Shown here: positions 1 to 64,000 of the stretch, one piece after another | Layout of the letters: each line of letters starts with the position of its first letter | Position numbering within the stretch: position 1 is the stretch's first letter | Origin: Microvirga sp. | GTDB lineage: Bacteria; Pseudomonadota; Alphaproteobacteria; Rhizobiales; Beijerinckiaceae | Assembly: GCA_031181145.1 (NCBI GenBank) | Contig: JAPSLB010000007.1 | Coordinates: 1 to 64,000, forward strand | DNA: 64,000 bases | Reading direction: 5' to 3' | Made by a program: the position numbers and the translations under genes | The notes under the pieces: model-generated | The model's database searches: none | What the model saw: the letters and a program-made list of their open reading frames with translations, nothing else | What the model was told of the DNA's origin: nothing

Positions 1-348
1 GAGTCGATCACCCTCGACCGCGGCGCGGCGCACCTGAAGGACGAGCTGATGCCGAAATATGCCGAACTCATCTACAACGGCTTCTGGTTCTCGCCGGAGC
101 GCGAGATGCTCCAGGCCATGATCGACAGAAGCCAGGAATTCGTCACCGGCGAAGTGAAGCTGAAGCTCTACAAGGGCGGCGTCCATCTCATCGGCCGTGA
201 GAGCCCCTATACGCTCTACGACCAGGACCTGGTGACCTTCGAGGAAGGCGCGGTGGCCTACGACCACCGCGACGCCGCCGGCTTCATCAAGCTCAACGCG
301 CTGCGCCTGCGCACCCTGGCCCAGCGCAAGAAGAAGCTCGGTCTGTAA
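1..348 (+). CDS. argG: Argininosuccinate synthase, C-terminal part (5' truncated by window edge)
   Basis: Open frame from base 1 ([38 protein letters not shown]...), typical ArgG C-terminus. Confidence 0.92.
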
Positions 349-372
349 GAGAAACTCACGCCATTGCGCATC

Positions 373-399
373 ACGGCCGGGCTCGTCCCGGCCGTTTTT
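373..399 (+). terminator. Rho-independent terminator after argG
   Basis: ACGGCCGGG-CTCGT-CCCGGCCGT followed by TTTTT. Confidence 0.8.
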
Positions 400-416
400 C
401 CTTGATGCGCCGGTAA

Positions 417-2270
417 TCAGAGCCGGTCGAGGGAAGGGTCACCTTCGCCGAACCAGTTCTTTTTCAGGAGCGCCTTGGCCTCCTCGGCGGCCGCGGCGTC
501 GCCCCGTGCCTCGGCGGCCCGGAGCAGCCCGGCAGCTGCCCAGCCGTTGTTCGGCGCTCTCTGGATGGCTTCGCGGAAGGCAGCCTGCGCCTCCTCGGGC
601 TTCCCCTGCTGCAGCAGCGCGGCGCCGAGCGACTGGTGCACCGGATAATACCAGAAGGGCGGCTCCATGTAGGGCAGCCGATCCTGGATCCCTGCGGCTT
701 CCGCGAACTGCGCGGCGGCCGTCCCGTGATCGCCCTTGTTCTGGGCGATCCGCGCCTCGATCACCTTCGCCTCGATGGCGAGAACGTCCGGACCCGGAAC
801 GCCGAGATCGGGCAGGGCCATGACCTCCGGCGTGTTCGCCAGGGTCGTGATGGCGGCTGCTTCGACACGCGCCTCGTCCTCCCGTCCGAGCCGCGCCAGG
901 GAAATCCCGCGGGCATAGTGCCATGCGGCGCGCACGAAGGGGAAACCCGCCGCCGGCGCAGGCAGGGCCAGCACCCTCTCCGGCTCCGAGAAGCGCGCAT
1001 GGGCCGTATAGGCCGCCGCGGCGATGGGCTGGGTCCAGGGGACTTCGCGCTGGGTGCGGTCCGAGACGATGCCTCCGAGCCTCTCAGCCGCCGACACGGC
1101 GGTCTTCCCGTCTCCGCCCATCAGGGCCGACGCCATCACGAAATGAACGTTGTGGGCATAGTAGCCTTCCGAATAGAGCAGGCTCGCACCGCCTCTCTTG
1201 AGCAGCGCCTCGTCGGCGGCGGCGGCCTGCACGTTCGCGTCCAGGCTCTCACGCCAGCGGCCGAGGCGATACCAGATGTGGCTCGGCATATGCACCAGGT
1301 GCCCGGCTCCGGGCATCAGGGCCGCAAGGCGCTCTGCATGCGGTGCCGCGCGCTCCGGCCGGTCGGAGGACTCGACGGCGTGGATGTAGAGGTGAATGGC
1401 CCCCGGATGATCGGGCTCCGCCGTGAGGGAACCCACCTGCCGGTCGCCAAGCACGCCCTCGATGAGCTCGATCATGCGAGCGGTCCTGCCCTTCGGGGTT
1501 GTGCCTCCATCGGCCCAGTAATCCCAGGGGCTGAGGTTCATGAGCGCGTCGGCCGTCAGGAGCGCGATGTGCGGATTGTCCGGGAAGCGAGCCTGCACGG
1601 CCTCCATCGCATCCGCATAGGCCTGATCCAGCGACTTGCGATCCGCGTTCGGATCGGGCGAATGCCGGTGCGAGAGCGCGTCGATCAGCGCGGCCTCCAC
1701 CCCGCCGGGAGGAGCAAGGCGCTTGGCCCGTTCGAGCGCCACGAGCGCGCGAGCGTTGGCGGCCGCCTCCATCGGGTAGTTGATATGGGGTCCCAGCACC
1801 CACGCCTCTCCCCAGAGGCACATCGCACAATCCGGGTCGAGATCCTGCGCCGCCCTGAACGCCCGGGCCGCTTCCGCGTGGTTGAAGCCCCATCCCAGGC
1901 GATAGCCCTGGTCGAAATAGGCGCGGGCCTCCTGCGCCGACGGACCGACAGCGGCCCACGTCAACCGCCCCAGGTTGTCGTAGACGGGCGGTCTATCATC
2001 GGCGCGCGGAGCGGCTGCGCCTTTCGGGAGATCGCGGCTGTAGGCCCCGAGCTCGTTGCGCGCCGGCGGATGAGGATGAGCCTGGTGATCGGTCTGCGCC
2101 ACCGTCATCCGCGGGGCCGGAGCATGGCTCAGCCCGTGAAGGAGCTTCACGCGCGGGCTGCTGTGGTCGCCGAGAGGACAGGCGGCGGCGGATGTCGCCA
2201 GAGCAAGGGTGGCGGCGCTCGTCATGAGCAGGACGGATACGGTCGAGCGCTTCGTAAGGCGGGTCGTCAT
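417..2270 (-). CDS. Secreted tetratricopeptide-repeat protein
   Basis: Signal-peptide-like N-terminus, TPR-like helices (EARAYFDQGYRLGWGFNHAEAARAFRAAQDLDPDC; GKPEEAQAAFREAIQRAPNN). Confidence 0.75.
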   Translation of the reverse strand: MTTRLTKRSTVSVLLMTSAATLALATSAAACPLGDHSSPRVKLLHGLSHAPAPRMTVAQTDHQAHPHPPARNELGAYSRDLPKGAAAPRADDRPPVYDNLGRLTWAAVGPSAQEARAYFDQGYRLGWGFNHAEAARAFRAAQDLDPDCAMCLWGEAWVLGPHINYPMEAAANARALVALERAKRLAPPGGVEAALIDALSHRHSPDPNADRKSLDQAYADAMEAVQARFPDNPHIALLTADALMNLSPWDYWADGGTTPKGRTARMIELIEGVLGDRQVGSLTAEPDHPGAIHLYIHAVESSDRPERAAPHAERLAALMPGAGHLVHMPSHIWYRLGRWRESLDANVQAAAADEALLKRGGASLLYSEGYYAHNVHFVMASALMGGDGKTAVSAAERLGGIVSDRTQREVPWTQPIAAAAYTAHARFSEPERVLALPAPAAGFPFVRAAWHYARGISLARLGREDEARVEAAAITTLANTPEVMALPDLGVPGPDVLAIEAKVIEARIAQNKGDHGTAAAQFAEAAGIQDRLPYMEPPFWYYPVHQSLGAALLQQGKPEEAQAAFREAIQRAPNNGWAAAGLLRAAEARGDAAAAEEAKALLKKNWFGEGDPSLDRL

Positions 2271-2635
2271 GAGAAGCCTCCCATTTCAGCGGAGCGGATT
2301 GCAGGCTGAAGGCGGTCCGAGAGCCTGCGGAATCCATCCTGCCGGGTCACGTCGCCTGCCGGTTCGCGCGAGGTCTCGGCTGTCCTCCGGGCGATCGGCT
2401 TCACAGGCGAGACGGATGTTCGCCCCGTTCCTCGCAGGGCCTTCCTGCCGAAGAACATCCTCACCATGATCTCGTCGAGGGCGAGGGTCTGTGACCTTCG
2501 TCACATCCCGTCGACCGCAACACCCGAACAGCCGCTCTCTCGACCGGCGAATGGTGTGACGGATTCGTACTTCCCCTGGGTTTCGAGTGAGCCCGTCCCA
2601 CGCTACCTTGAGCTTGAAGGCGTCCGGAGACATCC

Positions 2636-3739
2636 ATGCCCTGGTCCATTTCCGTCGCGCGCATCGCCGGCACCCAGGTGCGCATCCACATGACCTTCCT
2701 GCTGCTCCTGATCTGGATCGGCGCGGCACAGTGGCGCGCGGGAGGTCAGTCGGCCGCTCTCGAAGGCCTGCTGTTCATCGTGCTGCTCTTCGCCTGCGTG
2801 CTGGCCCACGAATTCGGACACATTCTCGTGGCCAGGCGCTACGGCATCAAGACTCCCGAGGTGACGCTCTGGCCCATCGGCGGCATCGCGAGCCTGGAGC
2901 GCATTCCCGACAATCCCCGCGAGGAGCTGGCGGTCGCGGTCGCAGGCCCCCTGGTGAACGTGGCGATCGCGGCCGCGCTCATCCTTTTTCTCGGCTTGAA
3001 CATCGGCACCGCCGCCACGACGGCACTCGAGAATCCGCAAGCGGGCATCCTGGCGAGGCTTGCGGCCGCCAATGTCTTCCTCGTCGTCTTCAACATGATC
3101 CCGGCCTTCCCCATGGATGGCGGGCGCGTGCTGCGGGCTCTCCTCGCCATGCGCATGAATTATGCCGACGCCACCCGCATAGCGGCGCGGATCGGCCAGG
3201 GCGCGGCCTTCCTGTTCGCCCTCCTCGGCCTCTTCGGCAATCCCATGCTGGTCGTCATCGCCCTCTTCGTCTATCTCGCGGCCTCCGCGGAAGCGCAGGA
3301 CGTGTCGTTCCGGGGGGCGACCCAGGGGCTGCCGGTGCATGCGGGCATGGTGAGTCCCGTCGAGACGCTGAACACCTCGTCGAACCTCGACGATGCCGTC
3401 GACCTGATGCTGCGCACCGCGCAGAAGGAGTTTCCCGTCGTCGACGGAGCAGGCTACCCGCGCGGCCTTCTGACTCGCGACGGCCTGATCGTCGCCCTGC
3501 GGCAGGGCGGGCCCACGACCCCGGTTCTCGACGTGATGGCCCGGGACCTGCCGACAGTCCAGGAATGGCAGCCTTTCGAGGTTGCCATCGCCCTGCTCAA
3601 CAAGGCCAGGGCCCCCGCCGTTCTCGTCCTGAACCGGGACCAGCGGCTCGTGGGGCTCCTGACGCCCGAAAATCTCGGCGAGATGATGATGGTGCGCAGC
3701 ATCCGCCCGGACTGGCGCTTCCGTATGCGCCGACCTTAA
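2636..3739 (+). CDS. Site-2 protease family (M50) metalloprotease with C-terminal CBS domains
   Basis: HEFGH zinc motif, NMIPAFPMDGGRVLRA motif, CBS-like C-terminus; GGAGACATCC-ATG RBS. Confidence 0.88.
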   Translation: MPWSISVARIAGTQVRIHMTFLLLLIWIGAAQWRAGGQSAALEGLLFIVLLFACVLAHEFGHILVARRYGIKTPEVTLWPIGGIASLERIPDNPREELAVAVAGPLVNVAIAAALILFLGLNIGTAATTALENPQAGILARLAAANVFLVVFNMIPAFPMDGGRVLRALLAMRMNYADATRIAARIGQGAAFLFALLGLFGNPMLVVIALFVYLAASAEAQDVSFRGATQGLPVHAGMVSPVETLNTSSNLDDAVDLMLRTAQKEFPVVDGAGYPRGLLTRDGLIVALRQGGPTTPVLDVMARDLPTVQEWQPFEVAIALLNKARAPAVLVLNRDQRLVGLLTPENLGEMMMVRSIRPDWRFRMRRP

Positions 3740-4056
3740 GCGTGGGGGATCCCGCCCCCTTTCCTCCTCACGCCCTACTCTCGTCATCCCCGGACTTGTG
3801 ATGGGAATCCCGCCGGGTCGAGGCGCGGCGCTCTTCCGGTCGGGATGGCTGCAACCCGTGGGGCCCTGACGAAGAGGCGGGACGGCCCCGCTTGACCCCT
3901 CGAAACGGCCCGCCGATCAAAGCTTCGGGAGGCGCCCTATTGCCGCCGCAGAGTAATTATTATATTGCAGCTCATCAGTTTTCCGCCCGGTTTGAGCCAT
4001 GGGCGCGGCAGAGCTCGCCGCGAACCGGGCCGTTTTGCTTTGAAAGACCAACCCTC

Positions 4057-5883
4057 ATGAAGCTGCGCAATATCGCCATCATCGCACACGTCGACCATGG
4101 CAAGACTACCCTCGTTGACAAGCTGCTCCAGCAGTCCGGCGCCTTCCGCGAGAACCAGCGCGTCGAAGAGCGCGCGATGGATTCCAACGATCTCGAGAAG
4201 GAGCGCGGCATCACCATTCTGGCCAAGGCCACCTCGGTGGTCTGGAAGGACACCCGCATCAACATCGTCGACACTCCGGGCCACGCCGATTTCGGCGGCG
4301 AGGTGGAACGCATCCTGAGCATGGTGGATGGCGCCATCGTGCTCGTCGACGCGGCCGAAGGTCCGATGCCGCAGACCAAGTTCGTGGTGTCCAAGGCCCT
4401 CAAGATCGGCCTCAGGCCCATCGTGGCCATCAACAAGATCGACCGTCCCGATGCCCGACATCAGGAAGTGATCAACGAGGTGTTCGACCTTTTCGCGGCG
4501 CTCGACGCCACCGACGAGCAACTCGACTTCCCGATCCTCTACGGATCGGGCCGCAACGGCTGGATGGCGAAGTCCCCGGAGGGTCCGAGCGATCAGGGCC
4601 TGGCCCCGCTCTTCGACCTCGTGCTCGAGCACGTGCCCCCGGCCAAGACCGAGGAAGGCCCGTTCCGCATGCTCGGCACCCTGCTCGAATCCAATCCCTT
4701 CCTGGGCCGCATCGTCACGGGCCGCATCGCGTCCGGCACGGTGAAGCCGAACCAGGCGATCAAGGTCATCGACCGCGAGGGCAAGCTCGTCGAAACCGGG
4801 CGCGTGTCCAAGATCCTGGCTTTCCGCGGCCTGGAGCGCCAGCCGATCGAGCTGGGCGAGGCCGGCGACATCGTCTCCATCGCGGGCTTGGAAAAGGGCT
4901 CGGTGGCCGACACTTTCTGCGCCCCTGAGAACGACATCCCGATCCAGGCGCAGCCCATCGACCCGCCGACCGTGACCATGTCCTTCATCGTCAACGACAG
5001 CCCCTTGGCCGGCACCGAGGGCGACAAGGTGACGAGCCGCATGATCCGCGACCGCCTGTTCAAGGAAGCGGAAGGCAACGTGACCCTCAAGATCGAGGAG
5101 GCGACCGACAAGGACTCGTTCTACGTCTCGGGCCGCGGCGAATTGCAGCTCGCGATCCTGATCGAGACCATGCGCCGCGAAGGTTTCGAGCTCGCCGTAT
5201 CGCGCCCCCGCGTGGTGTTCGAGAAGGACGAGAACGGTCAGCTCCTCGAGCCCATCGAGGAAGTGGTGATCGACGTGGACGAGGAGTTCTCCGGCGTCGT
5301 GGTGCAGAAGATGTCCGAGCGCCGCGCCGAGATGGTCGAGATGCGCCCGTCCGGCGGCAACCGCCAGCGCCTCGTGTTCTACGCTCCGACCCGCGGCCTC
5401 ATCGGCTACCAGAGCGAGCTTCTGACCGATACCCGCGGCACGGCGATCATGAACCGCCTGTTCCATGCCTACGAGCCCTACAAGGGCGAGATCGCCGGCC
5501 GCCGCAACGGCGTGCTGATCTCCAACGATTCGGGCGAGGCGGTGGCCTATGCGCTCTGGAACCTGGAGGATCGCGGCCCGATGATGATCGAGCCCGGCTG
5601 GAAGGTCTATCAGGGCATGATCGTGGGCGAGCACAACCGCGAGAACGACCTCGAGGTGAACGTGCTCAAGGGCAAGAAGCTCACCAACATCCGCACGACC
5701 TCCAAGGACGAGGCGGTGCGGCTGACGCCGCCGATCCGCATGACGCTGGAGAAGTCGCTCGCCTGGATCCAGGACGACGAGCTCGTGGAAGTGACGCCGA
5801 AGTCGATCCGCATCCGCAAGGCGATCCTCGACCCGAACGAGCGCAAGCGCGCCGAGAAGCAGAAGGAAGCGCTGAGCGCCTGA
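4057..5883 (+). CDS. typA: Translational GTPase TypA/BipA
   Basis: [28 protein letters not shown]...; start chosen at 4057 rather than the longer ORF start 3892. Confidence 0.95.
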
Positions 5884-5906
5884 GGCAGTCTCTCGAGCAC
5901 ATGTTG

Positions 5907-5934
5907 AAAGGCCGCCCAATGGGCGGCCTTTTTT
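5907..5934 (+). terminator. Rho-independent terminator after typA
   Basis: AAAGGCCGCCCAATGGGCGGCCTTTTTT. Confidence 0.85.
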
Positions 5935-5999
5935 CACGTTGCCGTCGCTTCGTCATACACCCGGGCCCCCGGCACAGGGACGGATGACGCAAAGGGAGA

Positions 6000-6164
6000 T
6001 CATCCTTCGGCCTTGTCGCCCTGCCCCTTCTTGGCGCCCTCTCCCATGGGATTGGTGGAATCCTCGCCGGACACGTCGGGATTCTCGCGGCCTTGCGGAG
6101 TCAGGCGCGGGGCGCTGATGTCCTTTTCGGTCGCCTGGTTGGACTTGTCGTCGGTTTGAGCCAT
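6000..6164 (-). CDS. Small hydrophilic, likely disordered protein (1 of 4)
   Basis: MAQTDDKSNQATEKDISAPRLTPQGRENPDVSGEDSTNPMGEGAKKGQGDKAEG; AGAGGAAC RBS upstream of ATG 6164 (alternative start 6188). Confidence 0.6.
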   Translation of the reverse strand: MAQTDDKSNQATEKDISAPRLTPQGRENPDVSGEDSTNPMGEGAKKGQGDKAEG

Positions 6165-6187
6165 CGCTGCTTGTTCCTCTGCTTGCA

Positions 6188-6508
6188 TCAGGTCGGGCCG
6201 CCGGAGCCGCTCGTCGGCCCGGAGCCGGTTTCGGATCCCGCATCGCCTTCGTTGCCGAGAGAGCGCGAGCCGCTGGGATCCGTCAGGCCGCTGGCGCGCC
6301 CGCCGGCATCGGTGCCGCTGGACGGGCTGCCCTTTGGACCGCCTGGAATGGTGCCGGAGCCGGTGCCCGTGGCGTTGGCCTCATCGGCCGACCCGCCCAA
6401 ATCGAAGCCGGGCCGGTCCTGGGACTCGGGCCGTGGATCGCGGGCCGCTTCTTCCGGATCGGGCCGCTCGGAGGGGACACGCGGTCCGGAATTCGGGTTC
6501 TGCGTCAT
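6188..6508 (-). CDS. Small Gly/Ser/Pro/Asp-rich, likely disordered protein (2 of 4)
   Basis: MTQNPNSGPRVPSERPDPEEAARD...; GAGGG before ATG 6508 (alternative start 6523). Confidence 0.55.
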   Translation of the reverse strand: MTQNPNSGPRVPSERPDPEEAARDPRPESQDRPGFDLGGSADEANATGTGSGTIPGGPKGSPSSGTDAGGRASGLTDPSGSRSLGNEGDAGSETGSGPTSGSGGPT

Positions 6509-6519
6509 GATGGGATCCC

Positions 6520-6750
6520 TCATGAACTGGTGGAGTCGGTCGCGTCGCTGTCGCCCACATCCGGCAGGGCTCCCGTGCCGGGAGTCGATTCGGGATTCGT
6601 CAGCGACGGCTTGCCGTGCGGGCCGGCCGCGGGCGGAGCGCCGGGCTTGTCCTCGGACGAGCCCCCGTGGCCGGGATTCGGGTCCGTCCGCTCGGGATCG
6701 CCGTGCTTCTTCGTATCTTCGGTGTGATTGCCGTAGCCTGCATTGCCCAT
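6520..6750 (-). CDS. Small hydrophilic, likely disordered protein (3 of 4)
   Basis: MGNAGYGNHTEDTKKHGDPERTDPNPGHGG...; GGAGAG RBS; end overlaps the alternative start of the next ORF. Confidence 0.55.
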   Translation of the reverse strand: MGNAGYGNHTEDTKKHGDPERTDPNPGHGGSSEDKPGAPPAAGPHGKPSLTNPESTPGTGALPDVGDSDATDSTSS

Positions 6751-6762
6751 GTCGCTCTCCTG

Positions 6763-7119
6763 TCAGCCCTGATCCTTGCCGTTGACGGCTGTCGCACGCT
6801 CGATGGCCTGGGCTGTCGCGTCCTTGTCCTGCGGCGAGAGCGTCGCATCGCTCAGATGCTTCGTGGTCTCCGGGGTCTCGGCGGCGGTGAGCTCGTCATG
6901 GCCGTCCATGCCTGCCCGGCTCGTCTGGCCTGTCTGGCCCTGCCGGTAATTGTAGGCCTCGCCGCCCGGCTCGCTCCAGACGCGGCGGAGGGTGGCATTG
7001 CCTTCCGGCCCGCCCTCCCGGTTCGGATCGATGGGGCTGTCGATGCCGCCGCGCTGCTCGTTGCGGATCTGGTCCGCGTCCTGGTCTTGCAGTGAATGAG
7101 GCGCCTTGCGCTCCGCCAT
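6763..7119 (-). CDS. Small hydrophilic protein (4 of 4)
   Basis: MAERKAPHSLQDQDADQIRNEQRGGIDSPIDPNREGGPEGNATLRR...; GGAG RBS before ATG 7119. Confidence 0.6.
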   Translation of the reverse strand: MAERKAPHSLQDQDADQIRNEQRGGIDSPIDPNREGGPEGNATLRRVWSEPGGEAYNYRQGQTGQTSRAGMDGHDELTAAETPETTKHLSDATLSPQDKDATAQAIERATAVNGKDQG

Positions 7120-7225
7120 GATGAACTCCATCGGATTGGCTTGGAAACATGCGTGAATTCATGTGCTTCCAGGAGAACCCGACGGGCTGAGGGAAGTTCT
7201 TGCCAAGCTTGAACGGCGGCCAAAC

Positions 7226-7252
7226 AAAAAGGGCGGCTTTTGAGCCGCCCTT
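7226..7252 (-). terminator. Rho-independent terminator after cysK
   Basis: Minus strand AAGGGCGGCTCAAAAGCCGCCCTTTTTG. Confidence 0.8.
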
Positions 7253-7276
7253 CCTCAGGTCCGAGCTGATGAAATT

Positions 7277-8257
<981 letters not shown>

Positions 8258-8331
8258 AAAAATCCTCCATGAGAACGGGAGGATGCTAGTCTTTCTCGCA
8301 GTGAGTGTCGATAATTGCCTTAATTCACAAG

Positions 8332-8781
8332 CTATATCGTAAAATCTACCGGCATGGTCGGCTCGCCGACGGCTTCGGCCTGAGCCCGGTTGCACAGGTC
8401 CTCCACCGTGACCTTGTCGAGTTCGGCCAGAAAGGCTTCCGTCCCTTTCGCGACGAGGGGGGCCACCACCGCTTCCGCAAGCCGCGATTCCGGAACCGGC
8501 GAATTGCCCTCGTCCTCCTGTGCCGCCATGGCGATCCGGACGACATCGCCCGCGGTGATGCGCCGCCGCTCGCGGGCAAGCTCGTACCCGCCGCGCGGAC
8601 CGCGCACCCCTTTCAGGATCCCCTGCCTGACCAGGGCCTGCAGCACCGGCTCCAGATAGCGCGGCGGCAGATTGTGCCGGGCGGCGAGCGCCTTCGCCGA
8701 GACCGGCATGGGACGGGCATGGAGCGCGATGTCGGTGACGGCTGCGATCGCGAGCAGGGAACGGCGAGAAAGGAAATTCAT
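8332..8781 (-). CDS. Rrf2 family transcriptional regulator
   Basis: [45 protein letters not shown]. Confidence 0.88.
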
Positions 8782-8791
8782 CGCGTGCCTT

Positions 8792-9247
8792 TCAGTTCAA
8801 GCCCGTCGATCCGAACCCGCCCGCGGCCCGCACCGTGGGTTCGACGGCGACGACCTCCACCACCTCCGCCATGGTGACCGGCGCGACGATCATCTGCGCG
8901 ATGCGCATGCCGCGCGTGACGGTGAAGGGCTCGGCGCCCAGGTTGACGAGCAGCACCTGCACCTCGCCGCGATAATCCGCGTCGATGGTGCCCGGCGCGT
9001 TGAGGACCGTCACGCCGTGCTTGAAGGCCAGACCGGAACGTGGGCGCACCTGTGCCTCGAACCCCTGCTCCAGCTGGATGACGAGGCCCGTGGGGACGAG
9101 TTTGCGCTCCATGGGCGCAAGCTCCACCGGCGCGTCGGCCGGATTGGCGGCAATCAGGTCCATGCCCGCAGCACCCGCCGTTTCATAGCGCGGCAGGGGC
9201 AGGTCCGCGCCGTGGGCCAAGCGCTGAACACGCAGCACATGCGTCAT
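8792..9247 (-). CDS. dut: dUTP diphosphatase
   Basis: [29 protein letters not shown] and C-terminal FGSTG motif V. Confidence 0.95.
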
Positions 9248-10458
9248 GGCTTCATGCCTCCGATCATCGCGGCCACATGCGCGATGAGCCTCTCGGCGAC
9301 CTCCGTCTTCGAGAGCGTCGGCCAGGTCTCGACGCCGGACCGGGTCACGAGATGCACCGTGTTGCTCTCGCCGCCCATGACGCCGGTGCCGGGCGACACG
9401 TCGTTGGCCAGGATGAGATCGCAGCCCTTCTTCGCGAGTTTCTGCCGGGCGTGCTCGATCACGTTCTCCGTCTCGGCCGCGAAGCCAACCATGAGTGCGG
9501 GGCGGTTCTGCGGGAGATGCGAAACGGTCGCGAGAATGTCGGGGTTCTCGGTGAGGGACAGATTCGGCAAGGCGCCGTCCTTCTTCTTGATCTTCTGAGC
9601 GCCCGCATTGGCCACGCGCCAATCGGCGACCGCGGCCGCGAAGATGCCGATATCGGCGGGCAGAGCCTTCTCGACCGCTTCCAGCATCTCGCGCGCGCTC
9701 TCCACATGCACGGTGGTGACGCCTCGCGGATCGGGCAGATCGACGGGGCCGGAAATCAGCGTGACGCGCGCACCCGCCTCGCTCGCTGCTTTCGCGATCG
9801 CATGGCCCTGCCTGCCCGACGAACGATTGGCGATGTAGCGCACGGGATCGATGGGCTCATGCGTCGGACCCGAGGTCACGATCACGTGCTTTCCCGTAAG
9901 CGGCCCCGAGGGAGCCAGCAAACGCTCCACGGCGGCGGCGATCTCCAGCGGCTCGGCCATGCGGCCGGGACCTGCCTCGGCCTCCGCCATCGCGCCCTCG
10001 TTCGGCCCGACCACATGAACGCCGTCGGCCTGCAGGACCTTCAGATTGCGCTGCGTGGCCGGGTGCAGCCACATGCGCACGTTCATGGCGGGGGCCATCA
10101 GAACGGGCAGCGTAGTGGCGAGCAGCACCGTGGAGGCGAGGTCGTCGGCATGACCACCGGCCATCTTCGCCATGAGATTGGCGGTGGCGGGCGCGATCAC
10201 CACCAGATCCGCATCGCGCGCCAGCCTGATGTGGCCGATATCGGCCTCGTCCTCTCGGTCGAAGAGATCCGTATGCGTGCGCTGTCCCGTGAGGGCGGAG
10301 GCCGCCAGCGGCGTGATGAAGTGTTGCGCCCCATGGGTGAGAACGCAGCGCACCGATGCGCCTCGCTCGCGCAGGCGCCTGATCAGATCGAGGGACTTGT
10401 AGGCCGCGATCCCACCCCCGATGACGAGGAGAACGCGTTGGCCGGAAAGCGCCGTCAT
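9244..10458 (-). CDS. coaBC: Bifunctional phosphopantothenoylcysteine decarboxylase / phosphopantothenate-cysteine ligase
   Basis: [64 protein letters not shown]. Confidence 0.94.
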
Positions 10459-12029
10459 GCGAAACCTCTCAGCAGCATGATCATCAGCGAGACGGCGACG
10501 ATCCACAAGGCCGCCACGCCCCAGCGGTTGCCGCGCGCTTCCGCGCGCCCAATGGCCGCGACGCTCTCCTGATTGAGAGAGACGCCCCGGGCGGTCACCT
10601 CCTCCATCTGATTGAGAACGCGCTCGGCCCGAAGGGCCAGTTCCGGCAGATCGCCGATGACTCCCGCGAGCGTCCACAGGCCTCGGCCTGCCTGCTCCAC
10701 GCGGCCCAGAGGCCCGAGATTGCGCTCGATCCAGTCGCGCACCACCGGCTCCGATGTGGTCCACATGTCGAGTTTCGGGTCGAGAGTGCGCGCGACTCCT
10801 TCCACCACGACCATGGTCTTCTGCAGCATCACGAGCTCGGTGCGCGTCGCCATGTCGAACAGCGCCGTGATCTCGAAGAGCAGCGTCAGGAGCTTCGCCA
10901 TCGAGATCTCGTCCGCGCGCCGGTCGTGAATCGGCTCGCCGATGGCGCGGATTGCCTGGGCGAAATCTTCGACCGAATGGTGCGGCGGCACATAGCCCGC
11001 CTCGAAATGTACCTGCGCCACGCGCAGGTAATCGCGGCGGATGAAGCCGAGGAGGATCTCGGCCAGGAAGCGCCGCTCCTTGATGCCGAGACGGCCCATG
11101 ATGCCGAAATCGACGGCGACGAGGCGCCCTTCCGCATCCACGAACAGATTGCCGGGGTGCATGTCCGCATGGAAATAGCCGTCGCGTATGGCATGGCGCA
11201 GGAAGGACTGGATTACCGTGCGCGCGAGCGCCTCGCGGTCGAAGCCCGCGCGCTCGATGCCCTCGATGTCGTTGAGGCGGATGCCGTCGATCCAGGTGGT
11301 GGTGAGCACGTCGCGGGCCGTCAGATCCCATTCCGGCTTCGGCACGCGGAAATCCGGATCGTCCTTGGTGTTCTCGGCAAGCTCGGAGACGGCGGCGGCT
11401 TCGAGCCGCAGATCCATCTCGACGGAAACCGAGCGGGCGAGCGTCTCCACCACTTCCATGGGTTTCAGGCGCCGCGCATCGGGCACCATGCGCTCGAAGA
11501 GGCGGGCTGCCGCGCGCATAGCCTGAAGGTCGCGGGCGAAGCCTTCGCGCACGCCGGGGCGCACCACCTTCACGGCGACCGTCTCTTCACCGTCCGGCGT
11601 GCGGATGCGCGCCTTGTGCACCTGTGCGATGGAGGCCGCCGCCAGGGGCTCGCTGAACTCGAGGAAGAGAGCGTCAATGGGCCGCCCGAGCGCGGCTTCG
11701 ATCACGGCAACGGCCTGAGCGCGCGGGAACGGAGGCATCCTGTCCTGCAGGCGCTCGAGGTCGCGCGCCGCCGCCACGCCGACGATATCGGGACGTGTCG
11801 CGAGGAACTGGCCGAACTTCACATAAGAAGGGCCGAGCCGTGTGAGCGCCTTGGAAAGGCGCGCCCCGCCATCCTCCGCCTGCGGACGCTCGATGAGGCG
11901 CGCCAGCCTCAAGGCAAGACGCGCGGTTGGCGGCAGGGGGCTCGGATCGAACAGGCCGAGAGCGCCTTCGCGGGCGAGAACGAAGCCGGCGCGCAGATTC
12001 CGCGCGAGATGAACGATGCTGCCGATCAC
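10455..12029 (-). CDS. ubiB: ABC1/UbiB family ubiquinone biosynthesis protein
   Basis: LGPSYVKFGQFLATRPD; AAASIAQVHKA; ADMHPGNLFVDAEGRLVAVDFGIMG. Confidence 0.94.
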   Translation of the reverse strand: MIGSIVHLARNLRAGFVLAREGALGLFDPSPLPPTARLALRLARLIERPQAEDGGARLSKALTRLGPSYVKFGQFLATRPDIVGVAAARDLERLQDRMPPFPRAQAVAVIEAALGRPIDALFLEFSEPLAAASIAQVHKARIRTPDGEETVAVKVVRPGVREGFARDLQAMRAAARLFERMVPDARRLKPMEVVETLARSVSVEMDLRLEAAAVSELAENTKDDPDFRVPKPEWDLTARDVLTTTWIDGIRLNDIEGIERAGFDREALARTVIQSFLRHAIRDGYFHADMHPGNLFVDAEGRLVAVDFGIMGRLGIKERRFLAEILLGFIRRDYLRVAQVHFEAGYVPPHHSVEDFAQAIRAIGEPIHDRRADEISMAKLLTLLFEITALFDMATRTELVMLQKTMVVVEGVARTLDPKLDMWTTSEPVVRDWIERNLGPLGRVEQAGRGLWTLAGVIGDLPELALRAERVLNQMEEVTARGVSLNQESVAAIGRAEARGNRWGVAALWIVAVSLMIMLLRGFA

Positions 12030-12031
12030 GC

Positions 12032-12781
12032 TTATATCTTCCAGCCGGAATGAATGGCGACCACGCCTGCGGTGAGCGGGCGATAGGTGACGCGCCTGAA
12101 GCCCGCCTCCTCGATCATGCGCGCGAATGCGGCGGGCGGCGGGAAGCGACGAATGGATTCGACGAGGTACTGATAGGATTCCGTATCCCCCGTCACCATC
12201 TGGCCCATGCGGGGGATGACGTTGAAGGAATAGGCGTCGTAGATCCTGTCGAGGAGCGGCACGTCCACCTTGGAGAACTCGAGGCAGAGGAAGCGCCCCC
12301 CGGGCTTGAGCACGCGATGCGCCTCGCGCAGGGCCGCGTCGATGCGCGGCACGTTCCGGATGCCGAAGGCGATGGTATAGGCGTCGTAAGTGTTGGGTTC
12401 GAGCGGCAGCTCCTCCGCATTGGCCTCGACGAAATCGATGCGGCCGTCATAGCGATGACCTGCCCGCTCGGCACCGACCTTGAGCATCTCGCCGTTGATG
12501 TCGAGCACGGTCACATGGGTCTGCGGACCGCCCGCATCCAGAATGCGGAAGGCCACGTCCCCGGTGCCGCCGGCCACGTCCAGATGGCGGAAGGCCCGGT
12601 CGCGGGGTGGACGGAGAGTGGACACGAGAGCGTCCTTCCAGAGGCGGTGAAGGCCCGCGGACATGAGGTCGTTCATGAGATCGTAGCGGCTCGCCACGGA
12701 ACGGAAGACCTCGTTCACGCGGTCCTGCTTCTCGCCCAGGGGCACGGACTGAAACCCGAAATGGGTGTTCTCGTCGGTCAT
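12032..12781 (-). CDS. ubiE: Demethylmenaquinone/ubiquinone methyltransferase UbiE
   Basis: [61 protein letters not shown]. Confidence 0.94.
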
Positions 12782-12856
12782 GATCCTCGATAACCTTCTC
12801 TCACATCCTGAACGCGATCCATAGCGGAAGCTCGGCCCGATGGCTATGTAAGGGCT

Positions 12857-12927
12857 TAGCGCATCGTGCGGAAAAGTGGATCCGGTTTTCGCTGACGTGG
12901 CCCTTCGGATCCGCATGAAACGATGCT
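12857..12927 (+). repeat. Dispersed repeat family, copy A (partial), in the ubiE-mutM intergenic region
   Basis: TAGCGCATCGTGCGGAAAAGTGGATCCGGTTTTCGCTGACGTGGCCCTTCGGATCCGC...CGATGC; same core as 28098 and 48355. Confidence 0.8.
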
Positions 12928-12950
12928 CCGGAAAACCGAAGAGATGGTTG

Positions 12951-13847
12951 ATGCCTGAACTGCCTGAAGTCGAAACCGTGCGCCGGGGCCTGGAACCCGC
13001 CCTGGTGGGAGCCCGCTTCACCAAGGTGGTGCAGCGCCGCCCGGCCCTGCGCTTTCCGTTTCCCGAACGATTCGCGGAGCGCCTGGAGGGGCAGGAGGTG
13101 AAGGCCCTCGGACGTCGGGCCAAGTATCTGCTCGCGGATCTCTCCTCGGGCGAGGTGCTGATCATGCATCTCGGCATGTCCGGCCGTTTCCTGGTCACGA
13201 AGGGGGAGGAAACCCGGATGCCGGGGGAGTTTCACCACGAACTGGGAGGCGTTGGCGCCCACGATCACGTGACCTTCAAGCTGTCGAACGGAGCCAGCGT
13301 CACCTACAACGATGCCCGCCGCTTCGGCTTCATGGACCTTGTCCCCCGACCCGAAATCGAGACCTGCAGGCATTTTGCAGGGATGGGGATCGAGCCCCTC
13401 GGCAACGAACTCTCGGGCGAGACCATCGCCGCCCTCTTCGCGGGCAGGCGCACGCCCCTGAAGGCCGCCCTCCTCGACCAGCGCCTCATCGCGGGTCTCG
13501 GCAACATCTATGTGTGCGAGGCCCTGTTCCGCACCGGCCTCCACCCCGAGGCCCCAGCCGGCTCGCTCGCCACCAGGGCCGGCCGGCCGACGCGGAGGGC
13601 GCACCAGCTCGCGGAGGTGATCCGCGACGTCCTCTCGGAAGCCGTCCAGGCGGGCGGCTCCACCCTGCGCGACCATGCCCAGGTGGACGGCTCGCTCGGC
13701 TATTTCCAGCACTCCTTCCGCGTCTACGACCGGGAGGGGGAGCCCTGCGTGACGCCCGAATGCACCGGCACGGTCGCGCGCCTCGTGCAATCCGGCCGCT
13801 CCACCTTCTATTGTCCGGTCTGCCAGAAGCCGCCCCGCGCTCCATAA
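12951..13847 (+). CDS. mutM: Bifunctional DNA-formamidopyrimidine glycosylase/AP lyase
   Basis: [17 protein letters not shown]-terminal zinc finger [27 protein letters not shown]. Confidence 0.95.
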
Positions 13848-13988
13848 TGTGATCGGGCGGGCCGCGGCCCTCCCTGAAAAAGCCCGAAAAGGCGTGAAGT
13901 CTTCCGGCTGCAGGTTGCGACCTTCCGTCGGCATCTTCTGCATGACCGGCTCGCGACCGCTTGAACGAAAGGTTCAGGAGGGACCGCC

Positions 13989-14786
13989 ATGGCCAAGCTC
14001 GACGCCCTTTCCCACATCCAGAGAGACCCGGTCTCGGAGGGCCTCGCGATCCGCAGGATCGGCACCTCCGATCTCATGGATGCCCTGAGGCGCGGCATCG
14101 CCGATTTCTGGGCCGCTCCGACCCACATCTTCTTCATCTGCCTGCTGTACCCGATCCTCGGCGTATTCTTCGCGGGGCTCGCTTTCGGCAACAACATGCT
14201 GCCGCTCCTCTTCCCGCTCATGTCGGGCTTCGCCCTGGTAGGGCCTCTCGCGGCCGTGGGGCTCTACGAGATCAGCCGCGAGCGCGAGCGCGGGCAGGAA
14301 GTGTCCGTGAGCAGCGTCTCCAACGTGTTCCGCTCTCGCTCGATCGGATCCATCGCTGCACTGGGCATTCTGCTGATGGTGATCTTCATCGCCTGGCTGA
14401 TGACCGCCCAGGCCCTGTACCAATCGCTGTTCGGCTGGCAGGCGCCTCAATCCATGAGCGCCTTCCTGCAGGAGGTCTTCACCACTCGGAACGGCTGGAC
14501 TCTCATCATCGCCGGCAACGCCATCGGTTTCGTTTTCAGCGCCGTCGTGTTCTCCTTGAGCGTGATCTCCTTTCCGCTCCTGCTCGACAGAGACGTGGGC
14601 GCGATCCCGGCGATCCTCACCTCCTTCAGGGCCGTGGCCGCCAATCCTTGGCCCATGCTCGTCTGGGCGCTCATCGTCGCCGGGATGCTCGTAATCGGCT
14701 TCATCCCGCTCTTCATCGGGCTTGCCGTGGTGCTGCCGATCCTCGGACACGCCACATGGCACCTTTACCGCAAGGTAGTGGTGTAA
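13989..14786 (+). CDS. DUF2189-like integral membrane protein
   Basis: AIRRIGTSDLMDALRRGIADFWAAPTHIFFICLLYPILGVFFAG plus multiple hydrophobic segments. Confidence 0.75.
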   Translation: MAKLDALSHIQRDPVSEGLAIRRIGTSDLMDALRRGIADFWAAPTHIFFICLLYPILGVFFAGLAFGNNMLPLLFPLMSGFALVGPLAAVGLYEISRERERGQEVSVSSVSNVFRSRSIGSIAALGILLMVIFIAWLMTAQALYQSLFGWQAPQSMSAFLQEVFTTRNGWTLIIAGNAIGFVFSAVVFSLSVISFPLLLDRDVGAIPAILTSFRAVAANPWPMLVWALIVAGMLVIGFIPLFIGLAVVLPILGHATWHLYRKVVV

Positions 14787-14957
14787 CCCGATCCGCGCCG
14801 TCCTCCCGGGCTGCGCAGCGGAATGGAGGATCGCCTGGTGACGCTCTCCCGGCCATGGCGGGAGAAGTCTGCATGGCGGCGACAACCCGCAGTTTGATCT
14901 TGCCGAGCCCCGCTGCCTCCCGTAACCCAGAGAGGAAGAACACTGGAGGTGGCGGCC

Positions 14958-15731
14958 ATGGCCTATGAAACGATCATCGTCGAGACGCGCGGCAAGGTGG
15001 GGCTCATCACCCTCAACCGGCCCCAGGCTCTCAATGCCCTCAACTCGGCCCTCCTGAACGAGGTGAACCAGGCGCTCGACGCCTTCGAGGCCGATCCGCA
15101 GATCGGCTGCATCGTGATCACCGGTTCAGAGAAAGCCTTCGCCGCCGGCGCCGACATCAAGGAGATGGCGTCGCTGACCTATCCGCAGATCTACCTCGAC
15201 AACCAGTTCTCCGGCTGGGAGAAGGTGGCGGGCCGCCGCAAGCCGATGATTGCGGCGGTGGCGGGCTTCGCCCTCGGCGGCGGCTGCGAGTTCGCCATGA
15301 TGTGCGATTTCATCATCGCCGCGGACAACGCCAAGTTCGGCCAGCCCGAGATCAAGCTCGGCGTCATGCCCGGCATGGGAGGGACGCAGCGCCTCACCCG
15401 CCTCGTCGGCAAGGCCAAGGCCATGGAGATGTGCCTGACGGGCCGCATGATGGGAGCCGAGGAGGCCGAGCGCTCCGGCCTCGTGGCCCGCGTGGTGCCG
15501 CTGTCGGACCTCATCCCTGAAACCATGAAGGTGGCGGAGACCATCGCGTCCATGTCGCTGCCCATCGCCATGATGACGAAGGAAACCATCAACCGCGCCG
15601 ACGAGGTGTCCCTCTCCGAAGGCATCCGCTTCGAGCGGCGGGTCTTCCATGCCATGTTCGCCACCGCCGACCAGAAGGAAGGCATGGCCGCCTTCGTGGA
15701 AAAGCGCGCGGCCGAGTTCAAAGACCAGTAA
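14958..15731 (+). CDS. Enoyl-CoA hydratase
   Basis: [69 protein letters not shown]. Confidence 0.93.
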
Positions 15732-15733
15732 TC

Positions 15734-16549
15734 GTGCCCGATATCGGCTTCGACATGATCGCGGCGCTCGCCGCGATCTCTTTTTTTGCAGGCTTCGTGG
15801 ATTCCATCGCAGGGGGCGGAGGACTCCTCACCGTGCCGGCCCTCCTGCTCGCGGGCATGAGTCCTGCGGGCGCCATCGCAACCAACAAGGTCCAGGGGGT
15901 CTTTGCGGCCGCCTCCGCCACTTACACCTTCGGGCGGCGGGGCATGATCGAATGGCGCAAGGCCTGGGCCTTCACGGCGGTGGCCTTCGTCAGCGGGGTC
16001 GCGGGAGCGCTCTGCGTGCGCTTCCTGCCGCAATCCGTGCTCCAGACCCTGATTCCGGTGCTGCTGATCGCCATCGCCGTCTACTTCGCCCTGTCGCGCA
16101 AGGTGAAGGACGAGGATGCCCAGGCCCGGATGACGGCGCTCGCCTTCGGCGTCACGGCTCCGGTGGTCGTGGGCTTCTATGACGGCATCTTCGGGCCGGG
16201 CGCGGGCTCCTTCTACATGCTCGCCTTCGTGACGCTCCTCGGCTACGGGGTGGTACGGGCCACCGCCCATACGAAGCTCCTGAACCTTGCGAGCAACCTG
16301 GGCAGCCTCCTTCTCTATGCGGCCACCGGAGCCGTGGTCTGGCCGGTGGGGCTCGTCATGGCCGGAGCGTCCTTCCTCGGGGCGCAGGTGGGCTCGCGGC
16401 TCGCGATGCGGCTGGGGAGCCGGATCATCCGCCCGCTGCTGGTACTGGTCTCGGCGGCGATGGCCCTGAGGCTGCTTCTCGATCCCGCCAACCCCTGGCG
16501 GAACATGCTGCGGGAAGGCGGCTTCAAGAGCCTCGAGGCGCTTTTTTGA
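15734..16549 (+). CDS. TauE/SafE family sulfite exporter-like membrane protein
   Basis: [42 protein letters not shown] start. Confidence 0.88.
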
Positions 16550-16715
16550 CGCGCAAAGGCCCGCGGACATTGACCTTCTCGAGGATCACGTCTATAAGCC
16601 GCCCCATACGAGCCCGCGCGTCCCGCGGGCTCTTCGGTTTCCATTCATCAACCGGTCGCTGACGGGGCTCCAAGCCGGGCTTGTCGCGTCGGACTTTAAC
16701 AAACGAGGATTGGCC

Positions 16716-16982
16716 ATGGCCAACACCGTGTCCGCCAAGAAGATGACCCGCAAGATTGCGAAGCGCACCGCGATCAACAAGTCGCGCCGCAGCCGCATGC
16801 GGACGTTCATCCGCAAGGTCGAGGAGGCGATTGCCTCCGGCAATCAGACCGAGGCCTTCGCCGCCCTGCGCGCCGCCGAGCCGGAAGTGATGCGCGCTGC
16901 CCAGAAGGGGATCGTGCACAAGAACACCGCCTCTCGGAAGGTGTCGCGCCTGACGAGCCGCATCAAGGCCCTGAGCGCTTAA
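16716..16982 (+). CDS. rpsT: 30S ribosomal protein S20
   Basis: [39 protein letters not shown]. Confidence 0.96.
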
Positions 16983-17010
16983 ACCGCATCAGGCAACCCA
17001 ACAGCATCAA

Positions 17011-17036
17011 ACCCGGCCCGACGGCCGGGTTTTTTG
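17011..17036 (+). terminator. Rho-independent terminator after rpsT
   Basis: CCCGGCC-CGAC-GGCCGGG-TTTTTT. Confidence 0.85.
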
Positions 17037-17339
17037 TTGCCTCGCGACCCTCCGTGGGCACTGGACATCCATAGCCACAGCCTGCCTCGACCGCCTTTCA
17101 GTCGGCCCGTTGAAGGCACGGCAGGCGAGAGCGATGCCCAGGAAAGCCAGAGCGCCGCGTCCCATCCCGCAGGGACGCAGGCTTTCCCTTATGCAGAGAA
17201 GGACCACGGACCTTTCCCGGACGGGAAGAAGCAGCCATTCCGCCGCGCCGGAATGGCCGGCAAATGCCCCACCTGGCCTTCCGAAATCCGACCCGCCTGC
17301 CGGGGTCGCCAAGAAGCGAAGAGCATCGATCCGGAACCC

Positions 17340-18037
17340 GTTTTTTGTCGCCGTCTTATCCACACAGCAACTTGACTTTACGCCCAAAAAACGGGGTGTG
17401 AAAACGTACTCCGCAGATTCAAATTGCACATGAAATTCAAAGATTGCTCAATAGCTTAGCAGGCAAAGGTTCGCAAAGCATCGGAATCACACAGCGAGTC
17501 ACCCCGAATCGATGCTGAATCAAGGTTGCGGAACAAGCTTTTTTCGCGCGCCGAACCGAGGCGGGGCGACACTGTGAATCAGTTGAAGAGTCAGGACTTT
17601 ATCGCCGCACCCTAAAACCTGTGGACGGGTCTGTGGAGCCGTTTTGGGGATCATGGCCGATCACCTGTTGACTCGTCCATGTTGCGGACCTTCCCCCAGC
17701 CTGTATAAGGTCATCTTGCTTCAACGGCTTGCCGTTAAGTCATCCACTCAAGTCCCGAGCTATAGAACACAACCGCGGGGTCAGGGCTTTGTTTCAGTTT
17801 CACAAGAAGCAAACGAAAGCATATCCCTTACCCAGGGGTAGACTTGGTTGAGCTTGAAGAGATGTACAAGAGGCGACGTTTTCAGATCGCCTCGACTTAA
17901 AATCGGCTTGATAATCTTTAGTACAATTGGGGGCACCACGTTTTGAACAACCTGTGAATCAGGGCTGGCTTCTGTTCAGAACGGGTCATGCGTGGGGGTT
18001 TCAGCCAAGTTCGGCGAAACCTCGTGGAGGGAATTTG
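17340..18037. other. Candidate replication origin (oriC) / dnaA control region
   Basis: ~1 kb non-coding gap before dnaA; perfect DnaA box TTATCCACA at 17356-17364; partial boxes at 17620 and 17632; nine GANTC sites at 17416-17960; AT-richer than flanks. Confidence 0.6.
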
Positions 18038-19540
18038 ATGTATCGCAGCGAGGACCATCGCACCTTTGCCGCTGCCAATGAGAGCGGCATGGAGGCTTCA
18101 GGCGAGCAAACGGCAGCGGATGTCTGGGCGCGGGTGAAACGCCGCCTGCGCGCCGAGCTGGGCGAGGACATCTTTGCCAGCTGGTTCGGTCGCCTCGAGC
18201 TGGATTCGGTGGTGGAAGGCTGTGCCTATCTGACAGTGCCCACCCGCTTCCTAAAAAGCTGGATCGAATCCCATTACGTCGACCGCGTGCTGTCGGTCTA
18301 CCGCTCGGAAACCACGGACGTGGAGCGCGTCGTGATCGGCGTGCGCAACTCTCTCAGCCGCGAGGCGTCCCCCCCACGTCGCCCGAATGATATCTCCCGT
18401 CAGAACACCCCTGCTCCCATGCCGTTGACGGCTCAGGCCATCGAGCCCAAGGCGCCGTCGCTTGCACTCCCGCACGAAGAGCGGACCGAGAACTCCGATC
18501 TCGGCGGCGCGCCGCTTGACCCGCGCCTGACCTTCGAGAGCTTCATCGTCGGCCGCTCCAATGCGCTGGCGCACGCAGCCGCCGACCGGGTGGCCCATGC
18601 GCCGAACGGTCAGGTGATCTACAACCCGCTCTATCTTCATGCAGGCGTGGGCCTCGGCAAAACCCATCTGCTTCACGCGATCGGCCATGAGATGCGAACG
18701 CAAGGCCGCCGGGTCATCTATCTCACCGCCGACCGCTTCATGTATGGCTTCGTCGCCTCCCTGAAGGCGCAGACGTCGCTCGCCTTCAAGGAGCGCCTGC
18801 GCGGCATCGACCTGCTCATCATCGACGACGTGCAGTTCATTCAGGGCAAGCAGATCCAGCAGGAATTCGGCCATACGCTCAATGCCCTCATCGATGCGGG
18901 CCGTCAGATCGTGATCGCCGCCGACCGCCCGCCGGCGGATCTGGAGAATCTGGACGAGCGCGTCCGCTCGCGCCTCGCAGGCGGCCTCGTGGTCGAGGTC
19001 ACGGCGCTGGACGAGGCCCTTCGCACCTCGATCCTCACCACCCGCATCGAGGCGCTGAAAGGCATCCACCCCACCTTCGAGGTGGGGCCCAACGTCATCG
19101 CCTACGTGGCCCGCTCGATCACGGCCAACGGCCGCGATCTCGAAGGCGCGGTGAACCGCCTCCTGGCGCACGCCACGCTCACCGGCTCGGCCATCACCCT
19201 CGAAACCGCCGAAACCGCCATCCGCGACCTCGTGCGCAACCGCGAGCCGAAGCGCGTCAAGATCGAGGACATCCAGAAGCTCGTGGCCTCGCGCTACAAC
19301 GTCTCCCGCTCGGATATCCTGTCGGAGCGCCGCACCGCCGCCGTGGTTCGCCCCCGCCAGATCGCCATGTACCTGTCCAAGGTGCTGACGTTACGCTCGC
19401 TTCCGGAGATCGGCCGCCGCTTCGGCGGACGCGATCACACCACCGTGCTTCATGCGGTGCGCAAGATCGAGAAGGCGCTGGGCGAGGACCACGCCCTCTC
19501 CGACGAGGTCGAACTCCTCAAGCGGATGTTGCAGGAATAA
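18038..19540 (+). CDS. dnaA: Chromosomal replication initiator DnaA
   Basis: [60 protein letters not shown] before ATG 18038 (the ORF track starts earlier at 17927). Confidence 0.96.
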
Positions 19541-19682
19541 GGCGCCAGCGGGGCGGCGAGCGCCCCGGTCGGGCCACGGGACCAAGTGGCCTTGCTTTCT
19601 CCGACAACAAACGCCAATCTTGCCGCCTCGCTTGTCACGCCGATGACAGGCCAAGAATTTCACCGACAATAGGTGTCGCGTT

Positions 19683-20801
19683 ATGAGAGTTACTGTTGAG
19701 CGCGCCGCTCTTTTGAAGGCGCTGGGGCACGTGCACCGCGTCGTCGAGCGCCGCAACACCATCCCGATCCTGTCGAACGTGCTTCTGCGCGCCGAGGACG
19801 GTTCCTTGCGCCTGCGCGCGACCGACCTGGATATCGAGGTGACGGAGACGATCCCCGCCGAGATCACGGAGGCAGGCTCGACCACGGTGCCCGCCTACAT
19901 GATCTACGACATCGTGCGAAAGCTGCCCGAAGGCGCGCAGGTCTCGCTGGAGATGACGGCGGATATGGGCCAGATGCAGATCCGCTCGGGCCGCTCGCGC
20001 TTCATGCTGCAGGCGCTGCCGGAAAGCGACTTTCCGGATCTCGCCGCCGGCGATCTTCCGCACCGCTTCACGCTGGCGGCGAGCGACCTCAAGCGCCTGA
20101 TCGAGAAGACGCAGTTCGCGATCTCGACGGAAGAAACACGCTACTACCTCAACGGCATCTATCTCCACACGCTGGACGTGGGCGGCTCGCTCATGATGCG
20201 GGCGGTTGCCACCGACGGGCATCGCCTCGCCCGCGTGGAGCTTCCCGCCCCTGCCGGCTCGGAAGGCATGCCCGGCGTGATCGTCCCCCGCAAGGCCGTG
20301 GCCGAGATCGTCAAGCTCGTCGAGGACGGCTCGGAGAACATCACCGTGGAGCTGTCCTCCGCGAAGGTCCGCCTGACTTTCGACGGCGTGGTTCTGACCT
20401 CCAAGCTCATCGACGGCACCTTCCCCGATTATCAGCGCGTCATCCCGGCCGGCAACGACAAGATCCTCGTGGTCGAACGCGGCGACTTCGCCAAGGCCGT
20501 CGACCGCGTCTCCACGATCTCCTCGGAGCGCGGCCGCGCCGTGAAGCTGGCGCTCGCCGACGGGCGTCTGACTCTCACCGTCAACAACCCGGATTCCGGC
20601 AGCGCGACGGAAGAGATCGAGGTCGATTACGACTCCGCCCCGATCGATATCGGCTTCAATGCCCGCTACCTCCTCGACATCACGGCCCAGCTCGACGGCG
20701 ATACCGCCCTGTTCAAGCTCGCCGATCCCGGCTCGCCCACCGTCATCCAGGACCGCGAGGGTGCAACCGCGCTCTACGTTCTGATGCCGATGCGCGTCTA
20801 A
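19683..20801 (+). CDS. dnaN: DNA polymerase III beta clamp
   Basis: MRVTVERAALLKALGHVHRVVERRNTIPILSNVLL; C-terminal VLMPMRV. Confidence 0.96.
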   Translation: MRVTVERAALLKALGHVHRVVERRNTIPILSNVLLRAEDGSLRLRATDLDIEVTETIPAEITEAGSTTVPAYMIYDIVRKLPEGAQVSLEMTADMGQMQIRSGRSRFMLQALPESDFPDLAAGDLPHRFTLAASDLKRLIEKTQFAISTEETRYYLNGIYLHTLDVGGSLMMRAVATDGHRLARVELPAPAGSEGMPGVIVPRKAVAEIVKLVEDGSENITVELSSAKVRLTFDGVVLTSKLIDGTFPDYQRVIPAGNDKILVVERGDFAKAVDRVSTISSERGRAVKLALADGRLTLTVNNPDSGSATEEIEVDYDSAPIDIGFNARYLLDITAQLDGDTALFKLADPGSPTVIQDREGATALYVLMPMRV

Positions 20802-20870
20802 TCATCACAAGCATCATCCCGGGTTTGCGCAGCAGAGCCCGGGATCGCTTTCAGAACTTTATTTCTCGTC

Positions 20871-20957
20871 ATCACCGGCCTTGTGCCGGTGATCTCGTTT
20901 CCTAAGGACATTGCGCTTCTCCTCGTCCCCATGGCCGGGACAAGCCCGGCCGTGGGG
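20871..20957. repeat. Bipartite palindromic intergenic repeat (REP/BIME-like)
   Basis: ATCACCGGCCTTGTGCCGGTGAT (20871-20893) then CCCCATGGCCGGGACAAGCCCGGCCGTGGGG (20927-20957); related unit at 60209-60291 in opposite order. Confidence 0.75.
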
Positions 20958-21042
20958 AAGAATGACCTCGCGATCATGAGAAGAGCGGTTAGGCCGCGCC
21001 GGCGCTTGATCTTTCGGGCCGGCTCCTGAAAGAAGATCGCGC

Positions 21043-22203
21043 ATGTCCTCCTCGTCCGCCCTCGCGTCCCGAATCGTTCGCCTGATCCTCCAGGATTTTC
21101 GCACCTATGCGACCCTGGATCTCGCCGTCTCGCGCCGGCTCGTGGCGCTCGTGGGCGAGAACGGGGCCGGCAAAACGAACGTGCTGGAGGCCATCTCCAT
21201 GTTCATGCCCGGACGCGGCCTGCGCCGTGCCGAGCTCGGCGACATGGCGCGCCAGGGCGGGCCGGGCTCGTTCGCCATCTCGCTTACCCTTGATACCTCC
21301 TACGGCGAGCACCGGCTCGGCACGGGACTCGAGCCGCAGGGCGAAGCGGCCCGCGCCTCGCGCCTCTGCCGCATCGACGGCATGGCGGCCTCCTCGCCGA
21401 CCGCCTTCGCCGAGTTCCTGCGGGTCGTCTGGCTCACGCCCGACCTCGATGCGCTGTTTCGTGGACCTGCCGGCGACCGCCGCCGCTTCCTCGACCGCCT
21501 AGTCCTCGCGGTCGATTCGGAGCACGGCACGCGGGTGAATGCGCTCGAGCGTGCGTTGCGCTCCCGCAACCGTGTGCTGGAGGAGAATCCCGACGACCGG
21601 CTCTGGCTCGACGCCCTGGAACGCGAGGTTGCAGAGCTTGCCATTGCGGTCGCCGCCGCGCGCCGCGAAACCGTGGATCGACTCGCAGCCCTGATCCTTG
21701 AGACGCGCGAGGAGGAATCTCCCTTCCCCTTCGCCACGATGAGCCTCGAGGGGGAGATCGATGCCTTAACCGCCACGCTTCCCGCCGTCGACGCGGAGGA
21801 CCGCTACCGCGCGATCCTGCGCGACAACCGCACGCGTGACCGCGCCGCCGGACGCACCCTCGTGGGGCCGCAGGCTTCCGACCTGCTCGTGCGCCATGGA
21901 CCCAAGGACATTGCGGCCAATACCGCCTCCACCGGCGAACAGAAGGCGCTCCTCATCGGCCTCGTGCTCGCCCATGCGCGGCTGGTGGCCAGCATGAGCG
22001 GCATCGCTCCCTTCGTGCTTCTGGACGAGGTGGCGGCCCATCTCGATCCGCGCCGCCGCGCGGGCCTCTTTGCAGAGCTGGAAAAGCTGGGCGGACAGGT
22101 CTGGATGACGGGCGCGGATCCAGGCCTCTTCGCCGAGCTCGAAGGCCGGGCGGATGTGCTCCAAGTCTCCCCCGGCGTGATTGAACCCATCACAATTCTT
22201 TGA
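21043..22203 (+). CDS. recF: DNA replication/repair protein RecF
   Basis: RLILQDFRTYATLDLAVSRRLVALVGENGAGKTNVLEAIS; LLDEVAAHLDPRRR. Confidence 0.93.
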   Translation: MSSSSALASRIVRLILQDFRTYATLDLAVSRRLVALVGENGAGKTNVLEAISMFMPGRGLRRAELGDMARQGGPGSFAISLTLDTSYGEHRLGTGLEPQGEAARASRLCRIDGMAASSPTAFAEFLRVVWLTPDLDALFRGPAGDRRRFLDRLVLAVDSEHGTRVNALERALRSRNRVLEENPDDRLWLDALEREVAELAIAVAAARRETVDRLAALILETREEESPFPFATMSLEGEIDALTATLPAVDAEDRYRAILRDNRTRDRAAGRTLVGPQASDLLVRHGPKDIAANTASTGEQKALLIGLVLAHARLVASMSGIAPFVLLDEVAAHLDPRRRAGLFAELEKLGGQVWMTGADPGLFAELEGRADVLQVSPGVIEPITIL

Positions 22204-22268
22204 TGGCGCGGAAGGCTGTTCCGGCATATGACAGAGGCGTAACAGCATTTCCTTCACCGGTGACCGTC

Positions 22269-22883
22269 ATGGAACCCACAGGCCTGATCCTGTTTTCGTC
22301 CGCCCTCTTCATCGCCGCCGCCTCTCCGGGGCCGGGGATCGCCGCCATCGTGGCGCGAGTGCTGGGGCGCGGCCCGAAGGAAGCCGTACCGTTCAGCATC
22401 GGAATCGCGCTGGGCGACGTGGTGTGGCTCACCTGTGCGGTCCTGGGCCTTGCCGCCCTGGCCCAGACTTTTCATGAGGTCTTCCTGGCGATCAAGTACG
22501 CCGGTGCGGCCTATCTGCTCTATCTCGCGTACAAGCTCTGGACGGCCCCAGCCACGGCGCGGGAGGTCGAGGCCGAGCAGAGGGCCGAGCATCCGGCCAG
22601 GCTTCTGCTGGGCGGGCTGGCGCTCACCCTGGGCAATCCGAAGACCATGGTGTTCTATCTGGCACTTCTGCCCACGTTCCTCGATCTCACGCGGATCACG
22701 GTCTTGGGCTACACGGAACTCGCTCTCGCCACCCTGACCGTACTGGCGGTGGTGTTCGGCGGCTATATCGCGCTTGCAAGCCGCGCGCGCAGGCTCTTCA
22801 CAAGCCCCGGCGCCATCCGCATTCTCAACCGCTTCACGGGAATGGTCATGGCTGGCGCGGCGGCTGCCGTCGCGGCCCGCTGA
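22269..22883 (+). CDS. LysE/RhtB family translocator
   Basis: AASPGPGIAAIVARVLGRGPKEAVPFSIGIALGD; NPKTMVFYLALLPTF. Confidence 0.85.
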   Translation: MEPTGLILFSSALFIAAASPGPGIAAIVARVLGRGPKEAVPFSIGIALGDVVWLTCAVLGLAALAQTFHEVFLAIKYAGAAYLLYLAYKLWTAPATAREVEAEQRAEHPARLLLGGLALTLGNPKTMVFYLALLPTFLDLTRITVLGYTELALATLTVLAVVFGGYIALASRARRLFTSPGAIRILNRFTGMVMAGAAAAVAAR

Positions 22884-22893
22884 CCGATCATCG

Positions 22894-23055
22894 GTGACGG
22901 CAATCGCCCGGTTTCTGCTCTGGTCGTGCTTGAGCCTTGCCTGTGCATTCGCCTTTCATGAGCGTTACTGGCGCTGGCAGGGCTGTTTCAACGGGCTTGG
23001 CCGCTGCTACGATACGGAAGCTGGCGTGATGGTCGAACAGGCCGGTCCGATCTGA
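22894..23055 (+). CDS. Small membrane protein, possibly interrupted by an in-frame TGA
   Basis: GTG start, VTAIARFLLWSCLSLACAFAFHERYWRWQGCFNGLGRCYDTEAGVMVEQAGPI*; the frame continues GTLALVSGLLALSRFRRLLRQRTTPRRP* to 23142. Confidence 0.45.
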   Translation: MTAIARFLLWSCLSLACAFAFHERYWRWQGCFNGLGRCYDTEAGVMVEQAGPI

Positions 23056-23239
23056 GGAACGCTGGCGCTTGTTTCCGGCCTTCTCGCACTGAGCAGATTC
23101 CGCCGCCTCCTGAGACAAAGAACCACCCCTCGAAGACCCTGAAACGGCACTTTTCCGTGGATTTTTGCCTCCCTTTTCACGCGCGCGTGGGCGCGCGGGG
23201 GTGAAATTTCAACCAATCGTCACTAAATATCTGATCTGA

Positions 23240-25723
<2,484 letters not shown>

Positions 25724-25852
25724 GGGATGTGCCGCGGTTTCGTTCAGACACCTGTAAGTCCGGCTCGAACGCGCGGATGATCGATTCGGTTTGCAGGGAA
25801 ACCTGACTCAAGTCCGTATCACGACATCACAAACCGCGAATAACCATACCTC

Positions 25853-25876
25853 GGCCTCCCATCGGGAGGCCTTTTT
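25853..25876 (+). terminator. Rho-independent terminator after gyrB
   Basis: GGCCTCCC-ATC-GGGAGGCC-TTTTT. Confidence 0.8.
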
Positions 25877-26071
25877 ACTCTCGGGTCTACATCTCATGAA
25901 CGTCTGATCGACGCTCGTGACCCGACTACCGCGCAATGGCTGGGAAGTGCCAGTTTGAGACCTTCCGAGCGTGGAGGCCGTTGCTTGCCATACCCATCAA
26001 TGGCTTACAGCAGGAATTTCGGGTAATGGCCGTCTATGGAACTGGAGGCAGCGTATTCGAGCGGGAGCCGC

Positions 26072-26317
26072 TTACCGTCCTTTTTCGAGACGCTGACCAA
26101 TCCAGTCTTGTGCCTGATCCAGGTTGGAGAAGAGCGGGTGGCTTCCGCCATCCAGCGGACCAAAGCCTGCTTCCAGGTACCATTGCCCCGGAGCCACCTC
26201 GTTCTCGTCCGACAGACGAACCAGCACCGCCACCAGCCGCTGCTCCTCATCGAGGACCATCATGCCTTCCTCGTCGAAGCCTGTCGCAACCCGTATCGGC
26301 TGGAGGGAGAAGGTCAT
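26072..26317 (-). CDS. Small conserved-type hypothetical protein (81 aa)
   Basis: MTFSLQPIRVATGFDEEGMMVLDEEQRLVAVLVRLSD...; ATGA overlap with upstream Crp/Fnr gene. Confidence 0.6.
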   Translation of the reverse strand: MTFSLQPIRVATGFDEEGMMVLDEEQRLVAVLVRLSDENEVAPGQWYLEAGFGPLDGGSHPLFSNLDQAQDWIGQRLEKGR

Positions 26318-27060
26318 GCGGCAGCCTGCTTATTCTCCAGATGAAGGTAGGTCGGATCGAACTCGCCCACCTGCTTCAGTCTCTCCCAATCGGGAACGGT
26401 CAGCCGGGTTCCGTCGATCACGATCAGGCCCTCAGCCCGCATTTCCTTGAGAACCCGGTTGACGTGGACCGTCGTGAAGCCGAGCGCATCGGCAAACTCG
26501 CTCTGGGTGATCGGCAGATCGCAGGTATGGTCCTCGACAAGGCCCATGGCTTTCAGGCGCACCAGCAGCTCGCACAGCAAATGGGCCATCCGGGTGGCGC
26601 CTTCGCGCTGTCCAACATTCATCACCCATTCCCGGAAGATTGCCGCATCGATCAGGGTCTCGCGCCAGAAGGCTGCGGCGAGGCGCGGATAGCGGGTGCA
26701 GAGGTCATGCAGGACCTCATGGGGGATGAACCCGACCCGGCACGGGCTGAGGGTGCTGACGCTGTTGTCCAGCACCTTCAGGTGCAGGCTCTGGAGGTCG
26801 GGAATGTCACCGGCGATGACGAAGGAGACGATCTGGCGCTTGCCGTGGATCGTCATCTTGTAGACGCAGGCAAAGCCGCTCAGGATCAGGCAGGACCGGG
26901 AGGGGCGATCCCCCTCGCGCACGATGTCCTGATTGTCCTTGAGCATCGCAACCTGCATCGGCAAGTTTTGGAGAGCCTGCCGCTCGTCATCCGTGAGGGT
27001 AAAGATGCTCTCCAGCTTGCGGATGAGCGAATTGTATTCATGACGGAAAGGTGAGTGCAT
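26314..27060 (-). CDS. Crp/Fnr family transcriptional regulator
   Basis: Cyclic-nucleotide-binding-like fold plus HTH (ITQSEFADALGFTTVHVNRVLKEMRAEGLIVI). Confidence 0.9.
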   Translation of the reverse strand: MHSPFRHEYNSLIRKLESIFTLTDDERQALQNLPMQVAMLKDNQDIVREGDRPSRSCLILSGFACVYKMTIHGKRQIVSFVIAGDIPDLQSLHLKVLDNSVSTLSPCRVGFIPHEVLHDLCTRYPRLAAAFWRETLIDAAIFREWVMNVGQREGATRMAHLLCELLVRLKAMGLVEDHTCDLPITQSEFADALGFTTVHVNRVLKEMRAEGLIVIDGTRLTVPDWERLKQVGEFDPTYLHLENKQAAA

Positions 27061-27301
27061 GGTGAGGCTCCGCTGTCTTGCAGGCGGGAGCGCTCGGATC
27101 TCTCAGTCATCAGCGCCTGAGATCGATGGCTGATAATAAGATCACCATAGCATACAAATGAATGACTGTCTTAGATCTATGTTAGCCCTAGCATATAACT
27201 TCATCGATCAAACCTGACGCGTCTGTGATGGCGTAATTTCGCAGAAGCGCCTTTGTGGAACCGCCCCCTGGGATGCGCGTTACGGAGGCGAGGGTGTCGC
27301 C

Positions 27302-28039
27302 ATGCCCCATGCTCCGCAAGCGGATCATCGCACCAACCGGCTCCTGGCCGCTCTGGAGCCCGAGGACTTCGCGCTTCTGGAGCCCCACCTCGAGATCCTC
27401 GAGCTCAAGCGCGGTCAGGTGCTCTACGAGGCGGGTGACGTCGTTCGCTACGCCTACTTCCCTCATGATGCGATGGTCTCTCTGGTGAATGTCATGGAGG
27501 ACGGTGGCACCGTCGAGGTAGGGCTGTTCGGGCGCGAGGGGGTCCTGGGTCTTCTGGGGGCGCTCGTGACGCGGGAAGCCTTTGGGCGCTATATCGTACA
27601 ATTGTCTGGCACCGCCTCGCGCATCTCCTTCGAGCGCCTGGACGAGGTCAGGAATGCCTGCCCCAACCTCCGGCAGCTGATCATGCGCTACGGCGAGGCC
27701 CTGCTCGCCCAGACGTTCCAGACCGTCTCGTGCAATGCGGTTCATGTGGTGGAAGCCCGCTGCTGCCGCTGGATCCTCAGCATGCACGACCGGGCTGATC
27801 AGGACACCTTGCCCCTCACCCACGAGTTTCTAAGCGAGATGCTGGGGGTGCAACGTTCCTCGGTGAGCGTGGTGACGCGCACGTTGCAGACGGCAGGGCT
27901 GATTCAGCAGAGCCGAGGGGGTATCACGGTGATTGATCGGGCTGGCCTCGAAGAGACAGCATGCGAATGCTACGCCAAGATCCGGCGGATCTATCAGCGC
28001 CTGCTGCCCGGCACGTACCCACAGCCGCCGACCCGCTAG
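27302..28039 (+). CDS. Crp/Fnr family transcriptional regulator
   Basis: LELKRGQVLYEAGDVVRYAYFPHDAMVSLVNVMEDGGTVEVGLFGREG; HEFLSEMLGVQRSSVSVVTRTLQTAGLI. Confidence 0.9.
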   Translation: MPHAPQADHRTNRLLAALEPEDFALLEPHLEILELKRGQVLYEAGDVVRYAYFPHDAMVSLVNVMEDGGTVEVGLFGREGVLGLLGALVTREAFGRYIVQLSGTASRISFERLDEVRNACPNLRQLIMRYGEALLAQTFQTVSCNAVHVVEARCCRWILSMHDRADQDTLPLTHEFLSEMLGVQRSSVSVVTRTLQTAGLIQQSRGGITVIDRAGLEETACECYAKIRRIYQRLLPGTYPQPPTR

Positions 28040-28097
28040 AGGATCCCCAGGGTCCGGGGAAGCTCCCATTCTGAGAGATGAAACCCGTCCGATGCGT

Positions 28098-28237
28098 TAG
28101 CGCATCGTGCGGAAAAAGTGGCCCCGGTTTTCGCTGCCGCGGCCCTTCGGGTCCGCCCCCGACGATGCGCTGCCTCAAGAGGGAGCGTCGGATTGATCCC
28201 AAACGTGCGAGTCCACTTTTCACGTCCGATGCTTTAG
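28098..28237 (+). repeat. Dispersed repeat family, copy B
   Basis: TAGCGCATCGTGCGGAAAAAGTGGCCCCGGTTTTCGC...CGATGCGCTGCCT...CCACTTTTCACGTCCGATGCTTTAG. Confidence 0.85.
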
Positions 28238-28425
28238 AGACGCTGCGGATCTTGCCTCGCTCTTCTCGGACGGCCCGAACATCGTCGGACAGATGCTGAC
28301 CCCTATGACTGGCTCCGTGATCACGACAGGAGCTGCCCGGTCCCGGGCAGCTTGAGAAGGATGCTTACCCAGCCTGCCCGAGCGGTGCAGATTGAGGTTG
28401 GCAAGGTGCCTACCTCGCACCGAAC

Positions 28426-29283
28426 TCAGACGTGCCGTGAGATGAACTCCGAAATCTCCTGCGCGATCTCCCGGGCATGGGTCTCGAGCGCGAAATGCCC
28501 GGTCTCGAGGAGCCGGACGGTCGCGTTTGGCACATCGCGCAGGAACGCCTCCGCACCTTCCGGTCGGAAGAACGGGTCGTGCCTTCCCCAGATGGCGAGC
28601 AAGGGCGGCTGGTGTTTCCTGAGGTACGCCTGAAACGACGGATAGGCCGAGATGTTGTTCCGGTAGTCCAACATCAGATCAAGCTGTACATCCGCATTTC
28701 CGGGGCGTGACAGATAATAATTGTCCAGGCCCGGACCGTCCGGGGAGATTAGTGACGGATCCTCGACGCCATGTTGGTACTGAAACCAGGTTGTCTCCGG
28801 CTGGAGGAGGACCTTGAGGGCGTCTCTCCGCACCGGGCCCGGATCGTCCCAGTAGGCTCGAACCGGATCGAATGCTTCGCTGAGTCCTTCAACATAGGCA
28901 TTGCCGTTCTGACTGATGACAGCGCTGATGCGCTCCGGATGGGCGCTCGCCAGACGAAACCCGACCGGCGCACCGTAGTCGAATATGTAGAGAGCGAAGC
29001 GTTCGAGCCCCACCGTTTCCGTGAATCGGCCGATCACTTCGGCCAAGTGGTCGAACGTGTAGGCGAAGCGCGACCGGTCGGGCTGGGCCGAGCGGCCAAA
29101 TCCGGGAAGGTCCGGAGCCATCAAGCGGAAGCGATCTGCCAAGAGCGGCATGAAGTTACGGAACATGTGGCTTGAGGTGGGAAAGCCATGCAGCAGAAGA
29201 ATCGCAGGAGCATCCGCTGACCCGGCCGACCTGTAGAAGATCGGAACCCCATCCACGTCGACGGTCCTGTACTGAACGGTCAT
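28426..29283 (-). CDS. Alpha/beta hydrolase (epoxide hydrolase/haloalkane dehalogenase-like)
   Basis: AILLLHGFPTSSHMFRNFMPLLADRFRLMAPDLPGFGRS; C-terminal ETGHFALETHAREIA; start uncertain between 29283 and 29295. Confidence 0.85.
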   Translation of the reverse strand: MTVQYRTVDVDGVPIFYRSAGSADAPAILLLHGFPTSSHMFRNFMPLLADRFRLMAPDLPGFGRSAQPDRSRFAYTFDHLAEVIGRFTETVGLERFALYIFDYGAPVGFRLASAHPERISAVISQNGNAYVEGLSEAFDPVRAYWDDPGPVRRDALKVLLQPETTWFQYQHGVEDPSLISPDGPGLDNYYLSRPGNADVQLDLMLDYRNNISAYPSFQAYLRKHQPPLLAIWGRHDPFFRPEGAEAFLRDVPNATVRLLETGHFALETHAREIAQEISEFISRHV

Positions 29284-29344
29284 CATCATCTCCATGAGGG
29301 TGGGTGCCCTTTCGTCATCGGAAAGGCACCCGGTGAGAAGGACA

Positions 29345-29608
29345 TCAGGCGGCCGACGGGAAGTCGGTCGAAACGGAAACCGGTCGCCATGCGGCGAGGA
29401 TCTCTGCGTCCGAGAGATGCTTGGCTTCGATTGCGGCGATCGTATCGCTGCCGAGTGGCAGCCTCACCGGCGGATTGGGAGCGTCGACGAGAGCCACGAC
29501 GGCCTCCGCCAGTCTCTCGGGATCGCCCGGCTGGTGGTGGCTGATCTGCGCTGCCTTTGAACGCACCGCATATGATGTCCTCGCGCCGTCATGTTCATGA
29601 CGTGACAT
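29345..29608 (-). pseudogene. SDR-family oxidoreductase remnant (C-terminal part only)
   Basis: [70 protein letters not shown] resembles an SDR C-terminus; no Rossmann TGxxxGxG or YxxxK in the adjacent frame. Confidence 0.6.
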
Positions 29609-29692
29609 CCTCCTCCCGGCCGCACGGCAGGCTGCCTCAAACCTGCAGAAGCCCTTCAGGACCGGCTTGACGTACATTATACGTTTCGGCTA

Positions 29693-29710
29693 CGTATAGT
29701 ATACTATACG
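29693..29710. promoter_or_regulatory. Perfect 18-bp palindrome, candidate operator
   Basis: CGTATAGTATACTATACG, in the gap between the SDR remnant and the AztD-like gene. Confidence 0.6.
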
Positions 29711-29781
29711 CGAACTTGGCCGCTCCGAGAAGCTGCTGGACGCCAAACCGCTTCCACCCCACACGCAGAAAGGAAGGTCTC

Positions 29782-31089
29782 ATGAGAGCAATCAAGCTGG
29801 CGCTGGCAGTCGGAACATCACTCACTGCCTTTGCCGGGAACGCCCCTGCCCACGACCATGCTGTCTCCCGGGGACGGCTCGTATTTGCCGACCATGAGCG
29901 GCCGCAGGTCGGCGTCCTCGATCTTGACAGCGGCGAGGTGACCCACCGTTTCGATGTGCCGAAACCCAACCCGGTGCTCGCAACCACGGAGGACGGCCGC
30001 TACACGGTCATCAAGACCGGCGACGACGCCGGCACCGTCCGCTTTCTCGACACGGGCCTGACATATGAGTCGCATGGGGACCACACCGATGTGGAGAAGG
30101 GCGAGGTCAGGATGCTGGACTACACGCTGACAGGCGACAAGCCCGCCCACGTCGTCTCAGAGAACGGCTGGGTCGCCGTGTTCTTCGACGGTCACCGGCC
30201 CTGGGAGCGCACGAGCGAACCCGGCGCGACCTTCATCAAGCTCGAGACCTTGGCTGACGCGAAGCCTGTGACGCGCGCCTGGAAGAGCCCCGCACCTCAG
30301 CACGGCATTGCCTTCGCGCTCGGAAAGGACCAGTGGCTCGTCTCCACGCATAACGAGCCCTATGCCAATGGCGACCAGAAGGCGAGCTCGCGCTCGAACG
30401 GATTCAAGATCGTCCAGGGTGAGGATTGGACGGTCGCAGCATCCTTCGACGACCTGTCGGACCCGCACAAGTCGTGCAAGGAGTTCCACGGGCATGCCTC
30501 GATGAGCAACGTCCACGTTTTCGGATGCGCGCAAGGCGCTGAGGACGCCGAGAAGGACGGCGGCGTGCTCATCCTGAGGAATGTCGAGGCTCAGTGGACG
30601 GCTCGCCGGGTTGCCTATCCGGACAATCGTCGCTCCTCGACGATCAAGGCGCGCGAAGGCGGTCAGTACTTCATCGCGAACTACGGCAGCAAGGGTCCGT
30701 ATGACGCGCTGATCCGCATCGATCCCAAGGCCGCGACCTTGAGAGCCGAGGACGTCTTTCAGATCCCCGACGGGCAGGCGGTCTGCCAGTTCGAGGTGGC
30801 GTCGAACGGGAAGCGTGTGGCGAACCTGACCGCCGACGGCAAGCTGCGGGTCTATGATGCGGCTCCAGCCTGGAAGCAGGTGGCCCAGTTCGATGCGGTC
30901 CCGGCCTTCGATTGCGCTTATGGCGCCAGGACGCCGACGCCGTCCCTCGCCATCGTCGGAGAGAACGCCTTCGTCAGCGACCCGGTGAACAAGCGCATCC
31001 GTGAGTACGGCCTAAGCAGCCTCCAGCAGGGACTCGATCTGCCGATCGACGGAACTCCGGCAAACCTTGCGAACGGAGGTGGCGGCTAG
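29782..31089 (+). CDS. aztD: AztD-like periplasmic zinc metallochaperone (beta-propeller)
   Basis: Signal peptide MRAIKLALAVGTSLTAFAGNAPAHDH; DTGLTYESHGDHTDVEKGE; KPAHVVSENGWVAVFFDG; CKEFHGHAS; VFGCAQG. Confidence 0.7.
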   Translation: MRAIKLALAVGTSLTAFAGNAPAHDHAVSRGRLVFADHERPQVGVLDLDSGEVTHRFDVPKPNPVLATTEDGRYTVIKTGDDAGTVRFLDTGLTYESHGDHTDVEKGEVRMLDYTLTGDKPAHVVSENGWVAVFFDGHRPWERTSEPGATFIKLETLADAKPVTRAWKSPAPQHGIAFALGKDQWLVSTHNEPYANGDQKASSRSNGFKIVQGEDWTVAASFDDLSDPHKSCKEFHGHASMSNVHVFGCAQGAEDAEKDGGVLILRNVEAQWTARRVAYPDNRRSSTIKAREGGQYFIANYGSKGPYDALIRIDPKAATLRAEDVFQIPDGQAVCQFEVASNGKRVANLTADGKLRVYDAAPAWKQVAQFDAVPAFDCAYGARTPTPSLAIVGENAFVSDPVNKRIREYGLSSLQQGLDLPIDGTPANLANGGGG

Positions 31090-31190
31090 TCTGCCGCGTG
31101 ACTACGGAGCCATCGCAGCGCCGCGACGGCGGAAAGGGCATCGGCGGAGCGGGACGGCAAGGAGCCGCCTCGCTTTCCTCGGCAGACCTC

Positions 31191-31281
31191 TAGAGCATCG
31201 GACGTGAAAAGTGGATTCGCACGTTTGGGTCCGATGCTGCCTCTTATAGACAGCGCATCGTTTGGAGCGGACCCGAAGGGC
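31191..31281 (-). repeat. Dispersed repeat family, copy C, inverted relative to copy B
   Basis: Reverse complement matches copy B: CGCGGCCCTTCGGGTCCGC..CGATGCGCTG...CCCAAACGTGCGAATCCACTTTTCACGTCCGATGCTCTA. Confidence 0.85.
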
Positions 31282-31318
31282 CGCGTCATCGAGCGGGGCT
31301 TTCGCCTGCGAGGCTCCG

Positions 31319-32695
31319 TCAGGCCGCTTGCGGGAGATCGCCCTCGCGGCGCTTTTCCGGCCTGTCGGTGCCGGGTTCGTTCTGCCGGCGATCCATGGGG
31401 CCGCGGCGCAGCGCCGCCAGGAACTTGCCCACCTCCTCGGCCAGGTGGTCGCCCTGGATGGCGAGCTGCTTCGAGGTATCGAGCACCGAACCCGCCAGAT
31501 GCTTGGTCTCGGCCGTGTTCTGACTCACGCTCTGGATGTTCTCCGTCACGCCCTGCGTTCCGACCGAGGTCTGTTCGACGCTGCGCGCGATCTCGGCGGT
31601 GGCGGCGGTCTGACCGGCGATGCTCTGGGCGATGCGCGAGGTGGCAAGGTCGATATCCGCGACGATCGTGGAGATCTCGGTCACGGCGGAAACGGCGGAC
31701 GTGGAGGCGGAACGCAGTTCCGCGATCTCGTGGGTGATCTCTTCCGTCGCCTTGGCGGTCTGGGTCGCCAGAGCCTTGACCTCCTGCGCGACGACGGCGA
31801 AGCCGCGCCCGGCCTCGCCTGCGCGGGCCGCCTCGATGGTGGCGTTCAACGCCAGAAGGTTGGTCTGCTCGGCGATGGTGGTGATCAGGCCCACCACCGT
31901 GCTGATCCGCTCCACCGCGTTGTTCAGGCCGTCGACGATGGCGGCCGTGGACTGGGCCTCCTCCGCCGCCTGGCGGGCACGCGTGGCGGAATGGTCGGCC
32001 TCCGTGCCGATCTCCTGCGCGGAAGCGGCGAGCTGCGTCACGGCAGCGGCGACGGTCTGCACATTCGCCGCCATTTCGGCCGCTGTCGCGGCAACGAGGG
32101 CCGTCCGGTCGTCGGTGAGAGTGGCACCCTCCTGCAGCACCGTCGCCATGGCGCTCATGTTTCTCGAAGAATCCGAGAGGGTCTGGACGATCGTGTTGAT
32201 CGCCTGCTCGAATTCCGCCGTCGAATGATTGAAGGCCGCCAGGCGCCTCTCGATCACGTGCGAGGCCTCGTTGATGACGGTTGCGCCGTGAAGCAGCGCC
32301 CCATGAAGCCCGTCCGGCAGGATGCGCCGGAAATACTGATTGTTGCGGACGGCATTCATGGCCGCCGAGGACTCGCGGATATAGGCGTCGACCCGATCCG
32401 TCGTATCGTTGACGATCCCATGCAGCTTCCCGAGCGCCCCGCCCTCCCGGCTGCCGATGATGCGGGCCTCGAAATCGCCGTGCCCGACGCGATCGATGGT
32501 ATCGGCGGCCACCGCGATCGCACGGTAGGTGCGCAGCAGCATCAATCCGCCGAAGATGAAGCCGGCATCGGCGACGAGCATCGTCAGCGGCGGGATCGAG
32601 CCGCTGATCAGCGAGGCGACAACATGCCCGGTGACCGCGATCGCCGCGACGGCGAAGCCGATGCTTGCCTTAGAGAGAGAAGACAAATTCATCAT
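31319..32695 (-). CDS. Methyl-accepting chemotaxis protein, two TM segments, no large periplasmic domain
   Basis: [37 protein letters not shown] hairpin motif. Confidence 0.93.
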
Positions 32696-33194
32696 AGCTG
32701 GCCTTGTTCGCTGTGGCGGTTCTCATGAGATGCTGATGGGATGCCGCAAGCCCCTCCTTGGCATTGCGGAAGGAGGCTTCGATGCGGGTGAGTTCCGCAT
32801 AGAGCGGCGCGATGACCGTCTCCACCACTTCCCGCTTCGGTACGCGCCGGTTGGAGTGAAAGCCGCAGACCCGCATATTGCGGTCGTAGGAGGGCGTCAC
32901 ATGGGCGAACACCCAGTAATGGTCGCCGTTGCGTGCCATGTTCTTCACATATGCGAAGATCTCGCGGCCGTCCTGGATCGCATCCCAGAGGAGCTTGAAA
33001 ACCGCGCGCGGCATGTCCGGATGACGGATCACGCTGTGCGGCTGCCCCAGGAGCTCCTTCTCCGTGTAGCCGGCGATCTCGCAGAAGATCCTGTTCGTAT
33101 AGGTCAGCCGGCCTTTCAGGTCCGTCTTCGAAACGATGAAGGCGTCGGGGTCGAAGAAGATCTCGCGTTGCGTGGGAGTAATGGCTCTGGTCAT
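32670..33194 (-). CDS. PAS-domain sensor protein (Aer-like)
   Basis: [81 protein letters not shown]; overlaps the MCP start. Confidence 0.88.
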
Positions 33195-33306
33195 CTGCGG
33201 CTTTGAGGAGTGGCGGCAGCCTGCGCGGCATGGTTCATCAAGCCAACTTGTCGCAGAGCTGGCTTGCGCGAGGCTGAGTTGAGCCTGCCCTCGAAAACCC
33301 TGCCGG

Positions 33307-35073
33307 TCAGACCTGTCGCAGCCAGAGCGGACGCTGCCCGCTCGCCGCGCCGGTGCAGGCTGCATCGACGCAGGCCGCAAGGCTCCCGAAATGGAAGCGA
33401 CGTCCTGTGAGACCGGGGCCGTAATGGGCGTATTTGCCCGAATTCGTCATGATCGTCGCAGCCCTTCGCGGAATCACCGGCTCGACGATCATGCACCAGC
33501 AGGTATCGGTGACGAACTGAACGCCGAAGCGTTCGAGCTCCTGCGCAATCCCTGCCTCCCGCGCCCTGTCGTGGGTGGCACGGCCGCAGGTGACGACCAT
33601 CGTCACGTCCTCGTGCTTCGTGCGGCCCCGGCACAGGGCGGCCAGCGCCCTGCACTCATCGAAGGAGAAATGCGGATTGCCGAGCGATACGAGATCGACG
33701 GACGGTTCCTGCGCATTGCTGAGCTCGTCCCAGCTCCGGGTCAGGTCCTCGAGGCTGACGTCGATAGCCGGAACATCCGCTCCGCCGGTCGCATCGTTCA
33801 GCGTCGCCGCCTCGGGCGTCACACCGGCGATATGGAACATCGGCGCGCTCGACGTGGTCGCGAACGCCGCGCCGAAGGCCTTGAGATCGTCCTTCGAAGG
33901 CGAAGCCTGCTCCAGCCCGGCGATCACGGGAATCCGGTTCGCGGCCAGCAGGCCCACATGATAGCCCAGCAGCGGATAGAAGGCGTCGTCGGGATTCTCG
34001 AGCTTGGGCAGGTTGACCCGCAGGCTGGCGCGACGGCTGCTCCCGACATGGCATCCGGCCAGGGGCGCGCGGCCCGTGAGAGCGATGCAGATATCGAGAT
34101 AGTCGGGATATTTCATCGTCCGCGCGCCGAGAACGCTGTTGGCATAGACGACCGCGTTCGATTCCGCCCAGACGATCTGCTCGCCCCTCCGGGGAGCGCT
34201 GTCGAGGAGATAGGGCGCGCAGGTGAAGGTGGGTCGCGCGCCCATGTCCACATAGGCGTCCCCGAGCTCGCTCGCGGGCTCTCCGAAGGCAGGGTCGATG
34301 CCCTGCGCACGCCAGCGGCGATGATCGACCGAGATGGAGTTGAGGGTCGTCGGCACGGCGACCTTCCCGCCCCAATCCCGCAGTTGCTGCGCGAATTTGA
34401 GGGAGCCGGGCCCCGTATAGACGCAGCCGTCGATATGGGCCTGGGTCACGTCGATCAGCCGGTCGGCGCCCTGCAGTTCCGCCATGCGCAGGACGATCTT
34501 CATCGCCACCTGCGCGGCCTTGCCATACGCGCCGGCCAAGAAGGCCCTGTCGGCCTCCGTCAGCATCATGCGGGAGGCGACCGGCTCGGAAGGGCCGCGC
34601 GAGTCCCGGCGAGGGTCTCGGCGAGGGTCTCGGATTGCCTGCAGGGCTTCGAGCCCCTCGCCGCACGCGACGCGAGCGCCGTCGACGCGGGCATAGCGGG
34701 CCGTCATCACCTGGCGGAAATCCTCCGGATCGAGCACGACGACCGGAATGGACTTTCCGAAGACCTCCTCGGCGATCATGACGCCGAGAGTGAGGATGTC
34801 GTCCGCGCGCTCCACCACCATGGCGGCGGGGCCCTTGCCGTTGAGGAGCAGCTCGAGGATCACGCCGCTCCCCGAGCAGGAGCCGCGGCCGCCCGGAATG
34901 GTGAGGATCTTGCCCGTGAGGATTCGGCCGCTCAGGGGATGATGACGGTCGATCACTTCGCCGGTCGCCGGATCGACCCCGCCCCAGAAGCTCAGCTCCA
35001 CGTCGCTGGCGATGATCTCGCCCGCGGCCCCGCCATGAACGAAGGCTGTACCCGAGAAAACGGCTTCGTTCAT
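33307..35073 (-). CDS. Single-chain aconitase X (swivel + catalytic domains), probable cis-3-hydroxy-L-proline dehydratase
   Basis: N-terminal swivel (GKILTIPGGRGSCSGSGVILELLLNGKGP) fused to AcnX catalytic domain (YVDMGARPTFTCAPYLLD; FAESN-type VWAESNAVVYANSVLGARTMKYPDYLDICIALTGR). Confidence 0.85.
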   Translation of the reverse strand: MNEAVFSGTAFVHGGAAGEIIASDVELSFWGGVDPATGEVIDRHHPLSGRILTGKILTIPGGRGSCSGSGVILELLLNGKGPAAMVVERADDILTLGVMIAEEVFGKSIPVVVLDPEDFRQVMTARYARVDGARVACGEGLEALQAIRDPRRDPRRDSRGPSEPVASRMMLTEADRAFLAGAYGKAAQVAMKIVLRMAELQGADRLIDVTQAHIDGCVYTGPGSLKFAQQLRDWGGKVAVPTTLNSISVDHRRWRAQGIDPAFGEPASELGDAYVDMGARPTFTCAPYLLDSAPRRGEQIVWAESNAVVYANSVLGARTMKYPDYLDICIALTGRAPLAGCHVGSSRRASLRVNLPKLENPDDAFYPLLGYHVGLLAANRIPVIAGLEQASPSKDDLKAFGAAFATTSSAPMFHIAGVTPEAATLNDATGGADVPAIDVSLEDLTRSWDELSNAQEPSVDLVSLGNPHFSFDECRALAALCRGRTKHEDVTMVVTCGRATHDRAREAGIAQELERFGVQFVTDTCWCMIVEPVIPRRAATIMTNSGKYAHYGPGLTGRRFHFGSLAACVDAACTGAASGQRPLWLRQV

Positions 35074-35087
35074 GACGGTTCCTTTCA

Positions 35088-36104
35088 TCAGCGCGGCAGG
35101 AGAGCCCGCAGGTCGTCGTAGAGCGCCTTGGGAATGCGCACGCCAGCGGCCTTGCTGCGGTCGCGGGCCTCGTACCGGCGCTGGGACGGCAGGCGTGCCC
35201 CCTGGCCGACGATGGCCTCGAACATCTTTTCGGCGCGGGCCACGTGCTGCGCGGCATCGGGGCCGAGGAACACCTTGGGATCGAAGGCGAGGATCAGCTC
35301 GCCATGGCAGGGGGCGGCGCCGACGCCTTCGTCGAAGGCCATGGATTCCGCGCTCGTCATGTCGCCGATCAGGGGACCCGCCATCAGCTCGATCATCGCC
35401 GAGAGGGCCGAGCCCTTGTGACCGCCGAAGGTCAGCATGGCGCCGGCCAGGGCGGCCGCCGGATCGTTGGTGGGATTGCCTTCGCCGTCGATGGCCCAGC
35501 CGGTGGGAATGGGCTTGCCCGCGCGACGGTGCAGTTCGATCTCGCCCCGGGCGATGGCACTGGTGGCGAAATCGAACACGAAGGGCGGCCCGTCGGGGCG
35601 CGGCCAGGCGAACGCGATCGGGTTCGTGCCGAACACGGGCTTCGTGCCGCCGGCAGGCGCAACCCAACTGTGGCTCGGCGTCATGGCGAGCGCCACGAGG
35701 CCGTCCGCGCTGATCGCCTCCACCTCCGGCCAGAGGGCGGAAAAGTGGTAGCAGTTGTTGATGGCCATGGCGGCGAGGCCGGTCCTGCGGGCCTTCTCGA
35801 CGAGCAGCGGCCTGCCGCGCTCGAAGGCCAGCGGAGAGAATCCGAAACGAGCATCGACGCGCACGACGGCGGGCGCGTGATCCACCACGTCCGGCACCGC
35901 ATTCGGGTTGACCTTGCCCTCCTTCACCGAACGCACGCAGCCGAGGAGCCGGTACATGCCATGGGAATGGCACTCGTCGCGCTGGCCCGCATAGACGACG
36001 TTCGCGATAGCCTCCGCATGGTCACCGGAAAGGCCACCGGCCTTGAGAACATCGATGCTGATCCGCCGGACCTCGTCCAGCGGGAGGATGACTTCTTCAC
36101 TCAT
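35088..36104 (-). CDS. Ldh family oxidoreductase, probable delta1-pyrroline-2-carboxylate reductase
   Basis: GQRDECHSHGMYRLLGCVRSVKEG; MAINNCYHFSALWPEVEAISADGLVALAM; TNPIAFAWPR. Confidence 0.82.
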   Translation of the reverse strand: MSEEVILPLDEVRRISIDVLKAGGLSGDHAEAIANVVYAGQRDECHSHGMYRLLGCVRSVKEGKVNPNAVPDVVDHAPAVVRVDARFGFSPLAFERGRPLLVEKARRTGLAAMAINNCYHFSALWPEVEAISADGLVALAMTPSHSWVAPAGGTKPVFGTNPIAFAWPRPDGPPFVFDFATSAIARGEIELHRRAGKPIPTGWAIDGEGNPTNDPAAALAGAMLTFGGHKGSALSAMIELMAGPLIGDMTSAESMAFDEGVGAAPCHGELILAFDPKVFLGPDAAQHVARAEKMFEAIVGQGARLPSQRRYEARDRSKAAGVRIPKALYDDLRALLPR

Positions 36105-36155
36105 TTGTCCAGGTCCGTTCGTGTTCGATGCTTTCAAGAGGCGGCCTCGCCGGAT

Positions 36156-37184
36156 CTAGATCTGCGGCCAGGTATCCGACAATCGGTAGCCATCCGGCCA
36201 CGGATCGTCGGGGTCGAGCATGTGCTGATGGGTGCCGGTGATCCAGGCACGTCCGGAGATGGTCGGGATGATGCCGGGCCTGCCGCCCACCGTCACCTCG
36301 TCCTCGATCCTGCAGATGAACTCGGAATCGATGATCGAGCGGCCCACGAAGCTGTCGCCGACCTTCAGGATGCCGCGCGCATGGAGCACCGCCATGCGGG
36401 CCGAGCAGCCCGTCCCGGTCGGCGAGCGGTCGATCTTTCCGGGGCGCACCACGACGGCGTTGGCGCCGTGGGGAACGCCGTCCCGGTCGACGAGCGGCGC
36501 CGCGATCTGACAGAAGGAAATGTGATCCCAGCCCGGAAGCTCGGGATGCCTGAAGCCGATCTGCTCGTTGGCCGCGCGGGTGATCTTCACGCCGATCTCC
36601 GCCAGCTCCTTCGCCTCGTCGGGACGGATCGCGAAACCGAGCGCCTTCGCGTCCGCGATCACGAAGCTGTCGCCGCCATAGGCCGTGTCCACACTCAGCG
36701 TGCCCACGCCTTCGACTTCGAGTTTCACGTCGAGCTTGTCGGCGAAGGACGGCACGTTGCGCACCGTGATCCGCTCCGCCTTGCCCGCGCGGCAGGCAGC
36801 CGTGACTTCGACGAGACCGCCCGGCGCTTCAAGGGTGAGGCGGGTTTCCGGCTCCTGCATCGGGATGATGCCGGTATCGAGCAGGACGGTGGACACGCAG
36901 ATGGAGTTGGAGCCCGACATGGGGGGAGTGTCGGCGGGTTCCATGATGATCCAGCCCATCTGCGCTTTCGGATTCTTCGGCGGCACCAGAAGATTCACGT
37001 GCCGGAAGACACCGCCGCGGGGTTCGTTCAGCACGAAGTTGCGCAGGGTCTCGTCCGTGGCGATGAACCGGGACTGGTCCCAGACCGTATCGCCCGGAGG
37101 CGGCGTGACGCCGCCGACGATCACATCCCCGACCTCTCCTTCCGCGTGGCAGCTGACCACATGAACGACTTTCGACGTGCGCAT
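36156..37184 (-). CDS. Proline racemase superfamily protein with substituted active site (possible trans-3-hydroxyproline dehydratase)
   Basis: Family fold [18 protein letters not shown]...[35 protein letters not shown] where MCGHGT is canonical, DRSPTGTG where DRSPCGTG is canonical. Confidence 0.82.
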
Positions 37185-37244
37185 TGAGCTCTCCGGATCA
37201 GGGCTGTCTTACGATGGATTTGCGCGAGATCGAACCCTGCATCG

Positions 37245-37973
37245 TCAGAGAACGGATTTCAGGAACTCGATGGTCTCGGGTTTCTGTGGATTGCCGATGA
37301 CCTGCTCGGGCGTGCCGATCTCGTGGATCAGGCCCTTGTGGAAGAAGGCCACCCGGTCGGATACGTCGCGCGCGAAGCGGATCTCGTGGGTCACGAGGAT
37401 CATGGTCATGCCCTCTTCGGAAAGCATCTTGAGCGTGTCCAGTACCTCGCCGACGAGCTGCGGATCGAGCGCGGAGGTCACCTCGTCGAAGAGCATGTAG
37501 TCCGGCGACATGGCGAGAGCGCGCGCAATGGCCATGCGCTGCTGCTGACCGCCGGAGAGCTTCGAAGGATAGACCTTCAGCTTCTCGCCGAGGCCCACAT
37601 GGGTGAGCTGCTTGACGGCGATTTCCTCCGCCTCCCGCTTGCTCTTGCCCAGGACCTTGCGCGGCGCGAGCATCACGTTCTCGAGCACCGTGAGATGGGG
37701 GAAGGCGTTCCATTGCTGGAACACGATGCCGATCTTCCGACGGAGCTTGTTGAGGTCGGTCCCGCGCGCATGGACATCGGTGCCGTCGACCAGGATCTGC
37801 CCGCCCTGAATCGGCTCGAGGCCGTTGATGCACATGAGCATGGTCGACTTGCCCGATCCCGAGCCGCCGATGACCGAAAGCACTTCGCCCTTCTGAACCG
37901 TGAGGCTCACTCCCTTGAGCACCTCGAGGCTCCCGAAAGACTTGCGAACGTCTTTTAACTCAATCATTTTCAC
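37245..37973 (-). CDS. Polar amino acid ABC transporter ATP-binding protein
   Basis: GGSGSGKSTMLMCINGLEPI; LSGGQQQRMAIARALAMSPDYMLFDEVTSALDPQLVGEVL. Confidence 0.94.
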   Translation of the reverse strand: MKMIELKDVRKSFGSLEVLKGVSLTVQKGEVLSVIGGSGSGKSTMLMCINGLEPIQGGQILVDGTDVHARGTDLNKLRRKIGIVFQQWNAFPHLTVLENVMLAPRKVLGKSKREAEEIAVKQLTHVGLGEKLKVYPSKLSGGQQQRMAIARALAMSPDYMLFDEVTSALDPQLVGEVLDTLKMLSEEGMTMILVTHEIRFARDVSDRVAFFHKGLIHEIGTPEQVIGNPQKPETIEFLKSVL

Positions 37974-38613
37974 GCCACCGCTTTTCGAGCCGCGCCCCGA
38001 GCCGGGCGATCGGGAAGCTCATGAGAAAGTAAATCAAGCCTGCGATCGAGAGAACGAAGAGCGGCTCCTGGATGCGGGTCACGATGATCTGGGAAGCCCG
38101 CAGCAGCTCGACGATGCCGATCCAGAGAACGAGCGCCGTATCCTTCATGACGCCGAGCGTGAGGCCGATCCAGCTCGGCAGCGCGACGCGCAGCGCAATC
38201 GGAAAGACGATGTTCGTCAGGTCCTGGGTGTAGGTCATGCCCAGCGACCGAGCCGCCCGGCGCGTGGTAGGCGGAACGGCCAGGATGCCGCCGCGCACGA
38301 TCTCCGCGCAATAGGCCGCCGTATAGAGCGCAAGCACCACGCAGCCCACGGTGAACGCGGACATATTCAGCTTGAGAATGGACTTGAACGAGTTCGCGAG
38401 CACGAACTGGATCAGGAGCGGCACCGAGCGCAGGATATCCAGCACGAAGCCGACGGGGAGGTTGAGCCACCACGGCGCTGACGCACGAACGAGGCCGAAG
38501 AGCATCCCTAAGACGGTGCCGCCCAGGACGGCCCAGAAGGTGATGGCAAGCGTCGTTCCCGCGCCCTGAAGAAGGAAGAGGATGTCGTTCCAGGTGAGAC
38601 TCGTCTCGAACAT
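37960..38613 (-). CDS. Amino acid ABC transporter permease
   Basis: His/Glu/Gln/Arg-type permease: VLDILRSVPLLIQFVLANSF; YCAEIVRGGILAVPPTTRRAARSLGM. Confidence 0.92.
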   Translation of the reverse strand: MFETSLTWNDILFLLQGAGTTLAITFWAVLGGTVLGMLFGLVRASAPWWLNLPVGFVLDILRSVPLLIQFVLANSFKSILKLNMSAFTVGCVVLALYTAAYCAEIVRGGILAVPPTTRRAARSLGMTYTQDLTNIVFPIALRVALPSWIGLTLGVMKDTALVLWIGIVELLRASQIIVTRIQEPLFVLSIAGLIYFLMSFPIARLGARLEKRWREND

Positions 38614-38623
38614 CGCCGTCTCC

Positions 38624-39289
38624 TCAGTACCGGAACAGGCGCCAGGCGAAGAGGCGCGACGAGATGGTGATGAGTTTGGCCAGCAGGTAGTAGATGACGG
38701 CCGCGATGGCGAAATACTCGAAGGTCCGGAACGTGCGCACGTTCAGATCCTGCGTGACGCCGGTGAGATCCGTGTTCAAGCCCACCGTGACGCCGAGCGA
38801 CGTCATCAGGAGCGCCCAGACCATCTGGTTGGACATGGGGTAGAACACGACCCTGAACATCTGCGGCAGAACGATGAGGCGAAACGCCTGCGGCGCGCTC
38901 ATGCCGAGCGAGCGTGCGGCACGCGTCTGGGTATGCGGGATGGCCCGCAGGCCGCCCCGGAAGGTTTCAGCCAGATAGCCTGCGTTGTTGAACGCGATGC
39001 CTGCCAGGAGCGCCACGTAGGAATCGAGCTGGATGCCGAAGGAACCGAGGCCGAAGTAGGTCATATAGACCTGGAACAGGGCAGGCGTATTGCGCGCCAG
39101 CTCCACCCAGCCGGTCGAGAATCCATAGAACAGCTTGTTGTTCGACTGGCGGCCGAGCGCCAGGAATATGGCGAAGATGACGCCGATCACCATCGACAGC
39201 ACGGCAATCTGGAGCGACACCAACGCGCCGGACAGCATGTCTGGCAGTGCGTTCAGGGCCGGACGCCAATGAAATGTGTAATTCAGCAT
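38624..39289 (-). CDS. Amino acid ABC transporter permease
   Basis: WVELARNTPALFQVYMTYF; GYLAETFRGGLRAIPHTQTRAARSLGM; start could be 39322. Confidence 0.9.
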   Translation of the reverse strand: MLNYTFHWRPALNALPDMLSGALVSLQIAVLSMVIGVIFAIFLALGRQSNNKLFYGFSTGWVELARNTPALFQVYMTYFGLGSFGIQLDSYVALLAGIAFNNAGYLAETFRGGLRAIPHTQTRAARSLGMSAPQAFRLIVLPQMFRVVFYPMSNQMVWALLMTSLGVTVGLNTDLTGVTQDLNVRTFRTFEYFAIAAVIYYLLAKLITISSRLFAWRLFRY

Positions 39290-39367
39290 GAAGGGCGCGC
39301 CTGAGGACGTTACAACCATCATTGAGGCCCGAGGGCGAACGCTCGCCCCCGGCCCGATGTGCTTCGA

Positions 39368-40174
39368 TCAGTAGTAGACGCCCTTCACGGTCAGGTCGGG
39401 GGCCTCGCCGCCGACCCACTTCTCGAACAGCTCCTTGTAGCGGCCCGTGCGGACCTGCTGGTTCACGAAGAGGTTCAGGTAGTTGATGAGGCCCTGCTCC
39501 TCGCGAAGGGTGATCAGCGAGACGTAGTCCGTGACGTAGGGAGCATCGCCCTTGACCACGAAGCCCTTGTACTTTCCGGACTTGGCGACGGAATGCGCCA
39601 CGGTGTTCGTCACGACCGTCGCGTCGATCTGTCCCTGCGAGAGCGCGAGGAACACGTCGGCCTGGGTCTGGTAAGGACGGAACGAACCGCCGCCCCACGC
39701 CTTCACGTCCTTCTCGAGCGCGATCGCCTCGAAGGTGCCGGCGGTCGAGCCGGTCTTCTTGCCCTTCAGGCTCTCATAGGCGTCGATGCCCGTGTCCTCC
39801 TTCGTGAGGACGACCATCTTGAAGGCGAAGTACGGAATGGAGAAGCCGATCGTCTTGGCGCGCTCCAGCGTGTCGGAGGTCGAGGCGACGCCCACATCCG
39901 CGCGCCCCGAAACAAGCGCCGGAATACGGTCCGGGAAGGGCGTCTCGACGATCTCGGCCTTCACGCCGAGAGCCTTCGCGAGATCGTTGCAGGTATCCAC
40001 GTCGAAGCCGATGGGTTCGTTCTTCTCGTTGCGCGAACCCATGGGAGGGAAGTCGAGCGTCACGGCGCAGCGCAGCACGCCGGAGGCGATGATGTCGTCG
40101 AGCTTGTCCGCTTTGGCCGGCATGGCGGCAATCATGCCGAGAAGAAGTGTGGCCGCTACTGTCCTCAGTCTCAT
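39368..40174 (-). CDS. Amino acid ABC transporter substrate-binding protein
   Basis: Signal peptide; LRCAVTLDFPPMGSRNEKNEPIGFDVDTCNDLAKALGVKAEIVE. Confidence 0.92.
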   Translation of the reverse strand: MRLRTVAATLLLGMIAAMPAKADKLDDIIASGVLRCAVTLDFPPMGSRNEKNEPIGFDVDTCNDLAKALGVKAEIVETPFPDRIPALVSGRADVGVASTSDTLERAKTIGFSIPYFAFKMVVLTKEDTGIDAYESLKGKKTGSTAGTFEAIALEKDVKAWGGGSFRPYQTQADVFLALSQGQIDATVVTNTVAHSVAKSGKYKGFVVKGDAPYVTDYVSLITLREEQGLINYLNLFVNQQVRTGRYKELFEKWVGGEAPDLTVKGVYY

Positions 40175-40244
40175 CGTTGGTCCTCTGGTTGATTCCGTTT
40201 CCGAGCCCGGCGGTCCCGCTCGAGATCAGCGGACGCTACAATCT

Positions 40245-40269
40245 GCATATTGGATACAATTTGCAATAT
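40245..40269. promoter_or_regulatory. Inverted repeat upstream of the transporter operon, candidate GntR operator
   Basis: CATATTG-GATACAATTTG-CAATATG; inner ATTGGATACAAT resembles ATTGTATAAAAT near 43830. Confidence 0.45.
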
Positions 40270-40446
40270 GAAATTTACTGCACTTCGCCTAAGGTCTGAG
40301 CGCTTCCGCGTATTACGTGGTTAAGCGCCTGTCTCAGAATCGATCCGCTTTCCCTGTCCTTGAACCGCCGGAACCATGACATGCGTGAACGGTGCGAATG
40401 CACGGACGCCGATGCATCCTCATTGGCTTCATCTTGAGCGCCTCGT

Positions 40447-41685
40447 CTAGAAGCGCTGAGCCGAGAAGGGTTTCAGGTCGAGCGAAGCGGGCGCCTCCTC
40501 CATCAGCTCGGTGACGAGGCGCGACGTGATGGCCGCTTGTGTCAGCCCATGATGACCGTGACCGAAGGCGTAGAGCACGCGCTTGTCCCGCGACGAATGC
40601 CCGATCACGGGAAGAGAATCCGGGATCGAGGGCCTGAAGCCCATCCAGCGCTTTGCCGGCTGGTCCGCATCGAGATGCGGCAGAAAGCGCTTGAGGCGCG
40701 TGATCATGGCGGAGGTGCGCTCATGATTGGGCGGCGCCTGCGTTCCCGCGAACTCCACGGCGCCGCCGACCCGGTCGCCGGTGTCGAGGGTCGAGGCCAC
40801 GAACCCCTCGCCCTCGAACATGACGGGGCGGCCGAGCCCGAAAGCGCCCTTCGCATAGGTGGCATTGTAGCCGCGCTCGGTATCGAGTGGGATGCTGTCG
40901 CCGAGCTGCCCGGCAAGCGCACGGGACCAGACGCCGGCGGAGATCAGAACGCGATCGGCAGCCACATCCTTCACCGCGCCGTCGGTATGCACGTGAACGG
41001 CGTCGCTCGACGGCTGGACGGAGAGGGCCTTGCCCTCGATCCGCACGGCGCCGCGCTCGATCGCGAGCCGCAGCAGATCGGAGGCCAGGAGCGCGGGATC
41101 CGAAACATGGCAGCCGTCCGCATAGAGAACGGCCGCCTCGACGTTGTGGAGCGCGGGCTCCAGATCGGCGAGTTCGCGCGGCCCGAGAACGTCCAGCGGA
41201 ATGCCGAAATCCCTCTGCCTCGCGATGATGTCCTGAGCCTGCAGGAAATGGTTGCGGTCCCGCCAGACGGACAGGATCCCCCTCTCGCGGAGATGGCCCT
41301 CGAGCCCCAGCGAAGAAAGACGCTCCTTCCAGGACGGAAGAGCCTGCGCGTTGAGCGAGCGGATGGCCGCGATGCTGGACTTGATGCGCGCCGGAGACGA
41401 AGCCAGCACGAACCGCGCCAGCCACGGCGTCAGGGCCGGAAGATAGGACGGCCTGATGGTGAGCGGCCCGAGAGGGTCCATCATCCAGCGGGGAAGGTTT
41501 CTCCAAGCCTTCGGCGATGCCAGCGGCATCACGTCCATATGGGCGATCCAGCCCGCATTGCCTTCCGTGGGTCGCTGCTGATTGTTGCCGGGATCGACAA
41601 GGATCACCTGATGCCCCTTTTCGAGGAGCGCATGGGCCGCCGCAAGGCCGACGATACCTGCACCAACGATTGCGATCCGCATCAT
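40447..41685 (-). CDS. FAD-dependent D-amino-acid dehydrogenase, probable cis-4-hydroxy-D-proline dehydrogenase
   Basis: RIAIVGAGIVGLAAAHALLEKGHQVILVD; KRWMGFRPSIPDSLPVIG; FGHGHHGLTQAAITSRLV. Confidence 0.85.
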   Translation of the reverse strand: MMRIAIVGAGIVGLAAAHALLEKGHQVILVDPGNNQQRPTEGNAGWIAHMDVMPLASPKAWRNLPRWMMDPLGPLTIRPSYLPALTPWLARFVLASSPARIKSSIAAIRSLNAQALPSWKERLSSLGLEGHLRERGILSVWRDRNHFLQAQDIIARQRDFGIPLDVLGPRELADLEPALHNVEAAVLYADGCHVSDPALLASDLLRLAIERGAVRIEGKALSVQPSSDAVHVHTDGAVKDVAADRVLISAGVWSRALAGQLGDSIPLDTERGYNATYAKGAFGLGRPVMFEGEGFVASTLDTGDRVGGAVEFAGTQAPPNHERTSAMITRLKRFLPHLDADQPAKRWMGFRPSIPDSLPVIGHSSRDKRVLYAFGHGHHGLTQAAITSRLVTELMEEAPASLDLKPFSAQRF

Positions 41686-41748
41686 GTAACCTGTTGTGGA
41701 AGAAGCATCACGGGCATGGGCGGATCGCCCATGAAGGGTCCGGCCGGT

Positions 41749-42771
41749 TTATGCGGAACGGGCCTGGTCGACAACCTGGAATCCGTTGGCGAACGGATCG
41801 CGGTCGTCGATGAAGATGGTGTTGAACCCTGTCACCCGCGCCCAGCCCTCGATGGACGGGATGATCGCGTCCCGGTCGCCCACCTTGGCGCGCCCCTCGA
41901 TGCGGCCGGTGAAGGTGGAGCCGATGATGCTCTCGTGCACGAAGGCGTCGCCCTCCTTCAAGGCATCGCGCGCGGCAAGATGCGCCATGCGGGCGGAGGT
42001 TCCCGTGCCGCAGGGCGAGCGGTCGATGGCCTTGTCGCCGTAGAATACGGCGTTGCGCGCCGTGCCGCCGGGCGTCTGCGCCTTACCGGTCCACAGAACG
42101 TGCGTCAGACGGTTGATGTCGGGGTTCTCGGGATGCGCGATCCGGTAGCGCGCATTGAAGGCTTCGCGCAGCTTCGGGCTCCAGCGCAGAATGTCGGACG
42201 GGTCGACGTCCGCGAGATCCGAATAGAGCGCCTGCCTCTCGACGATGGCATAGAAGTTGCCGCCATAGGCCACATCGACCGTGAGGAGCCCGAGGCCCTC
42301 GACCTCGACCTCATAGCCGGTGCCATAGAGGAAGGAGGGGATGTTGGTGATGCGCACGCGCTCGATGAAGGGACCGTTCTGCTCGTAGCGGGCCTCGACC
42401 ACGCCGGCTGGCGTATCGAGACGGAGAAGTCCGGGAGTCTTCGGGTGGATCAGGCCGTTCTCGAGGGCGATCGTCACCGTTCCGATGGTCCCATGGCCGC
42501 ACATGGGCAGACAGCCGGAGGTTTCGATGAAGAGAATGCCCACATCGCAATCGGGGCGCGTCGGCGGATAGAGGATCGAGCCGGACATCATGTCGTGCCC
42601 GCGCGGCTCGAACATCAGGCCGGTGCGGATCCAGTCGAACTCCGCCAGGAAATGCTGGCGCCTTTCGAACATCGTCTCCCCCCTGAGCTGGGGAATGCTG
42701 CCGCCGCCCACCACGCGGACCGGATTGCCGCAGGTATGACCGTCGATGCAGAAAAAGGTGTGACGCGCCAT
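41749..42771 (-). CDS. 4-hydroxyproline 2-epimerase (proline racemase family, Cys/Cys)
   Basis: FFCIDGHTCGNPVRVV; GCLPMCGHGTIGTVT; DRSPCGTGTSARMA. Confidence 0.9.
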   Translation of the reverse strand: MARHTFFCIDGHTCGNPVRVVGGGSIPQLRGETMFERRQHFLAEFDWIRTGLMFEPRGHDMMSGSILYPPTRPDCDVGILFIETSGCLPMCGHGTIGTVTIALENGLIHPKTPGLLRLDTPAGVVEARYEQNGPFIERVRITNIPSFLYGTGYEVEVEGLGLLTVDVAYGGNFYAIVERQALYSDLADVDPSDILRWSPKLREAFNARYRIAHPENPDINRLTHVLWTGKAQTPGGTARNAVFYGDKAIDRSPCGTGTSARMAHLAARDALKEGDAFVHESIIGSTFTGRIEGRAKVGDRDAIIPSIEGWARVTGFNTIFIDDRDPFANGFQVVDQARSA

Positions 42772-42854
42772 GGCTTCGCTCTCGAGATCGAACTCTTGTC
42801 GTGAATGGAAACGAAAGGGACGGAGGAGATCATGCCTCCCCCGCCGTCACCTTA

Positions 42855-43784
42855 TCAGGCCGCAGGCTTCAATCCCACGTCGGGAAGCGCCGGACGGTTC
42901 TTCAGCGCCTTGTCCATGATCTCCTCGACATAGGCGCGATCCTTGCCCTCGAGCGCCAGACGCGGCGGACGGGTCAGCGAGGAGCCGCGGCCCATGATCT
43001 CCTCGCAGAGCTTGATGCACTGAACCAGATCGGGTCGGGCATCGAGATGCAGAAGCGGCATGAACCATTCATAGAGCGCGCGAGCCTCCTCGTAGCGGCC
43101 GGCCTTGGCGAGGCGGAACAGGGTCTCGCCCTCCTGCGGGAAGGCATTCGACATGCCGGAAATCCAGCCGGCGGCGCCCAGCATGACGCTCTCGACCACC
43201 ACGTCGTCGAGACCTGCGAACATCACGAAGCGGTCGCCCACCATGTTCTTCACGTCCGTGAAGCGGCGGGTATCGCCGGACGAGTCCTTGAAGCACACGA
43301 TGGTCTCGCAATCTGCGAGCGAGGCCAGGATCTCGGGCGTCACGTCGTTCTTGTAGATCGGCGGGTTGTTGTAGACCATCACCGGCAGGTCGGTCGCCTT
43401 GGAGACGCCGCGGAAGTGAGCGGCGGTCTCGTGCGGCTTCGAGGAATAGACCAGCGCCGGCATGACCATCACGCCGTCGAGGCCCACGCGCGCGGCCTCC
43501 TTGGCGACTTCGGACGCGAAGGCCGTCGTGAACTCGGCGATTCCGGCGATGACGGGAACGCGGCCGCGGGAAACGTCTTTCGCCGCTTCCATGACGGCGA
43601 TCTTCTCCGAGCGGGACAGGGAGGTGTTCTCGCCGACGGTGCCGCAGACGATCAGGCCGGAGACGCCGTCGCGGATCAGCCCCTCCATGACCTTTGCGGT
43701 GGCCTCGATATCAAGCTCGTAGTTCGGCTTGAACTGGGTGGTCACTGCGGGAAAGACGCCTTCCCAGCCGATTGTCTTCGCCAT
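42855..43784 (-). CDS. DHDPS family protein, probable delta1-pyrroline-4-hydroxy-2-carboxylate deaminase
   Basis: DGVSGLIVCGTVGENTSLSRSEK; MVYNNPP; FKDSSGD; located in hydroxyproline cluster. Confidence 0.85.
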   Translation of the reverse strand: MAKTIGWEGVFPAVTTQFKPNYELDIEATAKVMEGLIRDGVSGLIVCGTVGENTSLSRSEKIAVMEAAKDVSRGRVPVIAGIAEFTTAFASEVAKEAARVGLDGVMVMPALVYSSKPHETAAHFRGVSKATDLPVMVYNNPPIYKNDVTPEILASLADCETIVCFKDSSGDTRRFTDVKNMVGDRFVMFAGLDDVVVESVMLGAAGWISGMSNAFPQEGETLFRLAKAGRYEEARALYEWFMPLLHLDARPDLVQCIKLCEEIMGRGSSLTRPPRLALEGKDRAYVEEIMDKALKNRPALPDVGLKPAA

Positions 43785-43932
43785 TGTGCTCTTAGCTCCT
43801 GCGATGAGGCGTTGAACTTTCTCAATGTAGATTGTATAAAATCTCCGATGTCAAGCCGGGGATGTCTAGCCGTTCGGCTGCAAAGTTATAAGATAGGCTT
43901 CCTACCTCCCTGCAACCGAGACGATAAAGCCC

Positions 43933-44628
43933 ATGCCGCCTTCCAAACCCGCCCAGAAGTCCCTCCAGCACAGGACCATCTCCTCGGCCGTCGCGGAGGA
44001 GTTGCGGCGCAGGATCGTGAACGGGGAGTTCGGCTCGGGCTTCCAGCTGCGCCAGGATGCGCTGGCGGGGGAGTTCGGCGTCAGCCGCATCCCGGTGCGT
44101 GAGGCCCTGATGCAGCTGGAAGCGGAGGGGCTGGTGAAGATCCACCCCCATCGGGGCGCCATCGTGTCGGAGCTCTCAACCGAGGAGATCGACGAGCTGT
44201 TCGATCTCCGATCCCTGCTTGAACCGCGCCTGCTCAAAGCCTCGGCCCCTCGCCTCACCGAGGCGGACTACAGCCGGCTGAACGGGATCCTGCAGGAATA
44301 CAGCTCGGAGCTGCGCGCCATGCACATCAGCCGCTGGGGCGAGCTGAACACCGAGTTCCACATGGTGCTCTACCAGCATGCCAGGCAGCCGCGTTCGCTC
44401 GCCGTCGTGGCCAATCTGCTTCAGGAGAGCGACAGGCATACGCGCCTTCAGCTCTCGCTGACACATGGCATGGAGCGCGCCGCCGCCGAACATGCGGAGA
44501 TTCTCAGATTGTGCGCGGAAGGCAAGATCGGCGCCGCCTGCGCGCTTCTGAAGACGCATATCGAGGGCGCGGGCAAGTCCCTGCGCAGCTACCTGGAAGA
44601 GCATCAGGGGGCGAAGGCCAAGAAGTAG
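43933..44628 (+). CDS. GntR (FadR-type) transcriptional regulator
   Basis: LRQDALAGEFGVSRIPVREALMQLEAEGLVKIHPHRGAIVSELS. Confidence 0.93.
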   Translation: MPPSKPAQKSLQHRTISSAVAEELRRRIVNGEFGSGFQLRQDALAGEFGVSRIPVREALMQLEAEGLVKIHPHRGAIVSELSTEEIDELFDLRSLLEPRLLKASAPRLTEADYSRLNGILQEYSSELRAMHISRWGELNTEFHMVLYQHARQPRSLAVVANLLQESDRHTRLQLSLTHGMERAAAEHAEILRLCAEGKIGAACALLKTHIEGAGKSLRSYLEEHQGAKAKK

Positions 44629-44666
44629 CCATCGGCCGGGCTGACGATGGCTGCTCCCGATGCCTA

Positions 44667-45152
44667 TCAAGCCGCCGATCTGCCCTGATACGCCTTTTCA
44701 AGCGCCCCGACATCGAGCTTGACCATCGTCATCATCGTTTCCATCACGCGGCGGACCTTTGCGGTATCCTCGTCCTTGATCATGCGGCTCAAGGCTTCCG
44801 GCACGATCTGCCAGGAGACGCCGAAGCGATCGGTGATCCATCCGCATTGCATGGGCGTGCCGCCGACCGACAGAGCATTCCACAATCGGTCGACCTCCTC
44901 TTGATCGGTGCAGGCAACGAAGAGCGAAATGGCCGGCGTGAACTGGTAATACGGCCCGCCGTTCAGCGCCATGTAGCGCAGGCCCGCGAGGGTGAATTCC
45001 ACCAGCATCACGTCTCCCGGCTTCCCGCCGGGCGTCTCCACCGTGTAGGGCAGAACGGCGTCGATGCGGGAGTCGGGCAGGAGAGACACATAGAAGTTCG
45101 CGGCCTCTTCCGCCTTGCCGTCGAACCAGAGGCAGGGTGCGATCGTCGACAT
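44667..45152 (-). CDS. VOC family protein (PhnB-like)
   Basis: PCLWFDGKAEEAANFYVSLLPDSRIDAVLPY; FTPAISLFVACTDQEEVDRLWNALS; GWITDRFGVSWQIVP. Confidence 0.88.
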   Translation of the reverse strand: MSTIAPCLWFDGKAEEAANFYVSLLPDSRIDAVLPYTVETPGGKPGDVMLVEFTLAGLRYMALNGGPYYQFTPAISLFVACTDQEEVDRLWNALSVGGTPMQCGWITDRFGVSWQIVPEALSRMIKDEDTAKVRRVMETMMTMVKLDVGALEKAYQGRSAA

Positions 45153-45508
45153 CACTCTTCCTCCGTATCGAGAAGAATCCGGAAGCCGCCCCAGAACATG
45201 CGCTTGCCGTCGAAGGGCATCTCGGCTCCGGCCAGCCGCGGATCCGCCATGACCTTCCTGTTGCCTTCGTCGCGCACCTCCTTCGAGGGCCAGACGATCC
45301 AGGAGAAGACCACGTTCTCCGCCGCTTCCGCCTTCACCGCTTTCTTGAAGTCGGTGACCTCTCCGTCCGGGATGTCGTCGCCCCAGCATTCGACGACGCG
45401 CAGCGCTCCATGCTCCTTGAAGATCGGCGCGGCCTGCGCGGCGACCTTGCGGTAGGCCTCCCGGTTGCCGGCGGGAACGGGAATGACGAATCCATCGACA
45501 TAGCTCAT
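45152..45508 (-). CDS. DUF1428 family protein
   Basis: MSYVDGFVIPVPAGNREAYRKVAAQAAPIFKEHGALRVVECWGDDIP; MPFDGKRMFWGGFRILLD. Confidence 0.88.
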   Translation of the reverse strand: MSYVDGFVIPVPAGNREAYRKVAAQAAPIFKEHGALRVVECWGDDIPDGEVTDFKKAVKAEAAENVVFSWIVWPSKEVRDEGNRKVMADPRLAGAEMPFDGKRMFWGGFRILLDTEEE

Positions 45509-45544
45509 GGCGTTTTCCTTCCTGATTTCTTGGGGCGATGCTCG

Positions 45545-45967
45545 TCAGCGGCCGGACAATCGTTCGCGGATCCGCTCTTCCTGCGCGGCGAGTTCCGGCG
45601 TCAGGGCCTCGCCGAAATCGGCCGCCTCGAACATCGGGCGGATCTCGATTTCGCTGGGGCCCGGCATCGGGTTGGGGCAGCGCTTCACCCATTCGACCGC
45701 CTCGGCCATGTCCTTGACCTCCCAGAGCCAGAAACCGGCGACCAGCTCGTTGGTCTCGGCGAACGGACCGTCGATCACGGTGCGGCGCGGGCCGTCGAAG
45801 GCCACGCGCTTGCCCTGGGAGGACGGCTTCAAGCCGTCGCCCGCCCGCATGATGCCGGCATTGACCAGCTCCTCGTTGTACTTGCCCATGGCTTCGAAGA
45901 GCTCGGCCGAGGGCATGAGGCCCGCTTCGCTGTCCTTCGTGGCCTTCACCAGAACCATCACGCGCAT
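45545..45967 (-). CDS. YciI/DGPF-domain family protein
   Basis: MRVMVLVKATKDSEAGLMPSAELFEAMGKYNEELVNAGIM; VIDGPFAETNELVAGFWLWEVKDMAEAVEWVKRCP. Confidence 0.9.
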   Translation of the reverse strand: MRVMVLVKATKDSEAGLMPSAELFEAMGKYNEELVNAGIMRAGDGLKPSSQGKRVAFDGPRRTVIDGPFAETNELVAGFWLWEVKDMAEAVEWVKRCPNPMPGPSEIEIRPMFEAADFGEALTPELAAQEERIRERLSGR

Positions 45968-46005
45968 CGTCTTCTCTCCTCGGGTTTCTCGCAGGCCTCA
46001 CGGCC

Positions 46006-46446
46006 TCAGGCGTTCGCCATGGCATCCGAATCGGCCATGGCGGCCTTCGCCGCCTCCACGTCCATCCACATCACTTCCCAGATGTGGCCGTCCGGGTCCT
46101 CGAAGCTGCGGCCGTACATGAAGCCGTAATCCTGCTGCGGTCCGGGATCGGCCCGTCCGCCCGCGGCGGCGGCCTTCGCCACCGTGGCGTCGACCTCCTC
46201 GCGGCTTCCGGCCGACAGGCAGATCAGAACCTCGGTCGTCTCGCGCGCGTCGGCGATCGTCTTGGGCGTGAACTGGCGGAACTTGTCGTGGGTCAAAAGC
46301 ATCGCGTGGATGGTCTCGGAGATGACCATGCAGGTGGCGGTGTGATCGCTGAACTGCGGGTTCTTCACGGCTCCGATAGCCTCGTAGAACGCATCGGCCC
46401 GCTCGAGATCGGCGACCGGCAGATTGATGAAAACGAGCTTCGACAT
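46006..46446 (-). CDS. VOC family protein (glyoxalase/bleomycin resistance-like)
   Basis: MSKLVFINLPVADLERADAFYEAIGAVKNPQFSD; YGRSFEDPDGHIWEVMWMD. Confidence 0.88.
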   Translation of the reverse strand: MSKLVFINLPVADLERADAFYEAIGAVKNPQFSDHTATCMVISETIHAMLLTHDKFRQFTPKTIADARETTEVLICLSAGSREEVDATVAKAAAAGGRADPGPQQDYGFMYGRSFEDPDGHIWEVMWMDVEAAKAAMADSDAMANA

Positions 46447-46503
46447 GACTTCCTCCCTGTCTGGTTTTGACATTGATTCCAGACAAAGTTATAAATAGCA
46501 ACT

Positions 46504-47208
46504 ATGAAGTCAGAAAAAATAACTAAAAACGCCGAAACCCGGTCCCGCCGCCATTACGAGGACGCCTGCGCGGCCGCCCATGCGCTCGATCTCGTCGGCG
46601 AGCGGTGGGCGCTGCTGGTCATGCGCGAGCTCATGCTGGGCCCCAAGCGCTTCAGCGACCTGCGTGAGAGCCTGCCCGGCATCAGCGCCAACGTCCTCAC
46701 CCAGCGCCTCGAAGGCCTGGAGGCCGTTGGCATCCTCACCCGCCGCAAGCTGCCGCAGCCCGCTTCCGTCCAGGTCTACGAGCTGACGGAATGGGGCTAC
46801 GAGAGCGAGCCGATCTTTCAGGCGCTCGGCCGCTGGGCCGCCCGCTCGCCCCTGCACGACCCTACCCTTCCCTTCAGCGCCGCCTCCTTCCTCCTGTCGC
46901 TTCGGACGATGCTGGATGCGAAGCGGGCCGAAGGCCTCGAGGCGCGAATCGGCTTTCGCCTGAGCGACACCGAAACCTTCCTCGCGCACTTGGCCGATGG
47001 CAGGATCGAGATCGCGCGCGGGCCGGTGGATGACGCGGACCTGATCTTCACCGGGACGCCACCCATCATGGCGGGCGCCATCTATGGCGGCCGGCCTCTG
47101 GACGCACTGGAGAGCGCAGGCGCGCTCAAAGTGGAAGGCGACAGGACGCTGGCCGACCGTTTCCTGCGCCTGTTCCCGCTACCGCCGAAAGCGTCCCATC
47201 CTGCCTGA
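46504..47208 (+). CDS. HxlR-type winged-helix regulator with C-terminal SCP2-like domain
   Basis: ALDLVGERWALLVMRELMLGPKRFSDLRESLPGISANVLTQRLEGLEAVGIL; extra ~90 aa C-terminal domain. Confidence 0.85.
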   Translation: MKSEKITKNAETRSRRHYEDACAAAHALDLVGERWALLVMRELMLGPKRFSDLRESLPGISANVLTQRLEGLEAVGILTRRKLPQPASVQVYELTEWGYESEPIFQALGRWAARSPLHDPTLPFSAASFLLSLRTMLDAKRAEGLEARIGFRLSDTETFLAHLADGRIEIARGPVDDADLIFTGTPPIMAGAIYGGRPLDALESAGALKVEGDRTLADRFLRLFPLPPKASHPA

Positions 47209-47271
47209 TGGCGATCGGAACCAAGGGAAGAAGGCACGCGTTCCCCGCCATCTCCCACCAAGGCGGTGACA

Positions 47272-48357
47272 ATGTCCCTCTCGTCCCCTCCGGAAAAGAA
47301 CCGGCCGATCGTGCTGGTTCTCGGCGGCGGCAATGCTCTCGGCTCCTATCTCGCCGGCGCCTACGAGCATCTGCAGCAGCGGAATGTCGGGCCGCGGTGG
47401 ATCGTCGGCGCCTCCATCGGGGCGATCACGGGGGCGATCATCGCCGGCAATGCGCCGGAGGAACGGGTGCCTCGCCTCAGAGAATTCTGGGAGCAGGCCA
47501 AAATTCATTCCGGTTTTGCGCCCAACCGCGATTCATCGATCCGGCACGCCTACAATGAGGCCCACACCGCGCTCGCCCTCCTGCTCGGACGCCCCGGCCT
47601 CTTCGGACACCGTTTCCCGGGCCTGCTCTCCATGCTGCCATGGATGCCGAGCGATGTGGCGCTCTACGATCACAGGCCGCTGCGGGAAACCCTGGAGCGG
47701 CTGATCGATTTCGCAAGGTTGAACCGGGGTGATATTCGCTTCACCGCCATCTGCGTCGATGTCGAAACAGGCGAGGAAACCGTCTTCGACACGGCACGTG
47801 AGGAAATTGGGCCCGAACATCTCCTGGCCACCTCCGCCATCATGCCTGTCTTTCCTCCCGTCGAGATCGGCGGGCGCCTTCTGTGCGATCCGGGGTTCAC
47901 CAACAACATGCCGGTGGATGTCGCCCTTGAAACCCCACCCGAGGAAGACACGCTCTGCATCGCCGTCGAGCTCTTCAGCCTGAAAGCCTCGCGCCCGGTC
48001 TCGCTCGACGCGAGCGCCGAGCGGGCCAACGACCTGGTTTTCGCGAGTTCCTCCCGGCGCAGCATCCAGGCCCTGCAGCGGGAATACGGCCTTCGCGAGC
48101 AGATCGAACCGAACGGATCGTCCGTCACGCTCCTGCATCTTGCCTATCAGTCGGGCAGCGACGAGCGTGCGGGAAAGGCCTTCGACTACTCACCCGCTTC
48201 GCTTCGGGACCGCTGGGCGGCCGGAATGCGCGACATGGAGCACGCCCTCGCACAGCTTGCCGATGCACGTCGCGAGGCAAAACGGCTCAACGTGATCAGA
48301 CTCGATCCGCATATGGCTGCCGCCACAGCCGCGGCGGGCGCTCGTGCGAGCGCCTAG
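47272..48357 (+). CDS. Patatin-like phospholipase
   Basis: VLVLGGGNALGSYLAGAYEHLQQRN; GASIG nucleophile motif; DPGFTNNMPVD. Confidence 0.88.
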   Translation: MSLSSPPEKNRPIVLVLGGGNALGSYLAGAYEHLQQRNVGPRWIVGASIGAITGAIIAGNAPEERVPRLREFWEQAKIHSGFAPNRDSSIRHAYNEAHTALALLLGRPGLFGHRFPGLLSMLPWMPSDVALYDHRPLRETLERLIDFARLNRGDIRFTAICVDVETGEETVFDTAREEIGPEHLLATSAIMPVFPPVEIGGRLLCDPGFTNNMPVDVALETPPEEDTLCIAVELFSLKASRPVSLDASAERANDLVFASSSRRSIQALQREYGLREQIEPNGSSVTLLHLAYQSGSDERAGKAFDYSPASLRDRWAAGMRDMEHALAQLADARREAKRLNVIRLDPHMAAATAAAGARASA

Positions 48358-48472
48358 CGCATCGTGCGGAAAAGTGGACCCGGTTTTCCGCAGCGGGCGA
48401 CGCGCTGCCTATGTGAGGGAAGGTCAGATTGATCCCAGAAAGCGGATCCTACTTTCGGGTCCGATGATCTAA
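48355..48472 (+). repeat. Dispersed repeat family, copy D, filling a convergent intergenic gap
   Basis: TAGCGCATCGTGCGGAAAAGTGGACCCGGTTTTCCGC...GACGCGCTGCCTATGTGAGGGAAGGTCAGATTGATCCC...CCTACTTTCGGGTCCGATGATCTA. Confidence 0.8.
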
Positions 48473-48648
48473 GGTCCGCCGGCGAGCGATCCGACGACCG
48501 CCATCGCCAGTTCGTCGAGGTTCACGCGCCCCTCGATCGTCATCATCTCGGCCTCTCTCGCGTCGACCTTCAAGCCCTGGCTTCCCGCCTCCGCCTGCCG
48601 TCGCAACTCGGCGACGATCGCCTCGCGAACCTTGTCTTCGAGATTCAT
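48469..48648 (-). CDS. Small protein (59 aa), absent from supplied ORF track
   Basis: AAGGAGTGAGCC-ATG; MNLEDKVREAIVAELRRQAEAGSQGLKVDAREAEMMTIEGRVNLDELAMAVVGSLAGGP*. Confidence 0.65.
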   Translation of the reverse strand: MNLEDKVREAIVAELRRQAEAGSQGLKVDAREAEMMTIEGRVNLDELAMAVVGSLAGGP

Positions 48649-48715
48649 GGCTCACTCCTTCTCCGGAAACGCTTTCCGCGTGCCGAACGTTCGGCCGGGA
48701 GCAAGCGTTCCACGG

Positions 48716-48988
48716 TCAGGGTGACGGCTCGCCTTTCTTGAGAGCGCGGAATTCCTCCGCATCCATGACTCCGCGCCGGTTGTTGCAGGCTTGGCAGGCG
48801 AGCACGAGATTGGCAAGCTTCAGCGGTCCGCCCTCGGAGCGGGGCACCACGTGATCGAGCGTCGCCAGATTCGGCGAGCGGCTCAGCCCCTTGGCCAGGC
48901 GGTGCGTTTCCACGCCGCAATAGACGCAGCGCCCGCCATCGCGCGCATAGATCGTCTCGAACAGCTTGATGCGTTGCGCAGCCTTCAT
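48716..48988 (-). CDS. HNH endonuclease-like protein
   Basis: CVYCGVETHRLAKGLSRSPNLATLDHVVPRSEGGPLKLANLVLACQACNNRRG. Confidence 0.9.
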   Translation of the reverse strand: MKAAQRIKLFETIYARDGGRCVYCGVETHRLAKGLSRSPNLATLDHVVPRSEGGPLKLANLVLACQACNNRRGVMDAEEFRALKKGEPSP

Positions 48989-49047
48989 GGGACGGAACCT
49001 GGGGGAGATCGGGTTGTTGCTCTTGGCACAGAACAGGAGCTCAAGCC

Positions 49048-49614
49048 ATGGTAGACACCCGCCGCAGGGATCGGAACCCCACCAATGACGACAACGGCTA
49101 CGGCGACGCGCCGAAGGGCGCCGTCGGCTTTCGGGGCGAGGGCCGGGAATATCCGGGCGGCTACGGCGGCGATGCCGACCCGTTCTCGGGAGGCGTGATC
49201 GACGACGGCCACGGCGGTCCTCGCGACGATGAAGGATTCGCGCCCGACTATGCCCGTCACCGCTCCGGGCTCGGCGCGCTCGGCGACCGCGACCCGGACG
49301 ACCCCGATCTGCGCGCTGTCCGCGGCATGGGGAAGGACACGGGTCGGGACATGTCCGGTCCCCATCGCGGGCGCGGCCCGAAGGGCTACAAGCGCTCCGA
49401 CGAGCGCATCCATGAGGACGTATGCGAACGCCTGACGGAAGACCGCCTCATCGATGCCTCGAACGTGGAGGTGACGGTGAAGGACGGCGAGGTGACGCTC
49501 TCCGGAACGGTGGCGAGCCGCGGCCTCAAGCGCCGCGCCGAGGACCTTGCGGAACTCGCCTCGGGCGTGCGGCACGTGCAGAACAACCTGCGGGTGGGAA
49601 GCATCGCTTCGTGA
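49048..49614 (+). CDS. BON domain protein with Gly/Asp-rich N-terminus
   Basis: RIHEDVCERLTEDRLIDASNVEVTVKDGEVTLSGTVASRGLKRRAEDLAELASGVRHVQNNLRV. Confidence 0.9.
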   Translation: MVDTRRRDRNPTNDDNGYGDAPKGAVGFRGEGREYPGGYGGDADPFSGGVIDDGHGGPRDDEGFAPDYARHRSGLGALGDRDPDDPDLRAVRGMGKDTGRDMSGPHRGRGPKGYKRSDERIHEDVCERLTEDRLIDASNVEVTVKDGEVTLSGTVASRGLKRRAEDLAELASGVRHVQNNLRVGSIAS

Positions 49615-49648
49615 CCGCACGATCTTCGCCGGGCCGCCGGCGGAGATC

Positions 49649-50317
49649 CTAAGACGCCGCGAGGGGCGAGCTGTCGTAGTTTCTCAGCAGATCCTCCGGG
49701 TCGCGATAGATCGCGATGCAGCCTGCCTCCCGCAGCGCTTCCTCGGAGAAGCCGCCGCTGAGCACGCCCACCATCCTGAGGCCCGCATTGCGCGCGGCCT
49801 CCGCATCATAGGGCGTGTCGCCGACCACCATCGCCTCATGAGCGGAGAGCGGCGACAGTTTGTCGAGGGCGGCCTGGAAGATGTCGGGAAAGGGTTTCGA
49901 ACGCTCCGCGTCGTCGGACGACGTGGCCGCCTCGACGAGATCGGCGATATCCGCGAGCTTCCTGTAGCCGTCCACCTCGTCCTCCTTGCCGGACGAGGCG
50001 AGAACCGCGCGCTGGCCTGCGATGCGAATATGTTCGAACAACCTGCGCACGCCCGGAAATGCGCGGGCCTTCGGCAAGTACTCACGCTTGAAGAGATCCG
50101 CCCGGAACGCCTCGATCTCTTCCCTGCGCCGTTCGAGCACATCGGGAGGAAGCAGCCCGTTCAGGATCTGGTCGCCTCCCTTGCCGATCTGCGCACGCAT
50201 GTCGTTGAACGCGACCTCGAAGCCGAAATGCCTCAGGGATTCGACCCACGCCGAGGCGTGAAGATCGACCGTGTCGACGAGAGTTCCGTCCACGTCGAAG
50301 ATGACCGCTTTGATCAT
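49649..50317 (-). CDS. HAD family hydrolase
   Basis: MIKAVIFDVDGTLVDTVDLHASAWVESLRHFG; VVGDTPYDAEAARNAG. Confidence 0.93.
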   Translation of the reverse strand: MIKAVIFDVDGTLVDTVDLHASAWVESLRHFGFEVAFNDMRAQIGKGGDQILNGLLPPDVLERRREEIEAFRADLFKREYLPKARAFPGVRRLFEHIRIAGQRAVLASSGKEDEVDGYRKLADIADLVEAATSSDDAERSKPFPDIFQAALDKLSPLSAHEAMVVGDTPYDAEAARNAGLRMVGVLSGGFSEEALREAGCIAIYRDPEDLLRNYDSSPLAAS

Positions 50318-50320
50318 GCC

Positions 50321-50575
50321 TCACCCGTGCTTGAGCTTGAAATAAAGGATGGTGCCCGCCAATGCGAGCGTCACCGCGTTGGCCACTATCAGCGGGACCT
50401 CCCCCCTCCAGACGCCATAGGTGAGCCAGAGGGAGAGCCCTGTTATGAGAACCAGAAACATCTTGAGCGAGATGTCCTTGGTCGAGCGCGTACGCCAGAC
50501 CCTGATCACCTGGGGCACGTAGGCCGAGGTCGTGCACAGCGCGGCCGCGTAGCCGGTATAATCCATGAGAGACAT
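50321..50575 (-). CDS. SemiSWEET-type sugar transporter
   Basis: YAAALCTTSAYVPQVIRVWRTRSTKDISLKMFLVLITGLSLWLTYGVWRGEVPLIVAN. Confidence 0.88.
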   Translation of the reverse strand: MSLMDYTGYAAALCTTSAYVPQVIRVWRTRSTKDISLKMFLVLITGLSLWLTYGVWRGEVPLIVANAVTLALAGTILYFKLKHG

Positions 50576-50697
50576 CGAGAGGCATCCATCGACGAGAGGC
50601 CCTCAACGCGCGGCCGGCAGCGTTGTTCCTGAGAAGACAGCTGCGGGAACATCCCGCCCGGCGCGGCGTTGGCGCGCACTGAAGAGGATCGCGATGC

Positions 50698-51387
50698 ATG
50701 GCAACCATTTCCTCAGCCCACGCATCCGGTCGTCTCAGTGCCCGACCTGAGACGATCGCAGCACCGAAGAACACGCCACCGGGCCATCATGCGCTCGAAC
50801 TTGGCCGGGAGCGGGATGGAATCGTGTTCGTTCCGCCAGGGCTCGATTCAACCAAGCCCGCGCCCCTGATCGTAGGCTTTCACGGTGCGGGCGGTATCGC
50901 GTCGCAGATGCTGGATCTGCTCGCCCCTGCCGCCGAAGCGCGGGGCATCATCGTTCTCGTGCCGGAATCGCGCGGTCCTACATGGGATGTGATCAGGGGC
51001 GGCTACGGGCCGGACGTGGCCTTCATCGACGAAGCCCTTCGGAAAGTCTTCCGGATGCATCCGGTCGATCCCGCGCGGATCGCAGCCTCAGGCTTCTCGG
51101 ACGGTGCCTCCTATGCACTCTCCCTCGGAGTCATCAACGGCGAACTCTTCGACCATATCCTGGCCTTCTCGCCCGGCTTCATGGCGCCGACACGGACGGA
51201 AGATACGCCGAAGATCTTCATCTCCCACGGGGTGCGCGACGAGGTTCTGCCCATCGGCCCCTGCAGCCGCCGCATCGCGCCTGCGCTGGAAAAGGCGGGC
51301 TATGACGTGGAATACAGGGAATTCGACGGGGGCCATGTCGTTCCGCCCGAGATGGTCGGGCGCGCGGTCGGCCGCTTTCTCGGCTAG
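50698..51387 (+). CDS. Alpha/beta hydrolase of PHB depolymerase / carboxylesterase type
   Basis: FHGAGGIASQMLDLLAPAAEARGIIVLVPESRG; GFSDGASYALSLG; ISHGVRDEVLPIG; FDGGHVVPPEMV. Confidence 0.82.
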   Translation: MATISSAHASGRLSARPETIAAPKNTPPGHHALELGRERDGIVFVPPGLDSTKPAPLIVGFHGAGGIASQMLDLLAPAAEARGIIVLVPESRGPTWDVIRGGYGPDVAFIDEALRKVFRMHPVDPARIAASGFSDGASYALSLGVINGELFDHILAFSPGFMAPTRTEDTPKIFISHGVRDEVLPIGPCSRRIAPALEKAGYDVEYREFDGGHVVPPEMVGRAVGRFLG

Positions 51388-51396
51388 TCCGGTCTC

Positions 51397-52239
51397 ATGG
51401 AGCCGCGGCCGAACCCGCATGTGCCGCCGGAATGGAACGAGGCTGCGCGTCGGATCGAACGCGACATGCGTCGAACCGTAGGCGTGATCGGTCCGGCGGA
51501 CAGCGGGAAGAGCACGCTGGCCGGTTTCCTTTTCGCAGCAGCGGCTCGGGCCGGGCTGAAGGCGGCCTTGATCGACACGGATCTCGGCCAGAAGATCCTC
51601 GGCCCTCCGGCCTGCGTCACCATGTGCGATGCGGATGGCCTGTCTCTCGCCTTCGTCGGCACGACCGATCCCGTCGTCGGTTGGCGGCCGCTTCTCGATG
51701 GCGTCGGCCGGCTTGCCGCACGGGCCGAGGCGGAGATCAGGATCGTCAATACTAGCGGGCTGTTGTCGGGCTCCGGGCGGAAGTTGAAGGCCGCCAAGCT
51801 CGATGTCGTCAAGCCCGACCTGCTGATCGTCCTCGGAACCGCACCCGAAATCGAGATGCTGGCGGGCGAGTGCCCTGACGTCCCTGTCCTGCATCTCCCC
51901 TCTTCTCCCCACGCCAGGCGCAAGACCGACGGGGAACGGCGGGGCCTCCGGCGCGAGGCTTTCCGGCGCCATTTCCGGCATGCTTCCATGGTGATCCTCG
52001 ACAGCCGTCTTGTCCCGGGCTTTCAGACCGGGTCCCTGACCCCGGGTCTCCTGCTCGGGCTGACCGATGCGCAGGGCAATGATGTGGGGCTCGGGATCCT
52101 CGTGGGAGAAGAATCCGGCGGTCTGCTGAGGATCCTGACGCCCGTCGTGGAGCGCCCGATCCATCGGATCACGCCCGGATCGCTCTGTCTCGACGAGAAC
52201 TTTTCGGAGATCCGCAACTGGGCTAACGGAAAGGCGTGA
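51397..52239 (+). CDS. Clp1/Grc3-like P-loop protein (candidate polynucleotide kinase)
   Basis: VGVIGPADSGKSTLAGFLFAAAARAGLKAALIDTDLGQKILGPPACVTM; NTSGLLSGSGRKLKAAKLDVVKPDLLIVLGTAPEIEML. Confidence 0.7.
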   Translation: MEPRPNPHVPPEWNEAARRIERDMRRTVGVIGPADSGKSTLAGFLFAAAARAGLKAALIDTDLGQKILGPPACVTMCDADGLSLAFVGTTDPVVGWRPLLDGVGRLAARAEAEIRIVNTSGLLSGSGRKLKAAKLDVVKPDLLIVLGTAPEIEMLAGECPDVPVLHLPSSPHARRKTDGERRGLRREAFRRHFRHASMVILDSRLVPGFQTGSLTPGLLLGLTDAQGNDVGLGILVGEESGGLLRILTPVVERPIHRITPGSLCLDENFSEIRNWANGKA

Positions 52240-52282
52240 GAGCTCGCATGCCTTCCGCAGGCAATGTTCAAGGAGCGATGCG

Positions 52283-53014
52283 ATGACCTGGTCCATCATC
52301 GCCAAAGACCCGGAATCCGGTGCTTTCGGCGTTGCCATTGCCACGAAATTCCTTGCCGTGGGAGCCCTCTGCCCCCATGGGAGCGGGCGCCTCGGTGCCT
52401 TGTCGACCCAAGCCTTCACCAACCCGCTCTACGGCACGGACGGCCTTGAGCTCCTTGCGGAGGGGCGTAGCGCCCCCGAGATCGTAGGGATCCTGACAGC
52501 CGCCGATCCGGGACGCGAGCGGCGCCAGCTGCATGTGATCGACCGCGACGGGCAAACCGCAGCGCATACGGGGCGCGAGTGCACCGGCTGGTGCGGCCAT
52601 GCCATGGATGAGGGGGTCTCCGTGGCCGGCAACATGCTGGTGGGCTCCACCGTGATCGAAGCCACCCTGGATGCTTTCGGCCGCCGAAAGGATCTTTCCT
52701 TCCCGGAACGGCTGCTGGCCGCACTCGATGCGGGCCAGGCGGAAGGCGGCGACAAGCGTGGCCGGCAATCCGCCGCATTGAAGATCTGGCGCGGCGAGCC
52801 CTATCCGGTGCTCGACCTGCGCGTCGACGATCACCCGGAGCCCTTGACCGAGCTGCGCCGCCTGCACGGCGTCGCTCACGAACGCTTCATGGCCTTCGTG
52901 GAGGCCCTGCCCACCCGGGCCGCTCCGGCCGGAATTCTCGAGAGCGAGTGGATCGACCGGAGGGCGCGTGAGATCCAGGAGGCGGCACGGAGATCGGGAA
53001 GCCTCTCTCTTTAG
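52283..53014 (+). CDS. DUF1028 domain-containing protein
   Basis: MTWSIIAKDPESGAFGVAIATKFLAVGALCPHG; VSVAGNMLVG. Confidence 0.9.
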   Translation: MTWSIIAKDPESGAFGVAIATKFLAVGALCPHGSGRLGALSTQAFTNPLYGTDGLELLAEGRSAPEIVGILTAADPGRERRQLHVIDRDGQTAAHTGRECTGWCGHAMDEGVSVAGNMLVGSTVIEATLDAFGRRKDLSFPERLLAALDAGQAEGGDKRGRQSAALKIWRGEPYPVLDLRVDDHPEPLTELRRLHGVAHERFMAFVEALPTRAAPAGILESEWIDRRAREIQEAARRSGSLSL

Positions 53015-53105
53015 GCGAATTCCCATGGCGGCGGCCTTGCTTTAGCAAGAACACGTCACAGGCCTCGCGACGTCCTTCCCCTGCCTGTTCTCCGGTGGTT
53101 TTCTC

Positions 53106-53957
53106 ATGTTCGGCATCCCTGTTTTCGACCTGATCTGGCTTGTGGTTGCGCTTCTCGCGGCGGGAGCGATCACGGGTCTGCTGGCGGGCGTGTTCGGCGT
53201 CGGCGGCGGGACCGTGGCGGTGCCGATCCTCTACGAGCTGTTCCGGATCCTGGAGGTGCCCGACGCGGTGCGCATGCCGCTCTGCGTGGGCACGTCGCTG
53301 GCCATCATCATCCCGACCTCGATCCGCTCCTTCAATGCGCACCGTGCCAAGGGCATGGTCGACATGTCGATCCTGAAGGTGTGGGCCGTTCCGGTGGTGC
53401 TGGGGGTGGTGGCCGGAAGCGTGATCGCGCGCTTCGCCCCGGCCGACCTGTTCAAGGCGGTCTTCGTGATCGTGGCGGGCTTCTCGGCCATCCGCCTGCT
53501 CTTCGGCAAGGACGCCTGGCGGCTCGGCCTCGACATGCCGGGCAAACCCTCCATGGTGGCCTATGGCGGGCTCATCGGTATTCTCTCGGCCCTCATGGGC
53601 ATCGGCGGCGGCCTGCTCTCGAACCTGTTCATGACCTTCTACAACAGGCCCATTCATCAGGCGGTGGCGACCTCGTCTGGGCTCGGCATCCTGATTTCGA
53701 TTCCCGGTGCGCTCGGCTATGTCTATGCCGGCTGGCCGTACATGGCGGATTACCCGGAGGTCATCGCCTTCCAGCCGCCCCTCGCGCTGGGCTATGTGTC
53801 GCTCCTGGGCCTCCTGCTCTTCATCCCCACCAGTTCCTGGATGGCCCCGGTCGGAGCGCGTCTGGCGCACAGGCTCCCCAAGCGCAGGCTGGAGATCGCC
53901 CTCGGCATCTTTCTCATTCTCGTCTGCGCACGCTTCGCCGCGAGCCTTCTTGTCTAA
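53106..53957 (+). CDS. TauE/SafE family sulfite exporter-like membrane protein
   Basis: GAITGLLAGVFGVGGGTVAVPILYELFRILEVPDAVRMPLCVGTSLAIIIPTSIRS. Confidence 0.9.
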   Translation: MFGIPVFDLIWLVVALLAAGAITGLLAGVFGVGGGTVAVPILYELFRILEVPDAVRMPLCVGTSLAIIIPTSIRSFNAHRAKGMVDMSILKVWAVPVVLGVVAGSVIARFAPADLFKAVFVIVAGFSAIRLLFGKDAWRLGLDMPGKPSMVAYGGLIGILSALMGIGGGLLSNLFMTFYNRPIHQAVATSSGLGILISIPGALGYVYAGWPYMADYPEVIAFQPPLALGYVSLLGLLLFIPTSSWMAPVGARLAHRLPKRRLEIALGIFLILVCARFAASLLV

Positions 53958-54157
53958 GGCACTTCCGGCTGCGGCGTCGGGTGGATGACCGGCTTGTCCG
54001 GTTCGGGCGGCAGCTCAGGGATCGAGGACGGAATGCTCGGCGCCTCCGGCGGCTCGGGCGTCTCGGGCGGCGCCGGCATGGCCGGAACCGGCTCCGTCGG
54101 GGGCGGCTTGGGGTAGAACTCGTCGGGCTGCTGACGATTGTTGGCGGCTAGGGTCAA
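53954..54157 (-). CDS. Proline-rich small protein
   Basis: MTLAANNRQQPDEFYPKPPPTEPVPAMPAPPETPEPPEAPSIPSSIPELPPEPDKPVIHPTPQPEVP. Confidence 0.45.
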   Translation of the reverse strand: MTLAANNRQQPDEFYPKPPPTEPVPAMPAPPETPEPPEAPSIPSSIPELPPEPDKPVIHPTPQPEVP

Positions 54158-54614
54158 GAAAGCCTTCTCCTCATCATCTCACCTCTCAACCCTCGGGAGC
54201 GCCGAAAAGTTCTGCGCCGAGACCATCAAACGACAGTCCGGCTCAGCGCCTCAGGCGCGAGTGGTCACATGTCGCTCGATCCCGAAAACCGGCTGCTTCG
54301 TCAGGTCCCTGTTCGTGCGTCGGCGGATTGTCCGGTGCCAGAAGCACGCGCTCGACCCGAAGGTTCGGGCAGACATCGTATCCCTGGTTTTCAGAAACAG
54401 CGCCTTGCGACCGTCGCTGCCGAGAACCACGCCGTCATGGAGAGGCTTGCGATTCCAGTTCACGGTCATCCTCCTTGGGACCGCCCCCATTCTCGCTATC
54501 CATTCGTTCACCCTGCCTTGATCCAAATCAGGTGCGGAGTGCTCTGCGGCTTGACCTCCCCGGCATTTGCCGTCAGGACGGGTGCCCCCGAGCACGCTCA
54601 CACGGTGACGAACC

Positions 54615-55436
54615 ATGCGCCTTCCGAAATCTCTGGCTCTTGCGACCCTGTTTCTTTCCGGCGCGGCGTCGATTTCGGCCCGGGCGGCCGATCCCGTCTT
54701 CACGATCCTGCCTGAAAGCCCATCCGGCTGGATCGTGACCCTCAAGGGCAATCTGCGCGCGCAGCCCACCTATCCGGGCGCGGACGATCTGAGCTTCATC
54801 GGCTATCCGTCCTTCAGCCTGCGCCGTGCGGGAACGGTGGAGCGTTTCAGCGCCCCCGACGACGGACTGAGCTTCTCGTTCCTGGATGATTCGACCCTTC
54901 GCTTCGGCGCGGTGGGCCGTTTCGTGGGTGGGCGCTCCCTGGACGACGACAGGCGGCTTCTCGGCCTGAACAAGATCAAGTGGGCGGTCGAACCCGGCCT
55001 GTTCGTGGAATATTGGCCCGTGGACTTCCTGCGCGCTCGCGCGGAAATCCGCCACGGCATCAACGGGCACGATGGATTCGTGGCCGATCTCGGTCTCGAC
55101 GCGGTGCAGACCTTCGGCGCCTTCACCCTTTCGGCGGGACCGCGCCTGTCGCTCGGCGACAGCGAATTCACACGCACCTATTTTGGCGTGACACCTGCGG
55201 AAGCCGCCCTGAACGGACAGGTGGAGGCCTACCGCCCCTCCGGAGGCATCACCTCGGTCGGGGCGACCGCGAGCGCATCCTACGTCTGGTCGGAGCAATG
55301 GACGACGACGGCTTTCGTGTCCTACAAGCGCCTGGTGGGCGACGCGGCGGACAGCCCGATCGTTCGAACCTTCGGCTCCGAAAATCAGGTCGGCCTCGGT
55401 TTCACCGCCTCCTATTCCTTCGCCATCGGGCGGTGA
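54615..55436 (+). CDS. MipA/OmpV family outer-membrane protein
   Basis: Signal peptide; GNLRAQPTYPGADDLSFIGYPSFSLRR; C-terminal GLGFTASYSFAIGR beta-signal-like end. Confidence 0.82.
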   Translation: MRLPKSLALATLFLSGAASISARAADPVFTILPESPSGWIVTLKGNLRAQPTYPGADDLSFIGYPSFSLRRAGTVERFSAPDDGLSFSFLDDSTLRFGAVGRFVGGRSLDDDRRLLGLNKIKWAVEPGLFVEYWPVDFLRARAEIRHGINGHDGFVADLGLDAVQTFGAFTLSAGPRLSLGDSEFTRTYFGVTPAEAALNGQVEAYRPSGGITSVGATASASYVWSEQWTTTAFVSYKRLVGDAADSPIVRTFGSENQVGLGFTASYSFAIGR

Positions 55437-55497
55437 GACAGAAGCACGGCGCCTGAAATCCTGAAAAACTCCACGCGCCGCCTTTCTTGTGAGAATT

Positions 55498-55887
55498 TCA
55501 AGCTGCCAGCTCGGCGGATTGCGGCGTCTCGCCGCGATAGATGCAGCCTTCCGATGAACCGGCCATGCCGCGCTTGAGCTCGACTTCCTCGAGATTCGGG
55601 AAGCGCTCCTTCACCTTGCGCCAGATATAGGTGGTGATGTTCTCGAGCGATGCGAGACCGATCTCGTCCTGCTTGAGGTCGAGATTCGCATGATCGAGAC
55701 CCGTTCCGTGGTTCCCCTTCAGCTCCGTGATGTAGTTCTCGACATCGTAGAGATTGACGGGCCACCCATAGACCTCGTCGACCGGGCCGCCGAAGGTCAG
55801 CCGCGCAATGAAGGTGTGCCCGTGGAGTCCCGAGTAGGGATGCACCGAATGGGCGGCTTCGAACGTGAATTCGCAGTAGGTTTTCAT
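55498..55887 (-). CDS. 6-pyruvoyl-tetrahydropterin synthase/QueD family protein
   Basis: CEFTFEAAHSVHPYSGLHGHTFIARLTFGG; LDHANLD; PTxE-like ENITTYIWRKV. Confidence 0.85.
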   Translation of the reverse strand: MKTYCEFTFEAAHSVHPYSGLHGHTFIARLTFGGPVDEVYGWPVNLYDVENYITELKGNHGTGLDHANLDLKQDEIGLASLENITTYIWRKVKERFPNLEEVELKRGMAGSSEGCIYRGETPQSAELAA

Positions 55888-55926
55888 CGATCATGCTCCA
55901 GCTGATGGTGAGATTGACCGCTCGCG

Positions 55927-58350
55927 TCAGGCGACTTCCACTTTTCGCCGCTCCGCCGCGAGCGTGTGAACGAGTTCGGAGGCAGGCTTGGGCCGACCGA
56001 AGTAATACCCCTGCACCTCGGTGCATCCGGCCGCCGTGATCTGGAGGAACTGATCCTCCGTCTCGACGCCTTCGGCGACGGTCGACATGCCAAGGCTCGC
56101 GCCCAGTCCTGCGATCGAGCGCACGATGGCCAGGCAATCCGCACGCGAGGAAAGCTCGCGCACGAAGCTCTGGTCGATCTTGATCTTGTCGAAGGGAAAG
56201 CTGCGCAGATAGCTGAGCGAGGAATAACCCGTGCCGAAATCGTCCATGGCGATGCGCACACCCATGCGGCGCAGCTGGTGCAGCGTCGCGACGGTCAGAT
56301 CGTTGTCCTGCAGCAGAACGGATTCGGTGATTTCCAACTCCAGGCGGTCCGGGGCCAGACCGGAGCGCGCCAGGGCGCGGCTCACGCTCTGCACGAGCGT
56401 CTTGTTCCGGAACTGCACAGGCGAGAGATTGACCGCGACCTTGATTCCCTTCGGCCACGCGGTGGCGGTGACGCAGGCCTGCTCCAGCACCCAATCGCCC
56501 AGAGAGGAGATCAGGCCTATATCTTCGGCAACCGGAATGAAATCGCCGGGCGAGATCATGCCGCGCTCGGGATGCCGCCAGCGCAGCAGCGCCTCATAGC
56601 CTCCGATTTCGTTGGCACGCACATCGACCTGCGGCTGGAAATGCAGCTCGAACTCGCGGTTCGCGAGAGCCTTGCGCAAATCGATCTCCAGGGAGCGACG
56701 GGCCTGCAGCTCCGCGTCCATCTCCGGCTCGAAGAAGCGGTAGGTCGCGCGCCCGTCGGCCTTGGCGCGGTAGAGTGCAAGGTCGGCCTGCTTGAGGAGC
56801 TGATCGGGCGACAAATTCCCTTCGGAGGCAACCGCGATGCCGATGCTGGTGCCGATTACGATTTCCTGCCCCTCGAGGTCGTAGGGCATGCTCACGGCTT
56901 CGACGATGCGCATGGCGAGGGCTGCGCAGTCCTGCTGATCGTCTATGGCGAGCTGCAGGATGGCGAACTCGTCGCCGCCAAGGCGCGCAACCACATCCTG
57001 CGGCCGGATGGAGCTGCGCAAGCGATCGGCCACGAGCTTGAGAAGAGCATCGCCCGTCTCGTGGCCGAGGGAGTCGTTCACATCTTTGAAGCGGTCGAGG
57101 TCGAGGCAGAAGACCGCCATCTTCAGCCGCTCGCGCCCGGTCTCTTCGAGCGCATGCTCCAATTGCTGTCGGAAGAGCACCCGGTTAGCGAGGTCGGTGA
57201 GCGCATCGTGATGGGCCATGTAGGCAATCTGCGACTCGGCCTGCCTGCGCTCCGTGATGTCCTCGTAAGTTGCCACCCAGCCGCCATTCGACATGGGCTG
57301 GTGCGAGATGGCAAAGGTCTGCCCGTCGGGCTCCTCATGGATGAAGGCGAATTGCTGCCGTTTCAGCATAAGTTCCTGCTGCTCCGCCAGGATCTTCCGC
57401 AGAGGTTCCGCTCCCCTGCAGTTCTGCATCGCCGCCTGGTCGATCAGATGGCTGATCGTCACGCCGGATTGAACTGTCCTGTCGATGCCGAAGAGTTCCG
57501 CAAAGCGGGCATTGAAGACGATGATGCGCTCGGAATCGTCCACCATGCACAGGCCATGAGACATGTTGTTGAGCGCGGCATCGAAGCGTTCGTTCTGCGT
57601 TCTGAGCTCGTGCTCCTGCATCTGCAGCGCCTCGTTGCGGAGCCGGAGCTCGTCATAGGCGCCACTGAGGGCCTTGTTGGTCCTCTCCAGCTTTGCGGAA
57701 ATGCTTTCGAAGTTGTCCGCGTAAAGCCGCAGCTCGCCATGCGCCCGCTCCAGAAGTCTGTTGTGCCATCCCAACAGCGCCAGCAGGAACAAGCCGAACA
57801 CGATCAGACCGGCCGCCAGGCTCGAGAACATCCAGTGCAGCCGGATCAGTTCGTGCTGATCCTGCTCGGCACGCTGCCCACCGTAATGGTTGGCGGCGGC
57901 CGCGAGCCCTGCAAGCTTGATCTCCAGCGGCTCCAGCACCTTGAGCGCCGCCATGGCGGAACCGGGCTGCTCCAGGCGATCGATGTACGGCTGGATATCC
58001 TTCAGCGCCTTGTCGAGATCCTGGGCTACGCCCACCCATTCGGGAGTCGAATAGAGAAATTCGCGGAAATCGCCCGCGAACAGAAGATTCGTCCGGCTCA
58101 CGATGATGTCGTAGCGCAGGCCGACCTCCTCCTTGTCGACCGTCGGATCCTGAGCTGCGAATGCGCTCAGGCGCTGCTCGAGACGCGTGAACTCGTGCAC
58201 GGCCTGTGCTGCGTGCCAGGGGGTATTGTAGCGCGCGACGTGCTTGAGAACATTCTGACGCTCGACGATAAGCACCGAGATATAGGCTGCGGACACGATG
58301 AAGCCGACGATGACGACGGCAAGCACCAATTTGAGCGTGCGCAGCGACAA
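55927..58350 (-). CDS. Membrane-bound PAS-GGDEF-EAL cyclic-di-GMP protein
   Basis: Two TM segments; PAS; VARLGGDEFAIL; GGYEALLRWRHPERG; MDDFGTGYSSLSYL. Confidence 0.95.
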   Translation of the reverse strand: MSLRTLKLVLAVVIVGFIVSAAYISVLIVERQNVLKHVARYNTPWHAAQAVHEFTRLEQRLSAFAAQDPTVDKEEVGLRYDIIVSRTNLLFAGDFREFLYSTPEWVGVAQDLDKALKDIQPYIDRLEQPGSAMAALKVLEPLEIKLAGLAAAANHYGGQRAEQDQHELIRLHWMFSSLAAGLIVFGLFLLALLGWHNRLLERAHGELRLYADNFESISAKLERTNKALSGAYDELRLRNEALQMQEHELRTQNERFDAALNNMSHGLCMVDDSERIIVFNARFAELFGIDRTVQSGVTISHLIDQAAMQNCRGAEPLRKILAEQQELMLKRQQFAFIHEEPDGQTFAISHQPMSNGGWVATYEDITERRQAESQIAYMAHHDALTDLANRVLFRQQLEHALEETGRERLKMAVFCLDLDRFKDVNDSLGHETGDALLKLVADRLRSSIRPQDVVARLGGDEFAILQLAIDDQQDCAALAMRIVEAVSMPYDLEGQEIVIGTSIGIAVASEGNLSPDQLLKQADLALYRAKADGRATYRFFEPEMDAELQARRSLEIDLRKALANREFELHFQPQVDVRANEIGGYEALLRWRHPERGMISPGDFIPVAEDIGLISSLGDWVLEQACVTATAWPKGIKVAVNLSPVQFRNKTLVQSVSRALARSGLAPDRLELEITESVLLQDNDLTVATLHQLRRMGVRIAMDDFGTGYSSLSYLRSFPFDKIKIDQSFVRELSSRADCLAIVRSIAGLGASLGMSTVAEGVETEDQFLQITAAGCTEVQGYYFGRPKPASELVHTLAAERRKVEVA

Positions 58351-58380
58351 GCGATATTCTCCGAGGCGCTCGATGTTGTT

Positions 58381-58905
58381 TTACTTCACGACGATCTTGG
58401 ACACCTGCCAGACCGACCGGCCGTAATAGGTCTGGTGCTGCAGGTCGGGATCCGTGTCGAAAGGATAAATGATGAAGAGAGGACCCTTGTCGCGCACCGA
58501 GATGTACTCGTCGTTCACTTTGAGCGCGAGCAGGACCTTGTATTTTCTGACGTCTGCAACCGGGATGTCGCTGCTGTAGTCGTTCAGCGCCACGACCATC
58601 AGATGCTCGCCCGATGCCCCAAGCCGATCCAAAAGCTTGGCCATCGGGATCCCCTCGAATTTCGTTGGGCCCGAATACCAGGGGGTCGAGGTCGTGAAGG
58701 ATTCCATGCCTATGTCTTCCAACATGGCGCGGTCGAACTCGGCCGTATCGCCCTTGTTGGTCACCGAGATCTTGCCCGAGACGGTGAGAACCAGCTTGCC
58801 TTTGGGTGTCGGAAGCGTTCTCGCTTCCGCAACTGCCATTCCAACCCACGTCGAAAGCGCGAGGAGTGCACTGAGAAAAAGGATTTTTGTTTTGAAGATA
58901 GACAT
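58381..58905 (-). CDS. Periplasmic SUOX-fold (molybdopterin oxidoreductase-like) protein without mature-chain cysteines
   Basis: Signal peptide MSIFKTKILFLSALLALSTWVGMAVAEA; GIPMAKLLDRLGASGEHLMVVALNDYSSDIP; GPLFIIYPFD; SVWQVSKIVV. Confidence 0.75.
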   Translation of the reverse strand: MSIFKTKILFLSALLALSTWVGMAVAEARTLPTPKGKLVLTVSGKISVTNKGDTAEFDRAMLEDIGMESFTTSTPWYSGPTKFEGIPMAKLLDRLGASGEHLMVVALNDYSSDIPVADVRKYKVLLALKVNDEYISVRDKGPLFIIYPFDTDPDLQHQTYYGRSVWQVSKIVVK

Positions 58906-59086
58906 CGCCTGCCCGCAGTATCGATCAGTAATTACACTTATATACAGGATCCGGTAAATTTTATTTTTCAGGAAATAGGGCAAGCAAACTTTTTAATACG
59001 TTATTATATAATAGTCATTTTCTTATATGTCTTCTCGGCTTCTCGTAGCTCCGATCTAAACTCTCTACGCTTAACAACTCCCTGCC

Positions 59087-59113
59087 GGGCCGCCTCGTTC
59101 AATGAGGCGGCCC
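59087..59113. terminator. Perfect GC hairpin downstream of VOC dioxygenase (possible terminator)
   Basis: GGGCCGCCTC-GTTCAAT-GAGGCGGCCC; no convincing T-run on either strand. Confidence 0.4.
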
Positions 59114-59139
59114 GCTTTGGGAGCGATGATCCTGAGAGG

Positions 59140-60084
59140 CTACGCCCTCAACGGCTTCAGACCTGCCTCGATCTCAGTCCGTCGCGGCTCCAGGAAGGGC
59201 GGTAGGGCAAGGCTCTCGCCGAGCTTGTCCATGGGCTCGTCCGTGGCGAAGCCCGGACCGTCGGTCGCGATCTCGAACAGGATGCCGTTGGGCTCGCGGA
59301 AGTAGAGGCTCCGGAAGTAATAGCGGTCGACGGGGCCGCTCGACGGCGCGCGCAGGCTCTGGAGGCGCTCCCAGCACTCCTGATAGGTCTGCTCGTCGGG
59401 CGTGCGGAACGCCACGTGATGCACGCCGCCCGCACCGGGCTGGGCCATGCTCAAGTTCGGCTCCACGGCCACGTGCAGCTCCGCGGCAGGCCCCCCGTCA
59501 CCCATCTCGAACACGTGGACGGGCGTATCGCCGATGCGGTACTCGCGGGCTGCGCGCATATCCATGGCGTCCGTCAGCACCCGGGCCGTGCGCTCGAACC
59601 GGGGCACGCTGATGGTGATGGGGCCGAGGCCGCGGATCTGGTGCTCCGCCGGCACGGGGCTGCGCTCCCAAGGGTGCGCCTCTCCCTGCCCGCCGTCATC
59701 GACGAGGCTGAGGCGCTGCCCTTCGAAATCCTCGAAATCCAGGACGAGCCGCCCGTCGCGCTCGGTGATCGGCTGATGCGTGATCGCGAGAGAGGTGAGG
59801 CGGTCCTTCCACCATTGCAGCGCCTTCTCGCCGTTCACGCGGAGGCCCGTGCGGGTGATGCTGTGGGTGCCCCGCCGCTCCCGCGCCACGGGCCAGTCGA
59901 AGAATGTGATGTCCGTGCCCGGCGTGGCCCTGCCGTCCGCATAGAAGAGGTGGTAGGCGCTCACGTCGTCCTGGTTCACGGTCTTCTTCACGAGCCGCAT
60001 GCCGAGGGCCTGCGTGTAGAAGGCATGGTTGCCGGACGCGTCGGCGGTGACGGCGGTGAGATGATGGATGCCGGTCAGCTTCAT
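59140..60084 (-). CDS. VOC family ring-cleaving dioxygenase (MhqO/LinE-like)
   Basis: [86 protein letters not shown]. Confidence 0.9.
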
Positions 60085-60208
60085 GGGAATGCTCCATGGA
60101 TGTCGACCGGAAGATAGGGCCTGAACCGGCACTCCGCGACCCGTTCAAGCGCCAAGGGAGCTTTGCCTGGGCGCAAGGTCGACGGGTCGCAGGTCTGGCC
60201 CCCTCGTC

Positions 60209-60291
60209 ATGGCCGGGCCTGTCCCGGCCATCTCGATTCTCACGAGTGCCGCGCCGCAAGCCGTCGGGATCACCGGCACAGGGCCGGTGAT
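60209..60291. repeat. Bipartite palindromic intergenic repeat (REP/BIME-like)
   Basis: ATGGCCGGGCCTGTCCCGGCCAT and ATCACCGGCACAGGGCCGGTGAT; reverse complement of the second differs from 20871-20893 at one base. Confidence 0.75.
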
Positions 60292-60307
60292 GACGAGGAG
60301 GATGGGT

Positions 60308-61744
60308 TTACGCGGCCTTCGCGCGCAGGTCGTCCGGGGTCACCTCCGGCGGGATGGGGCAGACATAGGAACGGCCGCCGGTGCGCTCCTTCAGCTCCGC
60401 CTTCGCGCGGACGACGATGTCCGGGTTGCGCAGGCAATCGGCCGCCGTGGTGGCCATGGCTTTTGCTGCGAGCACCATGCCCTTGTGGGCAGCGGGCAGG
60501 TTTCCTTGCGCGACGAGCTGCCAGGTGTGGAACGGGGTTCCGATGGCGAAGCACGCCGTGTGGCATTGCACCGTCGGCACGATCCAGCTCACGTCGCCCA
60601 CATCGGTGGTGCCCATGGAGACCTCCTCCCGCACCGGCATGGGGAGCAGCCCGTCGTGCAGCACCTGGTTCGCCAGCGAGCGGTCGTGCGGCGCAACGCT
60701 CGCCAGAATCTCCTCCTTCGTCAGCGCCGTCTTCTGCAGCTCTCCGGCGAAGGCATAATCCGTCTCGTCGAAGCCCGGGCCGCCGAGCCGCTTCATGTTC
60801 TCGTACATGACCTCCTGCAGCACCTTGTTGGGCAGGACGTTCGACGTCGCATCGGTGATCTGCACCGTAAATGACGTTTCCGTCATCAGGGCCGCCCCTT
60901 CTGCGATCTTCTTCACGCGCTCGAACAGGCGCTCCGCGTCGGGCAGATGCGGCGAACGCACGAGATAGAGGGATTCCGCATAGGCCTGGACCACGTTCGG
61001 CGCATCGCCGCCCGTGTTGGTGATGGCGTAATGCACGCGCGCGTCGGAGGGCATGTGTTCGCGCATGTAGTTCACGCCCACGTTCATCAGCTCCACGGCG
61101 TCGAGGGCGCTGCGGCCAACATGCGGAGAGGCCGCCGCGTGGGAGGCGCGGCCCGTGAAGCGGAAGTAGGCCTGGATGCAGGCGAGCGAGGAGGTGGTCT
61201 GCACCTCGTTGACCACGCTCGGATGCCAGCAGAAGGCGGCGTCGAGATCGTCGAACAGCCCGGCTCGCGCCATGAACGTCTTGCCCGAGCCGCTCTCCTC
61301 CGCAGGGCAGCCGTAATAGCGCACGGTGCCCGCGATCCCTTCCGCTTCGAGCGCATCTTTCAGCGCCACGGCGGCGAGGGCCGAAGCGGCCCCCAGGAGG
61401 TTGTGCCCGCAGCCATGGCCGGGCGCACCCTTCGTGGTCGGCTTGTGCTCCGTCACGCCCGAGACCTGAGCGAGATCCGGCAACGCATCGAACTCGCCCA
61501 GGATTCCGACGACGGGGCCGCCCTTGCCGTATTCCGCCACGAAGGCCGTGGCCATGCCGCCCACGTTCCTCGCGATGCGAAAGCCCTCGCGCTCCAGCAC
61601 GGCGATCTGCTCGGCGACAGCCTTGTGCTCCTCGAACGCCAGCTCGGGCATGGCCCAGATGCGGTCGCTCAGGGCGCAGTAATCGGCGGCCTTCGCATTC
61701 ACGCGACGGACGATTTCATCGAGGCCGAGAGGATCGTTTTGCAT
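60308..61744 (-). CDS. M20 family amidohydrolase (AbgB-like)
   Basis: GGPVVGILGEFDALPDLAQ; APGHGCGHNLLGAASALAA; GCPAEESGSGKTFMARAGLFDDLDAAFCWHPS. Confidence 0.9.
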   Translation of the reverse strand: MQNDPLGLDEIVRRVNAKAADYCALSDRIWAMPELAFEEHKAVAEQIAVLEREGFRIARNVGGMATAFVAEYGKGGPVVGILGEFDALPDLAQVSGVTEHKPTTKGAPGHGCGHNLLGAASALAAVALKDALEAEGIAGTVRYYGCPAEESGSGKTFMARAGLFDDLDAAFCWHPSVVNEVQTTSSLACIQAYFRFTGRASHAAASPHVGRSALDAVELMNVGVNYMREHMPSDARVHYAITNTGGDAPNVVQAYAESLYLVRSPHLPDAERLFERVKKIAEGAALMTETSFTVQITDATSNVLPNKVLQEVMYENMKRLGGPGFDETDYAFAGELQKTALTKEEILASVAPHDRSLANQVLHDGLLPMPVREEVSMGTTDVGDVSWIVPTVQCHTACFAIGTPFHTWQLVAQGNLPAAHKGMVLAAKAMATTAADCLRNPDIVVRAKAELKERTGGRSYVCPIPPEVTPDDLRAKAA

Positions 61745-61843
61745 GGGTGCTCCCTGATTGTCGGTTTCGCGGTCTTTTAGACCCGAGATCGCCGGCACGG
61801 AAGTGGCGATGCGACCTCGTCCTCCGGGCAACGATGCAGCAGA

Positions 61844-63409
61844 CTACCCCGCAGCAAACAGATCCCGCGTGTCCGAAGACGGCACCGGCTCCTCGAAGGC
61901 GTTCGGATCGCCCGGTCCGGTCTCCCATCCGAGATCCGGGAGCGCGATGATGCGCAGGCCCCGCGGGTCGTTGCGGGTCACGACGATGTTGCGGGTTTCC
62001 ATATAGGCGATGAGGCGTCGGGCGCGACCGGGGGAGCGGCTGCCGCAGGCGCGGGCGATCTCGCCGTCCGGAGGACAGGGCGAGCCTTCCATGGCGGCGC
62101 GGGCCAGCAGCAGATAGACGCCCTGGATGTCCTCTTCCAGGGCGTTCGCGAAGGCCACCGCGCGGTCCCATTCGGTGCCCCCGGCAGTCGCGGTGTCGAC
62201 GCCCGCGCGCGCCACCGCGAGGCGGCGGCGGAAGGTGTTGAGGGTCAAGGGCTCGCCGGAGATGCGGCGGATGCGGCAGCGCACGAGGAAGTCCTGATAG
62301 AGCACGGCGACCGAGCGGAAGGCCGCTTCGGGATCGTCCAGGATCTCGCGCAGGATCGCATCGAGCGCGGCCTCGCGCTCCGCCTTCGATTCCGCGGTGA
62401 GCTCCTCGACCTGCGGCTCCGGCGCGGCCGCCGCGCGGGTGCGGGCGAGCTGGGCCAGAAGATCGTTGGTGGAGGGGGCGGGAGGCGGAGGCGGCGCACG
62501 GCGCGGCATGACCGGGCGGGCGACCACCTCGTCCTCACCGGCCTTGAAGATGAGATCGCGCGCGTCCTCCCTCTGCTGCTCGGGCAACGGCATGAGCTTG
62601 AACGAGCCGGAGCGGGCGGCGGTTTCCACCTCGCCGATGCGGATCGGCAGCGGGCGGCGCGAGAGCGCAGGGCCCAAAGCGACGAAATGGCCGCGCTCGA
62701 GGTCGCGGAACATCTCGGCCTGGCGGCGCTCCATGCCCAGGAGGTCGGCTGCGCGGGCCATGTCGATGTCCAGGAAGGTGCGGCCCATGAGGAAGTTGGA
62801 GGCTTCCGCCGCCACGTTCTTGGCGAGCTTCGCGAGGCGCTGGGTGGCGATGATGCCCGCAAGCCCGCGCTTTCGGCCACGGCACATGAGGTTGGTCATG
62901 GCGCCCAGCGAGACCTTCCTGGCCTCGTCCGAGACCTCGCCCGCGGCGGCGGGGGCGAAGAGCTGCGCCTCGTCCACCACCACGAGCATGGGGTACCAGA
63001 AGTCGCGATCCGCGTCGAACAAGCCGCCGAGGAAGGCCGCCGCGCAGCGCATCTGAGCCTCGGCGTCGAGGCCCTCCAGGCTCAGGACCACCGAGACCCG
63101 GTGCTGGCGCACGCGGGCGGCGATGCGCTGGATGTCGCCCTCGCTGCGGGAGGCATCCACCACCACATGGCCGAACTTGTCGGCCAGCGTCACGAAATCG
63201 CCCTCCGGGTCGATCACGGCCTGCTGCACGAGGGACGCGCTCTGCTCGAGAAGGCGGCGCAGGAGGTGCGACTTGCCGGAGCCGGAATTGCCCTGGACGA
63301 GCAGACGCGTCGCCAGAAGCTCTTCCAGATCGAGCAGAGCCCTCTGTCCTCCGGGGGCGGAAGACGCCGCTCCCGAAGAGACCGCTCCCATGTCGATGCC
63401 AACCTTCAT
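61844..63409 (-). CDS. HerA/DUF87-type ATPase
   Basis: LLVQGNSGSGKSHLLRRLLEQ Walker A; YPMLVVVDEAQLFAP Walker B; GRKRGLAGIIATQRLAKLAKNVAAEASNFLMGRT. Confidence 0.88.
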   Translation of the reverse strand: MKVGIDMGAVSSGAASSAPGGQRALLDLEELLATRLLVQGNSGSGKSHLLRRLLEQSASLVQQAVIDPEGDFVTLADKFGHVVVDASRSEGDIQRIAARVRQHRVSVVLSLEGLDAEAQMRCAAAFLGGLFDADRDFWYPMLVVVDEAQLFAPAAAGEVSDEARKVSLGAMTNLMCRGRKRGLAGIIATQRLAKLAKNVAAEASNFLMGRTFLDIDMARAADLLGMERRQAEMFRDLERGHFVALGPALSRRPLPIRIGEVETAARSGSFKLMPLPEQQREDARDLIFKAGEDEVVARPVMPRRAPPPPPAPSTNDLLAQLARTRAAAAPEPQVEELTAESKAEREAALDAILREILDDPEAAFRSVAVLYQDFLVRCRIRRISGEPLTLNTFRRRLAVARAGVDTATAGGTEWDRAVAFANALEEDIQGVYLLLARAAMEGSPCPPDGEIARACGSRSPGRARRLIAYMETRNIVVTRNDPRGLRIIALPDLGWETGPGDPNAFEEPVPSSDTRDLFAAG

Positions 63410-63591
63410 CAGCCTCCCTCACAAGGTTTCAAAACGGCCCTGCTCCTAACACGGCAAAGCTCGCGAAAGTGCCGGAGGACCGGAAATCCTCCACAGGTGA
63501 ACCCCGCTATCCCCAGGCATGACGCCGCAGAGGCGAGGAAACCGCGGGGCGGGAGAGGCGATTACCAGGGAAAGCCGTTCCAGGAAAAGCC

Positions 63592-63822
63592 ATGCCGGTT
63601 CCCACCCCGCGAATCGCCCAAGAGGCCCGCCTTGTCCAGCCCCCCATCGCCCAGGTTCAAGCCCAGGGGCAGCCGGGCGGAAGCGCGACCGAGGCCGACC
63701 CGCAGCCGCCGGGGGCGGAGCGGGCCGAAGGAGCCTTCGGGGTCTTCGGCATGATGATCTCGGGCCTGATCATCATCTTCGCCATCGTGATCCTGTTCCT
63801 GCGGTCGCGGCGCAGCCGCTGA
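63592..63822 (+). CDS. Small single-TM tail-anchored-like protein
   Basis: 76 aa; C-terminal GVFGMMISGLIIIFAIVILFLRSRRSR. Confidence 0.5.
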   Translation: MPVPTPRIAQEARLVQPPIAQVQAQGQPGGSATEADPQPPGAERAEGAFGVFGMMISGLIIIFAIVILFLRSRRSR

Positions 63823-63999
63823 TCAATCGGCGATCGCCGCTTCCGCCGCCCTCACGGCGCCGCCGCGCAGGGGCCGCTCCTCCATGGCGAGCAGGAAGGC
63901 CAGCGCCAGCCCGAAGCCCGCAACGGCGGCGGCGAACACATAGGCGAAGACATCGGCGATGTTGATGCCGCTCCTGGCCGCCACGTCGCCCAGGCTCTC
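63823..63999 (-). CDS. Membrane protein C-terminus (possibly MFS transporter), truncated by window edge
   Basis: ...ESLGDVAARSGINIADVFAYVFAAAVAGFGLALAFLLAMEERPLRGGAVRAAEAAIAD*. Confidence 0.5.
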   Translation of the reverse strand, partial: ESLGDVAARSGINIADVFAYVFAAAVAGFGLALAFLLAMEERPLRGGAVRAAEAAIAD

Positions 64000-64000
64000 G

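Follow-up and report, generated by a model that had tools for sequence, protein, structure and literature searches.

The 64-kb window analyzed here (64,000 bp of a Microvirga genome) carries dnaA on the plus strand (18038..19540; ATG at 18038), a 500-aa open reading frame (ORF) whose product was 81–95% identical to DnaA of 36 other Microvirga and 94–96% identical to that of several named Microvirga species. The upstream neighbor is rpsT (16717..16982, plus strand), an ORF whose product was identified as bS20 by inspection, and a terminator scan placed a terminator after it at 17009–17032. A perfect DnaA box, TTATCCACA (17356..17364, plus strand; zero mismatches), forms the upstream border of a conserved block; it was exact in 33 of 35 other Microvirga, and TTNTCCACA was found in all 35. 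Downstream of this box lie a moderately AT-rich stretch (17383–17480) and a 13-mer, TTAGCAGGCAAAG (17456..17468, plus strand), that was exact in 34 of the 35 and in which no known motif was recognized.

From conservation in the genus alignment, we assigned by eye a predicted dnaA promoter, TTGCGG-16 bp-TATAAG (17682..17709, plus strand); it was not reported by a sigma-70 consensus scan, and its −10 element reads TGTAAG in most relatives. An imperfect palindrome (17718..17740, plus strand), conserved in the genus and located directly downstream of the predicted transcription start, is a candidate RNA hairpin or operator, with one pair showing compensatory changes in the consensus fold. The leader between the predicted start and the dnaA ATG is 300 bp long, and no Rfam matches were found in 16000–19600.

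Density and spacing of GANTC sites upstream of dnaA

Nine GANTC sites occur in this region, starting at 17416, 17484, 17496, 17506, 17517, 17576, 17588, 17670, and 17956. The first seven fall within 177 bp, while the window average is one site per 444 bp. An earlier sequence-only reading had listed the same nine sites, all of which we confirmed, and had assumed a chance rate of about one per 290 bp; that rate was wrong in detail, and the error ran against the finding. Indeed, the window as a whole contains 144 GANTC sites against 375 expected from dinucleotide shuffles, and this depletion makes the cluster upstream of dnaA more striking than had been claimed. When the 1055-bp rpsT–dnaA gap was shuffled, it held 4.2 sites on average, and seven sites in 177 bp appeared in none of 5000 shuffles.

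The density of this cluster was also extreme on a genomic scale. We ranked it within its own genome by pattern searches and samples, with dense clusters checked at spots with chained triplets and at a selection of the remaining looser triplets. Among the places inspected, the sole denser cluster, with eight GANTC in 177 bp, directly preceded repA in a repABC operon (contig C47, 5674–5849). Samples totaling 1.98 Mb from three other Microvirga genomes contained at least seven sites per 177 bp only upstream of dnaA, with the region upstream of hemE a close second in two of the three. Two smaller groupings were noted in passing: a 622-bp stretch downstream of a typA-like gene holds nine GANTC (window positions 6058–6679; five of them within 6533–6679), and the beginning of an nrdR-like gene that lies downstream of glyA has four within 70 bp of coding DNA (contig C37, 1922–1987).

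The start-to-start gaps of 12, 10, and 11 bp noted by the sequence-only reading are exact in the 38-bp core string (17484..17521), and this exact spacing occurs once in the 4.56-Mb assembly. Looser GANTC triplets numbered 51 genome-wide, not above a reversed control pattern. Since no genome-wide bias toward 10–12 bp spacing was detected (39 pairs at 10–12 bp, 37 at 13–15 bp), the spacing of the array is a local feature. At 10.5 bp per turn, the four core sites lie at 0, 1.1, 2.1, and 3.1 turns, and site 17588 is roughly in phase at 9.9 turns from 17484. Sites 17416 (6.5 turns away) and 17576 (8.8 turns) are out of phase with the core, and the description of the whole cluster as helically spaced thus had to be narrowed to the core and, roughly, 17588.

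Conservation of the array within and beyond Microvirga

Alignment of the dnaA upstream regions of 36 Microvirga showed that both the identity and the spacing of the sites are conserved. The core sites 17484, 17496, 17506, and 17517 were present in 31, 25, 36, and 35 of the 36, respectively, with variable spacers, and the pair 12 bp apart at 17576..17592 was nearly invariant (17576 in 36/36, 17588 in 35/36), numbers to be read with the shared ancestry of all the species compared in mind, since species counts overstate independence. The outlying site at 17416..17420 was shared by 23 of 36. The promoter-proximal site (17670..17674), 7 bp upstream of the predicted −35 element, was present in 26 of 36 with C, T, or G as its central base, and in some relatives one or two GANTC lie nearby; between it and the 17576/17588 pair lies a TGTGGAC. 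The isolated site in the dnaA leader (17956..17960) was found in the window and its closest relative only (2/36) and is probably incidental. An overlap of GANTC with DnaA boxes (TGATTCACA at 17573 and 17953) was also considered and was dropped because it is not conserved in relatives.

Conservation was concentrated on the recognition sequence itself. The mean entropy of the G, A, T, and C columns was 0.30 bits versus 0.86 bits for the spacers (p = 9e-7). At 17496, 17517, and 17670, the central base varies and the outer four bases are largely kept. Sites 17506, 17576, and 17588 have an invariant central base, so recognition at these three may extend beyond GANTC. Some subclades have GANTC at extra positions, for example in single columns shared by 8 or 15 of the 36 species. 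Between −700 and −350 of dnaA, GANTC was 6.5-fold over expectation, compared with 3.5-fold for the best of 15 other N-centered palindromes in the same region, and it was depleted in the adjoining 350 bp and in coding DNA. Altogether, the 700 bp upstream of dnaA in Microvirga contain 5–13 GANTC sites.

Similar runs occur outside the genus. Of the dnaA upstream regions compared, 26 of 35 from Microvirga contained GANTC triplets with 9–12 bp gaps, as did 9 of 31 from Methylobacterium/Methylorubrum and 1 of 13 from other relatives; among 1580 stretches of 720 bp drawn at random from these loci, none did. The Methylobacterium runs, such as GATTC-4-GAATC-5-GATTC-5-GACTC, have unrelated flanks, as do the dnaA-upstream runs with 10–11 bp gaps in two further families of the order; the flanks and spacers of the array differ from lineage to lineage. 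The cluster was absent from Chelatococcus, Pseudochelatococcus, several Methylobacterium, and most other families sampled, indicating that it is not a universal requirement.

Together, these results establish the GANTC cluster upstream of dnaA as real and conserved, and they suggest that it is probably functional. The two checks named by the sequence-only reading, on site density and on conservation in relatives, thus both came out for its cluster. The interval 17356–17716 would then be an upstream regulatory region of dnaA in which the array has been kept by selection as CcrM target sites.

The clustering might instead have arisen by chance in intergenic DNA that is richer in GANTC, the species resembling one another by common descent. 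Alphaproteobacterial intergenic DNA does over-represent GANTC (PMC3973325), and the looser triplets of this genome do not exceed their control; however, the shuffles never reproduced the cluster, its sites are more conserved than their spacers, the extra sites of subclades occupy other columns, and other genera have one-turn runs of unrelated sequence. We consider this explanation extremely unlikely. More weight is due to the idea of a platform for a protein that binds the GANTC sequence regardless of methylation (MucR- or GcrA-like, or DnaA via weak boxes), with methylation incidental. Such a protein would fit the three sites with a fixed central base and the presence of TGTGAATCA at 17573, two mismatches from a DnaA box, and GANTC sites in Caulobacter are partly unmethylated, with MucR binding at least some of those (PMC7987155). 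Nevertheless, what the conserved sites have in common is GANTC only, with flanks, spacers, and often the central base varying within and between genera; the DnaA-like context of 17576 is lost in M. flocculans and M. flavescens; and strong enrichment is limited to GANTC among the 16 palindromes. We regard a methylation-blind platform as rather unlikely.

Location of the chromosomal origin

The sequence-only reading had placed the cluster in a putative origin. A segment that is itself the chromosomal replication origin, with GANTC directly controlling initiation, would be in keeping with its perfect, conserved DnaA box, its moderately AT-rich stretch, and a methylation-site cluster such as that of E. 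coli oriC, but several features point to hemE. In Caulobacter, the origin (Cori) is flanked by hemE and a DUF299 gene. In the genome of the window, hemE is on another contig than dnaA (contig C26), in the canonical hemE-type gene order PPPase/DUF299-hemE-rho-mnmE-gidA-gidB-parA-parB; Pfam was used to check the products of the PPPase, parA, and parB genes and to find hemE by its model, and the other names were given from the ORF sequences. Of the hemE upstream regions of 24 Microvirga, 21 had CtrA boxes (TTAA-N7-TTAA), versus none of 35 dnaA upstream regions, and exact parS sites in the six Microvirga genomes searched occurred only near hemE. GC skew is weak in Microvirga, and in two genomes (G035 and G016) noise kept the local skew from being informative, but in a single-contig genome (G028), in which dnaA is 377 kb from hemE, hemE lies about 50 kb and dnaA about 430 kb from the cumulative skew minimum, with the skew mostly positive across dnaA. 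Given the skew, parS sites, CtrA boxes, and gene order, we rejected the origin reading of the rpsT–dnaA segment as very unlikely.

This sequence evidence places the chromosomal oriC of Microvirga at hemE, about 120–380 kb from dnaA in the relatives measured (119–377 kb where both genes are on one contig). In the genome of the window, the probable oriC is the region upstream of hemE (contig C26, 5535–6022), which contains two CtrA boxes, a near-DnaA box, and a GANTC cluster. GANTC sites upstream of hemE were conserved and averaged 9.1 in 450 bp, 5.4-fold over expectation, among the 24 Microvirga compared. Elsewhere on this contig, five GANTC in 91 bp lie between mnmE and gidA, together with CCTGTGGGAATC (13750–13840). 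The dnaA region shares with a hemE-type origin the presence of GANTC sites near a DnaA box and differs from it in having no CtrA boxes, hemE, DUF299 gene, nearby parS, or skew change.

A predicted methylation-state switch for dnaA

The genome encodes candidate components of a methylation-based control system. We found a ccrM gene (398 aa; N6_N4_Mtase and RAMA domains) adjoining an rnhB-like ORF, and a gcrA gene (177 aa; Pfam GcrA, E = 2e-56). A SeqA homologue was not matched in this genome, which is about 90% complete, while the E. coli control was matched. With a cluster that appears to be under selection and CcrM in the genome, a methylation-state switch for dnaA expression, as proposed by the sequence-only reading, is plausible. 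Our preferred interpretation, to which we assign a probability of about 0.6, is that the array is a CcrM-methylated dnaA regulatory array coupling dnaA transcription to fork passage.

In this scheme, in which we infer the methylation of the array sites, its cell-cycle timing, and the reader protein, CcrM would methylate the sites late in the cycle, and fork passage soon after initiation would leave the whole array hemimethylated until CcrM returns; this early hemimethylation is expected because dnaA lies only a few hundred kilobases from oriC. A methylation-sensing protein, for which GcrA is a candidate encoded in the genome, would then read several sites together, aided by the one-turn spacing, which suggests a multimer reading one face of the DNA. 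The change of state would lower, or otherwise alter, dnaA transcription, so that initiation would feed back on the supply of the initiator. With a second GANTC cluster at the hemE oriC, a single event would mark both the origin and the initiator gene.

The effect of methylation on dnaA reported in Caulobacter is small. There, dnaA transcription responds directly to the methylation state of GANTC (PMC3973325), and full methylation appears to activate the gene (PMC2217572); by analogy, full methylation of the Microvirga array may favor transcription. The position of the array argues against the proposed switch: most of it lies 125–235 bp upstream of the predicted transcription start, outside the −40 to +40 interval applied to Caulobacter GcrA targets (PMC7987155), and the motif of GcrA activation, YGAKTCK, fits, by inspection, only site 17506 (CGATTCG), about 210 bp upstream of that start.

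Among known systems, the closest is CcrM/dnaA of Caulobacter crescentus, likewise an alphaproteobacterium with GANTC upstream of dnaA and with CcrM and GcrA, whose dnaA is hemimethylated once the fork passes, as we propose for the Microvirga array. What sets Microvirga apart is the 5–13 sites and the helically phased core found genus-wide, and the best reading of its array is an elaborated form of the Caulobacter switch. The E. coli GATC/Dam/SeqA system resembles it in clustering methylation sites both at the origin and upstream of dnaA: GATC is abundant in oriC and in the dnaA promoter, both of which are sequestered while hemimethylated, and SeqA in vitro prefers whole-helical-turn phasing, an arrangement that oriC itself lacks (PMC5145175, PMC13337833). 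The differences are the use of GANTC rather than GATC, the failure to find a SeqA homologue in the Microvirga genome, and, in relatives, a methylase restricted to part of the cell cycle. GANTC clusters are also known at the replication-control regions of the repABC replicons pTiR10 and Agrobacterium Ch2 (PMC6090056, PMC11514494), so methylation-site clusters at such alphaproteobacterial regions are not new; those clusters, of which the genome studied here also has one, control repC/repE on secondary replicons, whereas the Microvirga array is at the chromosomal initiator gene. In the open-licence literature searched, we found neither a phased GANTC array upstream of dnaA nor paired hemE/dnaA clusters described.

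A further, speculative and unlikely, extension is that Microvirga and its relatives have a CcrM-based SeqA-like system, in which a putative protein or multimeric GcrA would bind phased, hemimethylated GANTC and hold the hemE origin and the dnaA upstream region inactive after initiation. Whether an alphaproteobacterial origin and dnaA are sequestered by hemimethylation is directly testable by pull-down with short, defined DNA. Together, the phased dnaA array and the hemE cluster suggest that once-per-cycle control in Microvirga may depend in large part on methylation, much as it does on Dam/SeqA in E. coli.
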